DNA of 64,000 nt from assembly GCF_003261635.1 (NCBI RefSeq), contig NZ_QFXK01000039.1, positions 496,001-560,000 of the forward strand. Direction: 5' to 3'. Below are positions 1 to 64,000 of this stretch, one piece after another. The stretch comes from Kribbella monticola. Lineage in GTDB: Bacteria > Actinomycetota > Actinomycetes > Propionibacteriales > Kribbellaceae. Position numbers and translations under genes: made by a program. Positions within the stretch are counted from its first letter, which is position 1. Each line of letters opens with the position of its first letter. The notes under the pieces are model-generated. The model saw only the letters and a program-made list of their open reading frames with translations. It searched no databases and was not told the DNA's origin.

Positions 1-49
1 ATACCACCGAGTGATCAGCAGGTGAACTCCACGCACGGACATGAGGAAG

Positions 50-260
50 CCCTCGGACCCGGGGGTGGGGTCCGAGGGCTCAACCGAAGGCATCCTGGGG
101 GGGTGGACCGCCTTCGGTCCTCCGGAGGTGTCGCGGGGGGCGACGACCTCCGGTCTGCCGGAGGTCGTCCTGGGGGGGTGGACTCGCTCCGGTCTTTCGG
201 CGGCGCCTTGGGGAGGGCGCCCCGGCCCGGACGCACCTGGGGGGATGTGGCGCGTCCGGG
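50..260. repeat. G-rich tandem hairpin array downstream of hspR
   Basis: This non-coding stretch just beyond the 3' end of hspR is a string of perfect short stems: 50-60 with 68-78 (11 bp), 83-91 with 110-118 (9 bp), 145-153 with 158-166 (9 bp, loop of 4), 202-207 with 216-221, and 226-234 with 252-260 (9 bp). A unit TCCTGGGGGGGTGGAC occurs at 93-108 and 168-183 (75 bp apart), and a degenerate third copy lies near 235-250. On the minus strand one open frame (15-236) reads as 12-13-residue repeats of the type PPxDRRxSxPP, but it is proline/arginine biased and has no ribosome-binding site, so I do not call it a gene. It probably works as a transcription terminator or RNA-stability region for the heat-shock operon. 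Bases 1-49 and 261-298 show nothing further. Confidence 0.6.
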
Positions 261-298
261 GAATCGGAGACCCCTTCAGAAGAAGGAGTTTCCGGCAG

Positions 299-754
299 TC
301 AGGGCCGCCCTAGTTCGAGCGGCTGGGTACGGATCCATCGGGTGCTGGTCTGCTGGCGGCCCATCGCGATCACGTCACCGGCGGGACCGGCCGAGAAGAC
401 CCTGCTGTTGGTGTGCTGGCGCGACGCCCCGACACCGCGCTGAACTTCGGCCAGCAGCTGGTTGACCCGCCTGCGCAGGCCCTCCACCTCCGACTGTAGC
501 TCGAGGATGTGCCGGATTCCCGCGAGGTTGACACCCTCCTCCTGGGACAGGTGCTGGACGTAACGCAGCTTCGCCACGTCGTACGCCGAGTAGCGCCGGC
601 CGCGGCCGGACGCCCGGCTGGGCGTGACAAGCCCCAGCCGGTCGTACTGGCGCAACGTCTGCGGGTGCATACCGGCCAGCTGGGCCGCCACCGAGATCAC
701 GTAGATCGGGGTGCGGTCGTCCCAGGTCGGCACCTGGTTGAACGGGATGCCCAT
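299..754 (-). CDS. hspR: Heat-shock repressor HspR (MerR family)
   Basis: HspR is the MerR-type repressor that shuts off the dnaK operon by binding HAIR inverted repeats, with DnaK as co-repressor. The 151-residue protein has the MerR winged helix at about residues 17-60 (VISVAAQLAGMHPQTLRQYD, then the wing ending GRGRRYS), followed by a coiled-coil dimerisation helix at about 75-110 (ILELQSEVEGLRRRVNQLL). It is the last gene of the operon. Its ATG shares one base with the dnaJ stop codon (TGATG), so translation is coupled. Order and size match the Streptomyces dnaK-grpE-dnaJ-hspR operon. The HAIR sites upstream of dnaK are the expected targets. Confidence 0.95.
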   Translation of the reverse strand: MGIPFNQVPTWDDRTPIYVISVAAQLAGMHPQTLRQYDRLGLVTPSRASGRGRRYSAYDVAKLRYVQHLSQEEGVNLAGIRHILELQSEVEGLRRRVNQLLAEVQRGVGASRQHTNSRVFSAGPAGDVIAMGRQQTSTRWIRTQPLELGRP

Positions 755-1932
755 CAGGAACTCCCGAACAACCCGGCGCGCAGGTCGGGCTGGGCCGAGG
801 CCGTGTTGAACTCCTGCAGCTTGGTCCGCTGCTCGTCGGTCAACTCGTGCGGGACCTGCACCTCGATGGTGAGCAGCAGGTCGCCCTTGGTGCCGTCCCG
901 CCGCACCGATCCCTTGCCCCGAACGCGCAGCTTGCTGCCGTTCGCAGTACCGGCGGGGATCCGCACGGTGACGGGAAGCCCGTCCAGGGTCGGCACCTTG
1001 ATCTCGGCACCCAGCGCGGCCTCGGTGAAGCTCACCGGCACGGTCAGCGTCAGGTGCTCGCCCTGCCGGCCGAAGATCCGGTGCGGCTTCACGTGCACGC
1101 TGACGTAGAGGTCGCCCGCGGGGCCACCCCGCTCGCCGGCCGCGCCCTTGCCCTTCAGCCGGATCCGCTGGTTGTCCTGCACACCCGCGGGAATCCGGAC
1201 CTGCATGGTCTTGCTCGACTGGCCGCGGCCGGAACCGTGGCAGGTCTCACAAGGCTGGTCCACGACCAGGCCGCGCCCCTTGCACTCGGTGCACGGCTCG
1301 GTCATCGCGAAGACACCGCCCTGGACCGAGGTCTGCATTCCCGTGCCTTCGCACTTCAGGCAGACCTTCGGCACAGTCCCGTACTTCGCGCCGGTGCCGC
1401 GGCACGTCTTGCAGGGTTCGTCGCTGGTCATCCGGAGCGCGACGGTGACACCGTTGACGGCCTCGGCGAACTCGATCGTCGCCTCGGTCTCGATGTCGGC
1501 GCCGCGCCGCGGCCGGGCCGTCGACGTGGTGGTCGTGGTCCGGCCGGCCCCGCCGCCGAACATGCCGCCCAGGATGTCGCCGAGGCCGCCGCCACCGGTC
1601 GAGCCCGACCGGTTGAACAGGTCGCCGACATCGAAGCCGAAACCACCCTGCCCGCCGGCCGTGCCGCCGCTGCCCGGCATCCGGAAGCCGCCGCTCCCGA
1701 ACAGCCGGCGCGCCTCGTCGTACTCCTTGCGCTTCTTGGCGTCCCCGACGACGTCGTACGCCTCCGAGACCTCCTTGAACTTGGCCTCCGCCGACGCGTC
1801 CCCGGCGTTGGAGTCCGGGTGGTACTTGCGCGCCAGCTTGCGATAGGCCTTCTTGATCTCGTCCGGCTCCGCGGTCTTGGAGACGCCGAGAACCTTGTAG
1901 AAGTCCTTCTCCAACCAGTCTTTCGTACTCAT
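754..1932 (-). CDS. dnaJ: Co-chaperone DnaJ (Hsp40, type I)
   Basis: DnaJ delivers unfolded clients to DnaK and stimulates its ATPase. The 392-residue protein has an N-terminal J domain (about residues 10-75) with the HPD tripeptide in YHPDSN and a Gly/Phe-rich linker. Four CxxCxGxG zinc-finger motifs follow ([32 protein letters not shown]), then the C-terminal client-binding domains, so it is a complete type I DnaJ. Within the dnaK-grpE-dnaJ-hspR operon it follows grpE after 27 nt and overlaps hspR by one base. The N-terminus [17 protein letters not shown] is typical of actinobacterial DnaJ1, the copy encoded beside dnaK. Confidence 0.97.
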
Positions 1933-1959
1933 CGACGCCTCACCTCCTCACCGATCGGC

Positions 1960-2639
1960 TTACTCAGCGGGCTTTTCACTGTCGCCGGACTCGTCGTCGG
2001 GCTTGGTCTCCGGCAGTTGCTCGGTCGGCTCCGAGACGGCCACCCGGGCCGCCCGCAGGATCCGGTCGCCGAGGCGGTACCCCGGCTGCATCACCAGCGT
2101 CGCGGTCGGGCCGTCCACCTCGTCGGAGTAGTTGTGCAGCAGCGCCTCGTGGATCCGCGGGTCGAAGCGGTCGCCCACCTCGCCGAACTTCACCAGGCCG
2201 AGCTTCTCGGTGACCCGCTCGACCGATTCGGCCACCGCCTTGAACGCACCCTCGAGCTCACCCGCCTCGCGGGCCCGCCCGATGTCGTCCAGGGTCTGCA
2301 GCAACTCGGTCAGCACCGAACCGATGACGACCTCGCGGTTCGCCTCCCGGTCGCGGTCCACCCGGCGCTTGTAGTTCACGTACTCCGCCTGCAACCGCTG
2401 CAGGTCGGCGGTCCGTTCCGCCAGGGCCTCGGTCAGCAGAGCTTCCTGCGCCGACGGCCCGATCAGGTCCGAGGGATCCCGCGGCGGCTGCGCGCCCGGC
2501 GTACCGGGTGCGGCCGGCGGGGCACCCGCGGGAGCCTCGGCAGGCTCTCGCAGGTTCCCGGTGTCGGGGTCGATCCGGCGCTTGTCGCGGACGACGGGCT
2601 CGCCGTCACCGAACTCGCTGCCAGAAGTGGGGCGATCGG

Positions 2640-2643
<4 letters not shown>
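1960..2643 (-). CDS. grpE: Nucleotide exchange factor GrpE
   Basis: GrpE releases ADP from DnaK. The 227-residue protein has a long polar, Pro/Ala-rich N-terminal arm (to about residue 65) and the coiled-coil dimerisation helix ([20 protein letters not shown]). The conserved GrpE core runs through [26 protein letters not shown] and the C-terminal beta domain with [17 protein letters not shown]. The start is a GTG at 2643 that overlaps the dnaK stop codon (GTGA), implying coupled translation. The acidic C-terminal tail is common in actinobacterial GrpE. Confidence 0.96.
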
Positions 2644-4508
<1,865 letters not shown>

Positions 4509-4526
4509 GTGCGTTACCTCCACGAA

Positions 4527-4547
4527 GTTGAGTGATGCAGACTCAAT
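4527..4547. promoter_or_regulatory. HAIR operator 1 (HspR site), proximal
   Basis: TTGAGT at 4528-4533, seven bases, then ACTCAA at 4541-4546: the N7 spacing and half-sites match the HspR-associated inverted repeat CTTGAGT-N7-ACTCAAG except for the outermost base on each side. It lies about 20 nt upstream of the dnaK start codon and overlaps the likely -10 and transcription start. Confidence 0.9.
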
Positions 4548-4574
4548 GTTGCCTCGCCGGGGGTCCGGATTCAA
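4546..4574 (-). promoter_or_regulatory. Probable dnaK operon promoter
   Basis: On the minus strand TTGAAT (4574-4569) and CAACAT (4551-4546) are separated by 17 nt, a reasonable sigma-A-like -35/-10 pair lying between the two HAIR sites. The -10 abuts the proximal HAIR, so HspR bound there would block RNA polymerase. Assigned from sequence only; the -10 is a weak match. Confidence 0.45.
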
Positions 4575-4600
4575 ATCGGACCGGCGGCCGGATCAGCAGA

Positions 4601-4621
4601 CTTGAGTTCACCTGGCTCAAC
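4601..4621. promoter_or_regulatory. HAIR operator 2 (HspR site), distal
   Basis: CTTGAGT at 4601-4607, seven bases, then GCTCAAC at 4615-4621. The left half is a perfect HAIR half-site; the right half keeps CTCAA but differs at both outer bases. It lies 54 bp (centre to centre 74 bp) upstream of HAIR 1, a two-site arrangement known for actinobacterial dnaK operons. Confidence 0.8.
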
Positions 4622-4747
4622 ATTGCCGCACCCCGGGGTCATTCCCAACCCCGGGACCGGATTTTCGGGGCCGGATCGGGGAAGAGCCTGGTCAAGCCCT
4701 CACCACACCCCTGCCGCGGAAGGCACCCCGCGTGGGAGGGTGTGAGG

Positions 4748-5233
4748 GTGAAACTCCGCCCCATGACCTCTGCCGACGAGCCGGCCGTGCTCGCGCTGAA
4801 CGCAGCCGCGGTCGAGCAGACGGACCCGCTAGGCCCCGACCGGCTGGACTGGCTCCGGCTGATCGCCGCCCATGCCGCCGTGGTGGAGATCGAGGACGAG
4901 GTCGCCGCCTTCGTGCTCACCTTCGCCCCCGGCTCCGCCCACGACAGCCTCGACTTCCAGTGGTTCAACGCGACGTACGCCGACCGCTTTCTGCACCTGG
5001 ACCGGATCGTGGTCGCCGAGAAGCATCGCCGCCAGGGCATCGCCACCAGCGTCTACCGGGCCGTCGAACGCGCGGCCAAGCCCTTCGACCGGCTGGTCGC
5101 CCGGGTCCAGTCCGACCCACCCGACGAGGCCTCACTCGCCTTCCACGCGGCCCGCGGCTTCGTCGAGGTCGGCAAACTCCGCCGCCCCAACCACACCACC
5201 AGCGCCATGCTCTCCAAGGAACTCACCGACTAG
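4748..5233 (+). CDS. GNAT-family N-acetyltransferase
   Basis: This 161-residue single-domain GNAT protein carries the motif-A acetyl-CoA pyrophosphate loop in VVAEKHRRQGIATSVYRAV (R/Q-x-x-G-x-A). A C-terminal ARGFVEVGKL strand is typical of the fold, and the N-terminus VKLRPMTSADEPAVLALN is the usual GNAT start. The substrate cannot be told. The frame is open upstream as far as 4532 through the HspR operators, but GGGAGGG at 4734-4740 is properly spaced (about 8 nt) only for the GTG at 4748. It is transcribed divergently from dnaK and shares that 239-bp intergenic region, so the distal HAIR could affect it too (inference). Confidence 0.85.
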   Translation: MKLRPMTSADEPAVLALNAAAVEQTDPLGPDRLDWLRLIAAHAAVVEIEDEVAAFVLTFAPGSAHDSLDFQWFNATYADRFLHLDRIVVAEKHRRQGIATSVYRAVERAAKPFDRLVARVQSDPPDEASLAFHAARGFVEVGKLRRPNHTTSAMLSKELTD

Positions 5234-5255
5234 CGCTCTTGCGGCAGTTGACCGC

Positions 5256-5822
5256 CTAGAGATTCCGTACGTCGAGCAGGGCGCGTAGCGGTAGTTCGTG
5301 CCGGAAGCGGGCGTTGTCGAGCGCGTCGACGATGCAAGCGGCACCGATCCACTGAGCGCCGCAGTCCTCGATCAACGCTCGAACCACGCGAGCCGTCTCG
5401 CCGGTGGCGGCCCAGTCGTCGACCATCAGCACCCGGTCGCCGGCCTTGATCAGGTTGCGGCGGAATCCGAACACCACATGCCGGTCCTGGTAATCCGGCC
5501 CGGTCGTTCGCAGTACCCAGCGATCGCTGTCGGTCGACTGTCCCGCGTTCTTGCGGACCTCCACGAACCCGACTCCCAGCGCGGCCGCGGTCAAGGCCCC
5601 GACCAGCGCGCCGCGAGAGACCGGCCCGACGACGACGGTGGGACGTACGTCGTACAGGCCGCCGAGGGCGGGGCCGAGTTCGCGGATCAGGTCGGCGTCG
5701 CGCCACCAGCCGGTGAGGTTGGCGTAGCCGGAGTACGCGCCGCGGTCCCAGGTCCAGTTGAAGGCAGCCACCAGCCGCCGGCGGAAATCTCCGTCGACTC
5801 TCGCGACCGCGGTCCTGGACAT
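5256..5822 (-). CDS. Phosphoribosyltransferase-family protein
   Basis: This 188-residue type I phosphoribosyltransferase has the PRPP-binding signature VLMVDDWAATGETARVV at about residues 128-144, preceded by the hood and beta strands TVVVGPVSRGALVGALTAAALG. The layout resembles adenine phosphoribosyltransferase-like proteins, but the N-terminal extension (FNWTWDRGAYSGYANLTGWWRD) is unusual and the base specificity is unclear. It could be a salvage enzyme or a regulatory PRTase. The gene stands 22 bp convergent from the GNAT gene and 44 bp downstream of the BNR-repeat gene on the same strand, so the two may be cotranscribed. Confidence 0.8.
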   Translation of the reverse strand: MSRTAVARVDGDFRRRLVAAFNWTWDRGAYSGYANLTGWWRDADLIRELGPALGGLYDVRPTVVVGPVSRGALVGALTAAALGVGFVEVRKNAGQSTDSDRWVLRTTGPDYQDRHVVFGFRRNLIKAGDRVLMVDDWAATGETARVVRALIEDCGAQWIGAACIVDALDNARFRHELPLRALLDVRNL

Positions 5823-5866
5823 GCTTCAAGGGTGCCGAGCACGTACCCGTGGCGCATCAGGTTTTC

Positions 5867-6883
5867 TCAGTCGAGAGCGGCGCGCGGCAGGAGTTCGCCG
5901 ACGATCTCGCGGGTGAAGATGTCGTAGCTGATGATCAGCAGGCGATCGCCGGGGAGTTCGACGACGGCCGGGTTCGACTGGTCCTGGGTGTCCCGGCCGG
6001 CGTCGATCACCAGGTGCACCGGGTCCTGGTCCCACCGGCCGAGCGGGTCCTTGACGATCGTCGCGACCGTCGGCCGGCCGGGGTTGAAGCGCTTGGAGAC
6101 ATCGCCGTACGCAACCAGTACGGCGCCGTCGGACAGGGTCAGCGTGTCTGCTGAGGACGCGTGCAACCCGCACGGCTCGGGCTCGGACCAGGTCAGCCCG
6201 TTGTCGTCCGATCTGGTCAGCTCGGCCTCCTCGTCGGTCCGGAGCAGAGCCACCACCTGGCCGCCGGGCAGGAGGGTCAGCACGGGTTCGAGGTACTCGC
6301 GATCCGGGCGCCGCCCCAGCACCACCTCACTCGCCGCCGGCCAGGTGCGCCCGCCATCCGTCGACCGCACCACGCTCGCCGAGTGGCGCGCGTCGCCCGG
6401 GAACACCCCGTACACAGGTGCGAGCAGGTCCCCGCCCGGCAACTCGAGAAGCTGCCCGTGCGCCACGATGTGCCCCGCCCGGAACCCGTGCCAGACCTCC
6501 TCGGTCTCCTGCACCATCCGCGACCCGACGGCCACCGGTTCTCCCCAGGTCGCCCCGCCATCCGTCGACCGCGCGACCAGCACCCCCGGGCACACGTACG
6601 GCGGCACCGACCAGTCGATCTGGAACCAGCTCAGCAACAAATCCCCGCCCGCAAGCTCCACGAGCATCGGATCCCGGTCGTCGTACACCCCGTCCACCAC
6701 CACCCGCGGCTCCGACCACTCCACCCCGTCCACACTCTCGGCAAGCACGATCCGCCCCACACTCCGCACATGCCCACGCCCTTCCCGCCACACCACCACC
6801 ACGCGCCCGTCCCCCGTCCGCACCGCAGACGGAAAGTACGGCAACTGCCCCTGAATGCTCCGAGCGACGGTGATACGCGACAT
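5867..6883 (-). CDS. BNR/Asp-box (sialidase-fold) protein
   Basis: This 338-residue six-bladed beta-propeller of the exo-alpha-sialidase superfamily shows clear Asp boxes: STDGGATW (about residue 107), STDGGRTW (about 175) and RSDDNGLTW (about 225), plus a degenerate ESVDGVEW. There is no signal peptide, so it is probably cytoplasmic. An arginine triad typical of true sialidases cannot be assigned by eye, so the substrate is unknown; many such proteins are glycosidases or uncharacterised. The first 160 codons are strongly G-rich on the coding strand compared with the rest. Its start lies only 17 bp from the outer copy of the 19-mer repeat that borders the DUF559 gene. Confidence 0.8.
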   Translation of the reverse strand: MSRITVARSIQGQLPYFPSAVRTGDGRVVVVWREGRGHVRSVGRIVLAESVDGVEWSEPRVVVDGVYDDRDPMLVELAGGDLLLSWFQIDWSVPPYVCPGVLVARSTDGGATWGEPVAVGSRMVQETEEVWHGFRAGHIVAHGQLLELPGGDLLAPVYGVFPGDARHSASVVRSTDGGRTWPAASEVVLGRRPDREYLEPVLTLLPGGQVVALLRTDEEAELTRSDDNGLTWSEPEPCGLHASSADTLTLSDGAVLVAYGDVSKRFNPGRPTVATIVKDPLGRWDQDPVHLVIDAGRDTQDQSNPAVVELPGDRLLIISYDIFTREIVGELLPRAALD

Positions 6884-6900
6884 GCCGCCCAGTTAACCGG

Positions 6901-6995
6901 ACTGCCAACACTGATCAACGTCTTCCGCGCTCCTGACTGCACGCTCAGGCTGGCCGCTGCGGGCGGCTCGAGGAGAGTTGGTCAGTGTTGGCGGT
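6901..6995. repeat. Inverted 19-mer pair, left border of the DUF559 gene
   Basis: ACTGCCAACACTGATCAAC at 6901-6919 and, in inverse orientation, GTTGGTCAGTGTTGGCGGT at 6977-6995. The consensus of all four copies in the window is ACYGCCAACACTGAYCAAC. The pair spans 95 bp, can fold into a long stem, and sits between the divergent sialidase-fold gene and DUF559 gene, where a terminator is not expected. The second pair is at 7887-7982. Confidence 0.9.
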
Positions 6996-7050
6996 CCGCA
7001 CCTGTGGACAACCCCGGTCGGACCGGCTGTGATTGGGCCACGATGTGAGG

Positions 7051-7926
7051 ATGGGAGACGTTGTCGATGTGCTCGGCCGACGTGGCGGAAGTGCAACCTT
7101 CGGCGACCTTCGCGCCCTCGTCTCTGCCCACGAGATCAGGAAGGCCCTGGCAGAAGGCTCGATCCAGCGAGTAGCGAAGGGGGTTTACGCACTCCCGAAG
7201 GCGCCCTCTGCGCTGACCGCCGCTCGCAGCCACGGCGGGGTCGTGTCCTATCTCAGCGCCGCGGAGTACTGGGGGATGGATGTAGTCACCCGACCGAGTT
7301 TGCCGCACGTCACTTTGGCACCGAAGAAGGTGCGCCGGCGAACAGGCCGGCCCTGTGTAATGCATTGGGCCGAGGTGGCCGTCGACGGTGAGGTGACGAC
7401 GCCGATCCAGACCGTCCTCGACTGCCTGCGGAGCCTGCCACTCGCGGAGGGACTCGCTGTCGCGGATTCGGCTCTGCACCAGCGGCTGGTGGACCACGAC
7501 GATCTGCTGGCAGCGGCCGGCAAGCGTCGCGGGCCTCACCGACGCCGCCTGAAGGAGTTGGTGTTGCTGGCGGACGGACGATCCGAATCGGTGCTGGAGT
7601 CGGCGCTGCGAGCCATTCTGATCGAAGCTGGTATCGACGGATTCGTCCCTCAGTGGGTGGTTCGGGATGCGAGCTTTTCCGGTCGCCTCGATCTCGGCCA
7701 TCCAGGTCTGCGTATCGCGCTGGAGGCAGACGGATTCGAACACCATGGCACTCGACAGGCGCTGGTCAAAGACTGCCGCCGACACGTCGCCCTGAGCGTT
7801 CGTGGCTGGAGGCTGTTGCGGTTCAGCTGGGAGGACATCATGTACGACCCAGAGTGGGTGGTGGAGGCGGTGACCAAGGCGATGGGACTGCCAACACTGA
7901 CCAACCAGTTCCTCCAAGTCGCCTGA
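7051..7926 (+). CDS. AbiEi-like winged-helix / DUF559 (Vsr-like nuclease fold) protein
   Basis: The 291-residue two-domain protein has an N-terminal winged helix of the AbiEi antitoxin type (VLGRRGGSATFGDLRALVS, then GVYALPKAP at about residues 2-60). Its C-terminal DUF559 domain (about 175-285) is a member of the PD-(D/E)xK/very-short-patch-repair superfamily: SVLESALRAILIEAG, then GRLDLGHPGLRIALEADGFEHH, where Glu and Asp are candidate metal ligands, and GWRLLRFSWEDI. Such solitary genes are frequent in actinomycetes and no function has been shown that I know of; automatic annotation as antitoxin is unproven. A TTG at 7033 is an alternative start, but ATG 7051 follows TGTGAGG and gives the usual N-terminus. 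The last 13 codons lie inside the right-hand inverted pair. Codon choice is less GC-biased than in its neighbours, consistent with acquisition. Confidence 0.8.
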   Translation: MGDVVDVLGRRGGSATFGDLRALVSAHEIRKALAEGSIQRVAKGVYALPKAPSALTAARSHGGVVSYLSAAEYWGMDVVTRPSLPHVTLAPKKVRRRTGRPCVMHWAEVAVDGEVTTPIQTVLDCLRSLPLAEGLAVADSALHQRLVDHDDLLAAAGKRRGPHRRRLKELVLLADGRSESVLESALRAILIEAGIDGFVPQWVVRDASFSGRLDLGHPGLRIALEADGFEHHGTRQALVKDCRRHVALSVRGWRLLRFSWEDIMYDPEWVVEAVTKAMGLPTLTNQFLQVA

Positions 7927-7982
7927 CCATGTCAGTGAGCGTGGCGACTGCTCCGGTCTGCGGGTTGATCAGTGTTGGCGGT
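7887..7982. repeat. Inverted 19-mer pair, right border of the DUF559 gene
   Basis: ACTGCCAACACTGACCAAC at 7887-7905 and its inverse GTTGATCAGTGTTGGCGGT at 7964-7982 span 96 bp, the same size as the left pair. The inner sequence differs but forms its own stem (AGTCGCC 7917-7923 with GGCGACT 7943-7949). The pair covers the end of the DUF559 gene and stops one base before the hutI stop codon (7983-7985). Here it may serve as a bidirectional terminator. Confidence 0.9.
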
Positions 7983-9179
7983 TCAGACCGGCCGGCCGTT
8001 GAGGAAGGTTTGGGCTATCAGGGGGACGCCGGGGCGGTAGGCGAGGTGGAGGTAGGTAGGGGCGTCGAGGACTGCAAGGTTGGCGGGGGTGCCGGCGGTG
8101 ATCTGGCCGAGGTCGGGGCGTTGGAGGGAGGCGGCGCCGCCGGCGGTGGCGGACCAGAGGGCTTCGGCGGGGGTCATGTGCATCTCGCGGACGGCGAGGG
8201 CGATGCAGAGCGGTATCGACGACGAGTAGCAGGAGCCGGGGTTGCAGTCGCTCGCGAGGGCGATGGTGACGCCGGCAGCGAGAAGGCGCCGGGCGTCCGG
8301 GTACGGCGAACGCGTGGAGAACTCGACAGCCGGCAGCAATCCTGCGACCACCCCGGTCGAAGCGAGCGCGTCCACGTCGGCGTCGGACAGGTGCGTGCAA
8401 TGGTCGGCTGCGGCCGCGCCGAGCTCACAGGCAAGCTGTACGCCGGGGCCGAGGCCGAGCTGGTTCGCGTGGACCCGCAGCCCGAGCCCCTTCTTCGCAC
8501 CGGCGGTCAGGATCGCCCGGGCCTGATCCGCGTCGAACGCACCCTTCTCGACGAAGACGTCCACCCACTTCGCATGAGCAGCCGCCGACTCGAGCATCGG
8601 CCCGGTCACCAGCGACACGTAGCCCGCCGGGTCGTCCGCGTACTCCGGCGGCACCACATGCGCCCCGAGGTAGGTCGTCTCGTCGGTGAACTCCGCCGCG
8701 ATCGCCAGGCCACGCGCCTCGTCCGCGACCGTCAGCCCGTATCCCGACTTGATCTCCACCGTCGTCGTACCCTGCCGGCGCATCTCGGTCACCAGCCGGG
8801 CGACGTTCGCGGTGAGCTGCTCGTCAGTCGCGGCTCGTGTCGCGGCCACCGTCGTACGGATGCCGCCTGCGCTGTACGGCGTACCGGTCATCCGGGCGGC
8901 GAACTCCTCCGCCCGGTCGCCCGCGAAGACCAAGTGCGAATGGGAATCCACGAAGCCCGGGATCACCGCGCGCCCACCCAGATCCAACGAACTGTCCGCC
9001 GCCGGGGCATCCACTCGCCGCCCGACCCAGGCGAACTTGCCGCCTTCGATCACGATCGCCGCGTCCGTCACCTCACCGAGCGCGGCGACTCCGTCCGGGC
9101 GCGCGCCGCCGGAGACCGCGCCGCGCGAGGGGTCGTTGGTGACCAGCGACCCGATCCCGGTCAGCAACACCGACGTCAC
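7983..9179 (-). CDS. hutI: Imidazolonepropionase HutI
   Basis: HutI hydrolyses 4-imidazolone-5-propionate to N-formimidoyl-L-glutamate, step 3 of histidine degradation. The 398-residue metal-dependent amidohydrolase has the metal-binding motif [18 protein letters not shown] (about residues 76-93), VEIKSGYGL and the C-terminal [14 protein letters not shown] region, all typical of HutI. The GTG start at 9179 overlaps the hutF stop (GTGA). It is the promoter-distal gene of the hut run. The last 60 or so codons are strikingly C-rich on the coding strand. Confidence 0.95.
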
Positions 9180-10492
9180 GAAGTCACCGCCGAGATCGAC
9201 GCGGCCAGCTCGGCCGCCACGTCCAGCTTCACATGATTGCCATCAGCAACAACCTGTCTCCCCGAGACGACCACCTCGGAGACATCGAGCGCCGAAGCGG
9301 CGAACACCAAGGTCTCCAAGGACGATCCGGTCCCGGCCGTCCGCACAGTCGAGGTCCGTACGGCGACCAGATCCGCCCGCGCGCCGACCTCGATCGCCCC
9401 CGCGTCGTCGAACCCGAGCGACCGATGCCCGTCCACGGTCGCAGCGGCCAGCAACTCGGCAGCCGACCAGTGCCCGCGCTCTTGCGAGGCGAGCCGTTCG
9501 TCCAGCTCCACCGCGCGCATCTCCTCGAACAAGTCGATCACCGCATGACTGTCCGAGCCCAATGTCAGCCGCGATCCCGCGTCGCGCAGCGCGACCGAGG
9601 GCCCGATCCCGTCGGCCAGATCGCGTTCGGTCGTTGGGCAGAAACACGAGTACGTCGCGGAACTGCCGAGCAACCCGACGTCGACCGGCGTCAGATGCGT
9701 CGCGTGCACCGCGCTCGTCCGCGCATCGAGGAACCCGGTCTCGTCGAGCACCTGCGCCGGAGTACGCCCGTACGCCGCCAGGCAGGCCGCGTTCTCCGCG
9801 ACCTGCTCCGACAAGTGGATGTGCAGCGGCGCAGCCGGCAGCGCCGAGGCCACCGCGCCGAGCTGGTCGACCGGCACCCCGCGGACCGAATGCGCGGCCG
9901 CGCCGATCACCACGTCGTCTCCGAAGTCCGAGCTCAGCGACAGCACCCGGGAAGCCCAGGCCGACGCATCGCCGTCACTGAACCGCACCTGAGCGTCGCT
10001 CAGCGGCTGGTCGATTCCGCCTGCTACATAACAGGTATCGAGCAAGGTGATCCGCAGCCCGGCATCCCGCGCGGCCGCGATCAGCGCCTGCCCCATCGCG
10101 TTCGGATCGTCGTACCGCTTGCCGCCAGGCGCGTGGTGAAGGTAGTGGAACTCCCCCACCGCGGTAATCCCGCTGAGCACCATCTCGCCGTACACGGCCC
10201 GTGCTAGCTGGTAGTAGCTGTCCGGGGTGAGCAACGACGCCACGCCGTACATCTGATCGCGCCACGTCCAGAACGTCCCGCGCTCGGTCTGCGTGCGACC
10301 ACGCAGCGCGCGGTGGAACGCGTGGCTGTGGCAGTTCGCCAAGCCAGGCAGGACGATCCCGCTCAACCGCGCCGCGTCACCGGGCAACGCGTCTGCCTCG
10401 ACAGAGGCGAAGCGTCCGTCCACCACCGTCACCAGCACACCAGAGGCCAGCCCGGTCGGCAACAGCGCTTGCTCACACCAATACGCCGTCAC
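9176..10492 (-). CDS. hutF: Formimidoylglutamate deiminase HutF
   Basis: HutF converts N-formimidoyl-L-glutamate to N-formyl-L-glutamate plus ammonia, the branch that later needs an N-formylglutamate deformylase. From GTG 10492 the protein is 438 residues of the amidohydrolase superfamily: [18 protein letters not shown] (metal-binding HxH at about residue 50), [15 protein letters not shown] and [19 protein letters not shown]. The open frame begins 17 codons earlier, but the GTG at 10492 overlaps the preceding stop codon as GTGA and gives the family N-terminus. No hutG gene of the arginase/agmatinase-like type is visible in the window. Confidence 0.94.
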
Positions 10493-11838
10493 TTTGCGAG
10501 ATCCTTCAGTACTGCGGCCAGCGCGTCCACCCCGGCCAGGCAATCGTCCATCTCCGCGTGCTCGGCCGGCGAATGCGAGACACCGGTGGGATTCCGTACG
10601 AACAGCATCGCGGTCGGGATCCCCGCGTCCGAGAACACCCCCGCGTCGTGACCGGCCCCGGTCGGCAACACCGGCGCATCATCCAGTACTGCGGCCAGCC
10701 GGTCACGCAGACCGGACGGGAACTCCACGATCGGCGAGACCGACTCAGGCGTCACCTCGACGCTGGTACCGTCCCGCTCGGCGCGTTCCACCGCTTGCCT
10801 GGTAATTGCCGACAGCAACGATTGGAGCACCTCGTCGGTCGCCGCCCGCGCATCAAGCCAGGCGGTCACCTGCGACGGTACGGCGTTCGTGCCGTTCGGC
10901 TCGACCGAGAGGCGGCCGAAGGTTGCTCGCGCGCCGGCGAGGCGGGCCTGCTTGTTGGCCGCCAGGGCGGTCATCGCATAGGTGAGCATCGGGTCGTGCC
11001 GGTCTTCCATCAACGTCGTACCGGCGTGGTTCGCCTCGCCGGTGAAGGTGAACCGGAACCGTCCGTGCGGCCAGATGGAGCTCGCCACTCCCACGGGCGC
11101 GGTCAGCGCTCGCCCTTGTTCCACGTGCAACTCGACGAACGTTCCCATCCGCTCCAGCAACGGCGACGGACCAACTCCAGCCGGGTCGATCCCCAGCTCG
11201 GACAGCGCCTCCGCCAACGGCACACCGCTTCTGTCCTTGAAACCAAGCGCTTTCGAGGCCGGCAGCACTCCCGTTGCGACCCGAGATCCCAGACAAGGCA
11301 TCCCGAATCGCGACCCCTCCTCCTCCACGAACGCACCCACCCCGATCGGCACCGAAGGCACAAACCCCTCCGCCCGCAACCGATCCACCGCCGCCAGCGC
11401 CGACACCACACCCAACGGCCCATCAAATGCGCCGCCGTCAATCACCGAATCCAAGTGACTTCCAGTCACAACACCTGACCTCGCACGCGCTTCGCGCGCG
11501 CCTCGGTCAGAGGAAGGGAAGGCGGAAGGCGAGTGCAGCCCAGCTCCTCCACCGAGATCGGCGGAAGGCGAGCCGGACTCAGGGCTCCGACCAAGGTCGG
11601 CGGAATGAGAGCCGGACTCAGGGCTCCGACCGAGGTCGGCGGACGGCTCCCACCAGGCGACGAGGTTGCCTAGGCCGTCGGATTCCAGGGTGAGGTCGCG
11701 GGCGGTGCACTGGGTGGTGAACCACTCGGTGCACGCTCGCTCGGTGGGGGTCCAGCCGCCTCGGTGGTACCCCCCGGTGGAGGGGTCCTTGCCGATGGCG
11801 GCCAGCTCCGCCCACATCGCCTCGAAGGAGTCGGTCAA
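10489..11838 (-). CDS. M20-family amidohydrolase (allantoate amidohydrolase-like; candidate N-formylglutamate deformylase)
   Basis: This is a 449-residue zinc-dependent M20/AmaB-type hydrolase. Metal-site motifs are TGSHLDSVIDGGAFDGPLG (about residue 125 on), VGAFVEEEGSRF and ELHVEQG, followed by the dimerisation domain. The family cleaves allantoate, ureidoglycolate or N-carbamoyl/N-formyl amino acids. Its position between the transporter and hutF suggests it completes the pathway by removing formate from N-formyl-L-glutamate (inference). The start is TTG 11838, overlapping the upstream stop as TTGA; an ATG seven codons later is possible. A Ser/Gly/Arg-rich insert of about 57 residues (66-122) sits just before the first metal-binding motif and is built of 13-residue repeats (see repeat entry). 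Confidence 0.85.
   Translation of the reverse strand: MTDSFEAMWAELAAIGKDPSTGGYHRGGWTPTERACTEWFTTQCTARDLTLESDGLGNLVAWWEPSADLGRSPESGSHSADLGRSPESGSPSADLGGGAGLHSPSAFPSSDRGAREARARSGVVTGSHLDSVIDGGAFDGPLGVVSALAAVDRLRAEGFVPSVPIGVGAFVEEEGSRFGMPCLGSRVATGVLPASKALGFKDRSGVPLAEALSELGIDPAGVGPSPLLERMGTFVELHVEQGRALTAPVGVASSIWPHGRFRFTFTGEANHAGTTLMEDRHDPMLTYAMTALAANKQARLAGARATFGRLSVEPNGTNAVPSQVTAWLDARAATDEVLQSLLSAITRQAVERAERDGTSVEVTPESVSPIVEFPSGLRDRLAAVLDDAPVLPTGAGHDAGVFSDAGIPTAMLFVRNPTGVSHSPAEHAEMDDCLAGVDALAAVLKDLAK
11473..11643 (-). repeat. In-frame 39-bp tandem repeats inside the M20 hydrolase gene
   Basis: TCGGCGG recurs at 11558, 11597 and 11636 with an exact 39-bp period. Encoded copies read SADLGRSPESGSH, SADLGRSPESGSP and a diverging SADLGGGAGLHSP, followed by a low-complexity arm rich in Ala and Arg (about residues 105-122). 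The length is a multiple of three, so the reading frame is kept, and family members normally pass directly from the NLVAWW strand to the VVTGSHLDS strand. The whole block therefore looks like inserted DNA. Confidence 0.85.
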
Positions 11839-12770
11839 GACAGCGGGTTCTTCGACAGCCAGTCCTTGGCCACCACGTCGGCGCTTTCCTTGCCGACCTC
11901 GATCCGCTTGACCAGCGCGGTCAGTCCGTCCGTCGTCAGCTTCGCCTGCACCGCATTCAGCGTGGACGCCACATCAGGGCTCTTGTGGTCGGTACGGATC
12001 AGCGGTACGACGTTGTTCGGCAGGTGGATGTGCTCGGGGTCCTCCAGCACGACCAGCTTGTTGTCCAGGATCGCCGACTGGGTGGTGAAGAACTGGGTCA
12101 CCTGGATGGTGTTGTCCTTCAGCGCCTTCAGGCTCAGCGGCCCACCGGCGTCCAGCGTCTTGAACTCCTTGAACTCGACGCCGTACTTGTCCTTCATCCC
12201 GGCCAGGCCCGCGGTCCGCGTCTTGAACTCGGGACCACCCCCGGCGACCATGTTCTTGCTGACCGCCTTCAGGTCACCGATCGACTTCAGCGAGTACTTC
12301 GCCGCGGTCTCCGGGGTGACGACGATCGCGTCCTCGTCGGCGGCCGGCGACTTGTCCAGCACCTCCAGGCCCTTCGGCAGCACGCCCGGGAGCGCCTTGT
12401 ACACGGCCTCGGCCTCGTTCTCCGGGGCGTCCTTCTTGAAGTAGACCAAGGTGGCGCCGGTGTACTCCGGGAGCAGGTCGACCGACTTGTCCTGGATCGC
12501 CGCCATGTAGAGCTCGCGGGCGCCGATGTTGAGCTTGCGGTTCACCTTGATGCCCTTGGCCTCGAGTGCCTGGGCGTAGATCTCCGCGAGCAGCTGGCTC
12601 TCGGCGAAGTTCGCCGAGCCGACCGTCAGCGAGTCGACCTTGTCGGGTGCCGAGCCACCGCCGGCGTCCTTGCTGCCACTGCCGAGCGGATCGTCGTTGC
12701 CGCCGCCGCAGGCCGCCAGGGCGAGCGCGGCGGTCGCGGCGATGGCGCCGATGAAGGTTCTTCTGAACAC
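11835..12770 (-). CDS. ABC transporter substrate-binding lipoprotein (OpuCC/ProX type; HutX-like)
   Basis: This 311-residue lipoprotein has a lipobox signal peptide (LALAACGGG; Cys about residue 21). Its QAT-family substrate-binding domain starts LTVGSANFAESQLLAEIYAQ, the family that binds glycine betaine, choline or related quaternary amines. In Sinorhizobium the histidine importer HutXWV belongs to the same family. Because this gene is embedded between hut enzymes, histidine or a derivative is a likely ligand (inference). It follows the second permease after 21 nt, and its stop overlaps the TTG start of the hydrolase gene. Confidence 0.85.
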   Translation of the reverse strand: MFRRTFIGAIAATAALALAACGGGNDDPLGSGSKDAGGGSAPDKVDSLTVGSANFAESQLLAEIYAQALEAKGIKVNRKLNIGARELYMAAIQDKSVDLLPEYTGATLVYFKKDAPENEAEAVYKALPGVLPKGLEVLDKSPAADEDAIVVTPETAAKYSLKSIGDLKAVSKNMVAGGGPEFKTRTAGLAGMKDKYGVEFKEFKTLDAGGPLSLKALKDNTIQVTQFFTTQSAILDNKLVVLEDPEHIHLPNNVVPLIRTDHKSPDVASTLNAVQAKLTTDGLTALVKRIEVGKESADVVAKDWLSKNPLS

Positions 12771-12791
12771 GGGATCCTCCAGGGTCCGTTA

Positions 12792-13505
12792 CTACACCCC
12801 GGCCGGTGCCGGAGCAGTTGAAGTCTTGGTGTCAGTGTTTCGCCGGCGTCGGCCGGTGAGGCCGGCGGACACGGCGTACCGGCCGATCGCGGCGAAGATG
12901 AGATCGAGCACGATGGCCAGTACGGCGACCAGCACGGCGCCGGTCAGCATCTGCGGGAAGTCCCGCAGGCTGAGCCCGTCGATCACATACCGCCCGAGGC
13001 CGCCGAGCGCGACGTACGCCGCGACGGTGGCGGTGGAGACGATCTGCAGGGTGGCGCTGCGCAGTCCGGAGATGATCAGCGGCAACGCGATCGGGATCTC
13101 CACCTTGGTGAGGATCTCGCGCCCGGTCATCCCCATCCCGCGGGCCGCGTCGATGGTGGCCGGGTCCACGCCGGACACCCCGGCGTACGTCGAGGCCAGG
13201 ATCGGCGGGATGCCGAGCACCACCAGCGCGATGATCACCGGCACCTTGCCGATCCCGATCAGCAGCACGATCAGCGTCAGCAGGCCCAGCGTCGGCAGCG
13301 CCCGCCACGCGTTCACCGTGTTGATGGCCAGGAACGCGCCGCGCCGGGTGTGACCGATCAGCAGGCCGATCGGGAACGCGATCACCGCGGCGATCAGCAG
13401 CGAGAGGAACGTGTACCCGAGGTGCTGCACGATCCGGTTGGCGATGCCTTCGGCACCGGACCAGTTCGCCGGGTCGGTGATGTAGTCGAGGAATCCCTGG
13501 ATCAT
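12792..13505 (-). CDS. ABC transporter permease (OpuCD/HutW type)
   Basis: This 237-residue integral membrane permease has the binding-protein-dependent transport signature LGIPPILASTYAGVSGVDPATIDAARGMGMTGREIL, with the EAA-loop G at about residue 135. Several hydrophobic segments are present, including FLSLLIAAVIAFPIGLLIG and TLGLLTLIVLLIGIG. The frame extends upstream 13 codons, but ATG 13505 overlaps the previous stop (ATGA) and has GGAGGTG upstream. It pairs with the next permease to form the transmembrane channel of the osmoprotectant/histidine-type importer. Confidence 0.85.
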   Translation of the reverse strand: MIQGFLDYITDPANWSGAEGIANRIVQHLGYTFLSLLIAAVIAFPIGLLIGHTRRGAFLAINTVNAWRALPTLGLLTLIVLLIGIGKVPVIIALVVLGIPPILASTYAGVSGVDPATIDAARGMGMTGREILTKVEIPIALPLIISGLRSATLQIVSTATVAAYVALGGLGRYVIDGLSLRDFPQMLTGAVLVAVLAIVLDLIFAAIGRYAVSAGLTGRRRRNTDTKTSTAPAPAGV

Positions 13506-14161
13506 CGGAGCACCTCCTTGACCGGGGCGACCGCGCGGGCCCACGGCGTCAGCAGCCGTTGCAGGCCGACCAGCAGGATGTCGGCGATCAGGGCCAGCGC
13601 GAGCGACAGCACCACGCCGACCACGATCGGGGTGAGGAAGTCCTGCTGGAAGCCGAGCGTGAACAGCTGACCGAGCCCGCCGACGCCGATGATCGCGCCG
13701 ACGCTGACCATCGAGATGTTCGCGACCGTGACGACGCGCAGCCCGGTGAAGATCACCGGTACGGCGATGGGAAGGTCGATGGTCACCACTCTGCGAAGCG
13801 TTCCATAGCCCACCGACACTGCGGCCTGCAGAACGTCCTCGGGCACGGACCGCAGTCCGTCGATCACGTTCCGGATCAGCAGCGAGACCGCGTAGATGGT
13901 CAGCGCGATGATGATGTTCGCCTGCGACAGCACCTTGGTGCCGATGATGGCCGGCAACACGATGAACAGCGCGATCGACGGCAGCGAGTAGAGCACCCCA
14001 CCGAGCGCGACCAGCGGGTTCGCCAGCCAGGAGAACCGGGTCGCGACGTACCCCAACGGCACCGAGATGAGCAGCCCGAGCACCATCGGAATCAGCGACA
14101 GATAGATGTGCTGCCCGAGCTGCGTCCAGATCAAGCCGGTGTTGTCACCGATCCAGCTCAT
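13502..14161 (-). CDS. ABC transporter permease (OpuCB/HutW type)
   Basis: This 219-residue permease has about five to six membrane helices and the EAA loop LRSVPEDVLQAAVSVGYGTLRRVVTIDLP. It is the second half of the heterodimeric channel. ATG 14161 overlaps the stop of the ATPase gene (ATGA), and its own stop overlaps the next permease in the same way, so the three transporter genes are translationally coupled. Confidence 0.85.
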   Translation of the reverse strand: MSWIGDNTGLIWTQLGQHIYLSLIPMVLGLLISVPLGYVATRFSWLANPLVALGGVLYSLPSIALFIVLPAIIGTKVLSQANIIIALTIYAVSLLIRNVIDGLRSVPEDVLQAAVSVGYGTLRRVVTIDLPIAVPVIFTGLRVVTVANISMVSVGAIIGVGGLGQLFTLGFQQDFLTPIVVGVVLSLALALIADILLVGLQRLLTPWARAVAPVKEVLR

Positions 14162-15156
14162 GGTCGGAGTGCCCCGGTGAGGGTGGTGTAGTCGATGACG
14201 CCGACTGCCTTGCCGGATTCGTCGACGCAGATGCCCTGACCGACCGGGGAGGTCAGTACGGCGTCCATCGCGGCGCGCAGCGAGTCGCCGGTGCGGAAGG
14301 CGGCGCCGATCGGCAGGACCTCGCCGTTGCTCTGCCAGCCGAGCGGTTCGCCGTTGTCGCCGAGCGAGAGGTCGGCCGGCACCGGGCCGAGTGGCAGGTG
14401 GTCGGCCTTGAGGAAGGTCAGCTTGCGGTAGCCGCGGTCCTGGCCGATGAAGCTCTCGACGAAGTCGTCGGCCGGATCGGCCAGCAGCTCCTTCGGTGGC
14501 GCGAACTGGGCCAGCTTGCCGCCGACCCGCAGTACGGCCACGTTGTCGCCGAGTTTGATCGCCTCGTCGATGTCGTGCGTGACGAACACGATGGTCTTGC
14601 CGATGTCGCGTTGCAGCCGGAGCAGTTCCTCCTGCAACTGGTGCCGCACGATCGGGTCGACCGCGCTGAACGGCTCGTCCATCAGCATCACCAGCGGATC
14701 GGCGGCCAGCGCGCGGGCCACCCCGACCCGTTGCTGCTGGCCACCGGACAGCTGGGCCGGATACCGCTCGGCCAGTTTGAGGTCGAGGCCGACCCGCTCC
14801 AGCAACTCCATCGCGACCGAGCGCGACTTCTTCTTGTCCCAGCCCAGCAGCTTCGGCACGGTGGCGACGTTGTCGACGACCGTCTTGTGCGGGAACAGCC
14901 CGGCATGCTGGATCACATAGCCGATACCGCGCCGCAGGACGACGGGGTCCTTGTCGTTGATGTCCTCACCGTCGATCGAGATCCGGCCGCTGCTGCGCTC
15001 GATGGTCCGGTTGATCATCCGCAACGAGGTCGTCTTGCCGCAGCCGGACGGCCCGACGAACACGGTGATCTCGTTGCTCGGGATCCGCAGGCTCAGCTGG
15101 TCGACGGCGACGGTGCCGTCCGGATACTGCTTGGTGACGTCTTCGAACTCGATCAT
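14158..15156 (-). CDS. ABC transporter ATP-binding protein with C-terminal CBS region (OpuCA/HutV type)
   Basis: The 332-residue ATPase has Walker A (GPSGCGKTTSLRMIN, about residue 37), Q-loop (VIQHAGLFPHKT), signature LSGGQQQRVGVARAL, Walker B (VMLMDEPFSAVDP) and H-loop (FVTHDIDEA). The C-terminal 80 residues (ADHLPLGPVPADLSLGD... GIDVDESGKAVGVIDYTTLTG-like) correspond to one CBS-type regulatory module, as in ProV/OpuCA, which sense ionic strength. It heads the transporter block, 142 nt downstream of hutU. Confidence 0.85.
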   Translation of the reverse strand: MIEFEDVTKQYPDGTVAVDQLSLRIPSNEITVFVGPSGCGKTTSLRMINRTIERSSGRISIDGEDINDKDPVVLRRGIGYVIQHAGLFPHKTVVDNVATVPKLLGWDKKKSRSVAMELLERVGLDLKLAERYPAQLSGGQQQRVGVARALAADPLVMLMDEPFSAVDPIVRHQLQEELLRLQRDIGKTIVFVTHDIDEAIKLGDNVAVLRVGGKLAQFAPPKELLADPADDFVESFIGQDRGYRKLTFLKADHLPLGPVPADLSLGDNGEPLGWQSNGEVLPIGAAFRTGDSLRAAMDAVLTSPVGQGICVDESGKAVGVIDYTTLTGALRP

Positions 15157-15298
15157 GGCGCCCCTTCGCGCTCGTCGGAGATCGCCCGCACGATCCTAGT
15201 GTGACGAGAGCCCGGTACCACCCCAATTGACCGAATCTCATCCCTGATGAATGTGCACCTTAGCGCTATGGATTGCCTCGGTCGCACAGTGCAAACTG
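15157..15298. other. Intergenic region between hutU and the transporter block
   Basis: This is the only gap over 100 bp inside the hut run. It holds a small dyad, TCATC-CCT-GATGA at 15238-15250, and an AGCGCT palindrome near 15263-15268, and is noticeably less GC-rich than its flanks. It may contain a secondary promoter for the transporter/hutFI genes or a processing site. I see no convincing -35/-10 pair and no small ORF. Confidence 0.4.
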
Positions 15299-16954
15299 TC
15301 AGCTCTCCCGCATCGGGATCCTGACGCCCTGCTCGGCCGCGACTTCTTCCGCCCGCTGGTACCCGGCATCCACATGCCGAATCACGCCCATCCCCGGGTC
15401 GTTGGTGAGTACCCGCTCCAGCTTCTGCCGGGCGAGCTCGGTGCCGTCGGCAACCGATACCTGACCGGCGTGGATCGACCGGCCCATCCCGACGCCACCA
15501 CCGTGGTGGATGGACACCCAGGACGCACCGCTGGACACGTTGACCATCGCGTTCAGCAGCGGCCAGTCCGCGATCGCGTCCGAGCCGTCCAGCATCCCTT
15601 CGGTCTCCCGGTACGGCGATGCCACGCTGCCGGTGTCCAGGTGGTCGCGGCCGATCACGATCGGCGCTTCCAGTTCGCCGGAGGCAACCATGTCGTTGAA
15701 CCGCAGGCCGGCCTTGTCGCGTTCGCCCTGACCGAGCCAGCAGATCCGGGCCGGCAGCCCCTGGAACGCGACCCGCTCCTGCGCCATCTTGATCCACCGG
15801 GTCAGGTGCTCGTTCTCCGGGAACAACTCGAGGATCGCCTGGTCGGTCTTGGCGATGTCGGCCGGGTTGCCCGACAGCGCGGCCCACCGGAACGGGCCCT
15901 TCCCCTCACAGAACAAGGGCCGGATGTACGCCGGTACGAATCCGGGGAACTCGAAAGCTCGCGCATACCCGGCCTTGCGGGCCTCGTCGCGGATCGAGTT
16001 GCCGTAGTCGAACACCTCGGCACCCGCGTCCTGGAAGCCCACCATCGCCTCGACGTGCCGCGCCATCGATTCCTGCGCGCGCTCGGTGAAGCCGGCCGGG
16101 TCCTTCTCGCGTGCCGTGGTCCAGTCCTCGAACTCCACTCCCACCGGCAGGTACATCAACGGATCGTGGGCCGAGGTCTGGTCCGTCACGATGTCGATCG
16201 GCGCGCCGCGCTGCAGCAGGTCCGGCACGATCGAGGCCGCGTTGCCCAGAACGCCGATGGACAAGGGCTTGCGGGCCGCCTTGGCCTCCTCAGCGAGCCG
16301 GAGTGCCTCGTCGACCGAGGTCGCCTGCACATCGAGGTACCGGTGTTCGATCCGCCGCTTGATCCGGGAGTCGTCCACGTCGATGCAGATCGCGACGCCG
16401 TCGTTCATCGTGACCGCGAGCGGCTGCGCGCCACCCATGCCACCGAGGCCGGCGGTCAGCGTGATCGTGCCGGCCAGCGAGCCGCCGAACTTCTTCGCCG
16501 CAACGGCCGCGAACGTCTCGTAGGTGCCCTGCAGGATTCCCTGGGTGCCGATGTAGATCCACGACCCGGCCGTCATCTGGCCGTACATCGTGAGGCCCAT
16601 CGCCTCCAGCTTGCGGAACTCCTCCCAGTTGGCCCAGTCGCCGACCAGGTTCGAGTTCGCGATCAGCACCCGCGGCGCCCACTCGTGCGTCTGCATCACG
16701 CCGACCGGCCGGCCGGACTGCACCAGCATCGTCTCGTCGTTCTTCAGCGTGGTCAGCGTGCGGACCATCGCGTCGAAGGAGTTCCAGTCGCGCGCGGCCT
16801 TGCCGGAGCCGCCGTACACGACCAGTTCGTCAGGGTGTTCCGCGACCTCGGGGTCGAGGTTGTTCTGCAGCATCCGCAGCGCGGCTTCCTGCTGCCAGCC
16901 GCGGGCGGTGAGGGTGGTACCGCGAGGGGCGCGAACGGGACGTGGTCCGGACAT
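15299..16954 (-). CDS. hutU: Urocanate hydratase HutU
   Basis: HutU adds water to urocanate to give 4-imidazolone-5-propionate (step 2). The 551-residue protein is full length for the family. It starts [20 protein letters not shown] and carries the NAD-binding glycine loop [20 protein letters not shown] (about residues 165-184). The catalytic-region motif [15 protein letters not shown] and the signature [10 protein letters not shown]-like stretch ([17 protein letters not shown]) are also present. It follows hutH after 17 nt in the same operon. Confidence 0.96.
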
Positions 16955-16971
16955 GGGTGATCCAGCCTTTC

Positions 16972-18516
16972 TCAGGACAGCGGGCCGGTGACGGCCTCGA
17001 CAGCGGACAAGTAGGTGCCGTCAGCAACAAGCCGGACGGAGTGCGCGATCTCGGGGGCGAGGTGCCGGTCGGTGCCGGGTCCCTCGACATGCTCACGCAG
17101 TACAGCCCGTACTGCGGCCGTGGCGGGCGACGGTTCGAGCGGCTTGCGCATGTCGAGGGCGCGCGCGGCGGTGAGGATCTCGACCGCCAGCACCTGCTGG
17201 AGACCGTCGATGCTCTTGCGGAGCTTGCGAGCAGCCGACCAGCCCATCGAGACGTGGTCCTCCTGCATCGCGCTGCTCGGGATGGAGTCGACGCTGGCCG
17301 GTACGGCGAGCCGCTTGAGCTCGGACACGATCGCGGCCTGGGTGTACTGCGCGATCATGTGGCCGCTGTCGACACCGGGATCGTCGGCCAGGAAGGCGTT
17401 CAGCCCGTGGTTGCGGGCGACATCGAGGAACCGGTCCGTACGCCGTTCGCTGATGCTGGCCACGTCGGCGACGGCGATCGCGAGGAAGTCGAGCACGTAG
17501 CCGACCGGTGCGCCGTGGAAGTTTCCGTTGGACTCGACGCGACCGTCCTCGAGCACCACCGGGTTGTCGATCGCCGCAGCCAGCTCACGGCCGGCGACGG
17601 TCGCGGCGTGAGCGCAGGTGTCGCGGGCAGCGCCGTGCACCTGCGGGGAACACCTCAGTGAATAGGCGTCCTGGACCCGGTTGCAGTCCGGTCCGCGGTG
17701 ACTCGCGACGATCGGGCTGTCGGCCAGTACTGCGCGTAGGTTCGCGGCGGCCGCGCCCTGCCCCGGGTGCGGGCGCAGCGCTTGCAGGTCGGCGGCGAAG
17801 ACCCGGTCGGTGCCGAGCTGGCCTTCGACACTCATCGCGGCCGCGATGTCGGCGGTCTTGAGCAGGCGGTCGAGATCGGCGAGCGCGAGCACCAGCATGC
17901 CGAGCATGCCGTCGGTGCCGTTGATCAGCGCGAGGCCTTCCTTTTCTGCGAGGACGACCGGCGTGAGTCCGGCGGCTGCGAGCGCCTCACCCGCATCGCG
18001 GAGATTGCCGGCGGCATCGCGGACCTTGCCTTCCCCCATCACCGCGAGAGCAACGTGCGACAGCGGGGCGAGGTCGCCTGAGCAACCGAGGCTGCCGTAC
18101 TCGTGCACGACTGGGGTCAGCTGAGCGTTCAGCAGCCCGGCGTACGCCTGCGCGGTCTCGACCCTGACCCCGGTCCGGCCGGTCGCGAGCGTGGACAGCC
18201 GGAGCAACGCGAGCGCCCGGACCACCTCGGTCTCGACCTCGGGTCCGGAGCCGGCCGCGTGCGACCGGACCAGACTGCGCTGGAGCTGAGCCCGGAGCTC
18301 AGGCGCGATATGCCGCGTCGCCAACGCCCCGAACCCGGTGGACACGCCGTAATGCGGGGTCTCCGCATGGGCGAGCGCCTCGATCGCAGCCCGCGACTTC
18401 GCGATCTGCTCGAGCGCCTGATCATCGATCCGCACCGACGCGCCGTACCGCGCCACCGCCACCACGTCGCCCGCACTCAACGGCCCGACGCCCACAACCA
18501 CCTCTGCTGTCTGCAC
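16972..18516 (-). CDS. hutH: Histidine ammonia-lyase HutH
   Basis: HutH eliminates ammonia from L-histidine to give urocanate. From GTG 18516 it is 514 residues, the normal length. The substrate loop is [17 protein letters not shown] (Tyr about 56). The MIO prosthetic group should form at [14 protein letters not shown], residues 145-147 reading Cys-Ser-Gly rather than Ala-Ser-Gly; the reactive Ser is kept, and a Cys variant is, to my knowledge, usual in actinobacterial HutH. The frame stays open 15 codons upstream, but GTG 18516 gives the family N-terminus, and it places the start exactly 53 nt from the operator shared with the second lyase gene. It is first in the hut run. Confidence 0.95.
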
Positions 18517-18569
18517 CAGCCCATTCCACCGCGCCCCACCCCCACCCACCAGCACCCCCACCCCCCTTC

Positions 18570-18588
18570 CCGTCTCAAACCCGAGACA
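18570..18588 (-). promoter_or_regulatory. Putative operator upstream of hutH (shared with second lyase gene)
   Basis: On the minus strand TGTCTCGGGTTTGAGACGG, a near-palindrome with GTCTC/GAGAC arms. The same motif (16 of 19 identical) lies at 23359-23377 upstream of the second ammonia-lyase gene; in both cases exactly 53 nt separate it from the start codon. An IclR-family regulator encoded at 20573-21331 lies between the two genes and is the natural candidate ligand (inference). Confidence 0.65.
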
Positions 18589-18611
18589 ACCCGCGCGACC
18601 CGAGCACTCGT

Positions 18612-19355
18612 TCAGCTCCGGGCGAGCTCCAGTTCCGCGCCGACCTGCGTGGCGCCGAAGGACGCGAGGAGGGTCAAGGAGGCGGTGTTGGTTTCGTCGG
18701 CTTCGGCGGTGACCAGGACGGCGCCGCGATCAGCCAAAACGTTGAGGACCGCGGAGACCAGAGCACGGGCAAGTCCACGGCGACGGTGGTCCCGCAGTAC
18801 GCCGATCAGACCGAGACGGGGTAGCGGACGCGGCCCGTTCCAGACCCGGACCAGCCCAGCGTAGGAGCCATCGGGAGCCACAGCGACGAGGTAGGTCGCC
18901 GGGTCGAAGTACGGCGAGTCGTAGGTCTGCTCGCGGAACGACGCCTCGTCCGATTCCCATCCTTCAGCACCCGGTACATCGCTCCGGAGCGCGTCGTCGA
19001 GAGCCATCAACTCCCGTACTCCGGTATCAGCTGCGCTGATCAGCCGGTACCCCGCCGGCAACTCGAAACCGGTTCGCGTCACCGGAATCTCCAACTGCAC
19101 CTCCCGGCGGACGGAGGTGAAGCCCAGGGCGACCAGCGCGTCGATCGCCAAGCGATCAGCTTCGTTGACAGTGGTCAGGCACGGTCCGTTGATCTTGGCG
19201 ATCAACGCCTCGTACGCCGTCGGTTCGGTGTCGCCGAAGAAGAGGCGCAGTTTGCGGTCGGGCGCGAGCCAAGGATGCAGTTCACCGATCGCGGCGCCGT
19301 CGCGCGAGGCGATCCAGCCTTCCTGGTCCGGTGAGCGGGTCACCGTGATGGTCAT
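18612..19355 (-). CDS. GNAT-family N-acetyltransferase
   Basis: The 247-residue protein has a C-terminal GNAT domain with the acetyl-CoA loop LIGVLRDHRRRGLARALVSAVLNVLADRG (about residues 175-205) and the DETNTASLTLLASFGATQVG segment. The N-terminal 100 residues look like a degenerate second GNAT half. The substrate is unknown. It lies on the same strand 95 nt upstream of hutH, but the hutH operator sits in that gap, so it is probably a separate unit. It is divergent from the next GNAT gene. Confidence 0.8.
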   Translation of the reverse strand: MTITVTRSPDQEGWIASRDGAAIGELHPWLAPDRKLRLFFGDTEPTAYEALIAKINGPCLTTVNEADRLAIDALVALGFTSVRREVQLEIPVTRTGFELPAGYRLISAADTGVRELMALDDALRSDVPGAEGWESDEASFREQTYDSPYFDPATYLVAVAPDGSYAGLVRVWNGPRPLPRLGLIGVLRDHRRRGLARALVSAVLNVLADRGAVLVTAEADETNTASLTLLASFGATQVGAELELARS

Positions 19356-19432
19356 GGCGATGACGTTAAGGCTGACGCACGGGCCGGTTCCAACGGTTTA
19401 TCGGCGACCCTGTGGGGATCTAGGGTCGGGGG

Positions 19433-20335
19433 ATGGGGTTTGAGATTCGGGTGGCGGGGGTTGGGGATGCGGTGGGGATTGCGGGGGTGTGGGCGGCAGC
19501 GATGCCGCATCTGGTGAAGACGGCGCGGGGGATCGAGGCCGAGCTGCGGACCGACACCTCGCGGGTCGTGCTGGTTGCTGTGGAGGACGAGAAGGTCGTT
19601 GGCTACGGCAACGTCTACCTGCCGGCCGAAGATGCGGGCGGCTCGCCGCGGTTGCGGGTGACGGTGCACGTGCCGCCGGCCGAGCGGCGGCGTGGGATCG
19701 GGACCGCGGTCGCCGAGGCGATCACCAACGCGGCTGTGGATTCCGGCGCCGGCAGCCTCTTGGTTGTCGTGTCGGACGACGACGAGTCGAAGAAGTTCGC
19801 AGCCGACAACGGATTCACCCTGGCCCGGCAGATGAGTCACGCCAAGGCCGAGCTCAGCCAGGCACCCGCGCCCGCCGCAGTACCGGACGGGCTTCAGGTC
19901 GTCACCTTCGACGAGATCGATCCGCACAAGGTCTGGGAAGCGTGGGCTGCGGTGGCTGACGGCGATCCGAGCGGACTGTCGCACACCCCGGCGTACGACG
20001 AATGGCTCGCGGCCGATTGGAATCACCCGGATCTCCGCCGCGATCTGAGCATCGCCCTGCTGACCGAAGACGGGCAGGTGGTGTCGTTCGTGAGTACGAC
20101 GGCCGACCCCGAGCGGCGGGTGATCTGGTCGAACCTGACCGGCACGATTCCGTCGTACCGCGGCCGCGGGCTGGCCAAAGTGGTGAAGTCGGCCGCTCTC
20201 ACGCGCAGCCGCGACGCCGGATTCGTCACCGCCTTCACCGGCAACGACAGCAACAACGCGCCGATGCTCGCGGTGAACCGCTGGCTCGGTTACGAGACCA
20301 CAGCATCGGCCTGGACCGCGGAGAAGACCCTGTAA
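19433..20335 (+). CDS. Tandem-GNAT acetyltransferase
   Basis: The 300-residue protein has two GNAT folds. The N-terminal one contains VHVPPAERRRGIGTAVAEAITNAA (about residues 82-105), and the C-terminal one contains GTIPSYRGRGLAKVVKSAALTRSRDAG with NDSNNAPMLAVNRWLGYE (about 240-290). The domain pair resembles mycothiol-synthase-like acetyltransferases, but the assignment to that reaction is not supported. The first 25 codons are extremely G-rich, unlike the rest. A 70-codon membrane-protein gene follows immediately after the stop codon (TAAATG). Confidence 0.8.
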   Translation: MGFEIRVAGVGDAVGIAGVWAAAMPHLVKTARGIEAELRTDTSRVVLVAVEDEKVVGYGNVYLPAEDAGGSPRLRVTVHVPPAERRRGIGTAVAEAITNAAVDSGAGSLLVVVSDDDESKKFAADNGFTLARQMSHAKAELSQAPAPAAVPDGLQVVTFDEIDPHKVWEAWAAVADGDPSGLSHTPAYDEWLAADWNHPDLRRDLSIALLTEDGQVVSFVSTTADPERRVIWSNLTGTIPSYRGRGLAKVVKSAALTRSRDAGFVTAFTGNDSNNAPMLAVNRWLGYETTASAWTAEKTL

Positions 20336-20548
20336 ATGACGAGATTCCTGATCGCCATCACCGTCTTCGCCGCGCTGGCCACCGGTGTCGGTTTCCTGCT
20401 GTCCGGCGAGGACGACTTCGCCTGGGGTGTCGCGCTCGGCCTGTTCGGCCTGGCCCTGCTCGGCGAGGCGTTGCGACTGTGGCTCCGCCGCAAGCGCCAG
20501 ACCCCGGCGGACACGGAGCCCCCGGCTCGCCAATCGGCCCGATTCTGA
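20336..20548 (+). CDS. Small two-helix membrane protein
   Basis: This 70-residue protein has two predicted membrane helices: FLIAITVFAALATGVGFLL (about 4-22) and AWGVALGLFGLALLGEALRLWL (about 29-50). A basic, polar tail (RRKRQTPADTEPPARQ) would face the cytoplasm. It begins directly after the stop codon of the tandem-GNAT gene, so it is almost certainly translated from the same mRNA. No family recognised. Confidence 0.65.
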   Translation: MTRFLIAITVFAALATGVGFLLSGEDDFAWGVALGLFGLALLGEALRLWLRRKRQTPADTEPPARQSARF

Positions 20549-20572
20549 CCGCTGGGCACTACGCTCGCTGTT

Positions 20573-21331
20573 GTGAGCGGCAACGTTCCCGCCTCGACCC
20601 GCACCTTGCGGGTACTGACGTTCCTGGCCACCCAGCCCGGTCCGGTACCGATGGAGCGCATCGCCTCCGCGGTCGGCCTGCCACGCTCGTCGACGTATCA
20701 CTTGCTCAAGGCAATGATCAGTGAAGGCTTCGTCGTCCATCTGCCGGAGGAGAAGCGGTACGGGCTGGGCGTCGCTGCGTTCGAGATCGGATCCGCTTAT
20801 CTACGGCACGATCCGCTCGAACGACTGGCCCGGCCGCTGCTCGTCCAACTCGTCGCGGACGTCGGCCAGACCGCACACCTCGGCGTCCTGCACGGCCGCG
20901 AACTCGTTTACCTGTTGAAAGAACAGCCACCCCGGCCGGTCACGCTCGTCACCGACGTCGGCGTACGCCTGCCCGCCACATTGACGGCATCCGGCCGGGC
21001 CCTCCTCGCCGAGCTCCCGGCCCCGCAGGTCCGGGCACTGTTCCCAACCCCGGAGAGCTTCGTACGGCGTACCGATGCCGGCCCGCAGACGCTCAGCCAG
21101 TTGCGGCGGCTGCTGGCCGACGAACGGCGCCAGGGATACGCCATCGAGGAATCACACATCACGCCGGGATTCGCCTCGGTGGCCAGTGCCGCCGTCGATC
21201 ACGCCGGCCATCCGGTCGCCGCGATCAGCGTCACCTTCCGCACCGAATCCGTCCCATCCGAAGCGATCCCGGCGCTGGCCCGCCGGACGAAACAGGCAGC
21301 CGACGCGTTGACGCGCCGGCTGCACGGTTGA
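20573..21331 (+). CDS. IclR-family transcriptional regulator
   Basis: The 252-residue IclR protein has an N-terminal winged helix (about residues 8-65: TLRVLTFLATQPGPVPMERIASAVGLPRSSTYHLLKAMISEGFV) and a C-terminal GAF-like effector domain ending with AISVTFRTESVPSEAIPALARR. The start is GTG 20573. It is the only specific regulator next to the hut genes and lies between hutH and the second lyase gene, both preceded by the same 19-bp dyad, so it is the best candidate for control of both. The effector is unknown; histidine or urocanate would be expected (inference). It ends one base from the convergent rpsN gene. Confidence 0.85.
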   Translation: MSGNVPASTRTLRVLTFLATQPGPVPMERIASAVGLPRSSTYHLLKAMISEGFVVHLPEEKRYGLGVAAFEIGSAYLRHDPLERLARPLLVQLVADVGQTAHLGVLHGRELVYLLKEQPPRPVTLVTDVGVRLPATLTASGRALLAELPAPQVRALFPTPESFVRRTDAGPQTLSQLRRLLADERRQGYAIEESHITPGFASVASAAVDHAGHPVAAISVTFRTESVPSEAIPALARRTKQAADALTRRLHG

Positions 21332-21332
21332 T

Positions 21333-21638
21333 CTACCAGGACGACTTGGTGATTCCCGGCAGTTCGCCACGATGGGCCATCGTGCGGAACCGGACCCGGG
21401 AGATCCCGGCCTTGCGGAGGAACCCACGCGGCCGGCCGTCGGCCACATCGCGGTTACGGACCCGGATCGGGCTCGCGTCCCGCGGCAGCTTCTGCAGTTT
21501 CAGCTGCGCCTCGCCGCGGGCGTCGAACGAACTGGTGGGATCGGCGATGACCCGCTTCAGTTCCGCCCGGCGCCCGGCGTACAGGGCCACAGTCTTCTTA
21601 CGCTGCTCGTTCTTGGCGATCTTGCTGGTCTTCGCCAC
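21333..21638 (-). CDS. rpsN: 30S ribosomal protein S14, zinc-independent (C-) paralogue
   Basis: This 101-residue S14 has no cysteines, so it lacks the zinc ribbon of the zinc-binding form. The conserved C-terminal block [25 protein letters not shown] is present. Under zinc starvation such copies replace the zinc-containing S14 in ribosomes. The start is GTG 21638, five bases after the rpmG stop. It belongs to a two-gene unit rpmG-rpsN that points away from a Zur box. Confidence 0.93.
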
Positions 21639-21643
21639 GCCTG

Positions 21644-21811
21644 CTACCGCTCCTCGCGGAACTCGACGTGGTGGCGGACCTTCGGGTCGTACTTGCTGAG
21701 GGTCAGCCGATCGGGGTCGTTGCGCCGGTTCTTCCGGGTCACGTAGGTGAACCCGGTGCCCGCGGTGCTCCGCAGTTTGATGATCGGGCGAACTCCGTCG
21801 CGCTTGGCCAT
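21644..21811 (-). CDS. rpmG: 50S ribosomal protein L33, zinc-independent (C-) paralogue
   Basis: This is a 55-residue L33, starting [20 protein letters not shown] and ending [12 protein letters not shown], with no cysteine; zinc-binding L33 carries two CxxC pairs. The open frame continues upstream 66 codons, but the family N-terminus and the GGAAGG region just upstream fix the ATG at 21811. First gene of the divergent rpmG-rpsN unit controlled from the Zur box region. Confidence 0.93.
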
Positions 21812-21915
21812 CTGACCTTTCCTTCCAGGCGCCGAGGCGCCGTCGAATGCTTGGGTACGGTGAACACCGGCGGTGCGACCCGGTATTCCCAGCCGTCCTG
21901 AGCAGTGTACGTTAC

Positions 21916-21930
21916 TGGTAATCATTTTCA
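21916..21930. promoter_or_regulatory. Zur box
   Basis: TGGTAATCATTTTCA matches the actinobacterial Zur operator TGAAAATCATTTTCA at 13 of 15 positions. It lies in the divergent interval between rpmG (start 21811) and the COG0523 gene (start 21948), the expected place for zinc-dependent repression of both units. Confidence 0.85.
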
Positions 21931-21947
21931 ATAAGACGGGAGACGCC

Positions 21948-23048
21948 ATGCTGCCGGTCACCTTGCTGACAGGGATCGACGAGCCCAGCCGGAACGCCGT
22001 CGCGACCACCCTGCTGACACCCAGCGCGGTACTTGTCGAGTACGACGTGAGCGGTCTCGCCGGCGGCTCCGTCGTCCGGATCGCCCGGACCTCGGCCGGC
22101 GTGATCGACGAGGAGGTGATCCGGATGGGTCACCCCTGCGTCTCCTGTGCGATCCGCGGATCGCTGGTGGCGCTGTTGCTGAGCATCGCAGCGACCGGCA
22201 AGTACCAAGCGGTGATCGTGTCGGTCCCCGGCGCCGGCGACACCCAGGCGCTCGCCGAGGAGATCGCCCGCGACGGCAGCGACGAGCTCCGAGTGGACGC
22301 CGTCCTGACAGTCCTGGACACCGCGACGGTGGTCACCGACCTGACCGGAGAGAGCCTGATCCACGACCGCGGCATCCCGACCGCTGCCGAGGACGGCCGC
22401 GCGATCGCCGAGGTCGTCGCCCGTCAGCTCGAGTACGCCAACGCGGTGATCCTGAGCAGCCCCGACGAAACGGTCGCAGCACTGGCCCGGGCGATCAACC
22501 CGCAGGCGATGGTCCGGACCGACCCGGCCGGCCTGCTCGGCGTACGGCTGCATGATCCTGACACGGCCGAGACCTGGGTCGAGCCGGGCACCATCAGTGC
22601 GCCACTGCAGGACGGCGGCCGGGTTCGCACGCTCGTCTGGCAGTCCACCCGGCCGTTCCACCCCGAACGCCTGTACGACGCCCTCGAGGACATCGTCGCC
22701 GGGACGGCCCGTGGCAAGGGGACGGTCTGGCTCGCATCGAGACCGGACCTCCGACTCGGCTGGGACAGCTTCGGCACGAACATCTCCCTCGGCGTACTCG
22801 GCCGTTGGCTGGCCGACCTTCCGGCGGACCGCTGGTCCGAGGTGGGCCGGACCCATCAGGCCCGCTCGGCACTGGAGTGGCACCCCGAGCACGGCGATCG
22901 CGCGACGTACCTGTCCATCACCGGAATCGATCTGGACATCTGGGAATTAGAGCGCCGCCTGGATGGTTGTGTCCTTCGTGCGGATGAATCGGCAGCTCAG
23001 CTGACCGATCCGTTCGCCCCTTATCTGGAAGGAAGTGCAGCAGCATGA
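21948..23048 (+). CDS. COG0523-like zinc-starvation protein lacking a P-loop (Rv0106 type)
   Basis: The 366-residue relative of CobW/COG0523 metallochaperone GTPases keeps the metal-binding core CxxC ([13 protein letters not shown], about residues 61-73) and the C-terminal CobW domain ([24 protein letters not shown]). At the N-terminus [22 protein letters not shown] replaces the usual GxxGxGKT/S P-loop, so it probably does not bind GTP in the normal way. Mycobacterial Rv0106, also Zur controlled, is similar in this respect. The start ATG 21948 follows GGGAG, and its stop overlaps the rpmE2 start (ATGA). Likely role: zinc allocation during starvation (inference). Confidence 0.88.
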
Positions 23049-23293
23049 AGAAGGACGTTCACCCCGACTACCGCCGGGTCGTCTTCCGGGACAAGTCCGG
23101 TAACTTCAGCTTCCTCACCGGCTCGACACGCCAGAGCACCGAGACCATCGAGTGGCACGACGGGAACACCTACCCGGTCGTCGACGTCGAGATCTCGTCC
23201 GCCAGCCACCCGTTCTACACGGGCCAGCAGCGCGTGATGGACACCCAGGGCCGCGTAGAGAAGTTCAACAAGCGCTACGGCAAGGCTTCGTAA
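23045..23293 (+). CDS. rpmE2: 50S ribosomal protein L31 type B, zinc-independent
   Basis: The 82-residue L31 starts [19 protein letters not shown], with no cysteines, and has the type-B features [10 protein letters not shown] and VEKFNKRYG. It replaces the CxxC form under zinc limitation, freeing zinc. Translationally coupled to the COG0523 gene by an ATGA overlap and followed by a strong terminator. Confidence 0.95.
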
Positions 23294-23310
23294 CACTCAC
23301 GCCCCCAACG

Positions 23311-23342
23311 GCCCGCCACTCCTCGTGAGTGGCGGGCTTTTG
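23311..23342 (+). terminator. Rho-independent terminator after rpmE2
   Basis: GCCCGCCACT (23311-23320) pairs with AGTGGCGGGC (23328-23337); one more C-G pair closes a 5-nt loop, and the stem is followed by TTTTG. It is the clearest intrinsic terminator in the window and separates the zinc operon from the lyase gene. Confidence 0.9.
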
Positions 23343-23358
23343 CGTTCCCAAAACCAAC

Positions 23359-23377
23359 TGTCTCGGATCTCAGACGG
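23359..23377 (+). promoter_or_regulatory. Putative operator upstream of the second ammonia-lyase gene
   Basis: TGTCTCGGATCTCAGACGG, 16 of 19 identical to the minus-strand site at 18588-18570 before hutH and at the same 53-nt distance from the start codon. Half-sites GTCTC and AGAC form an imperfect dyad typical in size of IclR operators. Confidence 0.65.
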
Positions 23378-23430
23378 AAGATCGTAGGCGGGTACGCCGT
23401 GGTGTGGGTCACAGGTCGCACACTGGGCGG

Positions 23431-24852
23431 GTGGAGCCGATCGAGATTTCCGGGGTGGGGCTGACGCCGCTGGACGTGGTTTCGCTCGGGCAGCGGCGGA
23501 CGCCGGTGCAGTTGGCCGAGACCGCTCGCAAGAAGATGGCCGACTCGGCCGCGGCCGTCGCGGAGATCGCCCTGCATCGTCCGGTTTACGGCCGGACGAC
23601 CGGTGTCGGCGCGAACCGGGACGTGCTGACGAACGATCCGGAGCACGGCGCCCGGCTGCTCGCGTCGCACTCGACCACCGGCACCACGTCGTACCCCAAG
23701 GAGGTCGTGCGACTCGGCCTGCTGATCCGCGTCAACCAGCTCGCGACTGGCGGCTCCGGGCTGGCACCCGAGGTCGCCGACGCGATCGTCGGCCTGCTCA
23801 ACGACGACAACCTGCCCGATCTGCACCGCGGTGGCGCGATCGGCACGGGCGACCTCGGCCCGCTCGCGGAACTCGGGCTCGCACTCGGCGACGTGATCGA
23901 CGGGACCAGCGCGCTCCCCCTGCTGTCCAGCAACGCACTCACGCTGGCCGACACCTGCCTCGCGTACGTCGAAGCCGCCACCCTGATCAACGTAGTACCG
24001 CTGGTCGGCGCGCTCTCCCACGTCGCGCTTCGCGGCAACGCCGAGGTGTACGACGTACGGGTGCACGAGGCGCGCCCGCAACCAGGGCAGGTCCGGGTCG
24101 CCCGCCGGATGCGCGGGTTGCTGGACGAGCTGCCGTTGCCCCCGGCAAGAATCCAGGACCCCTTCGGTCTGCGTGCGTTCGCCCAGGTCCTCGGACCCGC
24201 CGTCGACCATGTCGATGCCCTGGGCAACGCTTTGACGATCGACCTGAACGCCTCCGCCGAGAACCCGCTCGTCGCCGGTGACACCGTGCTGCACAACGGA
24301 AACTGGCATGCGATGCCGATCGCGCTCGCCCTGGACTCGTTGCGGCTGAGCCTGCACAGCGTGGCGACCCTGTCGACCTCCCGCGTCGCCAACCTGGTCG
24401 ATCCGGAGTTCACCGGGCTGAGCCGGTTCCTGGCCAGCGGCGCCGAGGCGAGCTCCGGCGTGATGATGATCGAGTACGTCGCCCACGACGCGCTCGCCTC
24501 GGTCCGGTCCACCGCGCAACCGGCGACCCTGGGGACGGCGACCCTCAGCCGGGGTGCTGAACACCACGCGAGCTTCGCCCCGCAAGCCGCAGTACTCACT
24601 GCGCAGTTGCTCGACGCACTCCGGGACGTTCTGGCTTGTGAGCTCGTCACGGCGGTCCGAGCAGCCCGGCTGGCCGGCATCACGCCGGAACAACTCGCGC
24701 CTGCCGCGGTCAGCCCCTGGCTCGCCGACGCCTTGGCCGCGCTCCCCGACGACCTCACCGACCGCTCTCTGCGCGACGACCTCGAGATCGCCCGCGGCCT
24801 CCTCACCCAATGGGGCGACCGCCAGGTCGAACACCCAGCCGAATCCGGCTAG
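23431..24852 (+). CDS. Aromatic amino-acid/histidine ammonia-lyase homologue with altered MIO motif
   Basis: The 473-residue (from GTG 23431) member of the MIO-lyase fold has the substrate loop VYGRTTGVGANRD (Tyr about 53), LGLLIRVNQLATGGSG and the C-terminal helices with SAENPL. Where active lyases have Ala-Ser-Gly in GASGDLAPL, this protein reads IGTGDLGPL (Gly138-Thr139-Gly140). Dehydration of Ser to form MIO is therefore impossible in the usual way; a Thr-derived group or a MIO-free function are the alternatives. It is shorter than HutH and only distantly similar. The start is fixed by the shared operator distance; upstream codons run through the terminator and operator. It overlaps the convergent SGNH gene by 4 bp. 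Confidence 0.85.
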   Translation: MEPIEISGVGLTPLDVVSLGQRRTPVQLAETARKKMADSAAAVAEIALHRPVYGRTTGVGANRDVLTNDPEHGARLLASHSTTGTTSYPKEVVRLGLLIRVNQLATGGSGLAPEVADAIVGLLNDDNLPDLHRGGAIGTGDLGPLAELGLALGDVIDGTSALPLLSSNALTLADTCLAYVEAATLINVVPLVGALSHVALRGNAEVYDVRVHEARPQPGQVRVARRMRGLLDELPLPPARIQDPFGLRAFAQVLGPAVDHVDALGNALTIDLNASAENPLVAGDTVLHNGNWHAMPIALALDSLRLSLHSVATLSTSRVANLVDPEFTGLSRFLASGAEASSGVMMIEYVAHDALASVRSTAQPATLGTATLSRGAEHHASFAPQAAVLTAQLLDALRDVLACELVTAVRAARLAGITPEQLAPAAVSPWLADALAALPDDLTDRSLRDDLEIARGLLTQWGDRQVEHPAESG

Positions 24853-26096
24853 CCGACCAGGTTGAGGTCGAAGGCCTTGGCCATGGCGGTGAAGCCGGCT
24901 GCGTTCGGGTGGAGATGGTCGCCGGAGTCGTAAGCGGGCAGGAGCTGGAGCGGCGACTTCGGGTCGCGGAGAGCGGTCTCGAAGTCGACGACGCCGTCGT
25001 ACTCACCGGAGGTCCGGATCCACTGATTCACGGCCTGCCGAGCGATCTCACCACCGACCGTGTACTGCGCGGAGGCCCAGTACGGCGTGAGTGTCGCGCC
25101 ATACGCCTTCAAGCCGGCCGCATGCGCTCGCGCGATCAACTGCCGATGCGCCGCGATCACCTGGGTCGCCGAGATCGCGCCCCTGGTCAACCGGATGTCG
25201 TTGATCCCCTCCAGCACCACAACAGCCTGTACGCCGGTACGCCGTACCACGTCGCGCTCGAACCGCCCGATCGCGGCCTCACCCGACGACCCGGCATTCG
25301 CGAGCAGCCGATTCCCCGCGATCCCGGCATTCAGGGCGCCCACGTCGCGGAGGAGCAGCAGGTCGGCGAGCTGATCCGGATAGCGCAGATTCCGGTCCAT
25401 CGGCGACGCCGCCCCGTCGGTGATCGAGTCGCCGAACAGGACGATCGCGCCCTTCGCGGAGCCACGGACGTCCACCTCGGACACGACGAACCGGGCCATC
25501 CCCGGCACCTTCCGGTACTGCGCGCCGCCGCCCGTGGTCTGCTCGCCGTACGCGCTGAAGGCGGTGGCGTAGCCGGCCGGGTGCTGCGTGAGCGGCCCGG
25601 TCGCGGCGGGGAAGAAGGTGCTGATCACCAGGTCGCTGTCCTCCGCGACCGACAGCGAGATCGGGTCGGAGAGCACTTCGGCACCGACCGGGATGGTGAC
25701 GCCCGGCCTGCCTTTGAAGGTGAGCGGGAGGATCTGCAGGATCTCGACGTTCGGCGTCGCTGCGGCCGTCGTCTTGCGCGGCGCGACGGTGGTCCGGCCG
25801 ATGGTCAACGGCCGGATCCCGAAGCGGTTGGACAACCGGATCCGGACCGAGTTGCCGCCGACGGAAAGATGCACCACCTGGCGCAAGGTGGTGTTGGCGA
25901 CGCCGGTCGCGGACAGGCCGGTCCTGTCGGCCTGCGTGACCGCGGTCGCCCAGCTCCCGACCCAGTTCCCGGCCTTGCGGACCTGCGCAGGCGGTTGGCC
26001 GGCGATCGGTGCGGGCGGCGCAACCGGCTGGGCCGCGGCGACGACAGCGGCGATCGCAGAGATCAGCGACCGCACCCAGCTGTCACCAATCAACAC
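24849..26096 (-). CDS. Secreted SGNH/GDSL-family hydrolase
   Basis: The 415-residue protein has a short hydrophobic N-terminus (SLISAIAAVVAAAQP) suggesting export, then an N-terminal beta-sandwich-like region. The SGNH hydrolase domain starts about residue 220, with block I FGDSITDGA (nucleophile Ser), GNRLLANAGSSG, block III EGINDI and block V DHLHPNAAG (catalytic Asp/His). Relatives act on acyl esters of sugars or lipids; the substrate is unknown. The start is taken as GTG 26096; an in-frame GTG 21 bases later is possible. Confidence 0.85.
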   Translation of the reverse strand: MLIGDSWVRSLISAIAAVVAAAQPVAPPAPIAGQPPAQVRKAGNWVGSWATAVTQADRTGLSATGVANTTLRQVVHLSVGGNSVRIRLSNRFGIRPLTIGRTTVAPRKTTAAATPNVEILQILPLTFKGRPGVTIPVGAEVLSDPISLSVAEDSDLVISTFFPAATGPLTQHPAGYATAFSAYGEQTTGGGAQYRKVPGMARFVVSEVDVRGSAKGAIVLFGDSITDGAASPMDRNLRYPDQLADLLLLRDVGALNAGIAGNRLLANAGSSGEAAIGRFERDVVRRTGVQAVVVLEGINDIRLTRGAISATQVIAAHRQLIARAHAAGLKAYGATLTPYWASAQYTVGGEIARQAVNQWIRTSGEYDGVVDFETALRDPKSPLQLLPAYDSGDHLHPNAAGFTAMAKAFDLNLVG

Positions 26097-26129
26097 GATC
26101 CACCGGCCTCCTCACGACCGCCGATTCTG

Positions 26130-27104
26130 TCACAACCGCACGATCATCTTTCCCCTGTTCGCTCCGCTCAACATCGCCAGGAAGGCTTCGACCATCGAGT
26201 CGAAGCCGGTCACGACCGTCTCGTCCGAAACCATCCGGCCGGCCAGGAGTTCGGGGACGACGAGGTCGTACAGCTCGGGTCTGGCATCCAGGTTCTCGCG
26301 GACCAGGAAGCCTTCGAGCCTCAGCTCCTTGCCGACGATGTCGAAAAGGTTCCGGGGCGCGACCGGCGCCTCGTGGTTGTAGGTGGACACCGCGCCGCAC
26401 CAGGCGATCCGGCCGCGCTGCTTGAGCACGTCGATGGCCGCGGCCAGGTGCTCGCCACCCACGTTGTCCAGGTAGACGTCGATGCCGTCCGGAGCAGCCT
26501 TGGCCAGTGAGTCGACGATCGGCCCGTCCCGATAGCAGAACGCGGCATCGAAGCCGACCTCCGAGACGAGCCGCTCAGCCTTCTCCCGCGACCCGGTGCT
26601 GCCGATCACCCGGCCTGCTCCGAGCAGCTTGGCCAGTCGGGCGGCCGCAGTACCGACTGCGCCGGCGGCAGCCGAGACGAAGACGGTTTCGCCCGGCTGA
26701 AGCTTCGCGACCCGGACCAGCCCGACATAGGCGCTGAGCCCGGTCCCACCGAGGATCCCGAGGTGAGCCGACAGCGGTACGCCGGGGATCTCCTCGATCC
26801 GGCGGCTCTCGCCGGGACGCACGAGCGCGTGGGTCCGCCAGCCGTTCCCGTGGAAGACGATGTCACCGACCTCGTACTCCGGGGTGCGCGACTCAACAAC
26901 GCGCCCGAGCGAGCGGCCCTCGAGCGGCGAATGCAGTTCCCACAGCTCGTCCATGCATTGGCGCATGTACGGGTCGACGGACAGATAAAGGTTCTCCACC
27001 AGTGCGGTCCCGGGCTGGACGACGGGCGGCTCGGAGTCGACGAAGGCGAACAGGTCGGCGGTGGGTACGCCGGTCGGACGGCCCACCAGCTGGATCTCGG
27101 TCAT
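26130..27104 (-). CDS. NADP-dependent oxidoreductase, MDR/leukotriene-B4-dehydrogenase type
   Basis: This 324-residue zinc-free medium-chain reductase has the N-terminal catalytic fold with NLYLSVDPYMRQCMDE and LGRVVESRTPEYEVGDIV, the Rossmann motif VSAAAGAVGTAAARLAKLLGAGRVIGSTGS (about residues 140-170), and DVYLDNVGGEHL. These features are typical of CurA/prostaglandin-reductase-like alkenal/alkenone reductases. The start is uncertain between ATG 27113 and ATG 27104; the latter gives the common MTEIQLVGRPTG N-terminus. Divergent from the ArsR-like regulator, which may control it. Confidence 0.88.
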   Translation of the reverse strand: MTEIQLVGRPTGVPTADLFAFVDSEPPVVQPGTALVENLYLSVDPYMRQCMDELWELHSPLEGRSLGRVVESRTPEYEVGDIVFHGNGWRTHALVRPGESRRIEEIPGVPLSAHLGILGGTGLSAYVGLVRVAKLQPGETVFVSAAAGAVGTAAARLAKLLGAGRVIGSTGSREKAERLVSEVGFDAAFCYRDGPIVDSLAKAAPDGIDVYLDNVGGEHLAAAIDVLKQRGRIAWCGAVSTYNHEAPVAPRNLFDIVGKELRLEGFLVRENLDARPELYDLVVPELLAGRMVSDETVVTGFDSMVEAFLAMLSGANRGKMIVRL

Positions 27105-27161
27105 GCCGCCCATCGAACGATCGGCTCGGTGGTGTCGGCCAGAGAGTTAGTCTGGGACTAA

Positions 27162-28145
27162 ATGATCAGCTACCGGCTCGACGTCGACGATCTGGCCGAC
27201 ATGCGCTTCGCCTGCTCTCCGCTCCTGGAGGCGGCCACCAGCCTGTGGGCTCTGCACGAACCCTCGGCGCATGTCGTCCACCTGCCTTGGATCCGCCGGA
27301 CCGAGGCGCTGATCGCGGACTGGCCCGACCGAGACCTGTTGCTGTCGCTCGTCGCTCCCGAGGTGCAGTGGTTGCCGGACTTCCTCACGCCACGACCTGA
27401 ATCGCCACTGCCCGAAGTGAAGGACGAGCTTCGACGGGTCCGAGCGACACCACCGGGCCGGGCACTCACCGACGTACTCGGCGCGTACGGCGGCAGGCCG
27501 CTGCCGCCCGAACTGGCTCGGCTCTGCGAGCAGCCGCGCCGCCTCCGGGACCGGTTGAGCGACCTGCTGGAGTCGTATTGGGAGTTGGCCATCGAGCCGC
27601 ACTGGCGCCGGATGCAGGCCGTTCTCGAAGCCGACATGGTCTATCGGGCAAGGTTGCTCGCCCGAGACGGGGCAGCCGCCGTACTGACCGGACTCGATCC
27701 GAGCGCGATCTGGGCCGACGGCGTACTACGGCTGCGCGTCTCGTCGTACCGGTTGGACTACGACGCCGTGGTGCAGGGAAGGGGGTTCTGGCTGGTGCCG
27801 ACGTTGTTCGCGAAGCACGCTATCAGCCCGGTCGGTGCCGACGAGCCACCGACCGTCGCGTACCCCGCGCGCGGGATCGGCACGCTCTGGGAGACCGCGG
27901 TCGAGCCCGGGCCGGAAGCGCTCGACGAGTTGATCGGGCGCGCCCGAGCCGGTCTGCTGGCCACGCTCGACTCCCCCGCCTCGACGCTCGAACTGGCCCG
28001 CCGCCGCGGAGTCACCCCGAGCGCGATCTCACAACAACTCGCGGCTCTCACTGCGAACCGCCTGGTCACGAAGGCCCGGGCCGGTCGAGTCGTCCTCTAC
28101 GCCCGCACCGAACTCGGCGATCAGCTGGTCGGCAGGCGGTCGTAG
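27162..28145 (+). CDS. ArsR-like winged-helix regulator with N-terminal DUF5937-type domain
   Basis: The 327-residue protein has a C-terminal HTH at about residues 270-325 (STLELARRRGVTPSAISQQLAALTANRLVTKARAGRVVLYARTELGDQL), a clear ArsR-type winged helix. The long N-terminal part (SYRLDVDDLADMRFACSPLLEAATSLWAL) matches the actinobacterial arrangement annotated DUF5937 plus ArsR. No metal-binding cysteines are visible. It is divergent from the oxidoreductase gene (57-nt gap), suggesting local control. Its last 25 bases overlap the convergent toroid-protein gene. Confidence 0.75.
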   Translation: MISYRLDVDDLADMRFACSPLLEAATSLWALHEPSAHVVHLPWIRRTEALIADWPDRDLLLSLVAPEVQWLPDFLTPRPESPLPEVKDELRRVRATPPGRALTDVLGAYGGRPLPPELARLCEQPRRLRDRLSDLLESYWELAIEPHWRRMQAVLEADMVYRARLLARDGAAAVLTGLDPSAIWADGVLRLRVSSYRLDYDAVVQGRGFWLVPTLFAKHAISPVGADEPPTVAYPARGIGTLWETAVEPGPEALDELIGRARAGLLATLDSPASTLELARRRGVTPSAISQQLAALTANRLVTKARAGRVVLYARTELGDQLVGRRS

Positions 28146-28975
28146 GCCTGCAGGGTTCGCAGTGCGCGGACGGTTTCGACTCCGCGGTATTCGAGTTTGG
28201 CCGCGGCGCCGGGAGGTTCCCAGGTGATGGCCCAGCCGCCGTCGGGTTGCTGGTCGGCGATCAGGCGATCGAGGTGCCCGGCGATCTGCTCGTCGGTGAA
28301 CAGCGGTCGCCAGACACTGTCCGGCGTCGGCGCGAGGTGCAAGGGCGTCACGCCGTACTCCGGGTCGTCGGCGTCGGCTCGGAAGTACGAGACCTTCGCC
28401 AGGTGCTCGCGGATCGGGTCGAGGTCGACTCCACCGGGAGCGTGTTCCAGATACTCCATCGCCTCGTGCAGCGCGTGGGCGTCACCGGGCAGACCGTCGG
28501 CGAGCGTCTTCGCGCACCAGGCCGCCGCCTGCTCACGCCAGGGGTGTTCGACACCGAGCTTGTGCAGCCGGCCGACCAGACCGGCCGTCGGGTTGAGATC
28601 GGGCCGATAGGTCCAGTCGCTCATGTGCTCGGCGCGCGGGTAGTTCTCGATCGCGGGGGTGCACAGCGAGACCGCACCCTCACCGGTGGCGACCGACGCC
28701 AGCCAGTCGCAGGCACGGCGTACCAGGTCGTCGTCGTGGGCACCGGCCGCCAGCAGGATGTCGAACGCGGTCTCGACGTCGAGCCCCTGGCTGTCCGGGC
28801 ATCGCTTGTCCGGCTCCAGCGCGTGACCGAAGCCGCCGTCGGCGTTCTGGTAGCCACGCAGCGCGTCCACCACCCCGCCGGGATCGGCGCCTTCGAAGAG
28901 GGTCGCGAAGAGCCGGCGCTCGACCAGCCGGCCGTCGGTACGGACGAAGTCCCGGGCAGCAGTGAAAAGGTCCAT
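28121..28975 (-). CDS. Alpha/alpha-toroid (prenyltransferase/squalene-cyclase-like) protein
   Basis: The 284-residue protein contains QW-like repeats of the alpha/alpha-toroid superfamily: YQNADGGFGHALEPD (about 40-55) and QQPDGGWAITWEP (about 245-258), with alpha-helical segments between. No DxDD cyclase motif is present, so catalysis by cyclisation is unlikely and the function is unknown. Start ATG 28975 follows GGTGGAGG; the frame begins six codons earlier. The 3' end overlaps the convergent regulator gene by 25 bp. Confidence 0.7.
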   Translation of the reverse strand: MDLFTAARDFVRTDGRLVERRLFATLFEGADPGGVVDALRGYQNADGGFGHALEPDKRCPDSQGLDVETAFDILLAAGAHDDDLVRRACDWLASVATGEGAVSLCTPAIENYPRAEHMSDWTYRPDLNPTAGLVGRLHKLGVEHPWREQAAAWCAKTLADGLPGDAHALHEAMEYLEHAPGGVDLDPIREHLAKVSYFRADADDPEYGVTPLHLAPTPDSVWRPLFTDEQIAGHLDRLIADQQPDGGWAITWEPPGAAAKLEYRGVETVRALRTLQAYDRLPTS

Positions 28976-29058
28976 GCCTCCACCTTCCCGCACGGACCGC
29001 CAACAGTCTTGAACGAATCGGACACGTCGCGACCCGCACGGTTGGCATGATCGCGGCT

Positions 29059-29949
29059 ATGACCGACGACCTGTACGCCGACGTGCTCGACGAGGACCTG
29101 GTTCGCCCGGACGGCCGGACCGTCGCCTGGACCCGAACCGGCTCCGGTACGCCGTTGCTGCGGCTGCCCGGTACGCCAGGGTCGCGCTGGAGCATCCGGG
29201 CGGATCGATCGGTTTGGACCGACCGTGGACTGCAGGTCATCACCACCGAGCGGCCGGGCTACGGGCGCTCCAGCAGGCTCCCGGGGCGGCGGTTCCGTGA
29301 GCACTCCGACGACCTGGCCGCGATTCTCGATCACCTGGGGCTGGACCGCGTCTACCTCACCGGTGGCAGCGGCGGCGGTCCGCACGTACTCGCGTTCGCC
29401 GCACACCACCCCGATCGCGTCATCGCCGCCACGATCACGGTCGGCCTGCCACCGCTGGAGGACCACGAGTACGACGCGATGATCCCGCTCAACGCGGCCG
29501 CCTTCCGGGCAGCCCGGGCCGGTGACGAGGCCGGCGTACGCGAGGTACTCACTCCGTCGTACGAGGCCATGCAGGCAGGGCCGCTGGCCGGGCTGGAGGC
29601 GGCGATGAAGACCGCGCCGGCGTCCGACCTGGAGGTGATGAGCGACCCGCGCTGGCGGCTCGCGCAGACCAAGGCGATCGAGGCGGCCTTCGCCCAGGGC
29701 ATGGACGGCTGGGTGGACGAGACCCTGGCGATGGGCGGTGACTGGGCCGACATCGATCTGACCGCGATCAAGACCAGCGTGACCTGGTGGCACGGCGTCG
29801 CCGACCGCAACTGCCCCTTCACCGCGGCCCAGCGCCTCGTCGACAAGTTGCCCACGGCAACCTTGCGTGAGCTCGGCGACCTCGGTCACTTCGAGCCCTA
29901 CCGCCGCGAGGGCGAGATCCTCGACGAACTCCTGGCCCGCGGCGCCTAG
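29059..29949 (+). CDS. Alpha/beta hydrolase
   Basis: The 296-residue alpha/beta hydrolase has the nucleophile elbow GGSGGG (VYLTGGSGGGPHVLAFAA, about residue 105), the oxyanion region RLPGTPGSRW, and a C-terminal His in LGDLGHFEPY, with Asp in GVADRNCP. The substrate is unknown. Two ATGs compete (29047 and 29059) with no clear ribosome-binding site; the second gives the usual short N-terminus MTDDLYADVL. Convergent with kdpE across 7 bp. Confidence 0.82.
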   Translation: MTDDLYADVLDEDLVRPDGRTVAWTRTGSGTPLLRLPGTPGSRWSIRADRSVWTDRGLQVITTERPGYGRSSRLPGRRFREHSDDLAAILDHLGLDRVYLTGGSGGGPHVLAFAAHHPDRVIAATITVGLPPLEDHEYDAMIPLNAAAFRAARAGDEAGVREVLTPSYEAMQAGPLAGLEAAMKTAPASDLEVMSDPRWRLAQTKAIEAAFAQGMDGWVDETLAMGGDWADIDLTAIKTSVTWWHGVADRNCPFTAAQRLVDKLPTATLRELGDLGHFEPYRREGEILDELLARGA

Positions 29950-29956
29950 CCGTTCG

Positions 29957-30634
29957 TCACGGCTCGAAGCGGTAGCCCATCCCCGGCTCGGTCAGCAGGT
30001 GCGCCGGGCGGGCCGGATCCGCTTCCAGCTTGCGGCGGAGCTGGCCCATGTAGAACCGCAGGTTGCCGCCGGCCGTCTCGTACCCCGGTCCCCACACCTC
30101 GGTCAGCAGTTGCCGCTGGGACAGCAGCTTGCCGGGATGCCGGACCAGCACCTCCAGCAGATGCCACTCGGTCGGGGTCAGCCGGACGTCCTCGCCGCCG
30201 TCCAGCGTCACCCGCTTCGCTGACAGATCGACGCGGGCACCGCCGACGTCGACCACCGGCTGATCCTGGGCCAGATTGCTCCGGCGCAGTACCGCGCGCA
30301 TCCGGGCCAGTAACTCGTCGATCCCGAACGGCTTGGTCACGTAGTCGTCCGCGCCCGCGTCGAGCGCCTCGACCTTGTCGGTGCTGTCGGTCCGCCCGGA
30401 CAGCACCAGGATCGGCGCCTCGGTCCAGCCGCGCAGACCGCGGATCACGTCGACGCCGTCCAGGTCCGGCAACCCGAGGTCGAGAATCACCAGGTCGGGC
30501 GGGTACTGCGCGGCGACCTTGAGCGCCGCCGTACCGCTGTCGGCCACGTGTACCTCGTACCGTCTGGCCTTCAGGTTGATCTGCAACGCGCGAACGATCT
30601 GTGGTTCGTCGTCGACCACCAGGATCCTGGTCAT
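29957..30634 (-). CDS. kdpE: Response regulator KdpE
   Basis: This 225-residue OmpR-family regulator activates kdpFABC under potassium limitation or salt stress. The receiver domain has the acidic pocket ILVVDDEP and phosphoacceptor Asp in DLVILDLGLPDLDG (about residue 52), with the KP loop YVTKPFGIDEL. The winged-helix output domain contains LTPTEWHLLEVLVRHPGKLLSQRQLL. It overlaps kdpD by 4 bases (ATGA), the usual kdpDE coupling. A likely binding array lies upstream of kdpF. Confidence 0.94.
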   Translation of the reverse strand: MTRILVVDDEPQIVRALQINLKARRYEVHVADSGTAALKVAAQYPPDLVILDLGLPDLDGVDVIRGLRGWTEAPILVLSGRTDSTDKVEALDAGADDYVTKPFGIDELLARMRAVLRRSNLAQDQPVVDVGGARVDLSAKRVTLDGGEDVRLTPTEWHLLEVLVRHPGKLLSQRQLLTEVWGPGYETAGGNLRFYMGQLRRKLEADPARPAHLLTEPGMGYRFEP

Positions 30635-33216
30635 CCCTGCACCTCCGGACCGGACGCGGACCGCTCACGACTGCCCGGAACCGGCGCGTCACCGGCCCGC
30701 ACGGTTGCCACTGGCAACGATACGACCATGGTCAGCCCGCCTCCCGGCGTGTCCTCGGGTTGCAGCGAACCGTTCATCGCCTCGGTCAACCCCCGGGCAA
30801 GTGCGAGCCCCAGCCCGACCCCGGTCGTGTTGTCGGTGTCGCCCAGCCGCTGGAAAGGCGCGAACACCCGGTCGCGGTCGGCCCGCGGGATTCCCGGTCC
30901 GCGATCCACCACCCGGAGCTCGACCTGATCGCCGAGCGAACTACCGGTGACCAGCGGCGGCCGTCCCGCCGGCGAATGCCGGACCGCGTTGGCCAGCAGG
31001 TTCGCGATCACCCGCTCGAGCAGGGCAGCGTCCGCGTCGACCAGTGGCAGGGTGTGCGGCAGGTCGACGGTCACCGCAGCGGCAGCATCACCCAACTCGG
31101 CCAGGACGCCGGGCATGATCTCGTCCAGCGCCATCGGCCGGGTGAAAACCGGCAGTACGCCGGCCTGCAGGCGGCTGAGGTCGAGCAGGTTGTCCACCAG
31201 GCGGGTCAGCCGATCCAGGGACTCGTCTGCCGTCTCGAGCAACTCGTCCCGCTCCGCAGGAGTCCAGTCCACGTCGGAGCTGCGGAGGCTGGTCACCGAG
31301 GCCTTCGCGGAGGCCAGCGGGGACCGCAGATCGTGGCCCACCGCACGGAGCAGCGCAGTACGGAGCTTGTCTGCTTCGGCCAATGGCTTCGCCTCGGCAG
31401 CGGCCTCGCTGAGCCGGGCCTTGTCCACCAACGCGGCCGCGTGGGCCGCGAAGGCACCGACCAGGCGGCGCTCGTCGGCGGCCAGCGAGCGACCTTGCAG
31501 GACCAGGACGAGGTCGTCGCGGCCCGGGATCTCGGCATCGCCGTCCTCCGGGCGCCGGCAGGTCGGCGTACCGGCTGAGGCGATGGGTCGCCAGGTCTCG
31601 GTCAGCTCGTCGGTCTCGAGTCGTTCCATCAAGCAGGCGGCGGTCATCCCGAAGGCCTCCCGGACCCGTTCGAGCAGGGCAGGCAGGGCGGTCTCGCCGC
31701 GGAGTACGGATCCCGCCAGCGTTGCCAGCGTCTCGGACTCGGCCGAAGACCTGGCCGCTTGCCTGGTCCGGCGAGCGGCGCGGTCGACCACGGATGAGAC
31801 CAGGCCGGCGATCAGCACGAAGATGCTGAGCGCGAGCACGTTGTTCGGCTCGGTGATGGTGAAGGAGTGGGCCGGCGGGGTGAAGAACCAGTTCAGCACC
31901 AGCGTGCCGGCAACGGCCGTCACGATCGCCGGCCAGAGGCCACCGACCAGAGCGACGACGACGACTGCGAACAGGAAGGCGAGCGCGTTGCTGGTCAGGT
32001 TGAGAGCATCGTCACCGATGCCCAGCAGGAGAGCCAGCAATGGCGGTAGCACCAGCGCCAGTACGAAGCCGTAGATCAGGCGACGCTTGGACAGACTGCC
32101 CTGCGCCCTGGGCAGCCGCCCGCGCCCCATCTCCGAGTGGGTGACGATGTGTACGTCGATGTCGCCGGAGTCCCGCAGAGAGCTCGCCCCGATCCCGGGA
32201 CCGGTGAACAGCGCGGCCAGCCGCGAGCGACGGCTGCCGCCGAGCACCAGCTGGGTGGCGTTCTCGGCGCGGGCGAACGACAGCAGCGCCTCGGGGACGT
32301 TCTCGCCGACGACCTGGTGGTAGGTGCCGCCGAGACTCTCGACGAGCTGCCGCTGCTGGGCCAGCTTGGCCGGATTGGCGCCGGTCAGCCCGTCCGAGCG
32401 GGCGATGTGGACGGCGAGCAGGTCGCCGCCCGACGAGCGGGCGGCGATGCGGGCCGCACGCCGGATCAAGGTCTCGCCCTCGGGCCCGCCGGTAAGCGCG
32501 ACCACGACGCGCTCACGCGCCTCCCAGGTGGAGTCGATGTCGTGCTGCGCACGGTACTGCTGCAGGCCGGCGTCGACGCGGTCCGCCAGCCACAGCAGGG
32601 CCAGTTCGCGCAAGGCCGACAGGTTGCCGACCCGGAAATAGTTGCCCAGGGCAGCATCGATCTTGTCGGCCGCGTAGACGTTGCCGTGTGCCATCCGGCG
32701 GCGCAACGCCTCGGGCGTCATGTCGACCAGCTCGATCTGATCCGCCGCCCGGACCACCCGGTCCGGCACCGTCTCCTGCTGCGGTACTCCGGTGATCTTC
32801 TCGACCACGTCGTTGATCGACTCCAGGTGCTGGATGTTCACCGCCGAGATCACGTCGATCCCGGCGGTCAGCAACTCGTCGACGTCCTCCCAGCGCTTCG
32901 CGTTCCGGCTGCCCGGAACGTTGCTGTGGGCAAGCTCGTCGACCAGCACCACTTCCGGCCGGCGGGCCAGCACGGCGTCCAGGTCCAGCTCGGTGAAGCT
33001 CGCGCCGCGGTGGTCCAGGATCTTGCGCGGGACCACCTCCAGCCCGTCGAGCATCGCGGCGGTGTGCTCACGGCCGTGCGTCTCGACCAGGCCGACCACC
33101 ACGTCCGTACCGCGTTCGCGCCGGCGCTGCGCCTCGCCCAGCATCTTGTAGGTCTTGCCGACGCCGGGCGCGGCGCCGAGGTACACCCTCAGCTGCCCGC
33201 GACCGCTGCTAGTCAT
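30631..33216 (-). CDS. kdpD: Sensor histidine kinase KdpD
   Basis: This is a full-length 861-residue KdpD. The N-terminal KdpD domain has the Walker-like GAAPGVGKTYKMLGEA and VVVGLVETHGR, a universal-stress-protein-like domain follows at about 225-370, and four membrane helices lie at about 385-500. After these come a GAF-like region, HisKA with HDLRSPLASAKA (phospho-His), and HATPase_c with VIANLLANAVRHSP and DRGPGIPRADRDRVFAPF. It senses potassium/ionic state and phosphorylates KdpE. Separated from kdpC by only 12 nt, so kdpFABCDE looks like one operon. Confidence 0.95.
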   Translation of the reverse strand: MTSSGRGQLRVYLGAAPGVGKTYKMLGEAQRRRERGTDVVVGLVETHGREHTAAMLDGLEVVPRKILDHRGASFTELDLDAVLARRPEVVLVDELAHSNVPGSRNAKRWEDVDELLTAGIDVISAVNIQHLESINDVVEKITGVPQQETVPDRVVRAADQIELVDMTPEALRRRMAHGNVYAADKIDAALGNYFRVGNLSALRELALLWLADRVDAGLQQYRAQHDIDSTWEARERVVVALTGGPEGETLIRRAARIAARSSGGDLLAVHIARSDGLTGANPAKLAQQRQLVESLGGTYHQVVGENVPEALLSFARAENATQLVLGGSRRSRLAALFTGPGIGASSLRDSGDIDVHIVTHSEMGRGRLPRAQGSLSKRRLIYGFVLALVLPPLLALLLGIGDDALNLTSNALAFLFAVVVVALVGGLWPAIVTAVAGTLVLNWFFTPPAHSFTITEPNNVLALSIFVLIAGLVSSVVDRAARRTRQAARSSAESETLATLAGSVLRGETALPALLERVREAFGMTAACLMERLETDELTETWRPIASAGTPTCRRPEDGDAEIPGRDDLVLVLQGRSLAADERRLVGAFAAHAAALVDKARLSEAAAEAKPLAEADKLRTALLRAVGHDLRSPLASAKASVTSLRSSDVDWTPAERDELLETADESLDRLTRLVDNLLDLSRLQAGVLPVFTRPMALDEIMPGVLAELGDAAAAVTVDLPHTLPLVDADAALLERVIANLLANAVRHSPAGRPPLVTGSSLGDQVELRVVDRGPGIPRADRDRVFAPFQRLGDTDNTTGVGLGLALARGLTEAMNGSLQPEDTPGGGLTMVVSLPVATVRAGDAPVPGSRERSASGPEVQG

Positions 33217-33228
33217 GTCTCCATCGTC

Positions 33229-33879
33229 TCAGCCCAGTGCGGAAAGATCGGCGTTCAACGTGACCACGTTCACCGCTGGTTCACCGAGGAAGCCCAAGGT
33301 GCGTCCCGAGGTGTTCTCCCGCACCAACTGTCGCACCTCGGCGACATCGAGTCCGCGCTCCCGCGCGACCCGGCCGACCTGCAACGCGGCGTACGCGGGG
33401 CTGATCTGCGGGTCGAGGCCGCTGCCGCTGGCCGTCAGGGCGTCCGGCGGCACCTGGGCCGGATCCACACCTTCCAGCTCGGCCACAGCCTTCCGGCGCT
33501 GCTGGACCGCGGCCAGCAGGTCGGCATTGTTCGGCCCGTACTGCGAGGCGCCGCTGCCCGTCGCGTCATACTCCACCGCGGACGGCCGGGTCTGGAACCA
33601 CAGCGGGTCGGCAACCATCACCGGTTTGCCGTCGGCATCGACCTCGGGCCTGCCGTCCTTGGTCGCCTGCCGCGTGTACGCCTGGCCGATCAGGTCCGAG
33701 GCGACATCTCTGCCGTGGACCTTGATCACCGAACCGTTCGCGTTGCCGTGGAACAGAGTCTGCGCGAGTCCGGTCATCGCCAAGGGATAGATCACCCCGA
33801 GGCCGAGCGTGAACACGATCAGTGCCCGGGCCGCCACCCCGAACTGCCGCATCGTCGCGGGAAGCCTGCTTGCCATCAT
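33229..33879 (-). CDS. kdpC: Potassium-transporting ATPase subunit KdpC
   Basis: KdpC is the single-span periplasm-facing subunit that stabilises the KdpFABC complex. The 216-residue protein has one N-terminal helix (FGVAARALIVFTLGLGVIYPLAMTGLAQTLF) and the conserved QYGPNNADLLAAVQQRRKAV, VPPDALTASGSGLDPQISPAYA and LGFLGEPAVNVVTLNADL motifs. Start ATG 33879, with an adjacent second ATG, 21 nt after kdpB. Confidence 0.94.
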   Translation of the reverse strand: MMASRLPATMRQFGVAARALIVFTLGLGVIYPLAMTGLAQTLFHGNANGSVIKVHGRDVASDLIGQAYTRQATKDGRPEVDADGKPVMVADPLWFQTRPSAVEYDATGSGASQYGPNNADLLAAVQQRRKAVAELEGVDPAQVPPDALTASGSGLDPQISPAYAALQVGRVARERGLDVAEVRQLVRENTSGRTLGFLGEPAVNVVTLNADLSALG

Positions 33880-33900
33880 GGTGTGTTGCCTCTTTCGGTT

Positions 33901-35984
<2,084 letters not shown>

Positions 35985-35988
<4 letters not shown>

Positions 35989-37646
35989 AGTCCCTCCGCG
36001 AGGGGTCCGAGGGTGAGTGCGGGGAAGTAGGTGAGGCCGGTGACGATCAGCACGACGCCGATCAACAGAGTCACGAACAGGGCCTTGTGGGTGGGCAGCG
36101 TGCCCTCGGTCACCGGTACCGGGGTCTGCTGCGCGAACGAACCCGCCAGCGCCAGCACGATGACGATCGGCAGGAACCGGCCGATCAGCATGACCAGCCC
36201 CAGAGCCGTGTTGTAGAAGGGAATGTTCGCGCTGAGTCCGCCGAACGCACTGCCGTTGTTGTTCCCGGCCGAGGTGAACGCGTACAGCACTTCGGAGAAC
36301 CCGTGCGGGCTGTCGGTGTTGAAGATCGACGCCCGCGCCGAGGCCAGTCCCATCGCCAGCGAGGCACCGACCAGTACGACGGTCGGCGTGGCCAGGATGT
36401 AGAGCGAGACCAGTTTCATCTCGCGCGCGGTGATCTTCTTCTTCAGGTACTCCGGGGTCCGGCCGACCATCAGGCCGGCCACGAACACCGTGAGGACAGC
36501 GAGCACGAGCATGCCGTACAAGCCGGTCCCGGTTCCGCCGGGTGAGACTTCGCCGAGCATCATGTGGAACAGCGCCGTCCCGCCGCCGAGTGGGGTGAAC
36601 GAGTCGTGGGCCGAGTTCACCGCGCCGGTCGAAGTACCGGTCGTCGAGGTGGCGAAGAGGGCCGAGGCCCATTCGCCGAACCGGGTCTCCTTGCCCTCCA
36701 TCGCGGCCCCGGCCGCTTGCGTCGCAGTACCGGCTCCCTGGGTTTCGAAGAAGGTGGCGGCGAAGGTGAAGGCTGCCCACAGGGTGCCCATCACGCCGAG
36801 GATCGCGTAGCCCTGCCGCTTGTCCTTGACCATCAGGCCGAAGGTGCGGGTCAGGCAGACCGGGATCAGCAGCAGCAGGAAGATCTCGAAGAGGTTCGAC
36901 AGGCCGTTCGGGTTCTCGAACGGGTGTCCGGAGTTGGCGTTGTAGTAGCCGCCGCCGTTCGTGCCGAGTTCCTTGATCACTTCCTGGCTGGCGACCGGAC
37001 CGCCCGGGATGGTCTGGGTCTGGCCGATCACCGAGGTGACCTCGTGACCGCCGGAGAAGTTCTGCACGACGCCCATCGCGACCAGGGCGAGCCCGCCGAC
37101 AACGGCGATCGGCAGCAGGATACGCAGTACGGTCCGGATCAGGTCGACCCAGAAGTTGCCGAGCCGGTCCGTCTTCGACCGGGCGAAGCCGCGGATCACG
37201 ACGACCGCGACGACCATGCCGACGGCGGCGGAGAGGAAGTTCTGGACCGCGAGGCCGGCGAACTGGACCAGGTGGCCCATCGTCGCCTCGGGTGAGTACG
37301 ACTGCCAGTTCGTGTTCGAGACGAAGGACGCGGCGGTGTTGAAGGCCAGGCCGGACCCGATGTCCGGCAGACCGAGGGACAGCGGCAGGTGCGATTGCAG
37401 ACGCTGGAGGAGGTAGAGCAGGACGACGCTGACGGTGGAGAAGGCGATGGCCGATCGGGCGTAGACGGCCCAGGTCTGTTCGGCTCTGGCGTCGACCCCG
37501 AGCAGCCGGTACGTGCCGCGCTCGATGCGCGAGTCCTTGTCCGAGCTGTAGACCCGTGCCATGTAGCCGCCCAGCGGCCGGTAGGCGACCGCGAGGAGCG
37601 CGATCAGGAAGCCGACCTGGAGCAGGCCGGCTGTGGTGTCGGACAT
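35985..37646 (-). CDS. kdpA: Potassium-transporting ATPase subunit KdpA
   Basis: The potassium channel-like subunit is 553 residues with about ten membrane helices. Selectivity-filter loops are visible as [21 protein letters not shown] and [17 protein letters not shown] 14-residue stretch [14 protein letters not shown] near the N-terminus is typical. The ATG at 37646 shares one base with the kdpF stop codon (TGATG). Confidence 0.96.
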
Positions 37647-37735
37647 CAGAACCTCTCAGGGAAGATCAGGGCGGCGACCAGATAGAGGACCAACCCCACG
37701 GCGATCACGAGCCCGGCGATGTTCTCGGCGCTCAC
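37646..37735 (-). CDS. kdpF: Potassium-transporting ATPase small subunit KdpF
   Basis: This 29-codon gene, too short for routine ORF listing, is read from GTG 37735. It encodes a single membrane helix with the sequence pattern [20 protein letters not shown], then AALIFPERF. The terminal Leu/Ile-Phe-Pro-Glu-Arg-Phe motif is characteristic of KdpF. The stop overlaps kdpA. The initiator has only a weak ribosome-binding site (GGACC). Confidence 0.9.
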
Positions 37736-37813
37736 GACAGGTCCAGCCCGGCAGAAGTACTCATGCCTCCACTGCACACCGCCGCCGGCCGGCACACGGG
37801 TCTTCTCGCAGCT

Positions 37814-37855
37814 CTCTCACACCACGCCGCCGACCTCTCACACCGCTCTCATGCG
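37814..37855. promoter_or_regulatory. Direct-repeat array upstream of kdpF, candidate KdpE sites
   Basis: CTCTCACACC at 37814-37823 and 37835-37844, and CTCTCATGCG at 37846-37855: starts are 21 and 11 bp apart, i.e. on one face of the helix. Direct repeats at about 11-bp steps are the usual target layout of OmpR-family regulators. The array lies 80-120 bp before kdpF and could also serve the divergent gene at 37949. Confidence 0.5.
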
Positions 37856-37948
37856 GACAGTGGGCGGACTGGACTTCGGTCTCCGGCCGGAGTTGCGCAT
37901 ACTTACGCCTGGCAATGAGACGCCCTCGGATAGTTAAGGAATGACGCA

Positions 37949-38584
37949 GTGACTGAAGTGGATGAGCCGCAGTTCTCCGGGGACCAGTTCTTCTCGGAAG
38001 AGGGCCGCAAGGCTCTGGCCGAGGCAAGCCAGTTGCTCGCCGAGCGCCTCCAGGCCCACACCCAGGCCCTGCTGGCGATGAAGGGCGGCCCGGACGAGCA
38101 GGACGCGCTGTACGAGCAGAACGTCGCGCTGGAGGAGCTCGTCGAGGGCTGGAACGACGCGGTCTTCGAGTACACCGGCACGGCACCGCTGCTGCTGGAG
38201 GAAGAGACCGAAGGCGCCGACGAGGAAGACGAACTGCAGGAGCAGGACCACGTGATCAGCGTGGTCTCGCGGTTCGACCTGCGCGTCGTCGACCTGGACG
38301 CGCTGCTCGACGCCGGCCGGGCCGCGCAGGAGCGGCACCCCGCCGAGCTGGAGCACTCCGGCGAGCCGGACCCGGTGGACACCGCCGAGCAGGCGATCTA
38401 CGAGATCAGCCGCGAGATGGGCGAGGCGTGGTTCGAGCTACCCGGCGTCGATCTGGTGGCCGGAGCACGCGCGTACGTCGTACCGGAATATCCGTTCGAG
38501 CCGCTGGAGGCCGACGCCGACGACGTCGCCACCGAGATCAGCGCCCCGAACGGCGTAGTCACCCACGCCGAGACCTGGGCCTAG
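37949..38584 (+). CDS. Acidic protein of unknown function
   Basis: The 211-residue soluble, strongly acidic protein is mostly alpha-helical in its first 90 residues (EEGRKALAEASQLLAERLQAHTQALLAMKGG), with an EEETEGADEEDELQEQD stretch at about residues 86-102. It has no signal peptide, membrane helix or recognisable catalytic motif, and I cannot assign a family. The start GTG 37949 has AAGGA eight bases upstream. Divergent from kdpF across 213 bp and convergent by 4 bp with the PhzF-like gene. Confidence 0.75.
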   Translation: MTEVDEPQFSGDQFFSEEGRKALAEASQLLAERLQAHTQALLAMKGGPDEQDALYEQNVALEELVEGWNDAVFEYTGTAPLLLEEETEGADEEDELQEQDHVISVVSRFDLRVVDLDALLDAGRAAQERHPAELEHSGEPDPVDTAEQAIYEISREMGEAWFELPGVDLVAGARAYVVPEYPFEPLEADADDVATEISAPNGVVTHAETWA

Positions 38585-39405
38585 ACCAGCAGGTCCCCGT
38601 CCAGGACGGTGACCGCGCGGCCGGTGAGGTAGACGCGGTCGCCGGCCGGGACGGCACGGACGAGGCCGCCGCGGGCGGACGCCTGGTAACCGACCAGGTC
38701 GTCCCGCCCGAGGCGCTTCGCCCAGTACGGCGCCAGCGCGGTGTGCGCGCTCCCGGTCACCGGATCCTCGGGCAGCCCGTCACCTGGTGAAAAGAACCGC
38801 GAGACGAAGTCGTACTCCGCTCCGTCGGCCGCGGGCGCGGTCGGCACGACGCCGCGCAGGTCCTCCCGCTCGGTCAACTCGGTGAGCGCATCGAAGTCCG
38901 GTGCCAAGCCACGCACCGTCTGCTCGTCCGGCAACACCACGAGCAGATCGCGTAGCGCCCCGGTCCCAAAGACAGCCTCCGGTACTGCGCCTAGCGCGGC
39001 GACCAGTCCGTCGGGCGCCGGCCTCTCGGTGAGTTCCGCGATCGGGAAGTCGAGCGTGATCCAGCCGTCGGCGCCGACCTCCGCGATCAGGACTCCACTC
39101 CGACTGCTGAAACGAACCTTGCCGTCTTCAGCCACCAGCCCCTCGGCGACCATCGAGTGGACGGTCGCGAGCGTCGCATGCCCGCAGAGGTTCTCCTCCA
39201 CCACAGGCGTGAACCAGCGCAGATCCCAGTCGACATCCGGCTGCTCGGACGGCCGGGCGAACGCGGTCTCGGAGTGCCGCATTTCCGCGGTCACCGCCCG
39301 CATCCAGGCCTCGTCCGGCCAGTCGCCGGCCGCCAGCAGACACACGCCGGCCGGATTCCCCGCGAACGCCTGATCGGTAAACGCATCCACCACCCTGATT
39401 CGCAT
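38581..39405 (-). CDS. PhzF-family isomerase/epimerase
   Basis: This 274-residue PhzF-like protein starts with the signature VVDAFTDQAFAGNPAGVCLL (about residues 4-23) and EMRHSETAFA, containing the catalytic Glu about 46. The second-half motif is FFSPGDGLPEDPVTGSAHTALAPYWAKRLG. The family includes the phenazine enzyme PhzF and many isomerases of unknown substrate. No phenazine genes are nearby. Confidence 0.88.
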   Translation of the reverse strand: MRIRVVDAFTDQAFAGNPAGVCLLAAGDWPDEAWMRAVTAEMRHSETAFARPSEQPDVDWDLRWFTPVVEENLCGHATLATVHSMVAEGLVAEDGKVRFSSRSGVLIAEVGADGWITLDFPIAELTERPAPDGLVAALGAVPEAVFGTGALRDLLVVLPDEQTVRGLAPDFDALTELTEREDLRGVVPTAPAADGAEYDFVSRFFSPGDGLPEDPVTGSAHTALAPYWAKRLGRDDLVGYQASARGGLVRAVPAGDRVYLTGRAVTVLDGDLLV

Positions 39406-39480
39406 TCCCTGACGCTAAGCGCCGGCGTGGACACGATCCATACCCAGTTCCGGCCGACTGGCCTTCGGTTGCCGAAGGCG

Positions 39481-39508
39481 TGAACCGGAGCCACGTTTCG
39501 TCCGTGTA
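39481..39508 (+). promoter_or_regulatory. Possible ECF-sigma promoter
   Basis: TGAACC (39481-39486), 16-nt spacer, CGTGTA (39503-39508), 36 nt before the TIGR03118 start codon. Both elements resemble ECF-type consensus sequences of actinobacteria (GAAC and CGT cores). No sigma gene is present in the window to test the match. Confidence 0.35.
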
Positions 39509-39544
39509 GGCGGTGTTCCACTTCCCAACCGACAGGAAAGTGTC

Positions 39545-40660
39545 ATGTCGCTACGTACCAAAGGCCGACCACTCGCCGTCGCCACCGCCTTGATCGGCGG
39601 GCTGGCCCTGGTCGCGCCGAGCACCGCCAGCGCGCACGAGTCCTACGGTCACCACCACGACCTCGCCGTCCAGCAGGTCAACCTCGTGTCGGACCTGCCC
39701 GGGATGGCAGCGCTACAGGATCCCGACCTGGTCAACCCGTGGGGTCTCTCGTTCGGCGCGACCACGCCGATCTGGGCGTCGAACGAAGGCACCTCGTCCT
39801 CCACGCTGTACTCCTCCGCCGCGGGCGCCACCACCGCGACCAAGGTGCCGACCGTCCGCGTCGGCGTACCGCACCCGACCGGCCAGGTGAACAACTCGGG
39901 CACCGGCTTCCAGCTCACCAACGGCACGGTCAGCGCGCCGGCCCGGTTCATCTTCGCCACGCTGACCGGCCAGATCGCCGCTTGGGGACCGCCGGTCAGC
40001 CCGCTGATCGGTGCCGCCGAGATCAAGGCGACCACGCCGGGAGCCGTCTACACGGGTCTCGCCATCGCCACCGCTGCGAAGGGCGATCAGCTGTACGCCG
40101 CGAACTTCGCGCAGCGCCGGATCGATGTCTTCGACAGCGCCTTCCACCCGGTCAAGCAGCCGTGGTGGGCGTTCAAGGACTTCTTCCTGCCGAAGGGCTA
40201 CTCGCCCTTCAACGTGCAGACGCTGAACGGCCGGATCTTCGTCGCCTACGCCAAGGTCGACCCGAAGACCGGTGAGGAAGCCGCCGGTCGCGGCTTGGGC
40301 TTCGTCGACGAGTACACCGTGAACGGCCACTTCGTCGACCGGATCGCCTCCCGTGGTTCGCTGAACGTACCGTGGGGTCTGGCGATCGCGCCCGCTTCGT
40401 GGGGCGAGCTTGCCGGATCCCTCTTGATCGGCAACTTCGGCGACGGCCGCATCAACGTCGTCAAGGCCAAGTCGCACGGCCGCTTCGCCAACAAGATCGA
40501 GGGTCAGGTCAAGGACACCCACGGGCACACGCTGGTCATCCCCGGCCTCTGGGCCCTGCTACCCGGTACGGCGACCACCGGCGGCACCGACGCCGTCTGG
40601 TTCTCCGCCGGTATCGACGACGAGACGCACGGGCTGCTCGGCGTGCTGCGACACCCGTAG
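39545..40660 (+). CDS. Secreted TIGR03118-family beta-propeller protein
   Basis: The 371-residue exported protein has signal peptide AVATALIGGLALVAPSTASA, cleaved before HESYG. The mature part shows the TIGR03118 layout: QVNLVSDLPGMAALQDPDLVNPWGLSF, PIWASNEGTSSSTLYS, YAANFAQRRIDVFDSAF and NVPWGLAIAP. Family members are propellers of unknown function, often in secreted or cell-wall settings. A histidine-rich patch (GHHHDL) follows the cleavage site. The ribosome-binding site AGGAAAG is well placed before ATG 39545. Confidence 0.88.
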   Translation: MSLRTKGRPLAVATALIGGLALVAPSTASAHESYGHHHDLAVQQVNLVSDLPGMAALQDPDLVNPWGLSFGATTPIWASNEGTSSSTLYSSAAGATTATKVPTVRVGVPHPTGQVNNSGTGFQLTNGTVSAPARFIFATLTGQIAAWGPPVSPLIGAAEIKATTPGAVYTGLAIATAAKGDQLYAANFAQRRIDVFDSAFHPVKQPWWAFKDFFLPKGYSPFNVQTLNGRIFVAYAKVDPKTGEEAAGRGLGFVDEYTVNGHFVDRIASRGSLNVPWGLAIAPASWGELAGSLLIGNFGDGRINVVKAKSHGRFANKIEGQVKDTHGHTLVIPGLWALLPGTATTGGTDAVWFSAGIDDETHGLLGVLRHP

Positions 40661-40673
40661 CCCTCGAGTTGTT

Positions 40674-40715
40674 GCGGCCGGCTGAGCAGTTTCAGGGGAC
40701 TACTCAGCCAGCCGC
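40674..40715. terminator. Bidirectional terminator between convergent genes
   Basis: GCGGC-C-GGCTGAG (40674-40686) pairs with CTCAGCC-A-GCCGC (40703-40715), 12 pairs with one mismatch and a 16-nt loop. It lies after the TIGR03118 gene and covers the last codons of the convergent MarR-GNAT gene. Confidence 0.6.
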
Positions 40716-41578
40716 TTCTCGAACCAGTGATGGGCATACGGCTCGTTGTTGAAGGCTTCGACCTCTCCATAGCCGGCCGCGCGATAAAGAGCGATCGCCT
40801 CGGTCAGACTGCGGTTGGTCTCGAGCCGCAGTACTGCGGTGTCTCGGGCCGCCGCCTGCTTTTCGAGCTCTGTCAGCAACCGCCGGCCGAGGCCGAGACC
40901 GCGCACGTCCGGGGAGACCCACATCCGCTTCACCTCGGCCGGCTCACCCGAGTGGAACTTCAACCCGCCACACCCGACCGGCTCGGCATGCAGCGTCGCG
41001 ACCAGGAGCAGCCCGGCGGGCAAGGTCAACTCGTCGACGTCGGCCGAGATGGTCCGGGCCTGGTCGAAGCCGCCGTCGAAGCGGGTGCCCAACTCCTCGA
41101 AGTACGACTGCACGCAGAACTTCGCCTCCGGACGTCGCGGGTCGACGATGCCGATCTGGACGGTCGAGGCGATCAGCAACCGTTCGACCTCGCCCATCGC
41201 GGCGATCAGTCGCTCCTGCTGGCGCTCGGTGAGCGGATCGAGGATCGACTTCGCGAGGTCGTCGGACCGCTGATCGAGCACAGCGCGCTCGGTCCGGCCG
41301 TGTTCGGTCAGCCGGGCGATGCGGACCCGGCCGTCGTCACCGCTCTGCTTCACCTCGACCAGCCCGTCGTTCTCGAGCACGCGCAGCAGACGACTCAGGT
41401 AGCCGGAGTCGAGATCGAGCCGCGCCCGCAACGCCCGCACGTCACAGCCGTGCGGCCCGATCTCCCACAGCACCCGCGCCTGCCCGAGCGGCCGGTCGCG
41501 CGACATGTACGCGTCGTTCAGCGCACCGATCCGCTGCGTCACGGTCCGGTTGAATCTCCGGACGTCGGCGATCCCCAT
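40700..41578 (-). CDS. MarR-GNAT fusion protein
   Basis: The 292-residue fusion has an N-terminal MarR winged helix (about 1-140: RVLWEIGPHGCDVRALRARLDLDSGYLSRLLRVLENDGLVEVKQ, then DGRVRIARLTEHG). The GNAT domain (about 150-292) has the acetyl-CoA loop VSPDVRGLGLGRRLLTELEKQA and NRSLTEAIALYRAAGYGEVEAF. Such fusions probably acetylate small molecules or proteins while repressing their own gene. A perfect 24-bp palindrome overlaps the start codon, a strong sign of autorepression. Confidence 0.9.
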   Translation of the reverse strand: MGIADVRRFNRTVTQRIGALNDAYMSRDRPLGQARVLWEIGPHGCDVRALRARLDLDSGYLSRLLRVLENDGLVEVKQSGDDGRVRIARLTEHGRTERAVLDQRSDDLAKSILDPLTERQQERLIAAMGEVERLLIASTVQIGIVDPRRPEAKFCVQSYFEELGTRFDGGFDQARTISADVDELTLPAGLLLVATLHAEPVGCGGLKFHSGEPAEVKRMWVSPDVRGLGLGRRLLTELEKQAAARDTAVLRLETNRSLTEAIALYRAAGYGEVEAFNNEPYAHHWFEKRLAE

Positions 41579-41600
41579 TCTCTGACTATAGTCAGAGAAT
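41577..41600. promoter_or_regulatory. Perfect 24-bp palindrome over the MarR-GNAT start codon
   Basis: Twelve-base arms ATTCTCTGACTA and its complement meet with no spacer; the first base of the ATG lies inside. On the minus strand TATAGT within it lies six nt before the ATG, a good -10 spacing for a leaderless transcript. MarR proteins bind such dyads, so bound repressor would cover both the -10 and the initiation codon. Confidence 0.85.
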
Positions 41601-41602
41601 CG

Positions 41603-42130
41603 TCACGCCGGGAGGACCAGATCGATGGGATCGCGGCGCTGGTATGGCCGCCACCTGGTGACATGCGGATGGACCAGCCAGCGGATGCGGCCGGTGGTTT
41701 CGGTGGACGTGCCAGGTGCCGGAAGCCACTCAGCCGGACCGGAGCGCAGTACGCCGCCTGCCGCTGCGACCTTGGCGGCCGGAACCGAACCGGCCACGAC
41801 GAAGAACCACCAGCGCCGCCCGGCCGGCGCCATCGCCGTCGGACACGTTGCCTTGAGCAACTGGTTGAGCAACGCGCCGTACTGCGCGGGCACGTCGACC
41901 ACGTCGTACGCATCGGTGATCAGCGCGATGTCCCATGGATGTTCGCTCCAGATCGCGTCGGCGTGCCGGACACTACGGACGACTGGTCCGGCCAGGTGCG
42001 GATCGACGCAGTCACCACGCACGCAGAGACATACCCCGGCTCTCGGGACCACCAGCGGCGCTACGGTCCAGCCATTCTCGACATACCGGACCGCGCGCCG
42101 CCGGAGCCGCTCCCTAAGCACGCTGACCAA
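41603..42130 (-). CDS. Small prim-pol-like protein (bifunctional primase/polymerase N-terminal domain type)
   Basis: The 175-residue protein resembles the N-terminal region of actinobacterial bifunctional DNA primase/polymerase proteins: LRRRAVRYVENGWTVAPLV, then CVDPHLAGPVV, WDIALITDAYDVVDVP and RRWWFFVVAG. It lacks any helicase or PriCT domain, so it stands alone. It has few recognisable metal-binding residues, and catalysis is doubtful. The start is TTG 42130 or GTG 42121, overlapping the methyltransferase 3' end. Function unknown; similar short proteins seem common in this group (recollection, not tested). Confidence 0.6.
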   Translation of the reverse strand: MVSVLRERLRRRAVRYVENGWTVAPLVVPRAGVCLCVRGDCVDPHLAGPVVRSVRHADAIWSEHPWDIALITDAYDVVDVPAQYGALLNQLLKATCPTAMAPAGRRWWFFVVAGSVPAAKVAAAGGVLRSGPAEWLPAPGTSTETTGRIRWLVHPHVTRWRPYQRRDPIDLVLPA

Positions 42131-42926
42131 CGGCGAACAGGAGCGAACTGGAGGCGATCAGCTCGGGGTACTGATCGGCCATCCGCGTGCAGGCCAGCGC
42201 GGTCTGCAACGGGTCGGGATCGCTCAACGAGGCCGGCAACGGCTGGTCCATGAAGTGCGCGTCGATGGCGACCGTCAGCCAGCCGCCAGGCCCGGTGAGC
42301 CCGTGCACCGTGACCGCCCGCAACCCGGCGTTGGTCAACTCCGTCCGCAACTGCGTGACCGTGTGGTACGTCGTCTCGGCCATCCGCTCGTTGTCCGGAC
42401 TGAACCCGGTCTCCAGGATCTCGCGGACGATCTTCTCCCGCTGCTGCAGCTTGTTCGCCAGCGTGGCGCCGATCAGGTTCGCCGCCCGGTTGATCGCGAT
42501 CACCGCGATGAACCCACCCGGCCGGATCACCCGGACCGCCTCCCGCAACGCCAGCCGGCGATCCGCGGCCTCGGGCAGGTGGTACATCGGCCCGGCCAGC
42601 AACACGGCGTCGAAGTACTCGTTCTCCCACGGCAGCCGCCGCGCATCCCCTTGTACCGCGTCGATCCCGGCCGCCACGGCTTGGTCGACATGCCGCTGCA
42701 CCGGATCCAGCAACTCGACGTCGTAGCCCCGCTTCTGCAACCAGCTCGCGTGCACGCCAGGGCCGCCTCCGATGTCCCCGACGACGGCCGGCGGCTCCGG
42801 CAGGTACCGCTCCAACAGGTCCCGCACCCGGGCGAGCTCCAACTGTCCCTTCAGCGTCGAACTCAGCCGACTCCCTTCGTCGTGCCGGCTCGTGTAGTGC
42901 GTCTCAAGATCAACAGAAGTCGTCAT
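42114..42926 (-). CDS. Class I SAM-dependent methyltransferase
   Basis: The 270-residue Rossmann-fold methyltransferase has motif I VVGDIGGGPGVHASWLQKRG (about residues 48-67), motif II acidic residue in VELLDP, motif IV FDAVLLAGPMYHL and motif VI VIRPGGFIAVIAIN. The substrate is unknown. It overlaps the prim-pol-like gene by 17 bp on the same strand. The 101-bp gap to the tetR gene contains short GGGCAACC-type direct repeats. Confidence 0.87.
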   Translation of the reverse strand: MTTSVDLETHYTSRHDEGSRLSSTLKGQLELARVRDLLERYLPEPPAVVGDIGGGPGVHASWLQKRGYDVELLDPVQRHVDQAVAAGIDAVQGDARRLPWENEYFDAVLLAGPMYHLPEAADRRLALREAVRVIRPGGFIAVIAINRAANLIGATLANKLQQREKIVREILETGFSPDNERMAETTYHTVTQLRTELTNAGLRAVTVHGLTGPGGWLTVAIDAHFMDQPLPASLSDPDPLQTALACTRMADQYPELIASSSLLFAVGQRA

Positions 42927-43027
42927 ACCAACCGAGTCTCGAGGCCGTCGGCTCCGTCCGGCAGGCCAGATCCCGGGGCAACCCAGGGCAACCAGGGGCA
43001 GATCAGCTCACCCGATCCCCTGCGGTA

Positions 43028-43633
43028 TCAGGCTTTCCGGGGTGACGGCCGATCACGTGCCAGTGGACTCAGGGCGGCGGTGACCGCGGTGCCGAGGTGA
43101 CGGGGGGATGCGCCGGCGCGGGAGCGGAGATTGATGGCGTAGGCGAGGAGCGTGAGGTGCTCCGCCGTTGCGCTCAGGTCGAGGCCGGGACGGAGCTGCT
43201 TCAGCTCGGCGGCGGTTTCGAGAGCGGCTTGCACTGCCGCTTTCAGGCCGGCTTGGTGGCTGTCCAGGACTGCTTTTGCTTCCCCGGAAGGGTTTTCGAG
43301 GTGGGCATTCGACACCAGACAGCCCCACCCGGCGAACTTGCCTCTACAGCGCACCGAGACGAGCCGGTGGAAGAAGTCCTCGATGGCGGGGAGGCCGCGA
43401 CGATCCTCGGCCAGCCGGGCGAACATCGGCTTCGAGCGCTGCTCGACGTACCGGTGCAGGGCGCCGACGTACAGCCCCTCCTTGCCGCCGAAGGCGTTGT
43501 AGAGGCTCGATCTGCTCAGGCCGGTCGCCGCCACCACGTCCTGGATCCCGGTCGCCGCGACGCCTTGCCGCCAGAACAGCAGCTCGGCGATACCGAGCAC
43601 CCCGTCCGGTTCGAAGTGTTTGACATCCGGCAC
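43028..43633 (-). CDS. TetR-family transcriptional regulator
   Basis: The 201-residue repressor has an N-terminal HTH (GVLGIAELLFWRQGVAATGIQDVVAATGLSRSSLYNAFGGKEGLYVGALHRYVE, about residues 8-60) and a ligand-binding C-terminal domain of the TetR_C/YxaF-like type (MFARLAEDRRG, GCLVSNAHLE). Start GTG 43633 follows GGGG at proper spacing; the open frame extends 86 codons further but reads into the HAD gene. It is divergent from that gene, with a dyad between them. The 3' third is C-rich on the coding strand. Confidence 0.88.
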   Translation of the reverse strand: MPDVKHFEPDGVLGIAELLFWRQGVAATGIQDVVAATGLSRSSLYNAFGGKEGLYVGALHRYVEQRSKPMFARLAEDRRGLPAIEDFFHRLVSVRCRGKFAGWGCLVSNAHLENPSGEAKAVLDSHQAGLKAAVQAALETAAELKQLRPGLDLSATAEHLTLLAYAINLRSRAGASPRHLGTAVTAALSPLARDRPSPRKA

Positions 43634-43647
43634 CGCACACCCCTTAT

Positions 43648-43667
43648 CTTGGAACGACTGGTCCAAG
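43648..43667. promoter_or_regulatory. TetR operator dyad
   Basis: CTTGGA at 43648-43653 and TCCAAG at 43662-43667, with an eight-base centre, lie in the 52-bp gap between the divergent tetR and HAD genes. The overall form, TTGGAAC and GTCCAA around a central CGACTG, is typical of TetR operators. Confidence 0.65.
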
Positions 43668-43685
43668 TTTATGGAAGGGGTCGTG

Positions 43686-44360
43686 ATGGCCGCAAGCCGC
43701 CCTGAGGTCCTGGTCCTGGATGTCAACGAGACGCTGTCCGATCTGACGCCGATGCGGCAGCGGTTCGAAGCCGCCGGCCTGCCCGGTGACAGCCTCGACA
43801 CCTGGTTCGCCGCCGTTTTGCGGGACGGGTTCGCGCTGACCGCTGTCGAAGCGCCTGCGGACTTCGGCGCGATCGCCGCCGACATTCTCACCGGGCAGCT
43901 CGCCGCCGCGGGAGTCGATGCCGGCGACGATGCGGTCCGGGGCGTGCTGTCGGGGATGACTCAGCTGAAACTTCACCCCGACGTCGTACCGGGACTGCAG
44001 CGTCTGCACGCGACGGGGCTTCGCCTGGTCACCCTGACGAACGGCGCCGCGCGGATGTCGGAGCAGATGTTCACCGACGCGGGACTACTGCCGCTGCTCG
44101 AGCAGCGGCTGGACGTGACGAAGCCGGGTCGCTGGAAGCCGCACCGAGCGGCCTACGAATACGCGGCCGAGGCGTGCGGAGTGCCGCTGGATCGGATGGC
44201 ACTCGCGGCCGTTCACCCGTGGGACATCGACGGCGCCAAGCGGGCCGGGCTGCAGGGGTGGTACGTCGACCGGCGGCGGACGTCGTACCCGAGGACGTTC
44301 ACCGCGCCCGACCTCGTCGTGGGCGACTTCGAGGAACTCGCGGCGCAGTTCGCGGGCTGA
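43686..44360 (+). CDS. Haloacid dehalogenase type II (HAD hydrolase)
   Basis: This 224-residue HAD-superfamily protein has motif I VLVLDVNETLSDL, where the nucleophile Asp is followed by VNET as in L-2-haloacid dehalogenases. Motif II is TLTNGAA, motif III lies in KPGRWKPHRAAYEYAAEACG, and motif IV is AVHPWDIDGAKRAGL. The family dehalogenates 2-haloacids, but many members have other phosphatase-like substrates. ATG 43686 follows GGAAGGGG; the frame starts 22 codons earlier. Likely controlled by the adjacent TetR. Confidence 0.87.
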   Translation: MAASRPEVLVLDVNETLSDLTPMRQRFEAAGLPGDSLDTWFAAVLRDGFALTAVEAPADFGAIAADILTGQLAAAGVDAGDDAVRGVLSGMTQLKLHPDVVPGLQRLHATGLRLVTLTNGAARMSEQMFTDAGLLPLLEQRLDVTKPGRWKPHRAAYEYAAEACGVPLDRMALAAVHPWDIDGAKRAGLQGWYVDRRRTSYPRTFTAPDLVVGDFEELAAQFAG

Positions 44361-44420
44361 CCGGCCGGGTGTGCGAAACCGCCCGGCTCCGGCGCGGGAG
44401 ACGGGCGGCTCGTGGATTCG

Positions 44421-44984
44421 TCAGTCGAGGGGGCGGAGTTCGTCGGCGTACGAGACCGAGACCCGGCGGAGGACGTTGTCCTTGACGGAGTACTGGCCCA
44501 TACGCCACAGCGGCGGGCTGTAGGCGTGGACGGTGACGCTGCCCTTGTCGAGGCCGACGACGCGGTGGATGTGGTCGGGGCCGAAGCCGTACACGTCGCC
44601 GGCTTCGATCTCGGTCTCGACGGACTCGACGCCGATCGCCAGGTTGTGCTCGACGAGTTTGCCGCGCGCGACGGCGACCGCACCCGAGGAGACGTCGTGG
44701 TCGTGCCAGCCGGTGTCGTTGACCGGAGTCCAGCAGATCAGCCAGACGTCCACGTTGGCGTCGCGGTGCAGCGAGGCGAAGACGCGCTCCTCGTCGCTGT
44801 AGGCGACCTTGTCCTCCCACAGGTGCGGCTGGGCCGCGATCCCGCCGGCCAGTTCGGCCAGTTCGCTGGGATCGAGGTCACGGCCCGGAAGGTTGTCCAA
44901 TGACAGACAGCCGTTGAGCTCCACGAGCCGGCTGGCCTGACGCGCGGGTACGACGGGTGCGTCGGAAACTTGCTGAACAGTCAC
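44421..44984 (-). CDS. Cysteine dioxygenase-type cupin
   Basis: The 187-residue (from GTG 44984) cupin has metal ligands in GWHDHDVSSGAVAVARGKLVEHNL and GPDHIHRVVG, and the SVTVHAYSPPL strand typical of cysteine dioxygenases. These oxidise cysteine or related thiols with non-haem iron. The frame runs 46 codons upstream, but GAGGGGAG at correct spacing favours GTG 44984. It lies 112 nt downstream of the amidohydrolase gene on the same strand, and the gap contains the small hairpin CCCCGT-ACG-ACGGGG (about 45038-45052). Confidence 0.85.
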   Translation of the reverse strand: MTVQQVSDAPVVPARQASRLVELNGCLSLDNLPGRDLDPSELAELAGGIAAQPHLWEDKVAYSDEERVFASLHRDANVDVWLICWTPVNDTGWHDHDVSSGAVAVARGKLVEHNLAIGVESVETEIEAGDVYGFGPDHIHRVVGLDKGSVTVHAYSPPLWRMGQYSVKDNVLRRVSVSYADELRPLD

Positions 44985-45096
44985 TGCACTCCCCTCTCGG
45001 AGAAGACGCCGATCACTCGGCATGGTTGATGGTGGATCCCCGTACGACGGGGCGCGGTGTCTCCGGCGCGACAGCGGCCGGAAAGTCTGTACTGGT

Positions 45097-46002
45097 TCAT
45101 CTCTCCGCCGCCGGGTCGACACCGAACAGCAGGCGGTGCGGGTTGTTGTAGCGGATCACCGCGGTCGCGGCCGCGCCCTGGCGGAGTTCGACCGTTCCGG
45201 CGTACGGGCGGTCGGTGCCGTGGACGACCTGGTCGATGCCGAGCACCCGGGCCACCGCGTCGATCCCCTGCGGTCCGTAGCTCGAGGTGTCGACGAAGAG
45301 GTTCGGGTCGATGGTCCCCAGGCGACCACCACGGGCAGCAAGGCGCTCGTGGTGAACGGGCGCCAGTCCTGCTGCGGCGGCGAAACACAGCCGAAGGCGC
45401 GGGAAAGCCGTCCGGCCAGCGAACGCATGCCAGGCCCACCAAGCCGCCTGCAGCTGCAGCGTGTAATCCACCACCGGCGCCCACCACCCCGGCACAGCTC
45501 CAGCTGGTGGAGCGGCAGGACCAGGGTGAATGAGGACCGGCTTGTTCAGCCGCTCGGCAACGGCCAGCAGCTCGCCGGCCCCGGCCCAGGCGGCCGGCGT
45601 ACCGAGCACATGGGCGGGCAACTGCAGACCGATGAAACCCTTACCCAGTAAGGATTTCAGGCCGTCGAGGTCGGGCTCGAGGAGGTTGACAGCGGCCCAG
45701 GCCTTGAAGGGCTCAGGCAACGATGCCGCGCCTTCGTGCCAACTGTCGAGCAAGGCAGCATCGCCGAGCTGCTCGATCCCGAGCGGGCTGGACAGCGACA
45801 CTGCGGCCAGCGTCGTCCCGGCATCCTGCTCCACCGCAGCTCGCTTGCCGACTTCATGCGCTGCGGGATCCACCTCGTACGCCGGTTCGCCGACTGTGTG
45901 CAAGGTCCAGCCGTCCAGGTACGGCGGCTCGGTGCGGTCGCGCAGCCGCTCGACGAACTCAGCCGGCCACAGGTGCTGGTGAACATCGATCACGGCGGTC
46001 AC
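45097..46002 (-). CDS. Amidohydrolase-family (TIM-barrel) hydrolase
   Basis: This 301-residue amidohydrolase_2/ACMSD-like protein starts with the metal motif VIDVHQHLWPAEFV. It also has FIGLQLPAHVLG, NKPVLIHPGP and the active-site His/Asp in QVVHGTDRPYAG (Asp about residue 268). The reaction is unknown; decarboxylases and lactonases occur in the family. GTG 46002 is preceded by AAGGGG; an upstream GTG at 46017 is less well placed. With the cysteine dioxygenase gene it forms the unit that faces twin LacI operators. Confidence 0.85.
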   Translation of the reverse strand: MTAVIDVHQHLWPAEFVERLRDRTEPPYLDGWTLHTVGEPAYEVDPAAHEVGKRAAVEQDAGTTLAAVSLSSPLGIEQLGDAALLDSWHEGAASLPEPFKAWAAVNLLEPDLDGLKSLLGKGFIGLQLPAHVLGTPAAWAGAGELLAVAERLNKPVLIHPGPAAPPAGAVPGWWAPVVDYTLQLQAAWWAWHAFAGRTAFPRLRLCFAAAAGLAPVHHERLAARGGRLGTIDPNLFVDTSSYGPQGIDAVARVLGIDQVVHGTDRPYAGTVELRQGAAATAVIRYNNPHRLLFGVDPAAER

Positions 46003-46056
46003 CGGCACCCCTTCCACTCGAATTTGACCCGGTCAGACTTGGTAGTCCGCTCCGCT

Positions 46057-46094
46057 TTGAAGCGCTTCAAGCTGCGTACAGTGAAGCGCTTCAA
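46057..46094. promoter_or_regulatory. Twin LacI-type operators
   Basis: TTGAAGCGCTTCAA at 46057-46070 is a perfect 14-bp palindrome with a central CG, and GTGAAGCGCTTCAA at 46081-46094 repeats it (12-bp perfect core), centres 24 bp apart. Central-CG palindromes of this kind are the hallmark of LacI/GalR family sites. They lie between the amidohydrolase gene (minus) and lacI (plus). Confidence 0.9.
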
Positions 46095-46175
46095 AGCCTG
46101 CCTTGTCAACCTCGCCGCCGGCCCGCGACAGCCACCGGCCAGCTTTTGTCCCAGCCGTGCCCTAGGGTCGATGCC

Positions 46176-47189
46176 ATGTCCGGAACCAGCCGCCGACCGA
46201 CCCTCAAGGACATCGCGGCGGAGACCGGCCTCTCGATGGCGGCCGTGTCGTATGCGTTGCGAGGTCTGCAAGGCACGCCGGAAACGCAGGCGCGCGTGCA
46301 CGAAGCCGCCGAGCGACTCGGCTACCAGGCCGATCCGGTCGCTCGCGCCCTCGCGTCCGGCCGGAGCGGCTCGATCGGCGTGCTCTGCGCCTCGCTCGAA
46401 GACCTCTGGCAGCAACGCCTCGCCGCCGCTCTCGGCCGGGAACTGCTCGCCCCGGACCGCAACGCCTGGATCATCGACTCGGCCGGCGACGCGGACCGCC
46501 AGCTGGAACTCGCCCAGCACCTGGTCGACCATCGCGCCGACGCGATCGTGGTGATCCCGATCGACCCGGGCGCCAAGGCCTGGGCCAGGATCGCCCAGCA
46601 GGCGGCCGTGATCGCGATCGGCGACGCGCTGCCGGCCGCAAAGGCGAAGTCCGAGGTCCTGTTCGACAACGAGACCGGCGTCAGTACGGCGCTCCGCCGG
46701 CTGGCCGAGGCCGGTCACCGCAGCGTCGCCGTTCTGAGTCCGTCCCGCCGCTTCGAGGTGGAGCGGCCGGCGGAGGAGATCGCTCAGCGGATCGCGTTCG
46801 GACTGAAGCTCAAGATCCGCATCGTCCCGTGTCCGCACGATCTGGCCGGCGCGACCGAGGTCGCCCGCACGATCCTGACCACTAGTCCCCGGCCGACCGG
46901 CATCCTGGCGCTGGCCGACTCGATGGCCTTCGGGGTGTACGCGGCCTGCACCGAGCTCGGCATCCGGCTGCCCGACGACCTGTCCCTGCTGGGGTACGAC
47001 GACCAGCCGATGTCCCAGCTGCTGACCCCGCCGCTGTCCACCTTCCACTGGCCGCTCGACGAGCTGGTCGCGGACGTCGTCGCCCGCGTCACCTCCGCCG
47101 TCGACACCAACCGCCGGGTCCGCCGCACCACCGTCGAGCCGACCCTGATCGAGCGCGGCTCGGTCGCCGCCCCACCCAGCCGGGCGTGA
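46176..47189 (+). CDS. LacI-family transcriptional regulator
   Basis: The 337-residue LacI protein has an N-terminal HTH and hinge (RPTLKDIAAETGLSMAAVSYALRGLQGTPETQARVHEAAERLGYQADPVARALASGRSG) and a periplasmic-binding-like core with IDSAGDADRQLELAQHLVDHRADAIVVIP and DDLSLLGYDDQPMSQLLTPPLST. The effector is unknown. The open frame begins 151 codons earlier, but the family N-terminus fixes ATG 46176. It probably represses the divergent amidohydrolase/cysteine-dioxygenase genes and itself through the twin operators. Confidence 0.92.
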   Translation: MSGTSRRPTLKDIAAETGLSMAAVSYALRGLQGTPETQARVHEAAERLGYQADPVARALASGRSGSIGVLCASLEDLWQQRLAAALGRELLAPDRNAWIIDSAGDADRQLELAQHLVDHRADAIVVIPIDPGAKAWARIAQQAAVIAIGDALPAAKAKSEVLFDNETGVSTALRRLAEAGHRSVAVLSPSRRFEVERPAEEIAQRIAFGLKLKIRIVPCPHDLAGATEVARTILTTSPRPTGILALADSMAFGVYAACTELGIRLPDDLSLLGYDDQPMSQLLTPPLSTFHWPLDELVADVVARVTSAVDTNRRVRRTTVEPTLIERGSVAAPPSRA

Positions 47190-47279
47190 CGACGACCTCC
47201 GGACCACAACATCCACAGCGTCGAAACTAGACTAATTCAGTCGACTTAAGAGACACCGTCCACCATCCGGTCACCAGCT

Positions 47280-48734
47280 TCAACGCTCGACGGCCAACCG
47301 CTGCAACCGGGCACCGACCGCGGCCCGGCGGGCATCGGCCACCGGCAGCACCTCGGCCAGCGTTTCGAAGACTTCGAGATCCTCGGCACCCACCGATGTC
47401 TGAGCGAACCGCCACAGCAGCTCGGCATCCTTCGATTCCAGTACTGCGCCGCGCAAGGTCGCGTCGAGCTCGTCGCGTTCCGCGCGGAGTGCGGGCGCAT
47501 CGGAGCGCGCGAGCAGCGGACCGGAGTACAGGCTGATCGCCGTGGCCAGATCGCCGGCGCGGAGGGCGGCCTGGACATCGGTGACGTCGGCGGTCACGTC
47601 GGCAAGGAACCGGTAGGGCTTGGTGTCGAGGATGCCTTCGCCCAGCACGTTCCGGAGTCGGTGCATCTCGGCCCGGACCGTCGTCGGGTTGCCGTCGTCG
47701 CCGTACAACTGCAGCATCAACTGCTCGGCGGTGAGTCCCGCCGGATGGAGCAGTAGCAACGCGAGCACCTCGGCACGCCGAAGCGTCAGCGCGATCTCCC
47801 GGCCGCCGATCAACGCGCTCGGCCGGTCAGCACCGAGCAGCCTCAGCCGCAGCGACGCGCGCGTCCGGCGTACGACGCCTGGGATCCGTAATAGATAGCC
47901 CTCGTCGAGTTGCTCGACCACGGCCTCACGTCCGTCGCCGAGCTCGACCCGGTCCGCGCCGGCCGCGATCTCCAGCCGGCCGGGCAGCCATTCGAGGGGC
48001 TGTACGGCGAGCACCCGGCCGCTGGGCGTCAGCAACGCGCCGGGCGTATCGCCGAGGGCGATCAGGTGCCGCATGTTCCGCGCGCGAAGCTGTTCGTCGG
48101 CCGCGGCCATCCGGACCCGCAACTGCCCCTCGGCCAGCTGGGCGGCAGCCGTCACGAGCGCCATCATCGCGGGATGGACAGTGCGCAGTGGTCCGGAGAC
48201 GTCGACGGCGCCGATCAGCTTGCCGGTATCCGGGTCGTGCACCGGCGCGGCCGCACAGGTCCAGGCGTGGATCCTGCGGACCAGGTGCTCGGCCGAGTGG
48301 ATCTGCACCGGCTGATCGGCGGCGAGTGCCGTCCCCATCCCGTTGGTCCCGATCGAGTCCTCGGACCAGCTCGCGCCCTCGGACAGCGCGATCCGGTCGG
48401 CCTGCCGGCGTACGTCGGCTGCACCCTCACGCCACAGGATCAGTCCGTGCGCGTCGGTGACGATCATGATGTGCGAAGCCTCGTCCGCGATCGTGGTCAG
48501 CGTCTGGCGCAGCAGGGGCAGGACCGCACGCAGCGGATGCTTCTCGCGCAGCGATTCCAGCAATTCGGTCGAGATGACCATCGGCGGCCCGTCCAGCTCA
48601 GGATCGACGGCTGCCGCGAGTGAACGCTCCCAGGACTCCGCGACCACGGGGCGCGGTGCGCCGGACACCCGGCCCGCGCCGAGCACCCCGTCGTACAGCT
48701 CGCTGAGCCGCCGGGCCTCTTCGCGTGGGTCCAC
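47280..48734 (-). CDS. GAF-domain transcriptional regulator with C-terminal winged helix
   Basis: The 484-residue protein has a GAF domain at about residues 70-215, with the [35 protein letters not shown] signature seen in AcoR-type regulators. The C-terminal half holds a winged helix ([42 protein letters not shown], about 335-380) in place of the sigma-54 AAA domain of AcoR. This is the usual actinobacterial form. It is divergent from the aldehyde dehydrogenase gene and probably activates it in response to an aldehyde or alcohol (inference). The start is GTG 48734. Confidence 0.85.
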
Positions 48735-48781
48735 GCTCCAGCGTCGCCCCGAAGTACCCGCCGTTCAAGGGGGCGAAGTTG

Positions 48782-48802
48782 TGCAACGTCGATGCAACGT
48801 CG
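48782..48802. promoter_or_regulatory. Direct repeats in the regulator/aldehyde dehydrogenase gap
   Basis: TGCAACGTCG at 48782-48791 and again at 48793-48802, an 11-bp period; the first copy also forms GTTG-TG-CAAC (48778-48787). Position 45-65 bp before the dehydrogenase start suits an activator site for the GAF regulator. Confidence 0.5.
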
Positions 48803-48846
48803 CGAGATCTACGGTGCGGGCACGCCACATCTCCGCAGGAGGACCG

Positions 48847-50369
<1,523 letters not shown>

Positions 50370-50370
<1 letters not shown>

Positions 50371-50747
50371 TGGCCGAGCGGGTAACGCTGACCGAGGAGG
50401 CGGCGGAGCTGCTCCGCCGCCTCACCGAGCTGCACGGCCCGCTGATGTTCCACCAGTCCGGCGGCTGCTGCGACGGCAGTTCGCCGATGTGTTACCCCGA
50501 CGGCGAGTTCAGGACCGGCGACGCGGACATCCTGCTGGCCGAACTCGCCGTCGACGGGCTGGCGGAGCCGATCGGGTTCTGGATGTCGAGGAACCAGTTC
50601 GAGTACTGGAAGCACACCCACCTCACCGTCGACGTCGTCACAGGCCGCGGCAGCGGCTTCTCGGTCGAAGCGCCCGAAGGCGTCCGCTTCCTGATCCGCT
50701 CCCGCCTGTTCACCGACGCCGAGACCACGTCCCTCGGTCTGCTCTGA
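50370..50747 (+). CDS. DUF779 protein, partner of aldehyde dehydrogenase
   Basis: The 125-residue DUF779 protein has the conserved cysteine block HQSGGCCDGSSPMCYPDGEF (about residues 28-47) and GFWMSRNQFEYWKHTHLTVDVV. The family is found almost always directly downstream of acetaldehyde dehydrogenases and may assist the enzyme. Coupled by a TGATG overlap to the dehydrogenase gene. Confidence 0.92.
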
Positions 50748-51000
50748 GGGCCGGCCGCACTGCCGCAAAGGGTGCGCCGCGGAAAGGCAGGGGGAATCCT
50801 TCAATCTTCTCCGAGGGCACAATCTGGCCGGAATGAAAGGAAAAACCGGCGATGCCGGATTGAAACCCATGACATTTGTCAGGGGCGGAACCGCTGGTAC
50901 GGCGGCGGCGCGCGGGCGGACGATTCCGAACACCAATCAACGCCGGTTCCGCCCCGACCGTGTTGTGCCGGAGCGGGCCAGCCCAGCTCGAGGAGTTCTG
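50748..51000. other. Intergenic region before the S53 peptidase gene
   Basis: These 253 bp hold a less GC-rich patch (about 50810-50890, containing GAATGAAAGGAAAAACCGGC) that probably includes the promoter and leader of the peptidase gene. A frame is open in phase with the peptidase from 50833 but reads as unlikely protein. No terminator hairpin or operator dyad stands out. Confidence 0.4.
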
Positions 51001-52200
51001 TTGAAGCAACGGATTCTCGTGTCCGCCCTGGGTGTCGGCGCACTAGCCGTCGCAGGTCTGACCAGTACCGGAGCCGCCATCGCGGCTCCCACCCCGTACA
51101 CCGCCGGGAAGCACGCCGCCAAGGTCTGTGCGACCGCCACCTCGCCCCACACCGCCAGCTGCCACGCCTTCAAACTGGTCGACGCCAAGGGGGTCTCGCC
51201 GGCTACGGCCACGCCACCGGCCACCGGTCTCACCCCGGCCGGCCTGCGCGACGCCTACAAGCTCAACGGCCTGAGCGCGAACGGCCGCACGGTCGCCATC
51301 GTCGACGCCTACGGCTACCCGAACCTGGAGCGGGACCTCGGTGTCTACCGGAGCCAGTTCGGCCTGTCCGCCTGCACCGTCGCGAACGGCTGCCTGCGGA
51401 TCATCAACCAGACCGGCGGTACCTCGCTGCCCCGCTTCAACACCGGCTGGGCCGGCGAGCAGGCCCTCGACGTCGACGCGGTCTCCGCGGCGGCACCGGA
51501 CGCCAAGATCGTGGTGGTGCAGGCCAACTCGGCCAGCTTCGCCGACCTCGGTACCGCGGTCGTCACCGCCGCCAAGCAGCCCGGCGTCGTCGCCATCTCG
51601 AACAGCTACGGCGGCGGCGACTCGGCCGACTCGACGTACGGCACGTACTACAACCACCCGGGGATCGCTGTCACCGCATCCACCGGCGACAACGGCTACC
51701 AGGGCGCCAGCTACCCGGCCTCGTCGTCGTACGTCACCGCTGTCGGCGGAACGTCACTGGTTGCCGCCAGCAACACTCGTGGCTGGTCGGAGTCGGTCTG
51801 GAGCGGCGCCGGTTCGGGTTGCTCCACGGTCAACACCGCTCTGAGCGCGGCATCGAGCTTCGGCACCGGCTGCTCCAAGCGGGCGATGGCCGACGTCTCC
51901 GCCGCTGCCGACCCGGGCAAGGGCGGCATGGCGATCTACTACCCGACGAGCAAGACGGCCTCGACCTGGGCCCAGTTCGGCGGGACCAGTGAGGCCGCGC
52001 CGATCATCGCCTCGGTCTACGCGCTGTCGGGCAACACCGCCGGCTACGCGAACGCCCTGCCGTACGCGCACAGCGGTTCGCTGTTCGACGTGACCACCGG
52101 CTCCAACGGCAGTTGCCCCACGACCCAGTGGTGCAACGCCCGGACCGGCTGGGACGGCCCGACCGGCCTCGGTACCCCGAACGGCGCCGGCGCTTTCTGA
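51001..52200 (+). CDS. Secreted S53-family (sedolisin-like) serine-carboxyl peptidase
   Basis: The 399-residue exported protein begins LKQRILVSALGVGALAVAGL, a signal peptide cleaved near AIAAPT. The short pro-region is followed by a catalytic domain with the sedolisin Glu/Asp pair in GWAGEQALDVDAVSAAAPDAK, Asp-containing oxyanion region SNSYGGGDSAD and the Ser in FGGTSEAAPIIAS. Compared with full S53 enzymes the propeptide is short, as in many actinobacterial members annotated S8/S53. TTG 51001 is chosen because GAGGAG lies 6 nt upstream and the signal peptide starts there; 56 further upstream codons look non-coding. Confidence 0.88.
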   Translation: MKQRILVSALGVGALAVAGLTSTGAAIAAPTPYTAGKHAAKVCATATSPHTASCHAFKLVDAKGVSPATATPPATGLTPAGLRDAYKLNGLSANGRTVAIVDAYGYPNLERDLGVYRSQFGLSACTVANGCLRIINQTGGTSLPRFNTGWAGEQALDVDAVSAAAPDAKIVVVQANSASFADLGTAVVTAAKQPGVVAISNSYGGGDSADSTYGTYYNHPGIAVTASTGDNGYQGASYPASSSYVTAVGGTSLVAASNTRGWSESVWSGAGSGCSTVNTALSAASSFGTGCSKRAMADVSAAADPGKGGMAIYYPTSKTASTWAQFGGTSEAAPIIASVYALSGNTAGYANALPYAHSGSLFDVTTGSNGSCPTTQWCNARTGWDGPTGLGTPNGAGAF

Positions 52201-52219
52201 CCCACCGGCTCCACCAGGT

Positions 52220-52255
52220 CCAGTAGCCGACGGCATAGTTGCCGTCGGCTACTGG
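52220..52255. terminator. Long hairpin after the S53 peptidase gene
   Basis: CCAGTAGCCGACGGCA (52220-52235) pairs perfectly with TGCCGTCGGCTACTGG (52240-52255) around a 4-nt loop: 16 bp without mismatch. No T-tract follows, as is common for terminators in high-GC actinomycetes. Confidence 0.8.
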
Positions 52256-52466
52256 CATGCCCGGAATTCGATACTCTTCGCAGCTGAGTGAATGCTCTAT
52301 GCGACATCATTGGTTGCTCCCCGTACAAGCGCATGCACGAAGGACAACCCTCGTCTGCGTGGTATTCCGGGAATAACCCTTCCGTGCACGCAGAACCAGG
52401 CTTATGGTCAGGCCGGACGGGTCGTGGAGGGCGATCCGCAAACACAACTTCATGGAGCGTTTAGCT

Positions 52467-55391
52467 GTGACCACATCACGCAGGGGGCGGGGGCTTCTGG
52501 CAGTCACCGCTGTCTCAGCCACCACTGTGCTGGCGATGACTGCCAGCGGTGCGCTGGCGGCACCATCCGCCAAGCCAGGTCCTGACTCTTCCAAGCAGAC
52601 CAGTCAGTCGGACAAGAAGGCCGCCAAGGAGCGCAAGGGCAACTTCGACGCCCGGACGCCCAGCGACCGGGTCGACTACGCCAACGCCGCCCGCACCATG
52701 AGCAAGCAGGGTGCGGCACAGCAGAAGTTCCGCAACTCCCTCGGCAGCCAGGGCGTCGTCTCCGTCGACCAGGTGACCGGTACGCCGAAGCAGGTGGCGA
52801 AGCTGAACGGCTTCCTCACCGGCCCGAGCAACAAGCCCGCCGCCAAGGTCGCGCTGGACTACATCCGGGCGCACCCGGAGATCTTCCACCTGTCCGAGAA
52901 GGACCTGCAGACGCTCCGGCTCCGCAAGGACTACAAGGACATCGTCGGCACCCACCACGTCTCGTGGGAGCAGGTCGTCAACGGCGTCCCGCTGTTCGGC
53001 AACGGCCTGCAGGCCAACGTCACCAAGCGCGGCCAGCTGATCTCGATCCAGGGCTCGCCGGTGGCAGGCCTGAACGGGATGGCCGCGAGCCGCGCGGCCG
53101 GTCCGGCGGTCTCCGCCGACTCCGCCCGGGGCAAGGCTGCCTCCGACGTCGACGGCAAGGCCGCCGCCGTCAAGGGCACCGCCAAGGGCAACGTGAAGAA
53201 CTGGACCAACGGCGACCAGGCCAAGCTGGTGTGGTTCTACACCGCGGACGGTCTGCGCAAGGGCTGGGCGACGTACACCCAGGCCGGCGACTCCCTCAAC
53301 TACACGCACGTCATCGACGCCCAGTCCGGTGCCGTGCTGTATCGCCGCGACCTGACCGACGAGGCCAACGGCGACGCCCTGGTCCAGGAGAACTACCCCG
53401 GCGCTCCCCGCGGTGGTCAGCAGCACGTGGTCAACCTCTTCCAGCGCGGCTTCCTGCTGAAGGGCGCCACCACCCTCGACGGCACCTCCGTGCACGCCTT
53501 CGCCGACGTCAACGACGACAACGTCGCCAACCCCGGTGAGAGCGTCAAGGTGCCCGGCACCAAGCACGGCGCGGAGTACGTGCTGAAGTCGTTCAACAAG
53601 AACAACTCCAGCAAGCTGTGCTCGGCCGCCTTCATCTGCACCTGGGATCCGGCCAAGCCGGACTCCTGGAAGGTGAACAAGAACCAGGACGTCACCAACG
53701 CGTTCTACCTGGCCAGCAACTTCCACGACTGGCTGGAGACCAAGCCGATCGGCTTCACCCCGGCGGCCGGCAACTTCGAGGCCAAGGGCGGCGACCCGGT
53801 CAGCCTGAACGCGCTCGACGGCGCGGCCACGGACGCCAACGGCGGCCCGGACGCGAACCACCTCGACAACGCGAACATGAACACCCCGCCGGACGGCCTG
53901 TCGCCGACCATGCAGATGTACCTGTGGCACACGCCCGGCGCGGACGACACCCAGGACGCGTTCGTCCCGAGCAGCGGCGCGAACGACGCCAGCATCCTGT
54001 ACCACGAGTACACCCACGGTCTGTCCAACCGGCTGGTGGTCGACGCCTCCGGCAACTCGACGCTGAACAGCATCCAGGCCGGTTCGATGGGTGAGGCGTG
54101 GAGCGACTTCTACGCGATGGACTACCTGGTCACCCACGGCCTGGAGAAGGACACCAGCAAGGACGGCGAGGTGCTCGAGGGCAAGTACGTCTCCTTCGGC
54201 GCGCTGTTCCGCACCCAGGCGATGGACTGCTCGGTCGGCTCCGCCTCGGCGAACTGCGTGGGGATCGACGGCTCGCAGGGTGGCTACACCTACGGCGACT
54301 TCCCGACCATCGGCGGCGCACCCGAGGTGCACGCTTCCGGTGAGGTCTGGGCCCAGACGCTGTGGGACATCCGCAAGAAGCTGGGCCGCACGATGGCCCT
54401 GTCGGACATCACCCGCGGGATGGAGCTGTCCCCGGCCGACCCGTCGATGCTCGACATGCGCAACGCGATCCTGCAGGCCGACATGGTCGCCTTCGGTGGC
54501 GCGAACCAGAAGGCGCTGTGGAAGATCTTCGCCAACCGCGGCATGGGCTGGTTCGCCGGCGCCACCAACGCGGGCGACTCGCTGCCGGCCGAGGACTTCC
54601 ACGTCCCGCCGACCGGCGCGACCGCGACGCTGTCCGGCACCGTGATCGACAAGGACACCAACGCGCCCGTCAACGGCGCCCTGGTCTTCATCGCCGGGCA
54701 CGACTCGGGCTTCGGCGGCGACTACAGCGCCGTCACCAACGCCCAGGGCAAGTACACGATCTCCGGGGTCTTCCCGGGCACCTACCCGAAGTTCGTGGTC
54801 GCGGGTAAGGGCTACGAGATCCTGAACCAGTCGGTCACCGTGTCCGGCAGCGGCACCACGGCGAACTTCAGCCCGCGGCGCAACTGGGCCTCGGCCTCCG
54901 GCGGCGGTGCGGTGAAGGCCTTCAACGGTCCGGACTTCAGCCCACAGTGTGGGCCGGGCTTCGCGATCGACAGCAGCCAGGGCACCGGCTGGGGCAGCAC
55001 CACCGGTGACAACGCTGGTACGCCGACCAACGTGATGATCCCCAAGCACATCGACATCGCGCTGCCGGCGGCGGTGAACGTCACCAAGTTCTCGGTCGAC
55101 CCGTCCAACACCTGTGGTGACCCGGGCAGCGCCTCGACCGGCGACTACCGGATCGAGACCTCGGTCGACGGCACCACCTGGGCCACTGCCCAGACCGGTA
55201 CCTTCACCGCGGCCAACCGTGGCAAGTACACCGAGCTCACCCCGAGCGGCAACGCGACCGGCATCAAGTTCGTCCGGTTCGTGATGCTCAGCCCGCAGGT
55301 CCCCGACTTCCAGAACAACTGCCCCGCCGGCGCCTTCGGCGGCTGCAAGTTCACGGACATGTCGGAGATCCAGGTCTTCGGTACCAAGTAG
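52467..55391 (+). CDS. Secreted M36 (fungalysin-type) metallopeptidase with C-terminal accessory domains
   Basis: The 974-residue protein has a signal peptide with RRGRGLLAVTAVSATTVLA and cleavage near ALAAPSAK. Next come an FTP/PepSY-like propeptide (DLQTLRLRKDYKDIVGTHHV..., about 150-230) and an M36 catalytic domain with HEYTHGLSNRL (zinc HExxH about residue 513) and GSMGEAWSDFYAMDYL (third ligand Glu). Then come a carboxypeptidase-regulatory-like beta domain (TATLSGTVIDKDTNAPVNGALVF, about 720-800) and a C-terminal F5/8-type (discoidin) domain ending SEIQVFGTK, probably for surface or polymer binding. GTG 52467 has GGAG nine bases upstream; ATG 52452 is an alternative. Confidence 0.92.
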   Translation: MTTSRRGRGLLAVTAVSATTVLAMTASGALAAPSAKPGPDSSKQTSQSDKKAAKERKGNFDARTPSDRVDYANAARTMSKQGAAQQKFRNSLGSQGVVSVDQVTGTPKQVAKLNGFLTGPSNKPAAKVALDYIRAHPEIFHLSEKDLQTLRLRKDYKDIVGTHHVSWEQVVNGVPLFGNGLQANVTKRGQLISIQGSPVAGLNGMAASRAAGPAVSADSARGKAASDVDGKAAAVKGTAKGNVKNWTNGDQAKLVWFYTADGLRKGWATYTQAGDSLNYTHVIDAQSGAVLYRRDLTDEANGDALVQENYPGAPRGGQQHVVNLFQRGFLLKGATTLDGTSVHAFADVNDDNVANPGESVKVPGTKHGAEYVLKSFNKNNSSKLCSAAFICTWDPAKPDSWKVNKNQDVTNAFYLASNFHDWLETKPIGFTPAAGNFEAKGGDPVSLNALDGAATDANGGPDANHLDNANMNTPPDGLSPTMQMYLWHTPGADDTQDAFVPSSGANDASILYHEYTHGLSNRLVVDASGNSTLNSIQAGSMGEAWSDFYAMDYLVTHGLEKDTSKDGEVLEGKYVSFGALFRTQAMDCSVGSASANCVGIDGSQGGYTYGDFPTIGGAPEVHASGEVWAQTLWDIRKKLGRTMALSDITRGMELSPADPSMLDMRNAILQADMVAFGGANQKALWKIFANRGMGWFAGATNAGDSLPAEDFHVPPTGATATLSGTVIDKDTNAPVNGALVFIAGHDSGFGGDYSAVTNAQGKYTISGVFPGTYPKFVVAGKGYEILNQSVTVSGSGTTANFSPRRNWASASGGGAVKAFNGPDFSPQCGPGFAIDSSQGTGWGSTTGDNAGTPTNVMIPKHIDIALPAAVNVTKFSVDPSNTCGDPGSASTGDYRIETSVDGTTWATAQTGTFTAANRGKYTELTPSGNATGIKFVRFVMLSPQVPDFQNNCPAGAFGGCKFTDMSEIQVFGTK

Positions 55392-55402
55392 CAGAACCCG
55401 CT

Positions 55403-55433
55403 GGGCCGGTCGAGCGCATCGCTCGGCCGGCCC
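55403..55433 (+). terminator. Terminator hairpin after the M36 peptidase gene
   Basis: GGGCCGG-T-CGAGCG (55403-55416) pairs with CGCTCG-G-CCGGCCC (55420-55433): 14 pairs including one T-G, loop CAT, eleven bases after the stop codon. A short TTCGGCTTG follows. Confidence 0.75.
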
Positions 55434-55568
55434 TTCGGCTTGTCCGCGGCCTTCCGGGCGGCCCGGCAGTCCTTCGGCGGGTTCGGCGCAGAGTGAGACG
55501 GGACACGCTGGCGTGATGAGGCCCTCACCGACATGACTGACCGGTAACCAACCAATAACATCGCTGGT

Positions 55569-57719
55569 ATGCAGATCCTCGCCATCGTCGTCTCGCTCGC
55601 GGTCGCCGCCGTCGGCATCGCGCTGTTCGGCAAGACGATCGGGCACATGGTGTCCGTGATCAAGCTCGGTCAGCCGGCCCGCCGGACCGACAACCCGGGG
55701 CAGCGCACGGCCACCCTCGCCAAGGAGTCGCTGCTGCACACCCGGATGCTGCAGTGGAGCCACATCGGCGTACTGCACTGGTTCGTGGCGTTCGGCTTCA
55801 TCGGGCTGTTCCTCAGCCTGGTGACGGCGTTCGGGCAGCTGTTCTCCGCGCACTGGGTGCTGCCGGTGATCGGCCACTGGTTCGTCTTCGAGTGGGTCAG
55901 CGAGTTCCTCACCTGGACCGGTCTGGTCTCGATCATCGGCCTGATCGCGATCCGGCTGCGCAACCTGCCTCGTGGGGAGAAGGGCCGGTACAGCCGGTTC
56001 TTCGGCTCGCGGGCGTGGCAGGCGTACTACGTGGAGTACACGATCCTCGGCGTACTGATCTGCATCCTGTTGCTGCGCGGGCTGGAGTACCAGCTCGGCG
56101 AGGCGTCGAAGTTCCATTTCCCGACCACGTTCTTCATCGGCACGTCGCTGTTCGGCGAGCTGTCGGAGCACGGTCTGGAGAACGCGATCTACCTGGTCGC
56201 GATGATCAAGATCCTGATCTCGTTCGCCTGGATGATCACGATCTCGCTGAACGCCACGATGGGCGTGGCCTGGCACCGGTTCACCGCCTGGCCGAACATC
56301 TGGTTCAAGCGCAAGGCCGACGGCGGTACGGCGCTGGGCGCGCTGCAGCCGATCATGGTCGACGGCGCCCCGATCGACTTCGAGAACATCGAGGAACTCG
56401 ACGAGGACGCGGCGCTCGGCGTCGGCAAGATCGAGGACTTCACCTGGAAGGGCCTGCTCGACTTCACCACCTGTACCGAGTGCGGCCGCTGCCAGTCGCA
56501 GTGCCCGGCCTGGAACACCGAGAAGCCGCTGTCGCCGAAGCTCGTGATGATGAACCTGCGCGAGCACGCGTACGCCAAAGCGCCGTACCTGCTGGCCTCC
56601 TCGGACGAAGAGCGCCAGTCGCTGCCCGATCTGGTGAAGGCCGAGGTCGAGCGCCCGCTGGTCGGCTCGCCCGATGTCGCCGTGATCGACGAAGAGGCGT
56701 TGTGGGCCTGTACGTCGTGTGGCGCGTGCGTGCAGCAGTGTCCGGTCGACATCGAGCACGTGGACGCGATCATGGACATGCGCCGCTACCAGGTGCTGAT
56801 CGAGTCGTCGTTCCCGTCCGAGCTCAACGGGCTGTTCAAGGGCCTGGAGAACAAGGGCAACCCGTGGAACATGAACCCGTCGGGGCGGATGGACTGGGCC
56901 AAGGACCTGCCGTTCGAGGTCAAGCAGGTCGGCACGGATGTCGAGACGCTGGCCGAGGTGGAGTACCTGTTCTGGGTCGGCTGCGCGGGTGCCTTCGAGG
57001 ATCGCGCCAAGAAGACGACTCAGGCCGTCGCGGAGTTGCTGAACATCGCGGGTGTCTCGTTCGCAGTACTGGGCGATGGTGAGACCTGCACCGGTGATCC
57101 TGCGCGGCGGGCCGGGAACGAGTTCGTCTTCCAGCAGCTGGCGATGCAGAACGCAGAGGTGTTCAAGGAGACCGGCGCGAAGAAGGTCGTCTCCACCTGC
57201 GCGCACTGCTTCAACACCTTGAAGAACGAGTACTCCCAGCTCGGTGTCGAGCTGGACGTCATCCACCACACCCAGCTACTGAACCGGCTGGTCCGCGAGG
57301 GCAAGCTGACCCCGGTCGCGCCGACCGACAGCGCGCTCAACGGCCAGAAGATCACGTACCACGACCCGTGCTACCTCGGTCGCCACAACCAGGTGTACGA
57401 CGCGCCGCGCGAGCTGCTCGACATCATCCCGGGCGCGGAGTTCGCCGAGATGCCGCGGAACCAGACGAAGTCCTTCTGCTGCGGCGCGGGTGGCGCCCGG
57501 ATGTGGATGGAGGAGAAGACCGGCAGCCGGATCAACCTGAACCGGACCGACGAGGCCGTCGCGACCGGCGCGGACAAGATCGCCACCGGCTGCCCGTTCT
57601 GCCGGGTGATGCTGTCCGACGGCCTGACCGCCAAGCAGGCCGACGGCTCGGCCCGCGAGTCCGTCGAGGTCCAGGACGTCGCCCAACTCCTGCTCACCTC
57701 TGTCAAACGAGGTCAGTAG
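55569..57719 (+). CDS. Membrane-anchored Fe-S oxidoreductase with CCG domains (Rv0338c type)
   Basis: The 716-residue protein has an N-terminal membrane part (about 1-240, five or more helices, e.g. [19 protein letters not shown] and [15 protein letters not shown]) resembling NarI-type haem subunits. Two 4Fe-4S sites follow, [12 protein letters not shown] (about 303) and [12 protein letters not shown] (about 382). Two heterodisulfide-reductase CCG domains complete it, with CAHCFNTL and [11 protein letters not shown]. Mycobacterial homologues are large Fe-S oxidoreductases thought to feed the respiratory chain; the donor is unknown. The internal 4Fe-4S and CCG combination is complete with no missing cysteine that I can see. 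Confidence 0.9.
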
Positions 57720-57720
57720 C

Positions 57721-57735
57721 TGCAGCTTGCTGCAA
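57721..57735. promoter_or_regulatory. TGCAGCTTGCTGCAA palindrome, copy 1
   Basis: This near-palindrome (TGCAGC-TT-GCTGCA) begins right after the stop codon of the Fe-S protein gene and 75 nt before the lipoprotein start. An identical 15-mer occurs at 61409-61423, again upstream of a lipoprotein gene. Confidence 0.65.
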
Positions 57736-57810
57736 AAAGTCTTCCTCTTGGACCCGTCCGGGCCGTAAGATCCAGCGGCTCGGGGTGGGTCCACTAGGAG
57801 GGGTTTTGTC

Positions 57811-58620
57811 GTGAGGTTTCGTACTCGGGTGGCAGCTGCCGCCATCGCCGTGCCGTTGGCACTCGGCCTGGCTGCCTGCGGTGGCGCCGACAAGAAGGAA
57901 GCCACCGGCACGCTGCCCACACCGGTCACCAGCTCGGCGCCAACCGCGCCCGCGACCGCCGCACCCCTGAAGGCCGCACCGGTCGCCCACCTGAACAGGG
58001 TCACCTTCGTGCCGGCGATGAGCGCGGCGTTCGGCAAGCAGAAGACCTGGCGGACGGTCGCCACGATGACCGCCGAAGGCCGCACGGTGATGACGATGAG
58101 CGGCTACCAGCAGGCCAAGCCGCTGGCCGCCTCGCTGGAGATGAGTGGCCTCGCGTTCCAGGGCAAGACCGCGAAGATGGTTGTGGTCGGCGGGATGCTC
58201 TACATGTCGATGCCCGGGGCAACCCCGGCCGGGAAGTTCCTGAAGGTCGACCTCAAGCACACGCCCGGAGCGGAGAACTTCAGCGAGCTGCTGAACGGTA
58301 GCGACCCGACGAAGACGTTCGAAGCATTCGGGAAGGGCCTGCAGACGGTGAAGTTCGTCCGGTCGGAGACCGTCGACGGTGTGAAGCTCGACCGCTACCA
58401 GGTGAGCGTCAACACCGCCGCGGCCCTCAAGCTCCAGGGCAAGAAGCTGCCCGCCGGCGCTCCGAAGACGCTGCCGTACACGGTCTGGATGGGCCCGGAT
58501 CACCTCGTGCACAAGATGACGTTCAACCTGCAGGGCGTCAGCATGGTGATGAAGATGAGCGAGTACAACCACCCGGTCACCATCACCGCACCTCCTGCGT
58601 CAAAGATCGTCAAGCGCTGA
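57811..58620 (+). CDS. Lipoprotein, LppX/LprG-like
   Basis: The 269-residue lipoprotein has a lipobox LALGLAACGG (Cys about residue 22). The mature domain (RTVATMTAEGRTVMTMSGYQ, VVGGMLYMSMPGATPAGKF, LDRYQVSVNTAAAL, GPDHLVHKMTFNLQGVSMVMKMSEYN) resembles the actinobacterial lipoprotein fold that carries hydrophobic ligands. No specific ligand can be given. Start GTG 57811 follows AGGAGG. Confidence 0.82.
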   Translation: MRFRTRVAAAAIAVPLALGLAACGGADKKEATGTLPTPVTSSAPTAPATAAPLKAAPVAHLNRVTFVPAMSAAFGKQKTWRTVATMTAEGRTVMTMSGYQQAKPLAASLEMSGLAFQGKTAKMVVVGGMLYMSMPGATPAGKFLKVDLKHTPGAENFSELLNGSDPTKTFEAFGKGLQTVKFVRSETVDGVKLDRYQVSVNTAAALKLQGKKLPAGAPKTLPYTVWMGPDHLVHKMTFNLQGVSMVMKMSEYNHPVTITAPPASKIVKR

Positions 58621-58622
58621 CC

Positions 58623-59423
58623 TCAGCGCAGGTAGGAGGCGCCGTTGAAGTCGAGGACGGCGCCGGTGGACCAGGTGGCGGCTGGGGAGGCGAGCCAGAC
58701 GATGGCGTCGGCGACCTCCTCGGCGGTCGCGACCCGGCCGTGCGGGCTCTGAGCCCGGATCGCGTCGCCACCCGGTCCCTCCAACAGCTGTTCGGTCATG
58801 TCGGTCGCGATGAATCCGGGCGCGATTGACGTCACGGTGATGTCATGTGGCGCCAGCGACACGGCCAGCGACTGCCCCAGGGCGTGCAGTCCCGCCTTGG
58901 CCGCTCCGTACGCCGGTACGTCCGGCTCGCCGCGATAGGCGCCGCGAGACCCGACATTCACGATGGCACCCGTTTTGACGCCATCGGCCGGCGCCACGTC
59001 GAGCATCTGCCGCGCGACGCACCAGGTGAGGTGCGCCGCCCCTTCGAGGTTCACCGCGAGCGTTCTGCGCCAGGCCGCGACCCACTCGTCGTACGACGTG
59101 TCCGCGAGCGGATGCCCGATCCGGCGGGACCCGGCGACGAGCTCCTCGACGTACAGGGCGGCGTTGTTCACGAGCACGTCGATGCGGCCGAGCGATGCGG
59201 CCGATTCTTCAACCAGGGCAGGGATTCCGGCCGGATCACCGACGTCTCCGGTGACGACGGAATGACCGTCGCCAGGCAACTGAGCCAGTACTGCGCGGGC
59301 CTCGTCGGCGGCACTGCGGCAGTGCAGCACGACCCGGTCCCCGGCTGCCGCGAATGCCTTCGCCGTGGCCGCCCCGACGCCTCGCGACGCCCCGGTGACG
59401 AGCACTCCTCTGGACACACTCAC
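58623..59423 (-). CDS. Short-chain dehydrogenase/reductase
   Basis: The 266-residue classical SDR has the cofactor motif VLVTGASRGVGAATAKAF (about residues 7-24), NNAAL, and a catalytic Ser in VNVGSRGAYRG with the Tyr-x-x-x-Lys pair in YGAAKAG. It ends with LDFNGASYLR. The substrate is unknown. The upstream frame is open 28 codons, but GAGGAG placed six nt before GTG 59423 supports this start. Convergent with the lipoprotein gene across 2 bp. Confidence 0.9.
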   Translation of the reverse strand: MSVSRGVLVTGASRGVGAATAKAFAAAGDRVVLHCRSAADEARAVLAQLPGDGHSVVTGDVGDPAGIPALVEESAASLGRIDVLVNNAALYVEELVAGSRRIGHPLADTSYDEWVAAWRRTLAVNLEGAAHLTWCVARQMLDVAPADGVKTGAIVNVGSRGAYRGEPDVPAYGAAKAGLHALGQSLAVSLAPHDITVTSIAPGFIATDMTEQLLEGPGGDAIRAQSPHGRVATAEEVADAIVWLASPAATWSTGAVLDFNGASYLR

Positions 59424-59498
59424 AACGCACTCCTCGCCTCGGTGAACCCTCATTCTGCCGCACCCGGAGCCCACCCTGACGGCATGATGGCGGCGTCG

Positions 59499-59550
59499 TG
59501 ACATCACGAGGGGTTGACAGTGACGTCATTGTGACGTCAGTATTGCGTCA
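59499..59550 (+). promoter_or_regulatory. Promoter overlaid by 11-bp-spaced TGACGTCA sites; likely leaderless
   Basis: Eight-base sites TGACATCA (59499), TGACGTCA (59521), TGACGTCA (59532) and TTGCGTCA (59543) have centres 22, 11 and 11 bp apart. A perfect -35 TTGACA (59514-59519) and a weak -10 CAGTAT (59538-59543, spacer 18) would start transcription at or next to ATG 59550. Tandem dyads at helical spacing suit a ribbon-helix-helix repressor such as the one encoded by the next gene. Confidence 0.65.
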
Positions 59551-60296
59551 TGGAACTTGACCACTACCTCGAGTCGGTCCGCCGTAGCGTGGAGAACGCC
59601 ACCGCCCTGGCCGACGACCAAACCCGCTCCGTGGCCCAGCGCCTCGGTGCCACGCTGGATGACGCGGGCCGCCTGGCCCTCATCTCAGCCCTGTCCGATG
59701 CCGCCGGTGAGATCAGCCGTGAGCTGTCGCCCGGTTCGGTCGAGCTCCGGATGGCCGGTGGCCGCCCCGAGTTCGTGGTCACGCCGGCTCCGAGCCAGCT
59801 GACCAGCTCCGACGACGACCTGGACGACGAGGCCGCCGACCGTGAGGCCGTCGCCGAGGAGATCGCCCCGGACGCCGACGAGCCGACCGCGCGGATCACG
59901 CTGCGGCTGCCGGTCTCGGTGAAGAACAAGGTGGACGAAGCCGCCGCGACCGAGGGCATCTCCTCGAACGCGTGGCTGATGCGCACCGTGATGACCGCGC
60001 TGACCGGTGACCGTGGCCGTCGTGGTGGCCCCCGGCCGCCCCGCCCGCCGCGCGCACCGCGAGGCGGATTCTTCGGCCCCGACGGCCCGCTCGGACCGGA
60101 CGGACCGCTGGGACCCGACGGAGTCTTCGGCCCGGACGGTGTGTTCGGACCTGACGGCCCGTTCGGACCCGACGGCGTCTTCGGCGAGCGGGACAAGCGC
60201 GGTGACCGCGACCGGCGGCGCGAAGGCCGCCGGGACAACCACGGACGCCGCGGTGGACGCGGACCGGGACAGCAGATGACGGGGTGGGCACAGTGA
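59550..60296 (+). CDS. Ribbon-helix-helix protein with collagen-like GPDG repeats
   Basis: This 248-residue protein has an alpha-helical N-terminal domain (about 1-80) and an acidic linker (DDDLDDEAADREAVAEEIAPDAD). The ribbon-helix-helix domain at about 113-152 (ARITLRLPVSVKNKVDEAAATEGISSNAWLMRTVM) is of the HicB/CopG kind. A run of six GPDGxx units, Gly at every third position (residues 176-212, 60075-60185), leads into a very basic Arg/Gly tail. The RHH strand should bind the tandem sites upstream (autoregulation, inference). The stop overlaps the DUF4097 gene (GTGA). Confidence 0.8.
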   Translation: MELDHYLESVRRSVENATALADDQTRSVAQRLGATLDDAGRLALISALSDAAGEISRELSPGSVELRMAGGRPEFVVTPAPSQLTSSDDDLDDEAADREAVAEEIAPDADEPTARITLRLPVSVKNKVDEAAATEGISSNAWLMRTVMTALTGDRGRRGGPRPPRPPRAPRGGFFGPDGPLGPDGPLGPDGVFGPDGVFGPDGPFGPDGVFGERDKRGDRDRRREGRRDNHGRRGGRGPGQQMTGWAQ

Positions 60297-61123
60297 GCGG
60301 CTTTCATTCGCAGGTGGTCGCCGAGCCGGGCGAGATCGACAGCGTCCGGATCGACATCGGCGCCGGCCTGGTCGAGATCCTCCCGGTCGACGGCGACAAG
60401 ACCCTGGTGTCGGTGGATGCCGACGAAGGCGACGAGGAGAGCGTCTGGTTCGAGGTCGTCAACAGCGAAGTGGTCGTCGAGGCGCCCCGCAACGTCCGGC
60501 GCGGCCCGGAGATCCGGGTCCGGATCCAGACCCCGGAGCAGTTGATCACCCGAATCAAGACCGGCTCGGGCGACATCATCGCCAGCACCACGCTGGGCGA
60601 GTCGCGGCTGTCGACCGGATCCGGCGAGATCCAGCTCGACCGGGTCGAGGGCAGCCTCGGCGCGAACACCGGCAGCGGCGAGCTCCGGGTCCGGTACGCC
60701 GGTGGCCCGGTCCGCGCCAAGACCGGCTCCGGCGCGATCGACATCGGCGAGGCCGCCGACTCCCTCGGCCTCAGCACCGGCTCGGGCGACATCCGGATCG
60801 GCGACGCCGCGGGTCCGACCACCGTCAAGGTCGGCTCCGGTGACATCACCATCGAGCGGATCCGCGACCACTCGGTCGCCACCTCCGGCTCCGGTGACGT
60901 CACGGTCGAGCTCGCCGACGGGCCGAGCGTCCGGGCCGAGACGGCCCGCGGCGACGTACACATCGGCGTACCGGACGGCGTACCGACCTATCTGGATCTG
61001 AAGACGGTCACCGGCGAGATCCGGTGCGATCTGGAAGCCGGCGAGCGGCCGGCCGAGGGCGAGCGCTCGCTGGTCCTGCGGGCCCGCACCGTCTCCGGCG
61101 ACATCACCGTCGTCCGGGTCTGA
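60293..61123 (+). CDS. DUF4097-family beta-solenoid protein
   Basis: The 276-residue protein (GTG 60293, overlapping the preceding stop) is built of repeated short strands with TGSGDI/TGSGEI turns: KTGSGDIIAS, LSTGSGEIQL, ANTGSGELRV, KTGSGAIDIG, LSTGSGDIRIG, VGSGDITIE, TSGSGDVTVE and TVTGEIRCD. This is characteristic of DUF4097 adhesin-like solenoids. There is no signal peptide or membrane helix, so it is probably cytosolic. Function unknown; pairing with an RHH protein suggests a conserved two-gene module. Confidence 0.85.
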   Translation: MSGFHSQVVAEPGEIDSVRIDIGAGLVEILPVDGDKTLVSVDADEGDEESVWFEVVNSEVVVEAPRNVRRGPEIRVRIQTPEQLITRIKTGSGDIIASTTLGESRLSTGSGEIQLDRVEGSLGANTGSGELRVRYAGGPVRAKTGSGAIDIGEAADSLGLSTGSGDIRIGDAAGPTTVKVGSGDITIERIRDHSVATSGSGDVTVELADGPSVRAETARGDVHIGVPDGVPTYLDLKTVTGEIRCDLEAGERPAEGERSLVLRARTVSGDITVVRV

Positions 61124-61166
61124 ACCACCACCCACCCAGCAAACACCCTGTGAAGGAGAAACCACC

Positions 61167-61385
61167 ATGATCACCGAACACCAAGAGGTCGCCCGCCACC
61201 GGGTCGCCGAGCAGATCAGGACCGCCGAACTACGGGCCCTACGCAACGAACGGCGCGACGCGGTGCGGGCCGAGGGCGAATCCGCCGGTCCGCGACACGA
61301 GCTCGCCGGAGTACTGCGCCGGCTGGCCGACCGGCTCGAACCGCAGCCCCGCCACCGTCGTACCGGCCTGTCCGTGGTGCGGTGA
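61167..61385 (+). CDS. Small basic helical protein
   Basis: This 72-residue, arginine-rich, largely helical protein has the segments QEVARHRVAEQIRTAELRAL and HELAGVLRRLADRLE. A good ribosome-binding site (GAAGGAG) precedes ATG 61167. It follows the DUF4097 gene after 43 nt and probably belongs to the same transcript. No family recognised. Confidence 0.65.
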   Translation: MITEHQEVARHRVAEQIRTAELRALRNERRDAVRAEGESAGPRHELAGVLRRLADRLEPQPRHRRTGLSVVR

Positions 61386-61408
61386 GATCGATGTCTTATC
61401 AGGCACTT

Positions 61409-61423
61409 TGCAGCTTGCTGCAA
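61409..61423. promoter_or_regulatory. TGCAGCTTGCTGCAA palindrome, copy 2
   Basis: Identical to the 15-mer at 57721-57735; here the dyad extends by one pair (TTGCAGC-TT-GCTGCAA, 61408-61423). It lies 91 nt before the start of the lipoprotein gene at 61515, similar to copy 1. Confidence 0.65.
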
Positions 61424-61514
61424 CGCCTGGGTCTGCTCACCGCTCCGACCCGCTGACGCTGCTAGGTTTTGGGCCGTCCTGTGGTTCAAGACTCTTGGGG
61501 AAGAGAGAGATCCG

Positions 61515-63029
61515 ATGGTGTTGCGTTCACTGGCCGCCGCCACCGCCGCAGTCGTTCTGCTGGCCGGTTGCAGTGGGGGTGACGACAAATCCACCGACAG
61601 CTCGAAGGACGGCGCGAGCCAGACCCCCGGTACGCCGAGTGCGCCGGCCCTGACGCCGTACGACCCGCCGAAGTCCTTCGAAGCCACCTACGCATACTCC
61701 CTGCCCGAGGTGACGGGGCACAGCTCGTTCAAGCCCGAGGTCGCCATGGTCGGCTCGACCGCCGTGGCGAACAGCCTCCGCGGTGTCGATGGCCAGAACC
61801 TCGCCGGGCCGGCCAAGCCCTGGCAGACGCTGGCCACCGAGACCACCGACGGCAGCGTGGTGATCAACGACGCGTCGGTCCCGGTCGCCGTACAACTCAA
61901 CGGGAAGCCGGCCGTCGCGGTCGCCTACTACCAGCGGGTCAAGGGCGCCGGCACGGCGAAGCCAGGAGTCTCGGTGCTGTTCCGCTGGCTCGACCCGGCC
62001 GACGGCAAGCCGTTGTCTGAGGCAACCTTCGACGTGACGGCACTGCTCGGCGACGCCGAGGTGAACAGCGGCCTGCCCGGCGGCTTCACCAACCTGACCT
62101 TCGATCCGGCCACCGGGCAGGTGGCGGTCGGGGTCTCGCCGGCCAGCATGATCGGCGCCAAGTCCGGCATCGTCACCGTGATCGCCGATCCGGCTACCAA
62201 GAAGGCCGTCGGCCTGCCGTTCATGCGGCCGGCCGGGCTCAGCAAGGGCGTCCTGGTCGGCACACAGGGCAAGGAGAACACGCGGCGCACGGTCGCTCTC
62301 GTCGATGCCGCCACCGGTCGCATCACCAAGTCGGGTCTGCTGCCCGGGCTGGAAGGGCTGACCCCGACCGGCGCCAACGGCAGCAAATACGTCTACCTGT
62401 ACGGCCAGAAGTACGACAAGAGCATCGGATTCGCCGGTGACTACGTCGGCTACTTCTACGCTGTCGACCCGGCCAGCGGTGCCGTCGTCCAAACCAAGAC
62501 AGCCGTGAAGAAGACGCAGTACCTGCAGAACTACAGCTGCTTCGCCGACGGCCAGAAGACGGTTGTCTGCACAGCCGATCAGCCCGAGGCAGCCGAGGCG
62601 GAGATCGTCGGTTTCGACGACACGACCGGGAAGAAGACCTGGGGCTTCACCGAGGCGAGCGCAGGCCGGGTGGTGCCGCAGGTGACCGCGGCGTTCCACG
62701 GCGTCCTCTACGCCAGCGCCGAGACAAAGCCGGTCCTGCTGAACGCGCTGACCGGCCAGGACATCCCCACTCCGACGCCGACCGTCCCGACCGGCGCGGA
62801 CACCGCCGGGCCGACCGGCACACCTGGCGAGACTCCGAGCGAGGACCCGACACCGACCGACAGCAGCTCGCCGTCCGGGGGTAGCTCCGGCGCCCCCGTT
62901 GCTGCCCAACCGGCCAACCAACTCCAGTCGCCGCAGAGCGTCTCCGAATACGGTGGCGTCTATCTAGCCGAGCCGGAGCTGAGCGACGACTTCAGCGGCA
63001 CCCTGCAGATCCTGAAGGCGGTCGGCTGA
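61515..63029 (+). CDS. Lipoprotein with PQQ-like beta-propeller character
   Basis: The 504-residue lipoprotein has a lipobox VVLLAGCSGG (Cys about residue 19). A Ser/Thr/Asp linker leads to repeated strands such as VVINDASVPVAVQLNGKPAVAVAYYQ, LTFDPATGQVAVGV and VGYFYAVDPASGAVVQTK, recalling a PQQ/WD-like propeller. A Pro/Thr/Ser-rich tract (about 415-460, TPTPTVPTGADTAGPTGTPG) precedes the C-terminal LAEPELSDDFSGTLQILKAVG. Function unknown. The next gene is a paralogue overlapping by one base (TGATG). Confidence 0.8.
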   Translation: MVLRSLAAATAAVVLLAGCSGGDDKSTDSSKDGASQTPGTPSAPALTPYDPPKSFEATYAYSLPEVTGHSSFKPEVAMVGSTAVANSLRGVDGQNLAGPAKPWQTLATETTDGSVVINDASVPVAVQLNGKPAVAVAYYQRVKGAGTAKPGVSVLFRWLDPADGKPLSEATFDVTALLGDAEVNSGLPGGFTNLTFDPATGQVAVGVSPASMIGAKSGIVTVIADPATKKAVGLPFMRPAGLSKGVLVGTQGKENTRRTVALVDAATGRITKSGLLPGLEGLTPTGANGSKYVYLYGQKYDKSIGFAGDYVGYFYAVDPASGAVVQTKTAVKKTQYLQNYSCFADGQKTVVCTADQPEAAEAEIVGFDDTTGKKTWGFTEASAGRVVPQVTAAFHGVLYASAETKPVLLNALTGQDIPTPTPTVPTGADTAGPTGTPGETPSEDPTPTDSSSPSGGSSGAPVAAQPANQLQSPQSVSEYGGVYLAEPELSDDFSGTLQILKAVG

Positions 63030-64000
63030 TGGCAGACCTGCGCGTACTCCGTCCCGTTCTCACCGCGGCCGTCGCGATCGCGCTGCTGAGTGCCTGTAGT
63101 GGCGGCGACGACAAGGCCGGCGACACGTCGACCGACAACGGGACGCCGAGCGCGTCGACCCCGTCCGGCCCAGAGCTGGCGACGTTCGACCAGCCCAAGG
63201 CGTTCGCACCGGTCTCGGCCCTGGCCAAGGGCGGTGTGGCCGGAATGCCCAACCTGTACTACACCGAGGCCGGCATGGTCGGGAAGACCGCGCTGTACGG
63301 ACTGCGCACCGGTCTGGCGGGCAACACCCTCGACGCGAACAGCTGGGAGGTTCCGTCCGCCAAGGACTCGACCACGAAGACCACCGGCCTCACCGCGCCG
63401 ATGGCCGTCCAGCTGAACGGCAAGGAGGTCGTCGCGGTCGCCTACAAGCAGGTCGTCGAAGGCAGCGGAACGCAGAAGGCGCACGACCAAGTGAGCTTCC
63501 AGTGGATCGATCCGGCCGAAGGCGACCTCCTGGCCACGGCCGTAGCCGATCTGAGCACCCTGCTCGGGCCGGGCAACACCAGTTCCGGCCTCGGCACGCC
63601 GGCCTTCGACCCGGCGACCGGCCAGATCGTGGTCAGTCTCCAGGCCACTTACAACGAGGCCGCGCCATCGAAGGTCCGCGACTTCGCTGTGTTCGCCGAC
63701 CCGGTGACCAAGAAGGCCACGACGATCCCGGGGATCCGCGCGGCCGGCGTACTGAACGGTGTCGTCGTCGGCGCCAAGGGCAGCCAGCCGGAAGGCGCCA
63801 AGGACAACGCGATCGTCCAGGCCGACGGTGTCACCGGAGCCGTCAAGAAGACGGTGCCGGTGCCGGCGATGAACTACCTGACCCCGACCGGTTCGGGCGG
63901 CAAGCACGGCTACTTCGCCGGCAGCGGCTTCCTCGCCGGCGCCGGCGACAATGCCGACCACGCGAACGCGATCTATGCCGTCGACATCGCGACCGGCGAA
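63029..64000 (+). CDS. Lipoprotein, tandem paralogue of the preceding one (partial, runs off the window)
   Basis: Translating from ATG 63029 gives an open frame to the end of the window (324 codons, no stop). It starts MADLRVLRPVLTAAVAIALL, with lipobox LLSACSGG. The same plan as the previous protein follows: GDDKAGDTSTDNGTPSAS linker, MAVQLNGKEVVAVAYKQVVEG, TPAFDPATGQIVVSL, KATTIPGIRAAGVLNGVVVG and NAIYAVDIATGE. The aligned motifs (VQLNGK, FDPATGQ, YAVD) show that the two genes arose by tandem duplication. Start and preceding stop share one base. The C-terminus is outside the window. Confidence 0.88.
   Translation, partial: MADLRVLRPVLTAAVAIALLSACSGGDDKAGDTSTDNGTPSASTPSGPELATFDQPKAFAPVSALAKGGVAGMPNLYYTEAGMVGKTALYGLRTGLAGNTLDANSWEVPSAKDSTTKTTGLTAPMAVQLNGKEVVAVAYKQVVEGSGTQKAHDQVSFQWIDPAEGDLLATAVADLSTLLGPGNTSSGLGTPAFDPATGQIVVSLQATYNEAAPSKVRDFAVFADPVTKKATTIPGIRAAGVLNGVVVGAKGSQPEGAKDNAIVQADGVTGAVKKTVPVPAMNYLTPTGSGGKHGYFAGSGFLAGAGDNADHANAIYAVDIATGE

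Follow-up and report, generated by a model that had tools for sequence, protein, structure and literature searches.

Layout of the locus

The stretch examined here raises the question of what controls a small actinobacterial operon whose promoter is lined with short palindromes, and whether the RHH protein encoded by its first gene could be the factor that reads them. The window, that is, the whole stretch analysed, comprises 64,000 nucleotides of the 8.0-Mb genome of Kribbella monticola (G000). On its forward strand, positions 59550-61385 hold three genes, encoding an RHH protein, a DUF4097 (Toastrack) protein and a small Arg-rich protein, and a gene for an SDR-family oxidoreductase lies divergently on the other strand:

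58623-59507, minus strand: divergent SDR-family oxidoreductase gene, given as the longest-start open reading frame (PF13561, E 2.3e-47)
59550-60296, plus strand: RHH gene, an open reading frame of 248 aa with its ATG at 59550
60293-61123, plus strand: DUF4097 (Toastrack) gene with a GTG start (PF13349, E 1.8e-16)
61167-61385, plus strand: gene of the small Arg-rich protein, 72 aa

An earlier note on this DNA had described a four-base overlap of the first two genes. The overlap is real, since the RHH stop and the DUF4097 start share the GTGA at 60293-60296, and the coordinates in that note proved correct when the sequence was reread. The true start of the SDR gene is probably near 59423. The 72-aa protein had no family match over cut-off; it gave 30 matches among the loci searched, all of them Kribbella-type, and its C-terminal end, RRTGLSVVR, is identical among the matches listed. 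The module is flanked by two lipoprotein-like genes (57811-58620 and 61515-63029), whose matches to LppX_LprAFG and PQQ_2 were weak and below cut-off. A second DUF4097 gene is located about 22 kb past the window end (G000:C86:581899-582543) and outscores the studied DUF4097 against PF13349.

An octamer ladder across the promoter

The elements upstream of the RHH gene are as follows, the octamers being given without strand:

59477-59484: further rung TGACGGCA (at -73), lying 22 bp upstream of the following octamer
59499-59506: octamer TGACATCA (rung at -51), read from the sequence and recurrent near -51
59514-59519, plus strand: -35 element TTGACA, which sits in the gap of the ladder
59521-59528: core octamer O1, TGACGTCA
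59532-59539: core octamer O2, TGACGTCA
59538-59543, plus strand: -10 element CAGTAT, to which O2 contributes its end and O3 its start
59543-59550: octamer O3, TTGCGTCA, overlapping the start codon

The octamers beginning at 59499, 59521, 59532 and 59543 are indeed 22, 11 and 11 bp apart, as had been claimed, and the -35 element is a perfect TTGACA, again in agreement with the previous reading. With the rung at 59477, which the earlier note lacked, the whole ladder is in 11-bp register. CAGTAT occupies -12 to -7 and is separated from TTGACA by a spacer of 18 bp; therefore, a transcription start at the A of the ATG is plausible. CAGTAT is far from TATAAT, and a generic sigma-70 and terminator scan called no promoter at the RHH locus.

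Counted singly, octamers are no more frequent in the window than expected (25 with at most one mismatch versus 32.35 expected), and the evidence therefore lies in the phased cluster and its conservation. The genome contains two perfect tandem arrays, both at the RHH locus, and none was found elsewhere in the genome. Considering the phased cluster, its conservation and the occurrence of just two perfect tandem arrays in the genome, we rejected the view that the octamers are a chance or generic genome motif.

Conservation of the promoter design

The RHH family was sought in several samples of genomes, with search cut-offs that differ between samples. It turned up in 138 of 394 genomes sampled from the class, in 31 of 396 phylum genomes (single-sequence query) and in 33 of 39 near relatives, where G036 matches solely in the collagen-like tract. 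The corresponding counts were 9/24 and 14/66 for genomes of another and of a third class, 20/35 for one family and 57/81 for one order. We assembled 237 loci, of which 184 unique ones were retained after removal of duplicates, loci with less than 60 bp upstream and six start calls that were off by more than one codon.

Both core octamers, each with at least 7 of 8 letters of a consensus chosen after inspecting the sequences, precede the start codon in 147 of the 184 unique loci of Actinomycetota; the array is thus conserved in orthologous loci, a point on which the earlier note had made its proposal depend. In 183 loci, the density of perfect octamers is 0.0194 per bp from -150 to +8 and 0.00038 per bp from +100 to +1100. 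The octamers peak near -73, -62, -51, -29, -18 and -7, skipping the rung around -40, where the -35 element falls, and 93 of the 183 loci have a perfect octamer at -7. Seven loci, deep-branching ones among them, lack a start-adjacent array and have it instead 88-193 bp before the called start.

The remaining promoter elements were compared in the 130 non-Kribbella promoters with a good O2, which bear 42 family labels. TTG was present in the -35 zone of 124 (TTGAC in 47), 127 had CAnnnT at -12 to -7, and none of the 130 had an SD-like motif. This conservation of the promoter gives strong comparative support to the leaderless start that had been proposed for the window.

Residue 117 and the operator type

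The strand of the RHH domain has the pattern R-x-X-L-R, in which X is residue 117 of the window protein:

59898-59900, plus strand: codon of Thr117, the proposed specificity residue (normalised mutual information 1.0, 145 loci)

Octamers of the form TGGYRCCA accompany Asn at this position, and octamers of the form TGAYRTCA accompany Thr or Ser. Among the 184 loci, those with Asn had 55 GC-type, 6 mixed, 1 unscored and no AT-type operators, and those with Thr or Ser had 90 AT-type, 19 mixed, 13 unscored and no GC-type operators. Residue 117 predicts the operator type in 145/145 classifiable loci, a test that leaves out the 39 of 184 loci with mixed (25) or unscored (14) operators. The normalised mutual information with operator type was 1.0 for column 117 and 0.62 for the next of the 165 columns, and the family-by-residue groups with a clear class were concordant in 46/46 cases.

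On the best tree, calculated with the strand columns excluded, one reconstruction placed 8 residue changes and 8 operator changes on 8 shared branches. When all rows were used, including mixed and misread ones, the fewest residue changes came to 10 (179 rows, five Asn-type loci being absent). The tree is poorly supported and yields 1 independent pair on starred branches and 8 on all branches. With that single pair on the starred branches the sign test is powerless, and given the poor support of the tree, the claim rests on the contrast between columns and on the agreement within families. Two genomes have one Thr/TGAYRTCA and one Asn/TGGYRCCA paralogue each (L167 and L168 in G037; L146 and L147 in G639), and by their sequences these paralogues are natural orthogonal pairs. 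The residue-operator rule also fits three named Streptomyces plasmid loci that are not part of the 184.

In the family profile, residue 117 aligns with Asn11 of Arc, and Gln9, Asn11 and Arg13 of Arc contact bases in the crystal structure (PMC12645479). Since residue 117 tracks the operator type, the comparison strongly suggests that the RHH protein binds its own promoter. The code further predicts that one amino-acid change, T117N, would switch the preference from TGACGTCA to TGGCGCCA. The strand RTTLR was accompanied by the asymmetric pair TGACACCA/TGGTGTCA in 5/5 loci (L143, L144, L145, L153 and L030), which hints that residue 116 also affects the site.

Palindromes resembling TGACGTCA are common to several types of regulator, and on that ground the ladder might be bound by a different regulator while the RHH protein acts elsewhere. 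However, the ladder covaries perfectly with one residue of the RHH strand and not with the other columns, and the sole two perfect tandem arrays of the genome are both at the RHH locus. We give this explanation hardly any credence and retain binding by the RHH protein.

An operator inside the SDR gene

The second of the two arrays had escaped the earlier note:

58827-58845, strand not assigned: auxiliary operator, the tandem TGACGTCA-cgg-TGATGTCA, within the divergent SDR gene

It is present beside 35 of 36 unique Kribbella promoters. Among the 157 windows scored for synonymous conservation in 31 SDR genes, the one with the operator codons comes first, with a value of 0.994 (mean over 185 SDR codons, 0.750). 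The operator Ser codon is TCA in 30 of the 31 genes; TCA makes up 63 of the 526 Ser codons of these genes overall, operator ones included. Given this top-ranked synonymous conservation, the operator DNA itself seems to be under selection.

Among 38 Kribbella genomes, 27 contained exactly two tandem arrays, 10 contained more and 1 contained one; the two arrays are not always the promoter and the SDR site (e.g. in G886). A backwards-read control pattern gave 21 forward hits over the 38 genomes, about 0.55 each, so the third or fourth arrays in 10 of the 38 may be due to chance.

In the intergenic region, ATTCTGCC at 59452-59459 is conserved as ATT[CG]TGCC in 33 of 36 Kribbella promoters. Read on the opposite strand, GGCAGAAT could be the -10 element of the SDR gene, and the ladder may serve both the RHH and the SDR promoters.

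The distances from the operator to the promoter array cluster at 649, 660.5, 672, 683, 694 and 789 bp. They lie near whole helical turns (p 0.025 for six clusters, chosen post hoc), and the best-fitting period over all distances is 11.65 bp, not 10.5. Part of the phasing is explained by gain and loss of 11-bp array units; in L254 and the window locus, changes on either side of ATT[CG]TGCC that are not multiples themselves sum to 11 and 22. Whole-turn distances would suit a site that loops to the promoter. The site also stands in the path of SDR transcription, and the divergent ATT[CG]TGCC motif is a possible SDR -10, which would fit an operator acting as a transcription roadblock for SDR and not as a looping partner. 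A roadblock needs no whole-turn distances, yet such distances are seen, with the post hoc p value just given. We consider the roadblock a realistic option, not far short of an even chance, and keep looping in the model described below.

Architecture of the RHH protein

The RHH protein consists of a helical N-domain with a beta-hairpin (residues 1-78), an Arc-like RHH domain (about 115-153), the GPDG tract (176-212) and a C-terminal TGWAQ. In the structure model, helices 122-135 and 139-153 follow the strand motif. Single-sequence Pfam RHH matches were below their cut-offs. The family profile found Arc chains at E values from 1.7e-4 (mutant Arc) to 0.043, with the wild-type entry at 0.034, and found Mnt at E 3e-4, in keeping with the RHH domain that the first protein had been said to have. 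Given the model helices and the profile E value of 1.7e-4, the protein has the strand-helix-helix unit of the MetJ/Arc superfamily. A Foldseek search with the RHH model returned an Arc co-crystal with a probability of 0.98 but an E value of 1.1; it gave nothing at E <=0.001 and no clear match for the N-domain.

All six GPDGxx units reported earlier are found in the 248-aa protein. The tract lies between the RHH domain and the tail, is modelled mostly with low confidence and scores 13.8 bits against Pfam Collagen, for which the cut-off is 27.2. Of the 184 loci, 32 have eight or more Gxx triplets in a row, namely 31 Kribbella-type loci and L175 (family f2), and the other aligned relatives have a short linker alone between the RHH domain and the tail. 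From this distribution, we read the tract as a linker insertion specific to the Kribbella lineage, and we rejected it as the central feature of the system; the earlier note had remarked on its odd combination with an RHH domain. No combination of collagen and RHH was found in the open-licence PMC literature. The C-terminal tail is of the TGW class in 148 of the 184 loci, ends in GY or GF in 15 and is of another kind in 21. In Streptomyces sp. SID13031 (L032), the RHH gene (89% identity), the promoter and the SDR operator are all of Kribbella type, and the genome is possibly misnamed.

The DUF4097 partner and neighbouring genes

Of 180 loci, 176 have a DUF4097 gene downstream in the same orientation, and in 170 of these it lies within 250 bp, judged by the start of the profile match; 4 of the 184 loci, with less than 700 bp downstream, were left out. 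This profile was seeded with the DUF4097 protein encoded in the window, and Pfam was run on one other member, L171. The co-occurrence of the two genes, which the earlier note had put forward for checking, thus extends across actinomycetes. The window protein matches PF13349 with 60.7 bits against a cut-off of 22.9. Its model is a beta-solenoid (mean pLDDT 82.7, mostly confident from about residue 80), for which the top PDB hits, 3lyc and 4opw, are weak (E about 0.01, TM 0.3-0.4).

The DUF4097-less loci (L073, L079, L154 and L157) all belong to family f7 and all lack the TGW tail, and in two of these four genomes there is no DUF4097 match anywhere. Nine further tail-less loci are not DUF4097-less, and the four that are may reflect a single event. 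Because all four DUF4097-less loci are without the tail, the tail is a candidate docking site for DUF4097, and we put docking of the Toastrack on it at about even chances. In L210, RHH and DUF4097 form one 458-codon frame. This frame, possibly a fusion or a frameshift, does not count towards the evidence.

The antitoxin-like gene order and overlap would also suit a toxin-antitoxin system, in which the RHH protein would be a HicB/RelB-type antitoxin, DUF4097 the toxin and the ladder a case of ordinary toxin-antitoxin autoregulation. Antitoxin RHH folds are among the structural matches of the RHH model, and 2 of 20 plasmid relatives listed carry the label 'toxin-antitoxin system HicB family antitoxin'. 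However, DUF4097 is a beta-solenoid Toastrack with no toxin among its best structural matches, all of which are weak, and PADLOC gave no match for DUF4097 or the small protein and a weak ZorA match for RHH (E 0.036). Moreover, the four loci above have an RHH gene without DUF4097 downstream, two of them in genomes without a DUF4097 match. A HicAB system was rejected, given a HicB score of 16.5 bits against 21, a DUF4097 gene as the neighbour and no HicA among the six window proteins. Collectively, these points make a toxin-antitoxin pair highly improbable, and we regard the RHH protein as a regulator paired with a Toastrack.

The genes after DUF4097 differ between lineages. An ABC ATPase was present in 3 of the 7 loci with scanned neighbours (L171, L118 and L170), and a permease in L118. 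A P450 and a ferredoxin lie beside the pair in S. lunaelactis pSLUN1 and in Streptomyces sp. NBC_00212, and Streptomyces sp. SAT1 has ABC genes near an NRPS. In pSLUN1 the pair is lun1-lun2 of the lunaemycin cluster, both of which are entered as unknown (PMC9866976).

Proposed mechanism

Comparison of the loci establishes the array, the covariation of residue and operator, the constraint on the intragenic site and the gene pairing. Binding of the RHH protein to its own operators is the best supported step of the mechanism built on them, and on this comparative evidence we consider self-binding together with autorepression very probable. The dedicated autoregulated module proposed in the earlier note is, at the level of sequence, well supported by the array, the covariation and the genome-unique tandem arrays.

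RHH dimers would bind octamers one helical turn apart via an Arc-like two-stranded sheet, with residue 117 reading base pairs 3 and 6 of each octamer, and would be arrayed along a single face of the helix, covering the -35 and -10 elements as well as the leaderless start codon. With the ladder occupied, RNA polymerase would be denied access to the RHH-DUF4097 operon and probably to the SDR promoter as well, and the operator in the Kribbella SDR gene probably aids by looping or by blocking SDR transcription. The Toastrack, co-translated via the overlap, would dock on the TGW tail of the RHH protein and, once docked, relieve or tune the repression, which would control the lineage-variable cargo genes. 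We infer repression as the outcome, the looping, the docking and role of the Toastrack, and the signal.

Instead of acting as an anti-repressor, the Toastrack could retain the RHH protein on the DNA, as a co-repressor or as an anchor close to the membrane. Toxin-antitoxin partners can be co-repressors, as described for RelE (PMC2812701), and Toastrack has been proposed as a sub-membrane assembly platform (PMC11237479). We regard this variant as tentative, clearly below an even chance, and keep the Toastrack as the element that would relieve repression. In the widest form of the model, which we think unlikely, the module would be a phylum-wide portable switch: the Toastrack would sense a drug-like or membrane signal and strip the RHH protein from the looped ladder via the TGW tail, the cargo (DrrA-like ABC pump, P450, SDR, small proteins) would be swapped freely, and the one-residue code would keep co-resident copies orthogonal.

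Relation to known systems

Among the closest known systems are Arc and Mnt of phage P22, with whose strand motif the present one aligns residue for residue (RitLR with QFNLR); Arc binds two adjacent major grooves (PMC12645479). Unlike Arc and Mnt, the present RHH protein is encoded on actinomycete chromosomes, shares its operon with a Toastrack and is extended by a helical N-domain and by a TGW tail at the C-terminus; its ladder also overlaps a start codon that is probably leaderless. The met boxes of MetJ are contiguous tandem 8-bp palindromes read by an RHH sheet. Tandem 8-bp palindromes and an RHH sheet are shared with the system described here, whereas here 3-bp spacers set the octamers at 11-bp intervals.

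The DUF4097 domain recalls LiaG of the Lia system and PSP, and the LiaG model scored 45.8 bits versus its cut-off of 285. No PspA, two-component or LiaI-LiaF protein was found among the six window proteins and ten neighbour proteins (seven loci). The envelope or polymer-associated stress role that the earlier note suggested for the module would rest on the Toastrack associations published in PMC11237479. The RHH-Toastrack pairing is already in print in the same article, which devotes one sentence to an actinobacterial operon of an RHH factor, a Toastrack, an ABC ATPase and a permease, drawn by analogy with a GntR operon having a membrane-anchored Toastrack. That account of the operon does not mention operators, and the ABC genes it names are present here in 3 of the 7 scanned loci. 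No study of the ladder, the residue code or the intragenic operator was among the matches listed from the open-licence PMC literature.

RHH loci offer natural orthogonal repressor-promoter parts and a handle on the role of the Toastrack beside antibiotic gene clusters. The pair is common in actinomycetes, yet its annotated plasmid relatives are called hypothetical protein or HicB antitoxin.
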